In this document: one piece after another, positions 1 through 33,052 of the stretch
Numbering within the stretch: the stretch's first letter is position 1
Layout: each line of letters begins with the position of its first letter
NCBI GenBank assembly: GCA_028706655.1
Contig: JAQTVW010000008.1
Span: 1-33,052, forward strand
Source of the DNA: Dehalococcoidales bacterium
GTDB lineage: Bacteria > Chloroflexota > Dehalococcoidia > Dehalococcoidales > RBG-16-60-22
Direction: 5' to 3'
Length of the DNA: 33,052 nt
The notes under the pieces: model-generated
The model's database searches: none
Told to the model about the DNA's origin: nothing
Seen by the model: the letters and a program-made list of their open reading frames with translations, nothing else
Made by a program: the position numbers and the translations under genes

Positions 1-1
1 C

Positions 2-565
2 TTGACCGCCACCTTTACCGAGCTCGCCCAGCGTTACCTCAAGGTGAGTCCGCTGGTGGTGGGGGCGGGAGTCAAGACGGGGATGCGCATCCGCATGGAC
101 AATCCGCGGGAGGTCGGCGGCGACCGTATCGTGCATGCTGCCGCGGCGCACCATCTCTACGGTAGTCCGGTGATTATTATCGATATGGGCACCGCGACGA
201 CCTTCGATACCGTTTCGCGGGAGGGCGACTACGTTGGCGGGGCAATCGCGCCGGGTTTCTATACCGCCGCTGAAGCTCTGTTCACTCATGCCGCCCAGCT
301 TTACCGCGTGGAAATGACGCGGCCCAAGCGCGCCATCGGCACGAATACCATCGCCGCGATGCAATCGGGGATCATCTTTGGCTATGTGGGACTGGTTGAA
401 GGTATCATAAACCGCATCCAGAAAGAGCTTCCGGAGAAAGCGAAGGTCGTGGCGACCGGCGGCAACGTGCGCATGATTGCCGAAGAGACCTCCGTCATCG
501 ATATTATCAATCCCGACCTGATTCTGGAGGGGCTGAGGCTCGTCTATAACCTGAACCGGCCTTAG
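2..565 (+). CDS. coaX: Type III pantothenate kinase, C-terminal part (cut by window start)
   Basis: Phosphorylates pantothenate with ATP, the first step of coenzyme A synthesis, in the cytoplasm. The visible 187 residues contain the actin-like ATPase-fold motifs of the family: a GVKTGMRI segment, the DMGTATTFD phosphate/metal motif near residue 61, the GGAIAPG motif, and an IGTNT..A..SG segment near the C-terminus. The family is usually about 255 residues, so roughly 70 N-terminal residues lie outside the window; the TTG at position 2 is only the first in-frame codon. The stop is followed after 13 bases by coaBC, so the two CoA genes are probably cotranscribed. Type III kinases, unlike CoaA, are not feedback-inhibited by CoA (family knowledge). 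Identification is secure. Confidence 0.93.
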   Translation: MTATFTELAQRYLKVSPLVVGAGVKTGMRIRMDNPREVGGDRIVHAAAAHHLYGSPVIIIDMGTATTFDTVSREGDYVGGAIAPGFYTAAEALFTHAAQLYRVEMTRPKRAIGTNTIAAMQSGIIFGYVGLVEGIINRIQKELPEKAKVVATGGNVRMIAEETSVIDIINPDLILEGLRLVYNLNRP

Positions 566-578
566 AAGGGAGCGCACC

Positions 579-1769
579 ATGTTGAAAGGGAAAACAGTCG
601 TTTTGGGTATTACCGGCGGCATTGCGGCATACAAAGCCGCGGAAATCGCGAGTAAGCTGACGCAGGCCGGGGCGCGCGTCGAGGTCGTCATGACCGATGC
701 CGCGATGAAGTTCATCACGCCGCTGACTTTACGTAATATTACCGGCAGACCTGTCGTGACCGATATGTTCGAGATTAACTCCGAGTGGAGTGTCGAGCAT
801 ATCGCCCTGTCCGAAGCGGCGGACGCAGTGCTCATCGCCCCGGCAACGGCGAACACCATTGCCAAATTCGCCCTCGGTATCGCGGATAACATGCTGACCA
901 GCGTGGTGCTGGCAACCAAAGCCCCGGTGATTATCGCCTGCGCCATGAACGACAATATGTACGCCAATCCCGCCACGCAGGAGAATATCGAAAAGCTGCG
1001 CGACCGCGGTTTCAAAATCATCGAACCGGCTTACGGGCGGCTGGCGTCCGGCAAGCAGGGCAAGGGCAGGCTGACCGACCTTGAGACTATTATTAGAAAA
1101 GTTGATGAGGTGCTGGGTGGCAAAGGTGATTTGACCGGCAGGCGCATCGTGGTGACCGCCGGGGTAACGCAGGAGCCGCTCGACCCGGTAAGGCATCTCG
1201 GCAACCGCAGCTCGGGCAAGATGGGCTTCGCTATTGCGGAAGCCGCTCGCGATAGAGGGGCTGACGTCACCCTGATTGCCGCGCCGGTGTCTTTAGCCGA
1301 CCCGGCGGGTATGACGGTCGTCCACGTGCGGACGGCGGCGCAGATGAAAGCTGCTGTGGATAAAGCCGTCAAGCAGGCGGATGCCCTCATCATGGCGGCA
1401 GCCGTCGCGGACTACCAGCCGAAGACCATCGCCAAAGGCAAGATTAAAAAAGAAAGCAAAGACTCCCTGACACTGGAACTGGTGCGCACGCCGGATATCC
1501 TCGGCGAAGTGAAGGGGAATTTTATAAAGGTGGGTTTTGCTGCCGAGAGCGAAGACCCCGTAGGTAACGCCAAAAAGAAGCTGGCAAGCAAGAAACTGGA
1601 TATGATTGTGGCGAATGATATTACCGCGCCGGGCAGCGGCTTTGATGTGGATACCAACAAGGTCACGATTATCGAGAAGGGCGGCAAAGCGGAAGAGCTA
1701 CCCTTATTAAGCAAGCGGGAAGTTGCGGAGAAGATTCTGGACAGGGTGGCGAAAAGGATGGGGAGATAG
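579..1769 (+). CDS. coaBC: Bifunctional phosphopantothenoylcysteine decarboxylase / phosphopantothenate-cysteine ligase
   Basis: Joins phosphopantothenate to cysteine (CoaB, CTP-dependent) and decarboxylates the product with FMN (CoaC) to give 4'-phosphopantetheine. At 396 residues it is normal length. The CoaC half shows the GITGGIAAYK flavin-binding start, APATANTIAKFA, and the AMNxNMY segment. The CoaB half shows DPVRHLGNRSSGKMG near residue 205, AAAVADYQP and the VGFAAES and MIVAND motifs. A ribosome site (AAGGGAG) precedes the ATG. The active-site flap that reads ACG in E. coli CoaC reads A-S-G here, with Ser157 at the position of the catalytic cysteine. This may be a family variant rather than a defect. 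It follows coaX by 13 bases. Confidence 0.95.
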   Translation: MLKGKTVVLGITGGIAAYKAAEIASKLTQAGARVEVVMTDAAMKFITPLTLRNITGRPVVTDMFEINSEWSVEHIALSEAADAVLIAPATANTIAKFALGIADNMLTSVVLATKAPVIIACAMNDNMYANPATQENIEKLRDRGFKIIEPAYGRLASGKQGKGRLTDLETIIRKVDEVLGGKGDLTGRRIVVTAGVTQEPLDPVRHLGNRSSGKMGFAIAEAARDRGADVTLIAAPVSLADPAGMTVVHVRTAAQMKAAVDKAVKQADALIMAAAVADYQPKTIAKGKIKKESKDSLTLELVRTPDILGEVKGNFIKVGFAAESEDPVGNAKKKLASKKLDMIVANDITAPGSGFDVDTNKVTIIEKGGKAEELPLLSKREVAEKILDRVAKRMGR

Positions 1770-1780
1770 GAGGTGACAAT

Positions 1781-2695
1781 TTGCTACTGATTGATGGTGT
1801 AAGGTATGAAGAATGGATACCAGAGAAAGAAGTAGAAGAATTTCACCCGATTATAAAAGAACATATTAAAGACATATTCGGTAGACAATCATTCTTTATT
1901 GAGGGGACGTTACTTAGGACTGAGGCTGGTAAAGGGTCTGTTCCCGATGGATTTATCCTAGTGTTTTCAAAAACACCACAATGGCATATTTTGGAAGTAG
2001 AGCTATCAACTCATTCACTATATGACCATATAGTGAATCAAGTAGGCAGATTCATAAATGGCATTTCTAATCCATCTATGCAACGGTTTATTACTGATGC
2101 AATATATAAAGCGTTAGTTAATAACAAAGTAAATAAAGCCGAGATAGAGGAAGCAATAGGCTCGGGAGAGATTTACAAATGCGTCTCAGACGTTGTTTCA
2201 AAGCCACCAATATTGACCATTATCATTGAGAGAAAAACCAAGGAGTTAGAAGAAGCGATAAATCTACTAAAATATACGCCTATTAAGGTAATAGAGTTTA
2301 AGACCTTTAATAGAGAAAATGTGGGCTTGTCAGTTCATGCTCATTTGTTTGAACCACTATACAAAACTATCATACGTGGGTCTCCAGATATTCCTCCAGT
2401 ATTAATAGCTAATCAAACTCTAGAAAAAAACCTAGGACGTTCTGAGATTGCACAATATTATCTATATACTCCAGTAGCCGCTAAAGATTTATTTCCCCAA
2501 ACAGAAACCAACGTTGAATTAATTACAGATATAGGCGCTATTGAGGTGAAATATTACGTTAGTAAATATGGTGACGGTTTCGGGAAAGGTATGGTTAAAT
2601 GGTTCAAGGCGCATCATGAGCTCAAAGAAGGTGACAAGATTCGTATTTCAGTCGTTGAGTCTACAAAAAAATACCGGATTGAGATTGTGAAGTAA
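1781..2695 (+). CDS. Predicted PD-(D/E)XK nuclease-like protein of unknown function, AT-rich
   Basis: I recognise no named family. The 304-residue protein begins at a TTG placed 6 bases after a strong AGGAGG that overlaps the coaBC stop. Residues 55-74 carry P-D-G-F-I-L, about 10 residues, then W-H-I-L-E-V-E: strand-acid-strand spacing like the PD-(D/E)XK fold, with the acids D56, E72 and E74 arranged as the D-E-E site of BamHI-type enzymes. H83 and Q87 follow on a helix. The C-terminal 50 residues hold a glycine-rich turn and a WF...ELKEGDKIRISV segment resembling a small beta-barrel DNA-binding domain; this is a weak visual resemblance. Codons are strikingly AT-rich next to the flanking GC-rich genes, and an intergenic repeat follows. 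This suggests horizontal acquisition, possibly of a solitary restriction- or repair-type nuclease. Confidence 0.7.
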   Translation: MLLIDGVRYEEWIPEKEVEEFHPIIKEHIKDIFGRQSFFIEGTLLRTEAGKGSVPDGFILVFSKTPQWHILEVELSTHSLYDHIVNQVGRFINGISNPSMQRFITDAIYKALVNNKVNKAEIEEAIGSGEIYKCVSDVVSKPPILTIIIERKTKELEEAINLLKYTPIKVIEFKTFNRENVGLSVHAHLFEPLYKTIIRGSPDIPPVLIANQTLEKNLGRSEIAQYYLYTPVAAKDLFPQTETNVELITDIGAIEVKYYVSKYGDGFGKGMVKWFKAHHELKEGDKIRISVVESTKKYRIEIVK

Positions 2696-2734
2696 AAAGC
2701 TAGTTTGAAGGGGTGAAACTCCTTCAATATTCTT

Positions 2735-2772
2735 TCTCCCTCTCCTCCATAAATGCTCTGAGGAGAGGGAGA
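2735..2772. repeat. Perfect 13-bp inverted repeat (unit B of composite intergenic repeat)
   Basis: Arms 2735-2747 (TCTCCCTCTCCTC) and 2760-2772 are exact reverse complements around a 12-base spacer. It sits 40 bases after the AT-rich gene and could act as a terminator stem, but no T-run follows. A related hairpin with the same CT/GA-rich arms occurs at 11570-11594. Confidence 0.75.
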
Positions 2773-2803
2773 TTAAGTGGGTGAGGTCACAACAAGAAAC
2801 AGA

Positions 2804-2836
2804 GATTGCATCGTCGCACCGGCTCCTCGCAATGAC
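2804..2836 (-). repeat. GTCATTGCGAG...GCAATC intergenic repeat (unit A), copy 1
   Basis: Read on the minus strand this begins GTCATTGCGAG and ends GCAATC, with ATTGC/GCAAT ends able to pair. The same head and nearly the same tail occur at 11531-11559. In both places unit A is followed, in the same orientation, by a CT-rich hairpin (unit B). It looks like a dispersed REP- or MITE-like intergenic element. Confidence 0.7.
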
Positions 2837-2860
2837 AGTTAGTTAGGAAAAGAGGTTCTC

Positions 2861-5530
2861 ATGACACAGACTCCGGAAATGCAGAATGAAATGGCTAAAG
2901 CCTACGAGGCGGGCAAGGTCGAGCAAAAGTGGTACCAGTTCTGGTTGGACAAGGGCTACTTCACGCCCAAAATCGACCCTAACAAGAAGCCGTTTGTTAT
3001 CATCATGCCGCCGCCCAACGTCACCGGCGAACTGCACGTGGGGCATGCCCTGACCGCCACGCTGGAAGACATCATGATACGCTGGCACCGTATGATGGGC
3101 GACCCTTCGCTCTGGCTGCCCGGAGTCGACCATGCCGGCATCGCTACTCAGGTGGTGCTGGAAAGACTGCTCGCCAAAGAGGGCGTTGACCGGCACAAGA
3201 TCGGCAGGCAGGAATTTCTGGAGCGCATCCGCAAGTGGGCGCTGACCTGCCGCCAGACCATCGCCCGCCAGCACCAGAGATTAGGCGCCTCCTGCGATTG
3301 GTCGCGGGAGCGTTTCACTCTTGACGAAGTGCCGAGCTGCGCCGTGCGCACCGCCTTCGTGCGGCTCTACAATAAAGGCTTGATTTATCGCGGCGAGCGC
3401 ATCATCAACTGGTGTCCCCGCTGCGCCACCGCTCTCTCCGACCTTGAAGTGACTCACAAAGACCTCGGCGGGCATCTGTGGTATGTGAAGTACCCGTATG
3501 AGGACAAATCGGGCTATATTACTGTGGCGACCACGCGCCCCGAGACCATCCTCGGCGATACCGCTGTTGCCGTCAACCCCAAAGACGAACGGTACACCGG
3601 CGTCATCGGTAAAAAGGTGATGCTGCCCTATGTCAACCGCGCTATCCCGGTCGTCGGTGATGATGCTGTCGACCCCGCTTTCGGCACCGGCGCGGTCAAA
3701 ATCACGCCCGCGCATGACCCGGTGGACTTCGATGTTGCCCAGCGGCAAAACCTGCCTCTGATTAACATCATGAATCTCAACGCCACGATGAACGAGAATG
3801 CCGGACCTTATGCCGGTATGGAGCGATTCGAGTGCCGCAAGCAGATTGTCGCCGACCTGGAGCGGGACGGTCTGCTGGTCAAAATCGAGCCTTATGCCCA
3901 CTCGGTGGGACACTGCCAGCGTTGCGGCACTATTGTCGAGCCGCTCGCCAGCAAGCAGTGGTTCGTCAAAACCAAGCCCCTCGCTGAACCGGCTATCAAA
4001 GCCGTCACCGACGGGCGCATCACCATCATCCCTGAGCGATTTACCAAGGTCTACCTCAACTGGATGGAGAACATCCGCGATTGGTGCATCAGCCGCCAGC
4101 TCTGGTGGGGACACCAGATACCGGTCTGGTACTGCGATGACTGCGGCGCGCTGACCGTCGCCGTGGACGAACCTAAAGTTTGCTCCAAATGCGGCTCGGC
4201 GAAGCTGCGCCAGGAGACCGACGTGCTGGATACCTGGTTCAGTTCGGGGCTGTGGCCTCATTCCACGCTGGGCTGGCCGGAAAATACCGAAGATTTCCGC
4301 TACTTCTATCCGACCGCTGTCATGGAGACCGGTTACGATATTCTCTTCTTCTGGGTCGCCCGCATGATTATGATGGGCATCGAGGATACCGGCGAAATTC
4401 CGTTCCGCACTGTTTATCTGCATGGGCTTATCCGCGATGAGCGCGGCGAAAAGATGAGCAAGGTGAAGGGCAACGTCATCAACCCCATCACGACGCTGGA
4501 AAAGTACGGCACCGATGCCCTGCGCCTGACCATGATTACCGGAACCTCGCCGGGGAACGATACCAAGCTGACCGCCGAAAAGCTGGAAGCCAGTCGCAAC
4601 TTCGCCAACAAGCTGTGGAATGCCAGCCGCTTCGTGATGAAGAGCCTGCAGCCCGGCGAAAAAATTTCCCTTGATAGTCCCGACCTCAAGGGTCGGCCGG
4701 TGGAAGACCGCTGGATTCTCTCGCGGCTGAGCCGCACGATAGAGAACGTCAACCGGCTGATGGGCGAATTTCAGTTCGGGGAAGCGCAGCGCACCATCCA
4801 CGATTTCCTCTGGGGCGATTATTGCGACTGGTACATCGAGCTTGCGAAGATACGGCTCACTACAGGCAAAACACCTTCGCCCACGCCGGTGCTTATCTAT
4901 GTACTGGAGACGTCTTTGCGGTTGCTCCATCCCTACATGCCTTTCATCACCGAGGAGCTCTGGCAGAACCTCAAACAATTTGTGTCTTCTCCGGTGACGG
5001 AATCGATAATGATTGCGCCGTATCCCCGGGCAGGCGCCGCGGCAATCGATGCGCCCGCCGAGGAAATCATGGAAGCGGTCACCGAGATTACGCGCATCAT
5101 CCGCAACGCGCGGGCGCAGTACAAAGTGGAACCGGCACGCTGGATTGAAGCGCAGGTCTATACCGAAACGCTGGCAGATGCCGTGACTCCATATATCGAA
5201 GCCATCCAGAACCTTGCCCGCGTCAAGCCGCTGGCGGTCATCGGGAAGCTTCGGGGAGCTGCCGCCGGAGAGAACGCCATCGTCACTGTGCTGAAAGGCG
5301 CCGAGGTGGTCATCCCCATGGCGAGCATGATTGACTTTGAAGCCGAGAAGCAACGTATCCAGAAAGAGATTGACGGGGCGCAGGCGGAACTGGAACGCCT
5401 CAATGCCCGGCTGAGCAATGCCGAATTTATTGCCAAAGCCCCCGCCGCTGTGGTGGAAAAAGAACGCCAGAAGCTTGTTACCCTGACTGATAAACTGGCG
5501 AAACTCAAGCAGCAGAATCCCCAGTCGTAA
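2861..5530 (+). CDS. valS: Valine-tRNA ligase
   Basis: Charges tRNA-Val with valine in the cytoplasm. At 889 residues it is full length. It has the class I HIGH motif as HVGH (59-62) after PPPNVTG, the CP1 editing domain with the TTRPETILGDTAVAV signature, DWCISRQLWWGHQIPVW, and the KMSKS loop as KMSKV (531-535). CxxC pairs in the central region (CPRC, CQRC, CDDC, CSKC) suggest zinc-binding knuckles as in many bacterial ValRS. The anticodon-binding domain and the C-terminal coiled coil (about 820-885) are present. The ATG has a GAGG site 6 bases upstream. A universal stress gene follows after 10 bases and is probably cotranscribed. No defect is visible. Confidence 0.98.
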   Translation: MTQTPEMQNEMAKAYEAGKVEQKWYQFWLDKGYFTPKIDPNKKPFVIIMPPPNVTGELHVGHALTATLEDIMIRWHRMMGDPSLWLPGVDHAGIATQVVLERLLAKEGVDRHKIGRQEFLERIRKWALTCRQTIARQHQRLGASCDWSRERFTLDEVPSCAVRTAFVRLYNKGLIYRGERIINWCPRCATALSDLEVTHKDLGGHLWYVKYPYEDKSGYITVATTRPETILGDTAVAVNPKDERYTGVIGKKVMLPYVNRAIPVVGDDAVDPAFGTGAVKITPAHDPVDFDVAQRQNLPLINIMNLNATMNENAGPYAGMERFECRKQIVADLERDGLLVKIEPYAHSVGHCQRCGTIVEPLASKQWFVKTKPLAEPAIKAVTDGRITIIPERFTKVYLNWMENIRDWCISRQLWWGHQIPVWYCDDCGALTVAVDEPKVCSKCGSAKLRQETDVLDTWFSSGLWPHSTLGWPENTEDFRYFYPTAVMETGYDILFFWVARMIMMGIEDTGEIPFRTVYLHGLIRDERGEKMSKVKGNVINPITTLEKYGTDALRLTMITGTSPGNDTKLTAEKLEASRNFANKLWNASRFVMKSLQPGEKISLDSPDLKGRPVEDRWILSRLSRTIENVNRLMGEFQFGEAQRTIHDFLWGDYCDWYIELAKIRLTTGKTPSPTPVLIYVLETSLRLLHPYMPFITEELWQNLKQFVSSPVTESIMIAPYPRAGAAAIDAPAEEIMEAVTEITRIIRNARAQYKVEPARWIEAQVYTETLADAVTPYIEAIQNLARVKPLAVIGKLRGAAAGENAIVTVLKGAEVVIPMASMIDFEAEKQRIQKEIDGAQAELERLNARLSNAEFIAKAPAAVVEKERQKLVTLTDKLAKLKQQNPQS

Positions 5531-5540
5531 GGAGGTAGCC

Positions 5541-6047
5541 ATGTACGAGAGGATACTCATGCCGCTGGATGGCTCACGCACCGGTGAAGCCGCGTTGCCG
5601 CTTATCGAAGAGCTGGCTGCCAAGCTGGCTCCGGCGGGGCTAAAAGTAGAGGTCATTCTCTTTCAGGTGGTCGCGGCGATGTCCCACTGGGTAGTGGTGG
5701 GGGAAACCGGCGCGCGCATCCCTTACACCCAGAAAGAGCTGGAGATACTTAAAAAAGAGGCGCAGGACTACCTGGAAAAAACGGGCGAAGGCTTGCGTAA
5801 AAAAGGCGCCACGGTGCGGGCGCTGGTGGTCTTCGGGGATGCCGCCGATGAAATCATCAAAGCCGCCGATGACCTTGGTGCGGATATGATTGCCATGTCT
5901 ACGCACGGGCGGTCAGGCTTGAGCCGCTGGGCGTTCGGAAGTGTGACGGGCAGGGTGCTGCGGGCTTCCGCCAAGCCGGTGCTTACGGTCAGAGCGAAGG
6001 GTCCCGCAACCACTGACGATATCGCCTACCCATCCCGCCAATCGTAA
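5541..6047 (+). CDS. Universal stress protein (UspA family)
   Basis: A 168-residue single Usp domain, probably an ATP-binding dimer that helps cells survive stress or energy limitation; the exact role cannot be told from sequence. It starts YERILMPLDGS, the conserved first strand with the nucleotide-contacting Asp, and ends with the STHGRSGLSRWAFGSV loop, which matches the ATP-binding G-2x-G-9x-G(S/T) pattern except for Ser at the first Gly. An insert between strands 1 and 2 (about residues 40-65, with GETGARIPYTQ) is typical of larger Usp proteins. AAGGAGG lies 6 bases before the ATG. It is 10 bases downstream of valS and converges with the minus-strand operon, leaving only 7 bases between stops. 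Confidence 0.9.
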   Translation: MYERILMPLDGSRTGEAALPLIEELAAKLAPAGLKVEVILFQVVAAMSHWVVVGETGARIPYTQKELEILKKEAQDYLEKTGEGLRKKGATVRALVVFGDAADEIIKAADDLGADMIAMSTHGRSGLSRWAFGSVTGRVLRASAKPVLTVRAKGPATTDDIAYPSRQS

Positions 6048-6054
6048 ACTGAAG

Positions 6055-6780
6055 TTACTCTGACAGGAACTTGTCCGCTAAAGAGGTCAGCCCGCGGGGC
6101 GGCTGCTGGCTCAGGTACTTGAGTGCCTTGCGGGTATCGCTGGCGACTCTCGCCTTCTCCGAGCAGCGTATGCGGTATTTGAACAGCCAGTAGGTGAATT
6201 CCTTCAACTCGCTGAGGGTAATAGAGCGGAGATTGTTGTAACCCTTCTCCTTGCGGAAGTCTTTTAAGAGAATTTCCCGGGTTTCTCCGTAGATACGGCG
6301 ATAAGCCTCGTCAGTAAGCTGCTCATCGTTGCGTTCGCCGGAGAGCCAGCGCTCCTTGTAGACTTCATCCTGGACGGTCAGCAAAAGCGCTTCTTCCACA
6401 GTGACGCCATAGAAAAAGTTAAGGTACTGGTGGTATTTGCTCTTGCCGATGAGTTCTTCCACCTCGGCGGCGCTCAGGGATACCGGCGGATTTCCCGAGA
6501 AGAGGAAAGCGTCTTTCTCGGCGGTGGGGAGCAGCCCGTCGACTGCCGTGCACAATCGTTCCGCCAGCAGCAGCCAATCGAACGCCTCACCGTCAATCAG
6601 GTAGCGGAAGACGCGACCTTCATAGTCTTCTTCAGCGCTCTGCCACAGTCCCATGGCTTCGAGCATTGCCACGTACCAGTTCTTGCCGGAAGCGATTGCC
6701 TGCTCCATGTAGCGGATGGCTTCAGCGTCAGCCGCCGCGGTAGCCCGGGATGTGGTCAGTTCTCTATTCGGTGCGGTCAT
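6055..6780 (-). CDS. Conserved-looking hypothetical protein, last gene of secA operon
   Basis: I do not recognise this 241-residue protein. It is predicted soluble, acidic and mainly alpha-helical, with no signal peptide, membrane segment, metal motif or nucleotide-binding loop. Notable stretches are NWYVAMLEAMGLW near residue 34, a FDWLLLAERL helix near 88, and LSELKEFTYWLFKYRIRCSEKAR near the C-terminus. Its ATG lies inside the end of the upstream HhH gene (17-base overlap), so translation is probably coupled. Codon use matches the neighbours, which argues for an old resident gene. It is the last gene of the prs-secA transcription unit, ending 7 bases from the convergent uspA stop. Possible roles in DNA handling (from its HhH neighbour) or secretion are speculation. 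Confidence 0.75.
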   Translation of the reverse strand: MTAPNRELTTSRATAAADAEAIRYMEQAIASGKNWYVAMLEAMGLWQSAEEDYEGRVFRYLIDGEAFDWLLLAERLCTAVDGLLPTAEKDAFLFSGNPPVSLSAAEVEELIGKSKYHQYLNFFYGVTVEEALLLTVQDEVYKERWLSGERNDEQLTDEAYRRIYGETREILLKDFRKEKGYNNLRSITLSELKEFTYWLFKYRIRCSEKARVASDTRKALKYLSQQPPRGLTSLADKFLSE

Positions 6781-7045
6781 TGGTCTTCAATTCCGCCTTG
6801 AGTTTCTCATAAGCGGTCAATTTTCCGGTAGTCACGATTTCAATTATCTTTTTCCGGATGATTTCGCCGGCGCCGTCTAGCTCTTTAAGCCGGTTCTCTG
6901 CTGCCAGTTGCGCTACCGGGATGTCCAGCGCCTCAATCGAGCGGGCGACCTTCTCATAGGCGCGGATTTTGAAGATGTTGTCCTTTTTAGCACGGAGTAT
7001 CTCCGCCAGACTCCGGAAGATTTGCGCAACCTCAGCGTTGGTCAT
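6764..7045 (-). CDS. Stand-alone helix-hairpin-helix domain of DNA polymerase X type
   Basis: A 93-residue protein matching the N-terminal 8-kDa-like HhH domain of bacterial family X DNA polymerases. MTNAEVAQIFRSLAEIL, then F.IRAYEKVARSIEAL, then a helix ending in a LKELDGAGEIIRKKI hairpin correspond to the PolX pattern (IFxxIADLLE, RAYRxAARxIE, LPGIGxxIAEKI). The polymerase and PHP domains are absent. I chose the ATG at 7045 because it aligns with the family start; the longer reading to 7081 would overlap the preceding gene. It overlaps the next gene by 17 bases. It probably binds DNA non-specifically; the job is unknown. It may be a remnant of polX or a recruited single-domain binder. Confidence 0.75.
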   Translation of the reverse strand: MTNAEVAQIFRSLAEILRAKKDNIFKIRAYEKVARSIEALDIPVAQLAAENRLKELDGAGEIIRKKIIEIVTTGKLTAYEKLKAELKTNDRTE

Positions 7046-7070
7046 GCTAACGAGCCCCGGGTAAATTAGT

Positions 7071-7355
7071 CTATAATCCAATGCCCTGATGGAATCTTAT
7101 CCGGGCGAAGTGTCTCAGGATGGCGTTTTTGCCTGCCCAGGAGTTCAGCGCACCCCAGAATACGATGTTGTTGAACTCCGCGTTGGATTCGCGCTTTTCC
7201 CGCGCCAGCTTGATGCGCAGAAGAGTATCTTTTTTCGCCATCATCAGCCCCTTGTCGTTCTTCTGGGCTTTAGTCAGTACCTGGTCTTTGACCGAGAGTT
7301 TTTCAATTCCCTCTGTCATTTCCTGTAGTAATTTTTCGATTTCCTGGTCGGTCAT
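7071..7355 (-). CDS. Small hypothetical protein downstream of secA
   Basis: A 94-residue, highly charged, probably helical protein that I do not recognise. It starts MTDQEIEKLLQEMTEGIEKL, continues with a Lys/Arg-rich middle, and ends in an aromatic segment with FNNIVFWGALNSW and HFARIRFHQ. There is no membrane segment or cysteine motif. A strong GAGGAGG lies 4-5 bases before the ATG, 9 bases after the secA stop, so it belongs to the secA transcription unit. The amphipathic N-terminal helix could mediate an interaction. Real expression is likely given the ribosome site and the compact spacing; function is unknown. Confidence 0.7.
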   Translation of the reverse strand: MTDQEIEKLLQEMTEGIEKLSVKDQVLTKAQKNDKGLMMAKKDTLLRIKLAREKRESNAEFNNIVFWGALNSWAGKNAILRHFARIRFHQGIGL

Positions 7356-7364
7356 GTAACCTCC

Positions 7365-10217
7365 TCACTTCCCACAGCAATGTTTGTATTTTTTACCGCT
7401 GCCGCAGGGACAGGGGTCGTTGCGGCCTACCTTTTTACCGGCGTTCAGGTCAGGCTTGAGGGCGGCACGCGCGGTGACCTGAGCCATCGGGGACTGTTCC
7501 GGCTCTTTAGCTTCCCGTTTTTCTATTTTCAAATGGTAAATCGTGTGGACGACATCATGCTGGATGCTATCAGTCAGGTTCTGGAAAAACTCCAGTCCTT
7601 GCCGTTTATAAGCAACCAGCGGGTCGCGCTGGGCGACCGACTGCAGACCGATTTCCTGGCGCATATGCTCCATCGCGGTCAGATGCTCTACCCAGAGGGT
7701 ATCGATGATGCGCAGCATCACCACCCGTTCCAGCAAGCGCATATTGGGCGCGCCGAACTCTTTTTCGCGGTCTTCATACAGAGTATCCGCCTGCTCAATC
7801 AGCTTCGCTTCGATTTCTTTAGGAGCCATCTCCTTGATGGACTCCGCGGTGAGCGCGGGCGGCAGCGGGAAAATAGTGGCGATATCGGTAAGCAGGTGGG
7901 CGCTTTCCGGCGCATCGGCGGAGTTGGCGAAATGCGCCGCCACCGTGCCGCGCACTTCCGTCCGCACCATTTCCAGGATGTTGGATTTGAGGTCGGCGCC
8001 GCTTAAAATCTTGCGCCGTTCGCCGTAGATGACCTCGCGGTGCTTGTTCACGACATCGTCATATTCCACGAGGTGTTTGCGCATATCGAAATGATAACCC
8101 TCGACGCGCTTCTGCACATCGGTAATGGCGCGGGTAATCATGGCGTTTTCGATGGGCGTATCTTCGTCCATGCCCACCCAGTTCATCACGGTCTTGAGAC
8201 GGTCGCCGCCGAAGCGCCGCATAATATCATCTTCCAGCGAAATATAGAAGCGCGACTGCCCCGGGTCGCCCTGGCGTCCCGCGCGTCCCCGCAACTGGTT
8301 ATCGATACGCCGGGCTTCGTGGCGCTCCGTGCCGATGATGTGCAGACCGCCCAGGTCAATAACCTGCTGGTGCCGCTTTTTCCATTCGTCGTACTGCTTC
8401 TGCCATTCGGCATGGGCGACCGTCCATTCCTGGAGCTGGGCGGTATCCGCGGTTTCCGGTTTTTTGGGCTCTTCCGGCTGGCGTCCGCCCAGGATAATAT
8501 CGACGCCGCGGCCCGCCATGTTGGTGGCGACGGTCACCGCGCCGGGTTCGCCCGCCCCGGCAATAATGCTGGCTTCTTTTTCATGCTGCTTGGCGTTGAG
8601 CACCTGGCAGATGACGCCCTGCCGCTTGAGCACGTCAGTCAGGTATTCCGATTTTTCAATAGACACCGTGCCGATGACGACCGGACAGCCCCGTTCGTGG
8701 AGCTGTTTTACCTCGCGGCTGACGGCGCGGAACTTGGACTGCTCGGTCTTGTAGACAAAATCGGATAAATCTTCGCGGACCATCGGTCTGTTGGTGGGAA
8801 TCTGGACCACGTCCAGCTTGTAAATCTTGAAGAATTCTTCCGCTTCGGTGGCAGCGGTGCCGGTCATGCCGCCCAGTTTCTTGTACATGCGGAAGTAGTT
8901 CTGGATGGTAATCGTGGCGAAGGTCTTGCTTTCCTGCTGGATAGGGACATGTTCTTTGGCTTCAATCGCCTGGTGCAAGCCTTCGGAATAGCGCCGTCCG
9001 TACATCATCCGACCCGTAAACTCATCGACGATGACAATCTCGGCTTTGCCGCTGTCTCGCTTGACCACGTACTGCTGGTCTTTCTTGTAAAACTCCTTGG
9101 CGGAGAGGGCGTTGCGCAGGTGGTGAATCAGGCGGGCGTTCTGGGCATCGAACAGGCTGGCGGACTTGAGGACTCCCTCGCGCTTGAGCATGCGTTCCAT
9201 GTTCGACCAGCCGGCATCGGTCATCTCGGCGCTGTGCTCCTTGAGCTTTACTTCATAATCGGTGCCCGCATGGAGCGGCAGGACGAGCCGCGCGAACAAT
9301 TGATAAAGCTGCCCGGCTTCCACGTCCGGGGCGCTGATAATGAGCGGCGTGCGCGCTTCGTCAATAAGCAGGTTGTCTACCTCGTCCACGATGGCGAAGT
9401 TGACCGGCTGCTGAACGCACTGCGATAATTCCATCACCATGTTGTCGCGCAGGTAATCGAACCCGAACTCGGCACTGGTGCCATAAACAATATCCACCTG
9501 GTAAGCTTCTTTGCGGGCGATGGGGCGGAATTGCCGCCAGCGGCTGTCGCCGGAATCAAAGGCGGGGTCATAGATGCGCGCCGGATTATACTCATTGGGA
9601 GTCTGGGGCGGGTAGATGCTCGCCACGCGCAGTCCCAGGGCGTGATAGATGGGTCCCATCCAGTAGGGGTCGCGCCGCGCCAGGTAATCGTTCACGGTAG
9701 CCAGGTGGCAGCCCCTGCCGGTCAGGGCGTTGAGGTAGAGCGGCAGCGTGGCGACGAGCGTTTTACCTTCGCCGGTGCGCATCTCGGCGATTTTGCCCTG
9801 GTGCAGAACGATGCCGCCGATAAGCTGTACATCATAATGCCGCTGCCCGATGGTGCGCCGGGCAGCTTCCCGCACGGCGGCATAGGCTTCGGGTAAAATT
9901 TCGTTGAGAAAGCGGTTTTCTTCCTGGCGGCGTTCTTCATCCAGTTCCGTGATTCTGCCTTCGAGCTGGTGTATCTGCTCGGCGAACTGGTTTTGCCGGG
10001 CTTCCTCCAGTCGTTGCTTTGCTTCGTCAATCTCCCGGCGCGTGATGGAGATGGCTTCCGCCAGGCGCGATTTGAATTCGTCAGTTTTCGCACGCAATCC
10101 GGCGTCACTCAGCTTCTGATATTCCGGCTCCAGCGCGTTGATGCGCGCGACAAGCGGCTGAATGCGCTTTATCTCTTTTTCATTCGAATCGAACAGACCG
10201 CTAAACAATCCGGGCAT
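7365..10217 (-). CDS. secA: Protein translocase ATPase SecA
   Basis: Motor ATPase that drives unfolded preproteins through SecYEG. The 950 residues include the DEAD-like motor: Walker A TGEGKT (148-153), the DEVDNLLIDEARTPLIIS Walker B block, GMTGTA, and the GTERHEARRIDNQLRGRAGRQGDPG helicase motif VI. The C-terminus is a zinc knuckle, CPCGSGKKYKHCC (C936, C938, C947, C948), for SecB or ribosome contact. Walker A lies about 45 residues later than in E. coli because of a coiled-coil-like insertion at about 58-105. A second insertion rich in W, K, E and Q lies in nucleotide-binding domain 2 (after GGRQPEEP). The ATG has GAGGA upstream and follows the DUF2007 gene by 5 bases. Confidence 0.98.
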   Translation of the reverse strand: MPGLFSGLFDSNEKEIKRIQPLVARINALEPEYQKLSDAGLRAKTDEFKSRLAEAISITRREIDEAKQRLEEARQNQFAEQIHQLEGRITELDEERRQEENRFLNEILPEAYAAVREAARRTIGQRHYDVQLIGGIVLHQGKIAEMRTGEGKTLVATLPLYLNALTGRGCHLATVNDYLARRDPYWMGPIYHALGLRVASIYPPQTPNEYNPARIYDPAFDSGDSRWRQFRPIARKEAYQVDIVYGTSAEFGFDYLRDNMVMELSQCVQQPVNFAIVDEVDNLLIDEARTPLIISAPDVEAGQLYQLFARLVLPLHAGTDYEVKLKEHSAEMTDAGWSNMERMLKREGVLKSASLFDAQNARLIHHLRNALSAKEFYKKDQQYVVKRDSGKAEIVIVDEFTGRMMYGRRYSEGLHQAIEAKEHVPIQQESKTFATITIQNYFRMYKKLGGMTGTAATEAEEFFKIYKLDVVQIPTNRPMVREDLSDFVYKTEQSKFRAVSREVKQLHERGCPVVIGTVSIEKSEYLTDVLKRQGVICQVLNAKQHEKEASIIAGAGEPGAVTVATNMAGRGVDIILGGRQPEEPKKPETADTAQLQEWTVAHAEWQKQYDEWKKRHQQVIDLGGLHIIGTERHEARRIDNQLRGRAGRQGDPGQSRFYISLEDDIMRRFGGDRLKTVMNWVGMDEDTPIENAMITRAITDVQKRVEGYHFDMRKHLVEYDDVVNKHREVIYGERRKILSGADLKSNILEMVRTEVRGTVAAHFANSADAPESAHLLTDIATIFPLPPALTAESIKEMAPKEIEAKLIEQADTLYEDREKEFGAPNMRLLERVVMLRIIDTLWVEHLTAMEHMRQEIGLQSVAQRDPLVAYKRQGLEFFQNLTDSIQHDVVHTIYHLKIEKREAKEPEQSPMAQVTARAALKPDLNAGKKVGRNDPCPCGSGKKYKHCCGK

Positions 10218-10222
10218 ATCAA

Positions 10223-10507
10223 TCAGTCCTCAGACTCGGGCATATCATTCTCCGGTTCGCCATCTCCAATCGGCAGTCCGGCTTCGCCGCGGTCTTCGAT
10301 GAGCTTGCGGGCTTCTCCCGCGATGTGCTCCGGCACCATTATCTTGACGCCGCCCATGCCGTCAAAAACGAAGACGTGCACCGATGGCGCCGCATTCGAC
10401 CGGAGAATGCAGGGGATACCGAAACTCTCCAGCAAACTGCGGATAACCTGCGCTTCTGGTTCGCTGACGGTGCGGTAGACTTCGACCAGTTTCTCAGTCC
10501 TGCTCAA
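10223..10507 (-). CDS. DUF2007 family protein
   Basis: A 94-residue soluble protein of the DUF2007 family (called a putative prokaryotic signal-transducing protein, named from GlnB-like topology). It shows the usual LVEVYRTVSEPEAQVIRSLLESFGIPC start, in which a helix follows the first strand, and a VKIMVPEHIAGEARKLIED second half. The tail is acidic. The start codon is TTG, with GGAG 6 bases upstream inside the prs coding end; it overlaps prs by 14 bases, so coupled translation is likely. It sits between prs and secA. Its molecular role is unknown; members often accompany housekeeping genes. Confidence 0.8.
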   Translation of the reverse strand: MSRTEKLVEVYRTVSEPEAQVIRSLLESFGIPCILRSNAAPSVHVFVFDGMGGVKIMVPEHIAGEARKLIEDRGEAGLPIGDGEPENDMPESED

Positions 10508-11438
10508 ACATCGCTCCTATGGACATGCCGGTATGTATGCGGTGGATAGCTTCGCCTAGCAGCGGCGCGAGCGAGAGCACGGTCATCTTGTCCAGCTTGC
10601 GCGCGCCGTTGACCGCGATGGTGTTGGTAACGACCACTTCTTTTACAGGGCTGTTGGCGATGCGTTCGATGGCTTTGCCGGAAAATACCGGGTGGGTACA
10701 GCAGGAGTAGACCTCGCGGACGCCCCGTTCGATAAGCGTTGCTACCACGCCGACCAGGGAGCCGGCGGTATCTATTTCATCATCTATGGTGAGCGCCGTT
10801 CTGCCGGCGACTTCACCGATGACGTTGAGGGTCTCGGTGCGATCGTTATTGCCCAGCCGCCGTTTCTCCATGATGGCGAGGGGAGCATTGAGCTTGGCGG
10901 CAAGGTCGCGCGCCCGTTTGCTGACGCCGATATCGGTGGCGACGACGACAAGGTCGGGGATTTTCTTCTGGTTGAAATAGTTGGCGATAGTATACAGAGC
11001 TGTCAGTTCATCGACGGGGATATTGAAAAAGCCCTGAATCTGCGCGGCATGAAGGTCGACGGTGAGGATACGGTTGGCGCCGGCGACGGTGAGCAGGTCG
11101 GCGACGAGGCGGGCGGTGATGGGGACGCGGGGCTGGTCTTTCTTATCGGTGCGCCCGTATCCGTAATAGGGAACGACGGCAGTGATGCGTTCCGCGGATG
11201 CCCGCTTGAGGGCATCAATCATAATGAGCAGTTCCATGAGGTTGTTATTGACCGGTGCGGAAAGAGGCTGTACCACGAAGGCATCGCGCTGGCGCACGTT
11301 TTCCAGTATGCGGACGAAGGTGTTATCGTTACTGAACTGGAAGGCTTCGCTCTTGCCCAGGGGTATTCCCAGGTAATCCGTGATTTCCCTGGCGAGAGCA
11401 GGGTTTGCATTACCGCTGAATACCTTTAATTCGTCCAT
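10494..11438 (-). CDS. prs: Ribose-phosphate pyrophosphokinase
   Basis: Makes PRPP from ribose 5-phosphate and ATP for nucleotide, histidine and tryptophan synthesis. 314 residues, typical length. It begins with FSGNANPALAREI; the flexible loop YYGYGRTDKK (91-100) carries the catalytic Arg/Lys region, and H130 lies in VDLHAAQIQGFF. The PRPP-binding loop is IDDEIDTAGS (218-227), slightly different from the common VDDMIDTAGT. The ATG at 11438 was chosen because GGAGGAG lies about 9 bases upstream and the family begins here; a longer reading frame adds 15 unrelated residues. A TATAAT box sits 50 bases upstream. It is first in the operon prs > DUF2007 > secA > three small genes. Confidence 0.96.
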   Translation of the reverse strand: MDELKVFSGNANPALAREITDYLGIPLGKSEAFQFSNDNTFVRILENVRQRDAFVVQPLSAPVNNNLMELLIMIDALKRASAERITAVVPYYGYGRTDKKDQPRVPITARLVADLLTVAGANRILTVDLHAAQIQGFFNIPVDELTALYTIANYFNQKKIPDLVVVATDIGVSKRARDLAAKLNAPLAIMEKRRLGNNDRTETLNVIGEVAGRTALTIDDEIDTAGSLVGVVATLIERGVREVYSCCTHPVFSGKAIERIANSPVKEVVVTNTIAVNGARKLDKMTVLSLAPLLGEAIHRIHTGMSIGAMFEQD

Positions 11439-11488
11439 CGGCGATTTCTCCTCCCGAATTTCAGTCACAGCCAGCGCTGCCAAGTCTA

Positions 11489-11517
11489 ATTATAGCACTA
11501 ACCGCTTACAACCTTAA
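11489..11517 (-). promoter_or_regulatory. Probable sigma-70 promoter of the prs-secA operon
   Basis: On the minus strand a perfect -10 TATAAT (11489-11494) is preceded by a 17-base spacer and a weak -35 TTAAGG. It lies about 50 bases before the prs start with no other gene between. The -10 is convincing and the -35 poor. Confidence 0.55.
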
Positions 11518-11530
11518 AACCGGCAATTGT

Positions 11531-11559
11531 GTCATTGCGAGCCGAAGGCGAAACAATCC
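11531..11559 (+). repeat. GTCATTGCGAG...CAATC intergenic repeat (unit A), copy 2
   Basis: Begins GTCATTGCGAG and ends ACAATCC, matching the unit at 2804-2836 at both ends with a shorter and different middle. Immediately downstream is a CT-rich hairpin, the same order as at copy 1. Confidence 0.7.
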
Positions 11560-11569
11560 TATTGGCTTC

Positions 11570-11594
11570 TCCTTCTCCCTCGATGGGAGAAGGA
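11570..11594 (+). repeat. Perfect 10-bp inverted repeat (unit B), copy 2
   Basis: Arms TCCTTCTCCC (11570-11579) and GGGAGAAGGA (11585-11594) are exact complements around a 5-base loop. It is followed by a GATGAGGGTGA stretch, comparable to the GTGGGTGAGG stretch beside copy 1, and by more CT/GA-rich sequence to about 11650. Confidence 0.7.
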
Positions 11595-11706
11595 CAGGAT
11601 GAGGGTGAATCCCCTCAGCTTACTCCTCTCCCACAAAGGGGAGGGGAAACCTGAGACTTGTTGCAGAAAAGAAAATTCTGATTTAAGATATAAAAACATC
11701 CGGAAA

Positions 11707-12066
11707 ATGATAATATACGTACGCCATAAAAAAGTCACGGTTAGTACCTATATGAAAAGATTATTAAAATTATCACCGAGAGACAAAAGGGGAGTTTTTA
11801 TAGGGTTGATTGTTACAGGATTATTATCATTACCTTTGGAATTCTTTTACGCTTTCATTACAGGGGGGAACCTCAGTCTAACTAATAATAAATTTGTTAG
11901 AATCTGGCTGATTGGCTCTGGAATAATTCTCGCTCTATTAGCTGTGCCATCTATCTTGCTGGGTCTAGGTATATCGCGCAATTCAAAAAGGCTTAAAGCA
12001 GGCGGCGTAATGCTTCTTGTATTAGTATATTTGGCGGCTTTCTTGTACTTCCGTGGTTGGCGCTAA
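11707..12066 (+). CDS. Small three-helix membrane protein, AT-rich, unknown
   Basis: A hypothetical protein of 119 residues from this ATG, or 104 from an ATG at 11752. Three hydrophobic segments are visible: GVFIGLIVTGLLSLPLEFFY, WLIGSGIILALLAVPSILLGLG and GGVMLLVLVYLAAFLY, with a basic N-terminus (MKRLLKLSPRDKRG in the shorter form). The reading frame continues upstream into the repeat at 11531, but that part encodes repeat sequence and is unlikely to be translated. No convincing ribosome site precedes either ATG, so the start is uncertain. Base composition is AT-rich next to prs and glyA, like the gene at 1781, and it likewise adjoins the composite repeat. Family not recognised. Confidence 0.5.
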   Translation: MIIYVRHKKVTVSTYMKRLLKLSPRDKRGVFIGLIVTGLLSLPLEFFYAFITGGNLSLTNNKFVRIWLIGSGIILALLAVPSILLGLGISRNSKRLKAGGVMLLVLVYLAAFLYFRGWR

Positions 12067-12137
12067 ATTACTAATGGCTAATTAAAACGAATTGACCGCA
12101 GATAGCGACATTATGAGATTATAGGCGAGTCAGCCTC

Positions 12138-13382
12138 TTACGCTTCTATTCCCGGAATCGGGAAGCGGGCGCTCATTTCGAGGATTTCCTGGCGCACTGC
12201 CTTACGTAGTTCCAGATTATTGATGTCCCGGGTAATCTTCACAATCAACTCGGCGAGGCGCTTCATTTCCACGGTGCCCAGTCCGCGCGCGGTGGCGGAA
12301 GGCGTGCCCAGCCGGATGCCGCTGGCGATGCGGGGCGGGCGGGTATCGAACGGGATGGCGTTGCGGTTGATGATGATGCCGGCTGCCTGTAAGGCTTCTT
12401 CGGCTTCTTTGCCGGTGACACCAGTACTGCCGATGTCCACCAGAATAAGGTGGTTGTCCGTACCGCCGGAAACGATGCGCAGTCCCAGCCGCTGTAATTC
12501 GGTGGACAGGATAAGCGCATTGTCCAGCACCGCCTGCTGGTAGCGGGCGAACTCCGGCTGCATCGCTTCGTGGAAAGCGACCGCCTTGGCGGCGATGATA
12601 TGCATGAAAGGTCCGCCCTGGATGCCGGGGAAAACGGCGGAATCGATTTTACTGCCCAGTTCCGGCGCGGCGAGGATGAAGCCGCTGCGCGGCCCGCGCA
12701 GGGTCTTGTGAGTCGTGCCGGTGACGACATGGGAATAGGGCACCGGGCTGGGGTGCAGACCTGCCGCGATAAGCCCGGCGATGTGCGCGGTATCTACCAT
12801 CAGCTTCGCGCCGACAATATCGGCAATCTGGCGGAATCTGGCAAAATCAATAATGCGGGGGTAAGCGCTCGCTCCGGCGACAATCAGCTTCGGTTTGTGC
12901 TGCAGAGCCAGGTTTTCTACTTCTTGATAATCGATGCGTTCCGTCTCGCGGTTCACACCGTAAGAGACAAAATTGTATGACCTGCCGGAAAAGCTGGAGC
13001 GATCGCCGTGGGTCAAATGTCCCCCGTGGGCGAGGCTCATCGCCAGCACGGTATCGCCGTGTTCAATCGTGGCAAAATAAGCCGCCATGTTCGCCTGCGC
13101 GCCGCTATGTGACTGGACGTTGGCATAGCCTGCCCCGAAAAGCTCTTTGACGCGCTGGATAGCGAGATTTTCGATGATGTCCATGTTCTCACATCCGCCG
13201 TAGTAGCGGCGGTGAGGGTAGCCCTCAGCGTATTTGCAGGTGATAAAGGAGCCCTGGGCTTCCAGCACGGCGCGGCTGGGATAGTTTTCGGAGGCAATCA
13301 GGTTGATGGACTCCCGCTGCCTTTTTTTCTCCTGCTCGATGGCGTTGCTGATTTCGGGATCAACCTGACTCAATGAACTCAT
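12138..13382 (-). CDS. glyA: Serine hydroxymethyltransferase
   Basis: PLP enzyme converting serine and tetrahydrofolate to glycine and methylene-THF, the main entry to one-carbon metabolism. At 414 residues it is normal length. It has [11 protein letters not shown], the [20 protein letters not shown] loop (49-68), the cofactor residues D197 and H200 in VDTAHIAG, and the Schiff-base lysine K226 in [24 protein letters not shown] precedes the ATG by 3-4 bases. It has its own promoter (13421-13450) although the molbindin gene lies upstream on the same strand. The convergent small membrane gene ends 71 bases away; no clear terminator is seen between them. Confidence 0.98.
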
Positions 13383-13420
13383 GTTCCTCTCCGTGACAAA
13401 AGGGGATACAAACTATAAAT

Positions 13421-13450
13421 AGTCTACATCCGCAGGCTTGTCACAGTCAA
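13421..13450 (-). promoter_or_regulatory. Probable promoter of glyA
   Basis: Minus-strand TTGACT (13445-13450), an 18-base spacer and TAGACT (13421-13426), about 39 bases before the glyA start. A short inverted repeat (ACTAT-AA-ATAGT, 13412-13423) overlaps the -10 and could be an operator or chance. Confidence 0.55.
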
Positions 13451-13481
13451 TTTTAAAAGATTGAGGTCGGGGCATCCGGCG

Positions 13482-13691
13482 CTAGTCTATTGCGATCATC
13501 ACGCTGGAAGCTTTCACCACGGCATAAACCTGCTTGCCGACAGCCAACCCCAGGCTCTCGGCGGATTCCTTGGTTATCACCGATACAACCTGCGTACCGC
13601 CGGCTATCTCGACGACTACCTCGGTATTGACCACGCCCGGCTTGATCCGGATAACTTTACCCTTGAGGACATTACGAGCACTGATTTGCAT
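13482..13691 (-). CDS. Molbindin (Mop/TOBE-domain molybdate-binding protein)
   Basis: A 69-residue single TOBE domain that binds molybdate or tungstate in an oligomer and buffers or delivers it in the cytoplasm. The sequence follows the molbindin pattern: MQISARNVLKGKVIRIKPG, then VNTEVVVEI, then VVSVITKESAESLGL, then VGKQVYAVVKASSVMI. The ATG at 13691 was chosen because GGAGGG lies 6 bases upstream and family members start with M-x-S-A-R-N; a longer frame adds only nine doubtful residues. A TATAAT-like box lies at 13728-13733 with no good -35. Its position 1.1 kb from a molybdopterin-type operon fits a cell that uses Mo or W, although no transporter genes are adjacent. Confidence 0.88.
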   Translation of the reverse strand: MQISARNVLKGKVIRIKPGVVNTEVVVEIAGGTQVVSVITKESAESLGLAVGKQVYAVVKASSVMIAID

Positions 13692-13791
13692 AGCATCCCT
13701 CCTTCGATAATTCATCACGGTGTATTTATTATAACACGCGTATCGACAGGTTGAGGGATGTTGAGGGACATGGAATAGTCCGAATGGGATA

Positions 13792-13820
13792 TTGACATTG
13801 ACAGCTAGCCATATTAGAAT
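13792..13820 (+). promoter_or_regulatory. Strong sigma-70-type promoter of the PrsW/YhfC-like gene
   Basis: TTGACA (13792-13797), a 17-base spacer, then TAGAAT (13815-13820), 48 bases before the ATG. A second TTGACA directly follows the first (13798-13803) and a TATAAT lies at 13835-13840, but those two are 31 bases apart and do not make a promoter together. Confidence 0.65.
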
Positions 13821-13868
13821 GCCAGCGATACTGGTATAATTTAGGCAACCACATCGAGGTGTTAGGGC

Positions 13869-14633
13869 ATGCTGAAACAGACGGCTGATTTCTTCTTATC
13901 GTGGTTTGCCAATCCCAGCGCCGCCGGTATCGCCCTCGCTGTTGTCTTTGGTGTCATCTGGCTTTTTCCTTACTGGCCGCCTCTATTTGTCAAACGTTAC
14001 TGGCTCTGGGCAGTATTGCTCGGCAGCGCCTTGCTTACCCTGGCTTCAATTTCGTTCATCCAAATCCCGGTCCAGATGTGGATTGGCAGATTCCTGACCA
14101 CCTCGATGAGCCAGGCGCAACTGCAGAACTGGCTGCTGCTGGTCGGCATTCCCCAGATACTGATTACCGGCCTGGTACAGGAAGCCGCCAAGCTGGTGCC
14201 GGTGGTGATTTACTGGCTGAAAAAGCAGCGGGACATCCCGCCCTATCTCGGACTGGCTTTCGGGGCGGTTGCCGGCGCCGGGTTCGGGATTTTTGAAGCG
14301 CAATGGATTCACAACTCGATACTCGCCAACGGGCAGGCGAGCGGGCTGGCTTTCCTGGAGAGGTTCTTCGTGGTGGGTTTTCACACATCAATCAGCGCCA
14401 TCGCGGGATACGGACTGGCGCTGGGGAAAGGCGGGCGCAACTACCTGCTGGCGGCTTTTCTGCATTCTTTATTAAATTATAGCGCTTTGCTCGTCCAGAA
14501 GGGGCTATCTGTCATCCTTATAGAGGCGTATATCGGTATCATTGCGGTGCTTGTCACGCTGGTCGGTCTCTGGCTGCATTTCCGGCAGCCAGAACTGGAA
14601 GCCGATGACCCCGACCCGACATATGACTTCTAA
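13869..14633 (+). CDS. PrsW/YhfC-like integral membrane protein, putative intramembrane metalloprotease
   Basis: A 254-residue polytopic membrane protein, with about seven hydrophobic segments. It carries the motif order of PrsW/YhfC-type intramembrane metalloproteases: Q104-E105-A-A-K108 (EExxK-like), F139-x3-E143 within GAGFGIFE, then H172 in VVGFHTSISAIAG and H199 in AAFLHSLLNY. In PrsW the first motif is normally Glu-Glu; here the first Glu is Gln, so activity is not certain. PrsW cleaves anti-sigma factors in Bacillus; no anti-sigma or sigma gene is adjacent. The C-terminus ends in an acidic tail. GAGGTGTTAGGGC precedes the ATG and a good promoter lies upstream. It converges with the redox operon; the 113-base gap shows no clear terminator. 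Confidence 0.75.
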   Translation: MLKQTADFFLSWFANPSAAGIALAVVFGVIWLFPYWPPLFVKRYWLWAVLLGSALLTLASISFIQIPVQMWIGRFLTTSMSQAQLQNWLLLVGIPQILITGLVQEAAKLVPVVIYWLKKQRDIPPYLGLAFGAVAGAGFGIFEAQWIHNSILANGQASGLAFLERFFVVGFHTSISAIAGYGLALGKGGRNYLLAAFLHSLLNYSALLVQKGLSVILIEAYIGIIAVLVTLVGLWLHFRQPELEADDPDPTYDF

Positions 14634-14746
14634 GAAGGCAAAATAGAGAAGGATGCAGGCAGCTATCTGGTGTTCCTGTCGGGGGATTATTCTCGATTGC
14701 CCTCGCCGCAATAACGGACTACGAAAAGAAGAAATAGCCAGGCCTG

Positions 14747-16798
14747 CTAGTTAGCCGGTTTTTCCTTGCTCAGAGCTTCCGCGATTAGCTCGCTCAGGTC
14801 GCGGGCTTTCACCGTCTCTTCGACGCCCTTGGCTTTCAAGGCATCTTCAAACATGGCGAGGCAGTACGGGCAGGCAGTCGCCACAATATCCGCGCCCGAT
14901 TGGACGACTTCCTCAACACGGCGGGTATTCAAGCGTTTGGACGGGTCTTCTTCCAGCCACATGTGTCCGCCGCCGCCGCCGCAGCAGAAGCTGTTTTCGC
15001 CGCAGCGTGCCAGTTCCACGCTCTGTATGCCGCTGATGGATTTCAAAATCTGGCGCGGCTCGGCATAAATATCGTTATAACGCCCCAGGTAGCAGGAGTC
15101 ATGGTAGGCGGCTTTCTTGTTACCGATGCTATCCACCTTGAGCTTGCCGCTTTTGAGCAGGTCGGCGATAAATTGCGTGTGATGGATGACCTCATAATTA
15201 CCGCCGAACTGCGGGTACTCTTTCTTCAGCGAGTTGAAACAGTGCGGGCAGGCGGTGACAATCTTCTTCACGTTGTAATTCTTGAAAAGCTCGACGTTCC
15301 CCTGGCAGATGGTCTGGAACAGGTACTCATCGCCCATCCGGCGCGCCGGGTCCCCGCAGCAGGTCTCTTCTTCGCCCAGCACGGCGAACTTGATATCCGC
15401 CGCCTGCATTATTTTGGTGAAAGACTTGGCGATTTTCATATTGCGCTCATCGAGGCCGGCAGAGCAGCCGACCCAGTAGAGGATATCAACATTGCTGTCT
15501 TCCGCCATGGTCTTGACGCCCAGCCCCTGGAACCAATCGGTGCGGGTGGCAGTGGTGCCGCGGTAGGGATGCCCGCGGGTACCCAGGCTCTTCAGCGCGC
15601 CCTGTCCCGATTCGGGGATGGAAGTGCGTTCCATGGTCAGGTTACGGCGCATGTCAATCAGCTTGTCGACATGCTCGATGTAGACCGGGCAAGCCCGCAT
15701 ACAGGCGCGGCAGGTGGTGCAGTCCCAGATGACTTCTTCGGTAATGACATCGGTCAGCATGTCCTTGCGCGGCTCGATGGGCTTGGCGACCAGCGGAACG
15801 GGGTAGGTCTCCTGCATGTGTTTGAGCAGGTCCTGGACTACTTTCTTGGGATTGAGGGCTTTGCCGCTGAAATGCGCCGGGCAGGCGTCCTGGCAGCGCC
15901 CGCAGCGGGTGCAGGCATCGAGGTCGAGGAGCTGCTTCCAGGTAAAATTCTCAATCTTGGAAACGCCGAAGAACTCTGTCTTCTCCAGATCGATAGGCTG
16001 AAGGGCGCCTTTAGGCTTCAACGAGCGGAAGTAAATATTGAGCGGTGAAATTACAATGTGCTGCAAGCGCGAGCGGTTAATCCACATGTAGCCCAGGATA
16101 ATCGCGGCAGGCACGGTGTGGATAACGGCGCGGTGCCAGACCAAAATGTCGTTGCGGGCAGCCAGCGCGAAAGTGCGCATGACGTATGATAGTAGATAGC
16201 CTACCGGCGACCACATCCACCAGTCGGGCGGGATGATATCGCTGCTGGCGATGCGGTAGCCCTTGACCATGAAGCCGGTGAGCACGATGATGCCCGCCCA
16301 GATGAAGACCAGGCTATCTTCCGGCTTGGTGTCCAGGCGTTCCGGTTTAAGGATATAGCGGCGGAAAATAGCCAAACAGCCGCCGATGATGATAATCGCG
16401 CCGCCGATTTCCGAAATCAGCGAGGCAAACAGGTAAATGCTCTGCGGTGGCGTCGTTATTCCGGTAAGATAAGAAACGAGACGGATAATCTTGCCGGTGA
16501 ACAGCAGCGCCGTCCCGCCGAAGAGGCAGGCGTGCATGATGCCGGGATACAGTTCTTTCTGGCGGATGATGCGGATGTTCGCCACGGCAACGGCGAGGGT
16601 CGTCAGCAGGCGGGTAAGCGCATTACCGGAACGGTCTTCCGGCTGCCCCAATTTCCAGATACGGGCGCGGCGGTAGAATCCGAAGGCGAAGACCAGCGCT
16701 AAAACGGGGACCAAGAGCAACACGGCAATGATAACCGGCAAAAACATCTGCATGATGTAGATTTCTTGCCCCGTCCAGAAAAGCTCGCGCAAAGACAT
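14747..16798 (-). CDS. NarI/DsrM-like membrane domain fused to HdrD/DsrK-like iron-sulfur protein
   Basis: 683 residues in two parts. Residues 1-255 form about six membrane segments with histidines suited to heme b (H89 in PGIMH, H222 and H227 in WHRAVIH, H247 in LQH), as in NarI/DsrM quinol-heme subunits. Residues 290-680 are HdrD/DsrK-like: two [4Fe-4S] motifs (C296/299/302/306 and C360/363/366/370), then two complete CCG domains (C445, C480-481, C517, C520; C569, C599, C605-606, C643, C646). In HdrB/D such domains bind the noncubane clusters that reduce disulfides. The likely role is to pass electrons between the quinone pool and a cytoplasmic thiol/disulfide partner; the substrate is unknown. 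GGGAGAAGG precedes the ATG. It is the last gene of the six-gene operon. Confidence 0.9.
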   Translation of the reverse strand: MSLRELFWTGQEIYIMQMFLPVIIAVLLLVPVLALVFAFGFYRRARIWKLGQPEDRSGNALTRLLTTLAVAVANIRIIRQKELYPGIMHACLFGGTALLFTGKIIRLVSYLTGITTPPQSIYLFASLISEIGGAIIIIGGCLAIFRRYILKPERLDTKPEDSLVFIWAGIIVLTGFMVKGYRIASSDIIPPDWWMWSPVGYLLSYVMRTFALAARNDILVWHRAVIHTVPAAIILGYMWINRSRLQHIVISPLNIYFRSLKPKGALQPIDLEKTEFFGVSKIENFTWKQLLDLDACTRCGRCQDACPAHFSGKALNPKKVVQDLLKHMQETYPVPLVAKPIEPRKDMLTDVITEEVIWDCTTCRACMRACPVYIEHVDKLIDMRRNLTMERTSIPESGQGALKSLGTRGHPYRGTTATRTDWFQGLGVKTMAEDSNVDILYWVGCSAGLDERNMKIAKSFTKIMQAADIKFAVLGEEETCCGDPARRMGDEYLFQTICQGNVELFKNYNVKKIVTACPHCFNSLKKEYPQFGGNYEVIHHTQFIADLLKSGKLKVDSIGNKKAAYHDSCYLGRYNDIYAEPRQILKSISGIQSVELARCGENSFCCGGGGGHMWLEEDPSKRLNTRRVEEVVQSGADIVATACPYCLAMFEDALKAKGVEETVKARDLSELIAEALSKEKPAN

Positions 16799-16810
16799 TC
16801 CGCCTTCTCC

Positions 16811-17026
16811 CTAAAAACCAGGATACCACGCCGTCAGGTGGGCGATGAAAAAGAGTACGATAACGCAGCCGACGAACAGGAACGCCATGTTGACTGCTTT
16901 GGTGTAGCGCGGGTTGATGCCCAGGTCAAAGACCGCGAGCTTCACCCCGAACAACACCGAATAGGTGATGATACCCAGGATGCCCACTTCAACAATAATT
17001 GCAATCGTTCTCAGTAAGATGCTCAT
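16811..17026 (-). CDS. Small two-helix membrane protein in the redox operon
   Basis: 71 residues with two hydrophobic helices (about 6-27 and 44-66) joined by a short polar loop containing LGINPRYTKAVNM. No cofactor residues are evident apart from one His near the C-terminus (AHLTAWYP). It lies 3 bases after the ferredoxin gene and 12 bases before the HdrD-like gene, so it is almost certainly made together with them. It may be a structural subunit that docks the ferredoxin or the fused subunit in the membrane. I do not recognise a family. Confidence 0.7.
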   Translation of the reverse strand: MSILLRTIAIIVEVGILGIITYSVLFGVKLAVFDLGINPRYTKAVNMAFLFVGCVIVLFFIAHLTAWYPGF

Positions 17027-17029
17027 CTG

Positions 17030-17539
17030 TTATACCTTAACCTTACTGCCGGATTCTCTCCGGTTTCTCATCTGTGCCTTTATTTTACAGTCAGAACAAA
17101 TTTCAATATTAACGGCAGGCTGACCCGCCGCCAAGATTTTCGCCTTGATGCTGTTTATCATCGCCCGGGGACCGATGGGGCCGCCGCATTCGGTGCAGCG
17201 CGCAATCTCGTCCTCGAAAAGTACCGCCGCCGGACTGCCGAATTTTTCAACTTCCAGCCCGTGTTCCATCTTCAGGCAATGTTCCGGGCAGAGTTCCACG
17301 CATTTCCCGCAGGCGATGCAGACCTGCTGTTTGAAAAGCATCTGTACCGCGCCGGTGGTTTCTTCCAGAGAGATTGCCAGCGCCTCAGTGGGGCACTCGG
17401 CAGCACAGAGACCGCAGCCGGTGCAGCGGATGCGGTCCAGCGTTATTTTGCCGAACGGCACCGCCATCTTCAATAGCTCCCGGCGACTGATTTCGCCGCC
17501 AGTAAAATTATTTTCATTCTGGTTCATTGTTTCGTTCAT
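17030..17539 (-). CDS. Two-cluster ferredoxin with C-terminal CxxC pair
   Basis: 169 residues. Two [4Fe-4S] motifs are present: C39/42/45/49 and C74/77/80/84, the second ending in CVELCPEHC. A C-terminal CTECGGPIG (C115, C118) and CSDC (C148, C151) pair could hold zinc or another cluster. Residues 18-24 read S-R-R-E-L-L-K, resembling a twin-arginine motif, but no hydrophobic stretch follows, so export by itself is doubtful. The ATG overlaps the NrfD stop as ATGA, so translation is coupled; a second in-frame ATG lies 12 bases on. It probably carries electrons between the NrfD side and the HdrD-like subunit in the cytoplasm (inference from order). Confidence 0.85.
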   Translation of the reverse strand: MNETMNQNENNFTGGEISRRELLKMAVPFGKITLDRIRCTGCGLCAAECPTEALAISLEETTGAVQMLFKQQVCIACGKCVELCPEHCLKMEHGLEVEKFGSPAAVLFEDEIARCTECGGPIGPRAMINSIKAKILAAGQPAVNIEICSDCKIKAQMRNRRESGSKVKV

Positions 17540-18768
17540 TTAGGTGCTTCCGCAGGCGCTGCCGGAATTTCCGCAGCAGGTGCCGGCGTCGGAGCGGCTA
17601 CTTCCGCCGGTTTTGCCGGCAGTATGGGCAGGTATCTCAGTCCCAGCACGAAGAGGAGCGCTACCATGGCGACTGCCCCGAGAGACATGGTGGTTTCCCA
17701 GAAGGTGATGGAGAAGGTTCCGGGGGTGCCCCAGACGCCCTGTAATTCGCCGGGGAAAAGGTTCTGTACCTGTGCTGTGCCGGGAATTACGATAGCGGCA
17801 CGTTCGCCGAGCACACCGATGACCACGGACGCCGAGGCGGTCATGACACCCTTGAGGCTCTTGCCCCACTTAGGGTGGAAAAGGATGATGAGGGGTATCA
17901 CGATGCCCATGCCGATTTGCAGTATCCAGAAAAGCCACCAGTAGGGCCCGGTCATCAGAAAGACCGCGCCTTCCCGGTGCGGGAAGTAGGTGTGCACCAG
18001 TTTATCGAAGAAGACCATAATCAGTAATACGATGATGAAATAGGACAGCAACTTGCCCAGGGAAATCAGCAGCTTGGGATCAAGATGACGCTTGCTCTTC
18101 TTGAAAGAAATATAAGCGAGGATAATCAGCAGCGAAGTACCTGAGGTGCACGCGGCAACCACGAACTCGAACGGCTTGATGGGCGAGGTCAGGATTTCGC
18201 GGGTGCTGATTAGACCGAAAATCGACCCGGTGAAGGTATGCACCAGCACCGCCCAGCATACGTCCACAGTACCGATAAGCGTGGCGAGGTGGTGTTTGCC
18301 TTCCATCACCAGCCAGAGGTAAACAATCATCAGCAGGATGTAGCCGCCGTAGAAGATGCCGTTGATGGCGAACACCGAGGTCATGTTGTTCAGGTAGAAG
18401 AACATGAAGAGCCGCCAGAACTTCTCCGGTCGGCCCAGGTCGGTGAGGACGCAAATCATCGCGCCAATCATGCACAGGAGACCGACGTAGACGGCAAGTC
18501 TGCCGATGGGCTTATATTCCTCTTTCTTGAAGACGTAGCCCAGCGAGGAGACGACGATAGCGCCGGCGCTGAGACCGATGAAATAGATATCCAGGGTAAT
18601 GAGTTGCCCCCAGGGCACGGTATTGCTGACTCCCCAGACCTGGAAGCCTTTCAGGTACGCTGTCAGGTAGCTGACGATGAAAATCGCTATCACAATCCCG
18701 ATGGCGAACACCATGTTGCGGTAGCCGCGGGACTTGCCTTCGATTGGTGAGTAGCTCAGTTCTTCCAT
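17536..18768 (-). CDS. NrfD/PsrC-family membrane subunit
   Basis: 410 residues with about ten membrane helices, matching NrfD/PsrC-type quinone-interacting anchors of complex iron-sulfur molybdoenzymes. Family features include GQLITLDIYFIGLSAGAIVVSSLGY near the start, LGRPEKFWRLFMFFYLNNMTS (the common LGRP..FW motif), and helices extending to a final LFVLGLRYLPILP. A Pro/Ala-rich tail (last 25 residues) is unusual and probably cytoplasmic. It should exchange electrons between the B subunit and menaquinone; family members have no heme. AAGGAAG precedes the ATG. It lies 9 bases after the B-subunit gene and overlaps the next gene by 4 bases. Confidence 0.92.
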   Translation of the reverse strand: MEELSYSPIEGKSRGYRNMVFAIGIVIAIFIVSYLTAYLKGFQVWGVSNTVPWGQLITLDIYFIGLSAGAIVVSSLGYVFKKEEYKPIGRLAVYVGLLCMIGAMICVLTDLGRPEKFWRLFMFFYLNNMTSVFAINGIFYGGYILLMIVYLWLVMEGKHHLATLIGTVDVCWAVLVHTFTGSIFGLISTREILTSPIKPFEFVVAACTSGTSLLIILAYISFKKSKRHLDPKLLISLGKLLSYFIIVLLIMVFFDKLVHTYFPHREGAVFLMTGPYWWLFWILQIGMGIVIPLIILFHPKWGKSLKGVMTASASVVIGVLGERAAIVIPGTAQVQNLFPGELQGVWGTPGTFSITFWETTMSLGAVAMVALLFVLGLRYLPILPAKPAEVAAPTPAPAAEIPAAPAEAPK

Positions 18769-18777
18769 GCTTCCTTC

Positions 18778-19467
18778 TTATCTGGGCAGGTAAAATACTT
18801 TGGGTTCGGTATGCATCTCTTCGCGGAGACGGAACCAGGTGCGCGTCGCCAGCAACTGCGATACTTCGCTGTCGGGGTCGTCAAGGTCGCCGAAAGCGCG
18901 GGCGCGGGTCGGGCAGGCTTCTACGCAGGCGGGCACGACATCGGTGCCGACCTTTTTGCCGTCCTTGAGCGCCTGGTCAATGCGGTGGAAACAGAAGGTG
19001 CACTTCTCCACGACGCCGCGGACTCTCTGCGGATAGGGCCACATGCCGCGCACGGAAAGAGTAGGCGGTAAATCGGGACGGTGATAGGGTTTAACTTCCT
19101 GGTCTTTGAAGTTGAAATGTCTTACGCCGTAAGGACAGGCGACGATGCAATACCGGCAGCCGATGCATTTGCGATAGTCCTGTACCACGATATGGTCGGG
19201 CTCGCGATGGTAGGTCGCCTTTGCCGGGCAGACGGTAGTGCAGGGCGCTTTATCGCAGTGCATGCAGGGCATGGGGATGAACTCCCAGCGCTGGGTGGGA
19301 TACTTGCCCTCGGCGGCGGCGATAACACGGTGCCAGTACGGTTCGCGGCGTCTCGCCTGCTCCTCCGGGGAACCGTGCGGGACGTCATTTTCTGCCTTGC
19401 AGCCCAGGCTGCAAGCCTGACAGCCGATGCACTTATCCAGGTCGATGACCATGCCCCATCTTGCCAT
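18778..19467 (-). CDS. Four-cluster ferredoxin subunit (PsrB/NrfC/DmsB-like)
   Basis: 229 residues with all sixteen cysteines for four [4Fe-4S] clusters: C13/16/19/23, C68/71/76/80, C101/104/107/111 and C156/159/181/185. It is the electron-transfer subunit between the molybdopterin-type subunit and the NrfD anchor. It has no signal peptide; in such complexes the B subunit is exported folded together with the Tat-bearing A subunit (family knowledge). The C-terminal FGDLDDPDSEVSQLLA segment is typical of PsrB/NrfC proteins. GAGG precedes the ATG, 8 bases after the A-subunit stop. None of the cysteines forms a CxxCH heme c motif. Confidence 0.94.
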   Translation of the reverse strand: MARWGMVIDLDKCIGCQACSLGCKAENDVPHGSPEEQARRREPYWHRVIAAAEGKYPTQRWEFIPMPCMHCDKAPCTTVCPAKATYHREPDHIVVQDYRKCIGCRYCIVACPYGVRHFNFKDQEVKPYHRPDLPPTLSVRGMWPYPQRVRGVVEKCTFCFHRIDQALKDGKKVGTDVVPACVEACPTRARAFGDLDDPDSEVSQLLATRTWFRLREEMHTEPKVFYLPR

Positions 19468-19475
19468 GTCTTACC

Positions 19476-21818
19476 TCAAGCCCTGTAAACCCTGACCCGG
19501 GTGTTATAGAAGGCGGACTGACCGCTGGTGTGGTCGTAAGCCACGCCGGTAATATCATTGGGATTGATGCCCATGCCCTCCGCCCAGCGCCCGCCCGCCG
19601 TGTGACCCTGCCCCATAGCGATGCTGACGACATGCGGGTGCACGCCGGTGAAGACGCGGGCTTTCGCCTTGAGCTTGCCGAAAGGCGATTCCACCCAGAC
19701 CTCGTCGAGGTCGTCGATATGCAGTTCGTGGGCGGTCTCTTCGTTGATTTCCACGAAGTTGCCCCAGCCGCGGGCATGCATCGCCAGGTAGATTTCCTGC
19801 GCCCAGGGGTAGTTCTGGATATCGCTGTCAATCTTGAGCACCGGGTGATAGGTGGTCAGAACCAGCGGGTATTGTTTCTCATCGCCGAAGAACTCGGCAG
19901 GTTCGTAATGCGGCAGGTACGCCTGCTCGTTGCCGGTCTTGCCCAGTTCCTTGAAGCGCGCTTCAAGGTTGCCCGATCGGAACTCGAACTTCTTGGAGGG
20001 TGTCTTGAAAATGCTGTCATATTTATTAAATTTATAGCTGGTATCCACCCATACGCCGTCGCTGAGCAACTTGCTCCAGCCCAGCAGGTTTCCGGTGCGG
20101 AACTGCACGAATTCCTGGGCGTTCTTGCCCAAGCCCATGAAGGACTGCGTCACGCTGCCGCCGAGCCTGCCTGCCAGCTCGAACAGGACATCAATGATGC
20201 TCATCGAATCGTAAAGCTTCTCAACCGCAGGCTGCTTGAGCTTGACTTCGGCGAAGCCGGAGCCGGGCGGCGAGTGGTCATAGCCCCATTCTTCCAGGAA
20301 GGTGGGCGAGGGCAGGACGATATCGGCGTATTCCGCCATCTCGCTGACGGACGGAGCGATATGCACATAATAGGGAAGCTTTTTCAGTGCCTCGCCCCAG
20401 CGTGCCGTCGCGGGAGCGGACATGTTGAAGTTGCAATTGAAGCCAAATGCCATCTCGATGTTATATGGTTTGCTTTCGATAATGGAATCCGCCGCCTGGT
20501 TGGTCACCGTTTCCGCGGCCGGGAAATCGGCGGTGTGACCCAAATCGATACGCGGCTGTGACTTGCCTTTCTTGGCGGTATCGTCTTCAGTCACGGCGGG
20601 CAGGGCTTTGTAATCGGGGTTTAGCTGGTAAGTGACGCCGCCCGGCGCATCGATACTGCCGACCAGCGCGTTGAGACAGAAGATGGCATAGCTGGTGTAA
20701 GCGCCGTTGGGCCAGCCGGTGGCGCCCCTGCCCCGCCAGGCGATTGCCGGTTTAGTAGCGGCGAACTCGCGGGCGATTTTCTCAATAGTTTCAGCGGAGA
20801 TGCCGGTGATTGACGCGACCTTCTCAGGGCGATAATTCTCGACAACGAGCTTGCGGTAGGCATCGAACCCCGTGGTATATTTCTCGACAAAACTGGTGTC
20901 GTAGAGTTTCTCGGCGATAATGACCCATGCGATTGCCATCGCCAGGGCGGCATCGGTGCCCGGATTGATGGGCAGCCACTGGTCGCTCTTGGCGGCGGTG
21001 ACGGAATAGCGCGGGTCGACGACGACCACTTTGACGCGGTTGGGGCGCTCGCGGCGCATCTTGCCCCACATGCGCAGGTTCCGTGCCAAGGGCTTCTGCG
21101 ACTCCACGATGTTCGCGCCGAAAGCCAGAATGTAATTGGTACGGGCGAGGTCATAAGCGCTCTGGGTGAAATTGCCGTCAGCCATCCACTCGCCGGCTTT
21201 GTCCGCTTCGTTCTCCAACCCTTCGGCAGAAATCAGGTTGGGCGTGCCGTAAGACTCGGCGAAGCGGCGAATGACGTCTTCATCGCTGATGGTATTCAAG
21301 CCCTGGAACAGGGCGAGCTTGTGCGGGTTGCCGCCGGCGCGCAGGTCGATGAGGTGAGCGGTTATATCCTCCAGCGCCTGTCCCCAACTGATGGGCGTCC
21401 AGCGGGGGTCGATGCCCTTGCCCTTGGCGGAGTTCGTCCGCTTCATGGGGCTCTTGAGGCGGTCAGGGTCGTACAAGACTTGCAAACCGATGTGGGCACG
21501 AGGGCAGTTCTCGCCTTCGGATACCTGTGAAATGGGATTGCCGGCTATCTTGACGGCTCTGCCGTTGACTACCCGGACACGGGTAGCGCAGCGGGTGGCG
21601 CAGTTGAGGCAAGAGGTCGCGACATACTTCTCGGTGATGGCGCCCTCCGGGGGGCGTTCGATGAGCGCATCCGCCAGCGCGGGACGGTGAGCTAAACGCA
21701 GCGCTACAGCGGTTGCCGCACCGGTCAACGCGGTAAGTTTGATAAATGCCCGGCGGGTAATATTGAAGCGGCTCTTCTTAGAGTCGCCCGTGCTTTCGTT
21801 AGCTTTCCTCAAATCCAT
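19476..21818 (-). CDS. Tat-exported molybdopterin oxidoreductase family subunit (PsrA/QrcB-like)
   Basis: 780 residues. A twin-arginine signal (TRRAFIK, 21-27), a hydrophobic stretch and a likely cleavage after A47-L-A49 show export. A [4Fe-4S] motif (C70, C73, C77, C105) and the molybdopterin-fold blocks follow, including YILAFGANIVES, VVVDPRYSVTAAKSD, GRGATGWPNG and a C-terminal MGQGHTAGGRWAEG dinucleotide-binding block. Where relatives place the Mo ligand (Cys, Ser or Sec), about 11 residues after Y-G-T-P-N, I align Glu202. It could be an unusual molybdoenzyme, or a QrcB/ActB-like subunit without molybdenum. Substrate unknown; polysulfide, thiosulfate or tetrathionate are family possibilities only. 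First gene of the operon. Confidence 0.9.
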   Translation of the reverse strand: MDLRKANESTGDSKKSRFNITRRAFIKLTALTGAATAVALRLAHRPALADALIERPPEGAITEKYVATSCLNCATRCATRVRVVNGRAVKIAGNPISQVSEGENCPRAHIGLQVLYDPDRLKSPMKRTNSAKGKGIDPRWTPISWGQALEDITAHLIDLRAGGNPHKLALFQGLNTISDEDVIRRFAESYGTPNLISAEGLENEADKAGEWMADGNFTQSAYDLARTNYILAFGANIVESQKPLARNLRMWGKMRRERPNRVKVVVVDPRYSVTAAKSDQWLPINPGTDAALAMAIAWVIIAEKLYDTSFVEKYTTGFDAYRKLVVENYRPEKVASITGISAETIEKIAREFAATKPAIAWRGRGATGWPNGAYTSYAIFCLNALVGSIDAPGGVTYQLNPDYKALPAVTEDDTAKKGKSQPRIDLGHTADFPAAETVTNQAADSIIESKPYNIEMAFGFNCNFNMSAPATARWGEALKKLPYYVHIAPSVSEMAEYADIVLPSPTFLEEWGYDHSPPGSGFAEVKLKQPAVEKLYDSMSIIDVLFELAGRLGGSVTQSFMGLGKNAQEFVQFRTGNLLGWSKLLSDGVWVDTSYKFNKYDSIFKTPSKKFEFRSGNLEARFKELGKTGNEQAYLPHYEPAEFFGDEKQYPLVLTTYHPVLKIDSDIQNYPWAQEIYLAMHARGWGNFVEINEETAHELHIDDLDEVWVESPFGKLKAKARVFTGVHPHVVSIAMGQGHTAGGRWAEGMGINPNDITGVAYDHTSGQSAFYNTRVRVYRA

Positions 21819-21909
21819 TGGAACTCAGCCGATTACAAAATGGCTTTGTTTACCCCCTCTCAATAGAGCAAATCTGCGGAAAAGCCCCTCCCCTCCACAC
21901 ACAGAGGAA

Positions 21910-21939
21910 ATTTTATCACAAAAATTTATGCCAATGCAA
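21910..21939 (-). promoter_or_regulatory. Possible promoter of the six-gene redox operon
   Basis: Minus-strand TTGCAT (21934-21939), an 18-base spacer and TAAAAT (21910-21915), about 92 bases before the A-subunit ATG. The match is moderate. Read-through from the ABC exporter genes upstream is also possible because no terminator is evident in the 149-base gap. Confidence 0.35.
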
Positions 21940-21967
21940 ATCTGGATAAAGGGAGGACGAGCATCGC

Positions 21968-22714
21968 TCAAGCCTGGATTCTTTCGAAAAGATAGCTCCC
22001 CAGTCCGAGCAGGAAAGCCGCCAGGACGAACACCACAAGCGTGTCGGTGGCGATGCTGAACTTGCTGACCGCAATCAAAGCGCCGCGCAAGCCGTCTACG
22101 CCGTAAGTGAGCGGGTTGATCCGCGTTATCACTTCCATCACCGCCGGTAAACCATGCAGCGGAAAAAGCGCGCCGGACAGGAAAAAGATGGGTTGCACCA
22201 GGAAGTTCATGATAAGCTGGAAACCCTGCATGTCCGTTATCGTCGAGGCGAAGCAAATACCCATCGAAGTAAACAGGATGGCAATCAGGACAATGAACAG
22301 CAGTGCGACCGGCAGCAGGATAAGGCTCTGCGGGCGGAATCCGATGAGCATGGTCAGTCCGAACACGACGACTCCCTGGAATACGGCGACAGTTGCTCCG
22401 CCCAGCGTTTTCCCGAGCATGATTTGCCACCTCGGTACAGGCGCTACCATGGTCTCTTTCAGGAAGCCGAACTGCCGGTCCCAGATAAGACTTATACCGG
22501 AAAATACGCCGGTAAAGCACACGGTCATCATGATGATGCCGGGGCCGAGAAAATCGATGTAGTTGCCCTGCCCGGCCTGCTGGAAGATTGCCCCGAAGCC
22601 GAAGCCGAAAGCCAGCAGGAACAGCAACGGCTGTCCCAGCGCCCCGATGATTCGCGAGCGGGCGCGGAAGTACTTCTTTTGTTCACGCAGCCAGAGGATA
22701 TAAATCGTTTTCAT
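21968..22714 (-). CDS. ABC-2 type transporter permease
   Basis: 248 residues with about six membrane helices, typical of DrrB/ABC-2 export permeases. It has the early RSRIIGALGQPLLFLLAFGFGFGAIF, the VCFTGVFSGISLIWDRQFGFLKETMVAPVPR block that marks this family, and a late LSGALFPLHGLPAVMEVITRINPLTYGVDGLR. I chose the ATG at 22714: GGAG lies 6 bases upstream and the ATG shares a base with the ATPase stop (TAATG), a classic coupled arrangement. A GTG 12 bases further upstream lacks a ribosome site. With the ATPase it forms an exporter of unknown cargo (drug, lipid or polysaccharide). Confidence 0.92.
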   Translation of the reverse strand: MKTIYILWLREQKKYFRARSRIIGALGQPLLFLLAFGFGFGAIFQQAGQGNYIDFLGPGIIMMTVCFTGVFSGISLIWDRQFGFLKETMVAPVPRWQIMLGKTLGGATVAVFQGVVVFGLTMLIGFRPQSLILLPVALLFIVLIAILFTSMGICFASTITDMQGFQLIMNFLVQPIFFLSGALFPLHGLPAVMEVITRINPLTYGVDGLRGALIAVSKFSIATDTLVVFVLAAFLLGLGSYLFERIQA

Positions 22715-23523
22715 TAATGTCTCCACATTCTGGTATGGGCGCGCATAATATCGAGGCCGGTGACTTCTTCCTCCCTTATCTTGTGCCCGGTGAGGTTGAG
22801 GAAGGCATCTTCAAGAGATTCCGTCTTGGTCTGTGCTTTCAATTCATCAGGAGAGCCGATGGCGATGATTTTGCCCCGGTCGATGACTGCCACCCGATGC
22901 GCCACTTTTTCTGCTTCTTCCATGTAATGGGTGGTGAAGAAAACGGTCATCTGTTCTTTCTGGTTGATTTCCTTGATGTAGCTCCAGATGTGATTGCGGG
23001 TCTGCGGATCCAGTCCGAGTGTCGGTTCATCGAGGAAAAGTATCCGGGGATGGTGCAGCAGACCCCGGGCGACTTCCAGCCGCCGTTTCATGCCGCCGGA
23101 AAAAGTTTTGACGAGGTCCTTGCGGCGCTCCCACAGCTCCACAAATTTCAGCAGCTCCTCGATGCGCTTGTCTTTGACATTCTTCGGTACCTGGTAGAGA
23201 ACCGCGTGGTACTGCATGTTTTCAATGGCGGTTAAATCATCATCCAGGCTGGGGTCCTGAAAGACAATCCCGAAGGATTTGCGTACGGCGTCCTTGTTTT
23301 TCCGCGGGTCGTTGCCGTTCATGGTGATAGCGCCGGCGGTGGGTTCGAGCAAAGTGGTCAACATCTTGATGGTCGTCGATTTGCCCGCGCCGTTAGGCCC
23401 CAGAAAAGCAAAGATTTCTCCTTTGCTAACATTAAAGGAAATACTATCGACGGCAATCAGACCATTAAATTTGCGGGTGAGTCCGGAGACGGTGATGATG
23501 GCGTTATCCTGATTTGAGTTCAT
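22714..23523 (-). CDS. ABC transporter ATP-binding protein (DrrA-like)
   Basis: 269 residues. Walker A GPNGAGKST (42-50), the Q-loop in GIVFQDPSLDDDLTA, the signature FSGGMKRRLEVARGL, Walker B ILFLDEPTLGLDP and the switch histidine in TTHYMEEAE are all intact, so it should hydrolyse ATP. The EPTLGLDPQTR and MEEAEKVAHRVAVIDRGKI blocks match DrrA/daunorubicin-type exporters. It is first in a two-gene unit; the stop overlaps the permease start. AAGGAAG lies about 9 bases before the ATG. Confidence 0.95.
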   Translation of the reverse strand: MNSNQDNAIITVSGLTRKFNGLIAVDSISFNVSKGEIFAFLGPNGAGKSTTIKMLTTLLEPTAGAITMNGNDPRKNKDAVRKSFGIVFQDPSLDDDLTAIENMQYHAVLYQVPKNVKDKRIEELLKFVELWERRKDLVKTFSGGMKRRLEVARGLLHHPRILFLDEPTLGLDPQTRNHIWSYIKEINQKEQMTVFFTTHYMEEAEKVAHRVAVIDRGKIIAIGSPDELKAQTKTESLEDAFLNLTGHKIREEEVTGLDIMRAHTRMWRH

Positions 23524-23631
23524 TCAGTGTTTCTTCCTTGAGGTGAAAATAGACATTCCTTTCTAATGTTGCTACTAAATCAAAGCTATGTCAATTATTA
23601 CGAAGGCAGTCTGAAATTAACCCGAATTTAA

Positions 23632-24231
23632 TTATCTTCCCTTCTTAACCTTTTCCAGTTCATCTTCCAATGCTTCAAGCTGCTGCCACATGGCAGGAGG
23701 GACGGAATGCGCCGGCCAGCGCGACTTGAGTTCGGTGATTTGGGCTTCGATATCCGCTATTTTCTTGCCGCTATCCGATGGGGATTTTACTTCATCTTTT
23801 ACGAACTTGAGCGCCGCCGAGTTGATGCAGTAGCGTTTGTAGGTAGGCGCCGGTCCGTCATCAAAGACATGCCCCAGGTGAGCCTCGCAGCGGGCGCAGA
23901 GCACTTCGGTGCGCACCATGCTGTAGCTGGTGTCCTCTTTCTGGCGGATGTTCAGCGGCGAGACCGGCTCATAGTAGCTGGGCCAGCCGGTGCCGGAATG
24001 GAACCTGGTGGTGTTGCGAAAAAGGTCGGTGCCGCAGCGGACGCACCGGTATACTCCGTCGGCTTTAATTTCATCGAAGGTGCAGGTGCCCGGCGCTTCG
24101 GTGCCTTTTTTCGCCGTAACGTTAAACTGCTCCGGCGTCAATAGCTTCTGCCACTCGGCATCGGTCTTGTGTACCTTTTCCACGGTGATGGTCTTGTTTT
24201 GACGGCTGTCGAATATCTCTATCTTTTCCAT
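23632..24231 (-). CDS. msrB: Peptide methionine (R)-S-oxide reductase with C-terminal extension
   Basis: 199 residues. Reduces methionine-R-sulfoxide in proteins. Zinc cysteines C63/C66 and C112/C115, the FHSGTGWPSYYEP substrate block, the GHVFDDGPAPTYKRYC block with catalytic C135, and C50 as a candidate resolving cysteine are visible. There is no signal peptide, so it is cytoplasmic. After residue 155 comes a helical extension of about 40 residues with a WPAHSVPPAMWQQLEALEDELE segment, not part of usual MsrB. AAGGAGG lies 6 bases before the ATG. It stands alone between the exporter and typA, transcribed divergently from typA. The presence of a repair enzyme fits oxidant exposure in an otherwise anaerobic gene set. 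Confidence 0.95.
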   Translation of the reverse strand: MEKIEIFDSRQNKTITVEKVHKTDAEWQKLLTPEQFNVTAKKGTEAPGTCTFDEIKADGVYRCVRCGTDLFRNTTRFHSGTGWPSYYEPVSPLNIRQKEDTSYSMVRTEVLCARCEAHLGHVFDDGPAPTYKRYCINSAALKFVKDEVKSPSDSGKKIADIEAQITELKSRWPAHSVPPAMWQQLEALEDELEKVKKGR

Positions 24232-24277
24232 TTCTGCCTCCTTGAGAAGCCCTTAATTTCATTTTAGCACATGCATT

Positions 24278-24307
24278 TTGGTAAATGGCGCGTATTTCGT
24301 GTACAAT
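24278..24307 (+). promoter_or_regulatory. Probable promoter of typA with long leader
   Basis: TTGGTA (24278-24283), an 18-base spacer and TACAAT (24302-24307). This would start RNA near 24314, giving a leader of about 225 bases before the typA ATG. The position is divergent from msrB. Confidence 0.5.
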
Positions 24308-24365
24308 AGATATAGTAGATGATGACTAACAAAGGAATTACCGGTTAATTCAGGACAGACACAAA

Positions 24366-24425
24366 ATGAACTGGCTCTGGGACTGCTATCATCCGCACCG
24401 CTTCAGGTTCAGGTACCCCCGGTAG
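24366..24425 (+). CDS. Possible 19-residue leader peptide upstream of typA
   Basis: An ATG with AGGA about 10 bases upstream opens a 19-codon frame ending in TAG. The peptide is unusually rich in Trp (2), His (2), Tyr (2), Phe (2) and Arg (5). The stop codon overlaps the first of two stem-loops in the leader. No family is known to me. It could be a regulatory leader peptide or a chance frame; the odd composition and placement are the only evidence. Confidence 0.3.
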   Translation: MNWLWDCYHPHRFRFRYPR

Positions 24426-24467
24426 CCTACCTTCAACAGGGCAGGCATCTCAAAACGCCTTCGGGCG
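24425..24467 (+). promoter_or_regulatory. Two stem-loops in the typA leader
   Basis: First stem 24425-24446: GCCT pairs with AGGC, one mismatch, then CCT with GGG around a 6-base loop. Its left arm also overlaps the alternative pairing GGTA/TACC at 24421-24431, so two structures compete. Second stem 24456-24467: CGCC-TTCG-GGCG, a UUCG tetraloop hairpin. No T-run follows, so it is not an ordinary terminator. The 308-base stretch between msrB and typA otherwise holds only the promoter and possible leader peptide. Confidence 0.4.
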
Positions 24468-24539
24468 CATTGGTATTCTCCAATAATGAGACTGAGTATG
24501 TCCGCGCCCGGCAAAGTCTAAATCAGGAAGTATTAAAAT

Positions 24540-26378
<1,839 letters not shown>

Positions 26379-26443
26379 CCTGACGCCCTGTTAACTGACA
26401 CCTCGTTATTTTACCTTTTTGTTGCTTGACATGACACTACCTC

Positions 26444-26472
26444 TTGACAAATAGTATAGTATACTGTACAAT
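26444..26472 (+). promoter_or_regulatory. Near-consensus promoter with palindromic operator in the spacer
   Basis: TTGACA (26444-26449), a 17-base spacer and TACAAT (26467-26472). The spacer holds AGTATACT (26458-26465), a perfect 8-base palindrome, within an imperfect 14-base palindrome (26455-26468) that touches the -10. This is a natural place for the Xre-type regulator encoded two genes downstream to bind and repress its own operon (inference). Confidence 0.75.
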
Positions 26473-26502
26473 AAGTATTATTAACTTGTCAGGAGAAATA
26501 TC

Positions 26503-26886
26503 ATGAGCGTCAGAATGTACCAACTGTGCACGGGAATCATCATCGTGGCGCTGGCGGCGCTGGTCGGCTGGTCGGTAGCAGCGGAAATGCCGGTCATCTT
26601 ACCGCTGATGGGTGCGCTGGCCGCGCTGCTGTTAATCCGGTTGTGCCGCCGCAAGACCCGTGAAGTCATGGTGGATGAGCGTATCCAGCGCATCAACGAG
26701 AAAGCGGCTGCCGTCAGCTACCGAGTCTTCAGCATCGCCGCGGTAACTCTCGGCTTGATTTTCATTTCATTCAAGGAGAGCTTGCCGCCGGCTTTCAGCA
26801 TCATCGGCGAGACTCTGGCTTATGCTGTGTGCGGACTGATGCTGATTCACCTGGCTTTCTACTATTATTACAAGAGCAGGCTATAG
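26503..26886 (+). CDS. DUF2178-like membrane protein
   Basis: 127 residues, four hydrophobic segments in two pairs (about 9-27, 30-46, 73-90 and 99-118). The cytoplasmic loop between them carries the DERIQRINEKAA motif characteristic of DUF2178 proteins. AGGAG lies 7 bases before the ATG. Its stop is 3 bases before an Xre-type regulator gene; such membrane-protein/regulator pairs are common in bacteria and archaea and are thought to sense membrane state or a small ligand, though that is not established. It is controlled by the promoter at 26444-26472. Confidence 0.82.
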   Translation: MSVRMYQLCTGIIIVALAALVGWSVAAEMPVILPLMGALAALLLIRLCRRKTREVMVDERIQRINEKAAAVSYRVFSIAAVTLGLIFISFKESLPPAFSIIGETLAYAVCGLMLIHLAFYYYYKSRL

Positions 26887-26889
26887 ACT

Positions 26890-27084
26890 ATGAAGAACAA
26901 ACTGAAGGTCTACCGGGCGATGCAGGACTATACCCAGGAGACGCTGGCGCAGAAACTGGGCGTGACGCGCCAGACGATTGTCTCCATTGAAAACGGTAAA
27001 TACGACCCTTCCATCCGGCTGGCGTTCAAGATAGCCGCGCTGTTCAAAGTCAGGATTGAAGATGTGTTCACGCCGGAAGAATGA
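26890..27084 (+). CDS. Xre/Cro-type HTH regulator (YozG-like)
   Basis: A 64-residue protein that is little more than one HTH_3 domain: YRAMQDYTQETLAQKLGVTRQTIVSIENGKYDPSIRLAFKIAALF, with helix 2 (TQETLAQKLG) and recognition helix 3 (TRQTIVSIENG), ending KVRIEDVFTPEE as in small YozG-type repressors. It probably binds the palindrome in its own promoter as a dimer. It is separated from the DUF2178 gene by 3 bases, so they are coexpressed. No effector domain is present, so the membrane partner may supply the signal (inference). Confidence 0.88.
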   Translation: MKNKLKVYRAMQDYTQETLAQKLGVTRQTIVSIENGKYDPSIRLAFKIAALFKVRIEDVFTPEE

Positions 27085-27153
27085 GGTTAGTTTTCGTTGA
27101 GGGCGAACGTTCCGATGTTAAATATATTAATCGCAATTGTGTTAATGTGTTAA

Positions 27154-27516
27154 TTATATTTTTCTTAACTTAATTGATTTATAATAGCCAAGCCAAAGAC
27201 CCGCTAAACAAAATACCAGCCACGACATTTTTAGGCTATTTAAACTTTCAATGTTAATAGCAAGTCCTGTCGGCAAGCTTACCGCAACCACTAACAACAT
27301 CAAGCGCAATCGTGGCAGGCGCTTTGGAATCGCTACAATACCTGCCAATATAACCTCTATTACACACGCTATCCAAAATACAGGACTATTCAGATACCCA
27401 TAACTGTATATTCCCCAAATAAGCACCAATGATATTAGCACGAACAAAGTTAACACCATAGTTCTTTGTTGCTTTTTACTTATTTTCCGTAATGAACGAT
27501 TTTCACCATTTTTCAT
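27154..27516 (-). CDS. Small four-helix membrane protein, AT-rich, unknown
   Basis: 120 residues. A basic N-terminus (MKNGENRSLRKISKKQQR) precedes four hydrophobic segments: VLTLFVLISLVLIWGIYSYG, VFWIACVIEVILAGIVAI, LMLLVVAVSLPTGLAI and WLVFCLAGLWLGYY, ending with a basic tail. No family recognised. No clear ribosome site precedes the ATG, and the composition is AT-rich compared with the adjacent enoyl-CoA hydratase gene, whose stop lies 27 bases upstream. It could be cotranscribed with that gene. Similar in style to the gene at 11707 but not obviously homologous. Confidence 0.55.
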   Translation of the reverse strand: MKNGENRSLRKISKKQQRTMVLTLFVLISLVLIWGIYSYGYLNSPVFWIACVIEVILAGIVAIPKRLPRLRLMLLVVAVSLPTGLAINIESLNSLKMSWLVFCLAGLWLGYYKSIKLRKI

Positions 27517-27543
27517 TATTCTTTTATTATTCGTAACAAATGT

Positions 27544-28350
27544 TTACTTCCCTTTGAAATTCGGCGGGCGCTTCTCCGTGAAAGCGCGGGCGCCTTCCAG
27601 GTGGTCTTCCGAGTTGAGGCAGAAAGTGATGGCGCGGGCATGGTACTGCATGTAGTCTTCCCAATCCAGCTTCAGCCCGCGGCGGACGCCCTCAATCCCT
27701 AGCGCAATAGCGAGTGGGGCTTTGTCGGCAATCTTGTTCGCCAATTCCATCGCCGCAGACATTAGCTGCTCATGGGGCACTACCCTGTTGACCAGTCCGA
27801 TTTTCCCAGCTTCGGCGGCATCGATAATATCGGCGGTCATGATAAGCTCGTAGGCTTTCGCCAGCCCCACGATCCGGGGCAGGAGCATCATGCCTTCATC
27901 AGTTACTAATCCCACGTTGGCGAAGACCTCGCCGAACTTCGCTTTATCCGAAGCGATGCGCATGGAGCAGGAGAGCGCCAGGTCACAGCCGTAACCGACG
28001 GCGGCACCGTTGACTGCGGCAATGGACGGCTTGTTGATTTCCAGCAGCTTATGCCCGCCCGGGACCACGTGTTCGCCGAGAAGCTGCTTGAAGGCGACTT
28101 CTTTGTTGCCTCTTTTTTGCGCGTGTCCTTCGCTCAGAAAGGTCTCTTTGACATCGTTGCCGGCGCAGAAACAGCGTCCTGCCCCGGTGACGATAATCAC
28201 CCGCACGCGGTCGTCGCGGCTGGCTTCATCGATGATACGGGGCAAGTCCTCATGCATCTTGTTGGTAAAGGCATTCAGGCTCTCCGGGCGGTTCAGGGTA
28301 ATCGTTGCCACTGCTCCTGCTACCGAATAAAGAATTTCCGCATCAGCCAT
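27544..28350 (-). CDS. Enoyl-CoA hydratase/isomerase family protein
   Basis: 268 residues of the crotonase fold. Oxyanion-hole segments CFCAGNDVKE (60-69) and AAVNGAAVGYGCDLALS (111-127) are intact. In the active-site loop, residues 138-152 read KFGEVFANVGLVTDE: the first catalytic Glu of classic hydratases aligns with Phe, while D151 falls where PaaG-type isomerases have Asp. It therefore may isomerise or process a non-standard acyl-CoA rather than hydrate a simple enoyl-CoA. AAGGAG lies 9 bases before the ATG. No other beta-oxidation gene is adjacent, so the pathway cannot be told. Confidence 0.88.
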   Translation of the reverse strand: MADAEILYSVAGAVATITLNRPESLNAFTNKMHEDLPRIIDEASRDDRVRVIIVTGAGRCFCAGNDVKETFLSEGHAQKRGNKEVAFKQLLGEHVVPGGHKLLEINKPSIAAVNGAAVGYGCDLALSCSMRIASDKAKFGEVFANVGLVTDEGMMLLPRIVGLAKAYELIMTADIIDAAEAGKIGLVNRVVPHEQLMSAAMELANKIADKAPLAIALGIEGVRRGLKLDWEDYMQYHARAITFCLNSEDHLEGARAFTEKRPPNFKGK

Positions 28351-28429
28351 CGTTGTTTCTCCTTATTTTCAATTTTCCCCCATTTTACTATAAATCAGGT
28401 CGGTTTTCCTGGTTCCGGCACATAATGAA

Positions 28430-28455
28430 AGAGCCCCGCATTTCGGCGAGGCTCT
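28430..28455 (-). terminator. Rho-independent terminator of the DGQHR-type gene
   Basis: On the minus strand AGAGCC pairs with GGCTCT, with an inner CGC/GCG step after one mismatch and a 6-base loop; the stem is followed by TTTCATT. It lies 23 bases after the stop of the DGQHR-like gene and before the enoyl-CoA hydratase gene, isolating the two. Confidence 0.75.
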
Positions 28456-28478
28456 CTGAAACTGGCTTGATTACTTGT

Positions 28479-29747
28479 CTAGGCGGTGTAGCCGCGGCTA
28501 AAGAAGCGGAGGGCGGCGACCTGGTTGACCGCCTGGTTGAGCAGTTTCTTGTCCAGTGTCAGTTCAGCGTTGGTGGTGCGCGCCAGGAAGACCTGCGCCA
28601 TTCTCTGGCGGTCTTTCAGGGCGGCGCGGGTGCCGAGCCCGCGCAGGTTCTCCGGGTCCTGGTAGTATTTGAAATTCGCCATTTCATCGGCGTTCAGCGG
28701 GTCGGGAATGCCTTTGGGCGCTTCGGGCACGGTCAGGTGAATCGCCAGCCTTGCCGGATGCGCCTGGAGCAGCCCGGCAACGTATGCCCATGCCGAGAGC
28801 ACCGAAAGCGTGAATGCCTTCATGCGATAGTTGCGGCGGTCGAGAGGGCTTTTCTTGATTGCGGTGTACTGGGTGGCATGAAGTTTCGCGAAAGCCTTGC
28901 CGGCTTCCGCCAGTCCTTTGTCCGTCCAGAGGGCGCTGCCTTTTTCTTCGGTCAGCTTGCGGTATTCTTCATCCAGAACGATGCCGGTCTGGCACAGATA
29001 AGGCTCATAAACATTCATGTCCAGTTGTTCCGGCTTGAGCTGCTCACCCGCCTGCTTCCCCTTGAAATAGTTGACGATAAAGCTGCGTGCCGCCTGGACG
29101 GTGATTCCCTCAGCGCGGGAACCGGCATCGAGGAAGTCCTCGCCCTTCTTGAGCAAGCCCATTTTGAGGCACCACCGTCTCAAGTGCGGACCCATGAACG
29201 CCTCTTCCAATTGCCGGTCGAACAGGTCGTTAGAGGCGGCGATGCTGGTATTGGAGACGAGAGCAAGTTCGGCGCGCTGCTCCTTGGACAGGTTGAAATA
29301 GACGCGGAAGCCGTGATAACGGGAGACCTTCTTGTTCTTGTAGGCGTCCATAATCGCCTTGGAACGGTGCTGCCCGCCCCAGACTTTCAGGGGCTTGTCC
29401 GGCGAATAGGACGTGATATATTCGGCGATAATATCGTTGAACTCGCGCTTGTTTTCGGCGTCAGATTCCATGCGGATAAAGGTGTTGTTCCGGAGCATCA
29501 GTTCCCGGTTGTCCCGGAAGGTATCACTGCCGTCCGGGTTGAGACGCGCGTCCAGGCTGACTTTTTTAGCGACGGTCTCGCCCGCGACGGTACATCGGAT
29601 ATAGTAGCTCTTTTTGACCCCGTCCTGGAACAGAATCACCGGGCAGCTTTTCTCTGCCTCGCCGGTACTAACGCTTTCCAAAAATGCCTTTACATTGTTT
29701 TCAACTTCTTTGTTTGCCGGTGCGCTCGCATCAAACTTGATTTGCAT
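28479..29747 (-). CDS. DGQHR/DndB-like protein (ParB-like fold), orphan
   Basis: 422 residues. Contains W-G-G-Q-H-R (123-128) followed by SKAIMDAY, the hallmark of DGQHR-domain proteins related to DndB and ParB-like folds, and a downstream LVSNTSIAASNDLFDRQ stretch like the Asn-rich helix of that group. In Dnd systems DndB is a regulator of phosphorothioate modification, but no dnd, brx or other defence genes are adjacent, so this is an orphan. The start is fixed at 29747: GAGGT lies 6 bases upstream, and the promoter (29784-29812) lies inside the longer reading frame, which would otherwise begin at 29816. It ends at a terminator and thus is a single-gene unit. The C-terminal 200 residues are helical and unrecognised. 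Confidence 0.78.
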   Translation of the reverse strand: MQIKFDASAPANKEVENNVKAFLESVSTGEAEKSCPVILFQDGVKKSYYIRCTVAGETVAKKVSLDARLNPDGSDTFRDNRELMLRNNTFIRMESDAENKREFNDIIAEYITSYSPDKPLKVWGGQHRSKAIMDAYKNKKVSRYHGFRVYFNLSKEQRAELALVSNTSIAASNDLFDRQLEEAFMGPHLRRWCLKMGLLKKGEDFLDAGSRAEGITVQAARSFIVNYFKGKQAGEQLKPEQLDMNVYEPYLCQTGIVLDEEYRKLTEEKGSALWTDKGLAEAGKAFAKLHATQYTAIKKSPLDRRNYRMKAFTLSVLSAWAYVAGLLQAHPARLAIHLTVPEAPKGIPDPLNADEMANFKYYQDPENLRGLGTRAALKDRQRMAQVFLARTTNAELTLDKKLLNQAVNQVAALRFFSRGYTA

Positions 29748-29783
29748 TACTTTACCTCGATAAATTTGTGTTCTTCCAAGAAT

Positions 29784-29812
29784 ATTGTACTCTAACTGAA
29801 CATAAGGTTCAA
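29784..29812 (-). promoter_or_regulatory. Promoter of the DGQHR-like gene
   Basis: Minus-strand TTGAAC (29807-29812), a 17-base spacer and TACAAT (29784-29789). The predicted RNA start near 29777 gives a 30-base leader to the ATG at 29747 and rules out the upstream in-frame ATG at 29816. Confidence 0.7.
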
Positions 29813-29913
29813 TCATATTTTAGTCATGAATCAAACTGCATGCGGGAATGGTTACTGCACCTTGTCCTGTGGTAAACTTTGAATAGGGACAGCAAATTTC
29901 GGGAGGGCAACAT

Positions 29914-30678
29914 ATGGATATCGTCAGGATTATGCCGTGCCTCGATATGAAAGAGGGCCGCGTCGTCAAGGGCATTCATTTCGAGGGGTTGAAAGACGCC
30001 GGCGACCCGGTAGAAAATGCGGCATTTTACCAGCGCGAAGGCGCTGACGAACTGGCGATGCTGGATATCGCGGCGACGCTGGAAAACCGTAAGACGCGTC
30101 TGGAATGGGTGAAGAAGGTCTCATCGGTTATCAGCATTCCAATGACAGTCGGCGGCGGTATCGGTTCGCTGGAGGACATCGAAATGGTGCTTCAAGCGGG
30201 CGCCAGCAAAATCTCGATAAACAGTGCTGCCGTGAAAAACCCCGACCTGATAAAACAGGCGGCAAAGCAGTTCGGCTCGGAGAAAATTACCATCGCCATA
30301 GACGCGCGGCGAAATCGCAGCGTGCCTTCCGGTTTTGAACTGGTGGTTTCCGGCGGCACCAAACCGGTGGGCAAAGATGCCATCGCCTGGGCAAAGGAAT
30401 GCCAGAAACTCGGCGCGGGCGTTGTCCTGCCGACCAGCATGGACGGCGACGGCACGCAGGCCGGCTATGACCTGGACTTTACCCGGGCTATCGCCGATGC
30501 AGTCACCCTGCCGGTGATCGCCTCGGGCGGAGCGGGGACGCTGGAGCATTTTTACGAAGGAGCAGTCAATGGCAGAGCGCAGGTCCTGCTGGCGGCTTCA
30601 GTATTCCACTACCGCATCCTGACTATCCGGCAGGTGAAAGAATACCTTAAATCAAAGGGCATCCCGGTTAATTTATAG
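29914..30678 (+). CDS. hisF: HisF-like imidazole glycerol phosphate synthase subunit, divergent
   Basis: 254 residues, a full (beta/alpha)8 barrel. D11 (CLD), D133-region IAIDARR, VGGGIGS, SINSAAVKNP and VIASGGAG match HisF, which makes imidazole glycerol phosphate and AICAR using ammonia from HisH. R5, E46 (GADELAML) and the Lys of GASKIS keep three of the four charged gate residues at the ammonia tunnel, but the canonical GAGEILLTSxDRDG loop reads GAGVVLPTSMDGDG, so the gate Glu is V170 and the following Arg is Gly. No hisH or other his gene is adjacent. It may be the real HisF, or a paralog with another amidation role. GGGAGG lies 7 bases before the ATG. Confidence 0.85.
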   Translation: MDIVRIMPCLDMKEGRVVKGIHFEGLKDAGDPVENAAFYQREGADELAMLDIAATLENRKTRLEWVKKVSSVISIPMTVGGGIGSLEDIEMVLQAGASKISINSAAVKNPDLIKQAAKQFGSEKITIAIDARRNRSVPSGFELVVSGGTKPVGKDAIAWAKECQKLGAGVVLPTSMDGDGTQAGYDLDFTRAIADAVTLPVIASGGAGTLEHFYEGAVNGRAQVLLAASVFHYRILTIRQVKEYLKSKGIPVNL

Positions 30679-30764
30679 GTTTTCTTCAGCTTCGCGAAAT
30701 TTAACTTAACCGTAAACCTGTTACAATATATATAGGAAATCTGAATTGATAAGGGGATACTTAC

Positions 30765-31022
30765 TTGGATTGGAAAGAGCTTCTGGGATTCATCGGGGGA
30801 GTGTTGACGACGGGTTCGTTAATCCCGCAAATAGCGCGATTTGTTAAATTAAAGAGCGCTCAGGAAATGAGTTTGACCTTTACTATTTGCTTTATAGCCG
30901 GCATCGGTTTCTGGTTGGCTTACGGCATTGTTCAGGGACTGACCTCGGTCATCGTCTGGAACAGTATAAGCATGGTTGTCGGCTTCAGCATGCTTTACGC
31001 TAAGCTTAAATACGGTAGGTAA
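30765..31022 (+). CDS. SemiSWEET/PQ-loop family transporter
   Basis: 85 residues, three membrane helices. LGFIGGVLTTGSLIPQIARFVKLKSAQEMSLTF contains the PQ motif of the first helix and the conserved K-S-A-x-x-M-S turn; the second helix (FIAGIGFWLAYGIVQG) and third (VIVWNSISMVVGFSMLYAKLKY, with the conserved Trp-Asn) complete a SemiSWEET unit that works as a dimer moving small sugars. The start is TTG with AAGGGG 8 bases upstream. A TACAAT box lies at 30722-30727 without a good -35. It is 86 bases after hisF and may be transcribed separately. Confidence 0.88.
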   Translation: MDWKELLGFIGGVLTTGSLIPQIARFVKLKSAQEMSLTFTICFIAGIGFWLAYGIVQGLTSVIVWNSISMVVGFSMLYAKLKYGR

Positions 31023-31036
31023 TCATAATCCCGCAA

Positions 31037-31522
31037 TCAAATTTGCTGCCGGTTTTTCTTGTACGTTTCCAGCGCATCTTTCGCTTTATTGCGGTGTACC
31101 AGCGTGTCATCACGGATTTTGGTCAAAGTGCGCTTCAATTCTACTGAATCCGTCTCAAAGACTTCGAAGAATTTACTTTCAATCAAGCTTTGCTCGATGC
31201 TTACGGTGATTGATAGCGCCTCAACAATTGGAATTTTCTCTATATTCAACCTCGCCAGTTCTTTTGCCAGATAGTCCAGGACAGTCTGGACTGCGACGGC
31301 GTTGAATCTCTTCTCACTAACGAAGATACGGCGATTTTCGGTCTGCGCTCCCAGTCCTCTTATCCATGAGGCATGGTTTCTTTCTTCACCTGCCAGGGAG
31401 TTCCAGAACTCGCCCAGAACCGGGAAAGCTTCTCCGTAGGTTTTGTACAAAGTTGCTACGGACTCTTCATTTGAAGCCAGTTTCTCTAGAATATCAGGCG
31501 TGCTCTTTTGTTGATTTCCCAA
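31037..31522 (-). CDS. Ferritin-like (rubrerythrin-type) protein
   Basis: 161 residues, a four-helix bundle. Helix 1 carries E19/E20 with Y26, helix 2 carries the E47-R-N-H50 diiron motif, helix 3 carries E110 and E115, and helix 4 ends T140-L-V-H143, where a canonical second ExxH would have Glu; D138 and D139 lie just before. The metal site is thus partly altered. It has no rubredoxin domain. Possible roles are peroxide or iron handling, but this is inferred only from the fold. The start codon is TTG with AAGGCGG upstream. A promoter overlapping a 19-base palindrome lies at 31581-31608. Confidence 0.72.
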   Translation of the reverse strand: MGNQQKSTPDILEKLASNEESVATLYKTYGEAFPVLGEFWNSLAGEERNHASWIRGLGAQTENRRIFVSEKRFNAVAVQTVLDYLAKELARLNIEKIPIVEALSITVSIEQSLIESKFFEVFETDSVELKRTLTKIRDDTLVHRNKAKDALETYKKNRQQI

Positions 31523-31580
31523 TGTTGCCGCCTTGCCGACCGGTAATCAGCATATAGTTAGAAGCGACCAATGAGCAGGA

Positions 31581-31608
31581 ATTATGATGTTGAGGTAGAC
31601 TACCTCAA
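31581..31608 (-). promoter_or_regulatory. Promoter overlapping a perfect 19-base palindrome
   Basis: Minus-strand TTGAGG (31603-31608), a 16-base spacer and CATAAT (31581-31586), 59 bases before the ferritin-like gene. The palindrome TTGAGGTAG-A-CTACCTCAA (31590-31608) covers the -35 and most of the spacer. It looks like a repressor operator; it could also form the end of the FmdB-type transcript, but no T-run follows. Confidence 0.5.
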
Positions 31609-31619
31609 TGGGCAACCCC

Positions 31620-31811
31620 TCAGCCGGAGCCGCTGTGAGAACCGGGGGCGCAGCCGCCTGATGAAGAAGCTGTGGCAAAAGTGGAGAGCGTTCTTTTTGC
31701 GGCGGGCTTACCGCATTTGGGGCACTTGATGTCCCCGTCTTTGTCGGTAAACCGGCGGAGGAGTTCAAATTTCTCGCCGCATTTCGTGCATCCGTATTCA
31801 TAAATCGGCAT
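31620..31811 (-). CDS. FmdB-family zinc ribbon protein
   Basis: 63 residues. Begins MPIYEYGCTKCGEKFE with CxxC, followed by LLRRF and a second CPKCG, then KRTLSTF and a Ser/Gly-rich tail, the standard FmdB-type small zinc ribbon. The ATG at 31811 fits the family start with GAGG 11 bases upstream; two further in-frame ATGs (31817, 31820) lie even closer to that site. Function unknown (FmdB was named as a putative regulator of formamidase/amidase genes). Confidence 0.88.
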   Translation of the reverse strand: MPIYEYGCTKCGEKFELLRRFTDKDGDIKCPKCGKPAAKRTLSTFATASSSGGCAPGSHSGSG

Positions 31812-31876
31812 CGTCATCACCTCATAACAGCACTATTAATATTATAAGCGGAGCAAGGCTGAGGTACAAATGCCGG

Positions 31877-33052
31877 CTAAGCAGTCTTCCTGGGGGACAG
31901 TGTTTCCGGCATGAGCGTGAGCAGCGGAATGCGGATGAAAGCATCAAGCGCGACAATCAATAAAAATATGTAATGCGGCCCCAGCTTGTCCCAGATAACG
32001 CCGGCGGCAAAGACCGCTACCGCCGAACATAGCATCCAGATAAAGCCGGAAATCCCCATCCATCTTCCCATGTACTCCGGCGGTACCATCTCGAACTGCA
32101 TCGCTGCAGAAATCACCTGGTTGATGAAGAAGAAACCCTGCAGTACGCCGGCGGCGATTAAAAAGCCATTGTTCGGCGCCCAGATAAGCATCAGGTTCGA
32201 TGCCCAAAAGACAGGAGCAATCAGGAACAAGACCTTTTTCCTGCCGATTCGGTCTGCCAGCCTGCCGATGGGAATACCCAGCAGCAGCGGAGTCAGGGCG
32301 AAGCCGGTGACCATCGCGCCCAGGACCACCGCATCGGCGCCTTTGACTTCGTTAGCGAAAGGCTGGGTAAAGGGCACTATCATGCCGGTCGGCAGGTAGG
32401 AAATCGTGGACATGACGATAAAGAGCTTGAGGCTGGGTCTTTGCTGGAATACTGCGGACAGGTCTTTGACGAAATTGGGCTTTGCCTGGGTCTGGCTGCT
32501 CCACTTGCGATCGCTCAATTTGGTCAGCACCAGGAAGAAGGTAAAAACAGTCCCGGCGAGGGCAATCCAGAACAGCGGGCGTATGCCGTCTACCGATATC
32601 CCGCCGAATGAAGTGACAATCAGCGTGCCGAGCACCGGTCCGGCCATGCCCAGGACGCCTGCCGCGAGGCTTTCACAGCAGCTCATCGCAGTCGCCCTCT
32701 TTTGCGGTTCCAGAGAGTTAGCGCAAATCACGGTGCAGTTGTGCATCGTAATCCGGAACCCTATCCAGTAAGTGATGGTGGCGATGATGACCACCGGCCA
32801 GCTGCCCGCCAGCGCGTAGACCGTCCATGCAATGCCCAGCATGCCGATGCCGAGCAGGTAGAGCTTTTTCGTCCCGAAACGGTCGATGAACACTCCGTTA
32901 AAAAGATTGACGGTCCCGGCGACGACCATCCCGATGCTGTTGACGATGCCAAGTTGTGTGGCGGTGGCGCCCAGTGCGAGAATATAGATGGAAAGGTAGG
33001 GGAGAATCATCTGGTAGAACAGCCGGAAGACCGAGGTGCGCGTGGCGGTAAT
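31877..33052 (-). CDS. Major facilitator superfamily transporter (N-terminus outside window)
   Basis: At least 391 residues; the reading frame stays open to the window edge and its first codons (about 14 before the first ATG at 33008-33010) read like the start of membrane helix 1, with R-L-F-Y-Q leading into MILPYLSIYILALGA. So the ATG at 33010 is probably internal. About twelve membrane helices are present. The MFS motif A appears twice: NGVFIDRFGTKK in the first half and IGRLADRIGRKKVLF in the second. Cargo unknown; the pattern fits multidrug or metabolite exporters. It lies 56 bases upstream of the FmdB-type gene on the same strand. Confidence 0.9.
   Translation of the reverse strand: MTATRTSVFRLFYQMILPYLSIYILALGATATQLGIVNSIGMVVAGTVNLFNGVFIDRFGTKKLYLLGIGMLGIAWTVYALAGSWPVVIIATITYWIGFRITMHNCTVICANSLEPQKRATAMSCCESLAAGVLGMAGPVLGTLIVTSFGGISVDGIRPLFWIALAGTVFTFFLVLTKLSDRKWSSQTQAKPNFVKDLSAVFQQRPSLKLFIVMSTISYLPTGMIVPFTQPFANEVKGADAVVLGAMVTGFALTPLLLGIPIGRLADRIGRKKVLFLIAPVFWASNLMLIWAPNNGFLIAAGVLQGFFFINQVISAAMQFEMVPPEYMGRWMGISGFIWMLCSAVAVFAAGVIWDKLGPHYIFLLIVALDAFIRIPLLTLMPETLSPRKTA

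Follow-up and report, generated by a model that had tools for sequence, protein, structure and literature searches.

The window analysed here, a 33,052-nucleotide stretch that forms contig C82 of a Dehalococcoidales genome (1.82 Mb in 151 contigs, 94.6% complete, 6.6% contaminated), carries six consecutive minus-strand genes, A to F (Table 1), whose products we classified with Pfam and NCBIfam profiles. Recomputed spacings of 8, 9, -4 (an ATGA overlap), 3 and 12 bases agree with the first-pass annotation, as does the absence of a c-type cytochrome or dsrAB gene, none being seen among the six ORFs of the operon. Across this region, terminator-like matches do not exceed chance expectation and none lies between the six genes, a weak piece of evidence. 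All six genes, E included, are under purifying selection, with dN/dS values of 0.04-0.14 against the congeneric genome G001; together with a gene order kept in many genomes, this argues that the operon is not a chance arrangement, and the value for E indicates that the small peptide is a real gene. Elsewhere in the window (28479-29816) lies a gene for a 445-amino acid protein with a GGQHR stretch and no NCBIfam match, and genes resembling it stand near F-type genes in G001 (L037) and G054 (L054).

Table 1. Genes of the operon, with positions in the window.
Gene	Length (aa)	Position	Strand	Assignment
A	780	19476..21818	-	Tat-exported molybdopterin-type large subunit; closest to ArrA/PhsA
B	229	18778..19467	-	four-[4Fe-4S] electron-transfer subunit, QrcC/DsrO/ArrB type
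C	410	17536..18768	-	NrfD/PsrC-like membrane subunit, ~10 helices
D	169	17030..17539	-	two-cluster ferredoxin, HycF-like tail
E	71	16811..17026	-	two-helix membrane peptide
F	683	14747..16798	-	EtfD/EMO-type; NarI-like b-heme membrane domain, two 4Fe-4S, two CCG

The full order (A, B, NrfD, ferredoxin, small peptide, NarI/CCG fusion) occurs in 13 distinct Chloroflexota loci, and A-B-C-E-F with D missing is the order in all six Thermodesulfobacteriota-type loci whose sequence is long enough (Syntrophaceae and relatives; two are labelled 'uncultured bacterium' and cluster with Syntrophaceae in the tree of F). A-B-C-(D)-E-F is thus kept in 19 distinct loci from two phyla, and the absence of D from all six Thermodesulfobacteriota loci defines a core of five genes, A-B-C-E-F. 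An exported A-B-NrfD module paired with a NarI/HdrD-type fusion therefore stands as one conserved unit, as had been proposed, while the check suggested with that proposal, conservation of the six-gene order, holds across both phyla for E and F and fails for the ferredoxin. Scanning the contigs of named genomes with an A alignment yielded 26 loci, among them Syntrophaceae and other Thermodesulfobacteriota, and also one partial locus labelled Krumholzibacteriia; the named operon-carrying relatives of the window genome are Dehalococcoidales/Dehalococcoidia MAGs. In longer regions, A-B-C-D-E-F keeps its order on every contig of sufficient length, and the same arrangement is found in G447, a genome outside the taxonomic order. 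Among 121 relatives, F proteins of one clade (F-I, 63-90% identity) occur in 10 genomes, and A orthologs (56-86% identity) in those 10 and in one further genome that is 55% complete, with the next A matches falling to 33%; A and clade-I F thus co-occur almost perfectly among window-related genomes.

The C protein of the window is 61-63% identical to C of Thermodesulfobacteriota versus 42-50% to C of several Dehalococcoidales (comparison with L094, L095, L098, L099, L102 and L104), and the similarities of A and F run the opposite way; one possibility is that the operon has swapped its NrfD gene. Separately, in the single-contig MAG CP070645.1 (bin896), A shows up in two pieces separated by about 300 kb, beside masked stretches (L113 and L119), for which rearrangement, misassembly and masking are possible causes.

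Sequence comparison places F in the EtfD/EMO family of ETF:quinone oxidoreductases. Its best PDB match is Mycobacterium smegmatis EtfD (9ojn, E 6e-99, against 5e-8 for HdrB), in an alignment that begins at residue 232 and leaves the membrane part upstream outside it. The cluster ligands of EtfD are matched in F by C445, C480, C517 and C520 and by C569, C605, C606, C643 and C646; H247 aligns with the EtfD heme histidine H241, and H89 would be the second heme ligand. EtfD passes ETF electrons to menaquinone, and its cluster D2, completed by His583, is non-catalytic and differs there from Hdr (PMC13083937). The histidine that closes D2 is conserved in F as H519, giving CPHC where HdrB has CNGC. 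The first-pass annotation had called F part of an HdrD-like disulfide-reductase module and drawn an analogy with DsrMK, which would have the protein link quinol with a cytoplasmic thiol partner. F does carry CCG domains and, as in Hdr, adjacent cysteines C480 and C481, the second of which stands at EtfD Thr539, so that cluster D1 of F could be Hdr-like. Yet its closest relative is EtfD rather than HdrD or DsrK (it scores 80 bits against a DsrK profile with a cut-off of 400), it lacks the open catalytic noncubane site of HdrD/HdrB (CNGC, without the histidine), its relatives have etfBA neighbours, and by eye no gene for DsrC or another thiol partner was recognised near the operon. We reject the disulfide-reductase label and consider such a function very improbable.

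The genomic neighbours of F and its paralogs point in the same direction as its sequence. In three Thermodesulfobacteriota loci (L108, L110 and L111) profile-confirmed etfBA genes directly flank A-B-C-E-F, and F paralogs within the window's taxonomic order adjoin etfB/etfA (L124, L126 and L127) or etfA (L125); no etfBA genes adjoin the operon in the Chloroflexota loci. A second, solitary clade of F (F-II) adjoins genes for a MaoC-type hydratase, an acyl-CoA dehydrogenase and a thiolase, recognised by motif rather than by profile. Since F is a member of the EtfD family, keeps H519 and is linked, with its paralogs, to etfBA, its cytoplasmic partner is most likely ETF and not a thiol/disulfide protein. 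Among the 31 genomes of the window genome's family, F-I (or its A partner) occurs in 7 and solo F-II in 19 with an overlap of 0 (hypergeometric P 3e-4, with kinship among the genomes ignored), and this mutual exclusion looks like functional replacement. In L125 (genome G017), a NiFe-hydrogenase-like gene pair identified by eye follows EtfA and an F-III paralog, which suggests another ETF-linked output. AOR-like genes lie near A-B-C-E-F in L107, L108, L110 and L118, with profile calls in L108 and L118, and with HdrD/HdrA/MvhD-like neighbours they resemble, by eye, the class II benzoyl-CoA reductase (bam) gene cluster.

The other half of the operon encodes an exported molybdopterin-type module. 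A combines molybdopterin oxidoreductase domains (PF00384 and PF01568) with an Fe4S4 domain, and its Tat motif, RRAFIK, is a weak profile match in which R22, R23 and F25 are invariant in 20 orthologs. In genome G100, a TatA-like gene recognised by eye (L042:12445-12711) lies immediately upstream of the operon, which fits the export of A by the Tat system. Position 202, where ArrA has its Mo-ligand cysteine, is Glu or Asp in 16 of 20 orthologs, Asn in two and Gly in two, and this variability makes a conventional Mo-thiolate enzyme unlikely. In NarG an Asp is known to ligate Mo, and AioA-like or NarG-like chemistry in A is possible. One could read A as an active Mo/W terminal reductase or dehydrogenase for an external arsenate- or polysulfide-like substrate, and the operon as a dedicated respiratory enzyme, a proposal that concerns A alone and leaves room for ETF as the donor. 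Consistent with it, the best profile matches of A are ArrA and PhsA, ArrA is also its best PDB match, the FS0 cysteines C70, C73, C77 and C105 are invariant in the 20 orthologs, the pterin-binding GQGH region is intact, the window genome encodes MoaC, and the residues most frequent at position 202 include the one that ligates Mo in NarG. The same position nonetheless varies among E, D, N and G, the ArrA and PhsA profile scores of A fall far below their cut-offs (473 bits for ArrA, with a cut-off of 1600), and the operon has no evident maturation chaperone gene; on balance we think an active Mo/W enzyme rather unlikely.

B has 16 cysteines for four clusters, all cluster cysteines being present, and its Tyr106 is placed like Y113 of QrcC (PMC13059093), flanked by two cysteines that ligate the same cluster. 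C is an NrfD protein (PF03916, 1e-44) with the invariant NrfD hallmarks D110-LGRPEK, S131 and Y143. By profile, B and C resemble QrcC/DsrO and QrcD/DsrP; judged by spacing, S131, D110 and Y143 of C and Y106 of B are candidate counterparts of the quinone-site Ser and Asp and the proton-path Tyr of the Qrc NrfD subunit and of the Tyr in its four-cluster subunit, and no equivalent of Y110 is evident in this comparison. The next-nearest Chloroflexota A-B-C sets (L150, L151, L152, L153, L155 and L157), whose A is 34-38% identical, lack E and F and mostly have a D-like ferredoxin, several with a small CxxCH protein directly upstream and mostly with a non-cysteine residue at the Mo-ligand position of A. 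We regard them as a separate family, possibly cytochrome-coupled.

D carries two 4Fe-4S clusters and a HycF-like Cys2-Cys2 tail. At its position other Chloroflexota encode Fer-FlpD/MvhD-Fer proteins of 414-541 amino acids with HdrA2-like similarity, and the short D opens with the SRRELL motif of these long forms and then resumes at their second ferredoxin, so that D is probably a Fer-FlpD-Fer protein shortened by internal deletion. A Tat-like reading of its SRRELLK as an export signal was rejected: no hydrophobic segment follows, and the cytoplasmic long D opens likewise. On this evidence D is a cytoplasmic adaptor of variable form, which agrees with the lack of the gene in Thermodesulfobacteriota. 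In one locus of that phylum (L109:150-9823), HdrC-, HdrB-, HdrA-, MvhD- and FlxABCD-like genes, identified mostly by eye, stand directly before A. The FlpD/MvhD domain and HdrA2-like similarity of long D, with the Hdr- and MvhD-like genes of L109, would fit electrons running inward, from the periplasm through A or its partner to reduce ETF, as in enoyl-CoA respiration, or through D to a cytoplasmic Hdr/FlpD system. Enoyl-CoA respiration runs EMO inward, and Qrc passes electrons from a periplasmic donor to menaquinone. The short D of the window lacks the FlpD part, however, D is missing altogether from Thermodesulfobacteriota, and the operon contains no gene for a periplasmic donor, and we consider inward flow unlikely.

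E has two hydrophobic helices, a C-terminal YP motif and no family match in Pfam or NCBIfam, and its His63 is invariant wherever the sequence is unmasked. It is present in 19 of 19 distinct complete loci, none was found beside solitary F genes, and in L110 a single open frame spans both E and F. Predicted structures were too poor for use (pLDDT 62 for the L110 E-F fusion and 58 for A). These features of E bear on whether the operon encodes one machine or two independent quinone-linked enzymes, in which E-F would reduce quinone and A-B-C would reoxidise quinol from a diffusible pool. The half-modules do occur separately, F-type proteins alone in other genomes (solo F-II and F-III) and A-B-C-D-like sets without E-F in other Chloroflexota, beside CxxCH proteins, which makes two co-transcribed but independent complexes possible. 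There is also a documented precedent: in Syntrophus aciditrophicus, a diheme EMO (-80/-220 mV) reduces methylmenaquinone with electrons from ETF, and the redox loop is completed by a formate dehydrogenase on the periplasmic side (PMC8805022). In the loci described here, both ends of such a loop lie in one conserved operon. A pair of separate enzymes is harder to reconcile with the presence of E in every complete cluster and beside no solo F, with an order fixed over two phyla, and with the failure to detect a complete quinone pathway in the window genome, and we find it rather unlikely.

The quinone question is best seen against the gene content of the host. The window genome has four ETF alpha genes, one beside an acyl-CoA dehydrogenase and the others in three further ETF loci. 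One of the four belongs to a fused EtfBA that adjoins a classical ETF-QO; this is a second possible ETF dehydrogenase besides F, and the idea that F is the sole one was dropped. One NiFe hydrogenase is encoded. Dehalococcoides and its relatives do not synthesise quinones (PMC5736913). In the window genome, MqnA/D was not found and MenD lies below its cut-off, in a search that matches general ThDP-enzyme paralogs and that only 1 of 121 genomes passes; a complete menaquinone pathway was not found, only MenA- and MenG/UbiE-like genes, which favour the use of a quinone pool by two separate enzymes. A MenA-like prenyltransferase gene and MenG/UbiE are adjacent on contig C89 of this genome (L162:266-1921, G000), and the use of scavenged naphthoate precursors is possible. 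For hosts without a complete quinone pathway, one can also imagine a quinone-free transmembrane wire, in which a second b heme, bound by His63 of E and by the extra invariant histidines H222 and H227 of F, would pass electrons from ETF directly to the clusters of B while NrfD moves protons; we rate this variant as quite improbable.

We propose, with a probability of roughly 55%, that the operon encodes an ETF-linked respiratory complex that joins an EtfD/EMO module to a Qrc/Psr-like NrfD module. The sequences support the gene set, its order and cross-phylum conservation, the EtfD membership of F, the cofactor motifs and the ETF linkage. From these we infer a single complex of all subunits, its outward direction, its use of quinone and its outer partner. 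In this membrane-bound complex, with a core of A-B-C-E-F and D as an optional cytoplasmic ferredoxin adaptor, acyl-CoA dehydrogenases would reduce ETF in the cytoplasm, and ETF would deliver electrons to the CCG and [4Fe-4S] clusters of F. From there electrons would pass through the b heme of F to quinone, or by direct contact through E, to the NrfD subunit C and the clusters of B, and on through A to a periplasmic partner, with proton movement by NrfD allowing the proton gradient to drive the step or be harvested from it. By analogy with syntrophic and fermentative acyl-CoA oxidation, the flow would be outward.

Disposal of electrons from acyl-CoA oxidation is a key bottleneck in the anaerobic degradation of fats and aromatic compounds, and the operon offers a possible route for it in uncultured Dehalococcoidales and Syntrophaceae; if its products form one complex, a single machine could carry electrons derived from fat across the membrane. 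The gene set A-B-C-E-F is a concrete target, and the 'HdrD-like' annotation of such genes becomes testable. If real, this would be, to our knowledge, the first case in which an ETF dehydrogenase is hard-wired to an energy-conserving module of the Qrc/Psr type. The suggestion of an undescribed system needs qualification: the modules themselves are known, no description of this cluster was found in the literature searched, which took in few subscription papers, and, as far as we could find, it is the fixed combination of known parts with peptide E that is apparently undescribed.

Features common to F, mycobacterial EtfD (9ojn) and the EMO of S. aciditrophicus are the NarI-like membrane part, a pair each of 4Fe-4S and CCG domains, the ligands of the clusters, the histidine that closes D2 and the link to ETF; EtfD differs from F at the D1 position described above. 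Whereas EtfD and EMO are single proteins that work with quinone, F is genetically tied to peptide E and to A-B-NrfD. QrcABCD resembles the operon in its molybdopterin-type, four-cluster and 10-helix NrfD subunits and in the loss of the Mo ligand, but has a hexaheme QrcA where the operon has no multiheme cytochrome gene, and lacks the added EtfD module. QrcB is reported to contain no redox cofactor (PMC13059093), and A, which keeps its FS0 cysteines, appears intermediate. ArrABC, PsrABC and PhsABC follow the same A-B-C logic, with ArrA nearest to A in sequence; the operon differs in having no conserved Mo-ligating cysteine and in its EtfD, E and D genes. DsrMKJOP is likewise a single system built from NarI-like, CCG, four-cluster and NrfD proteins, but the operon has no DsrJ triheme cytochrome gene and no DsrC link, includes an A subunit, and encodes the counterparts of DsrM and DsrK as one EtfD-like protein; matches to the K, O and P profiles are all below curated cut-offs. 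The Dehalococcoides OHR complex (OmeA-HupX-OmeB), also from Dehalococcoidales and from hosts that likewise lack a full quinone pathway, shares the molybdopterin-type, four-cluster and NrfD core, and in place of its reductive dehalogenase and Hup hydrogenase the operon has an EtfD module.
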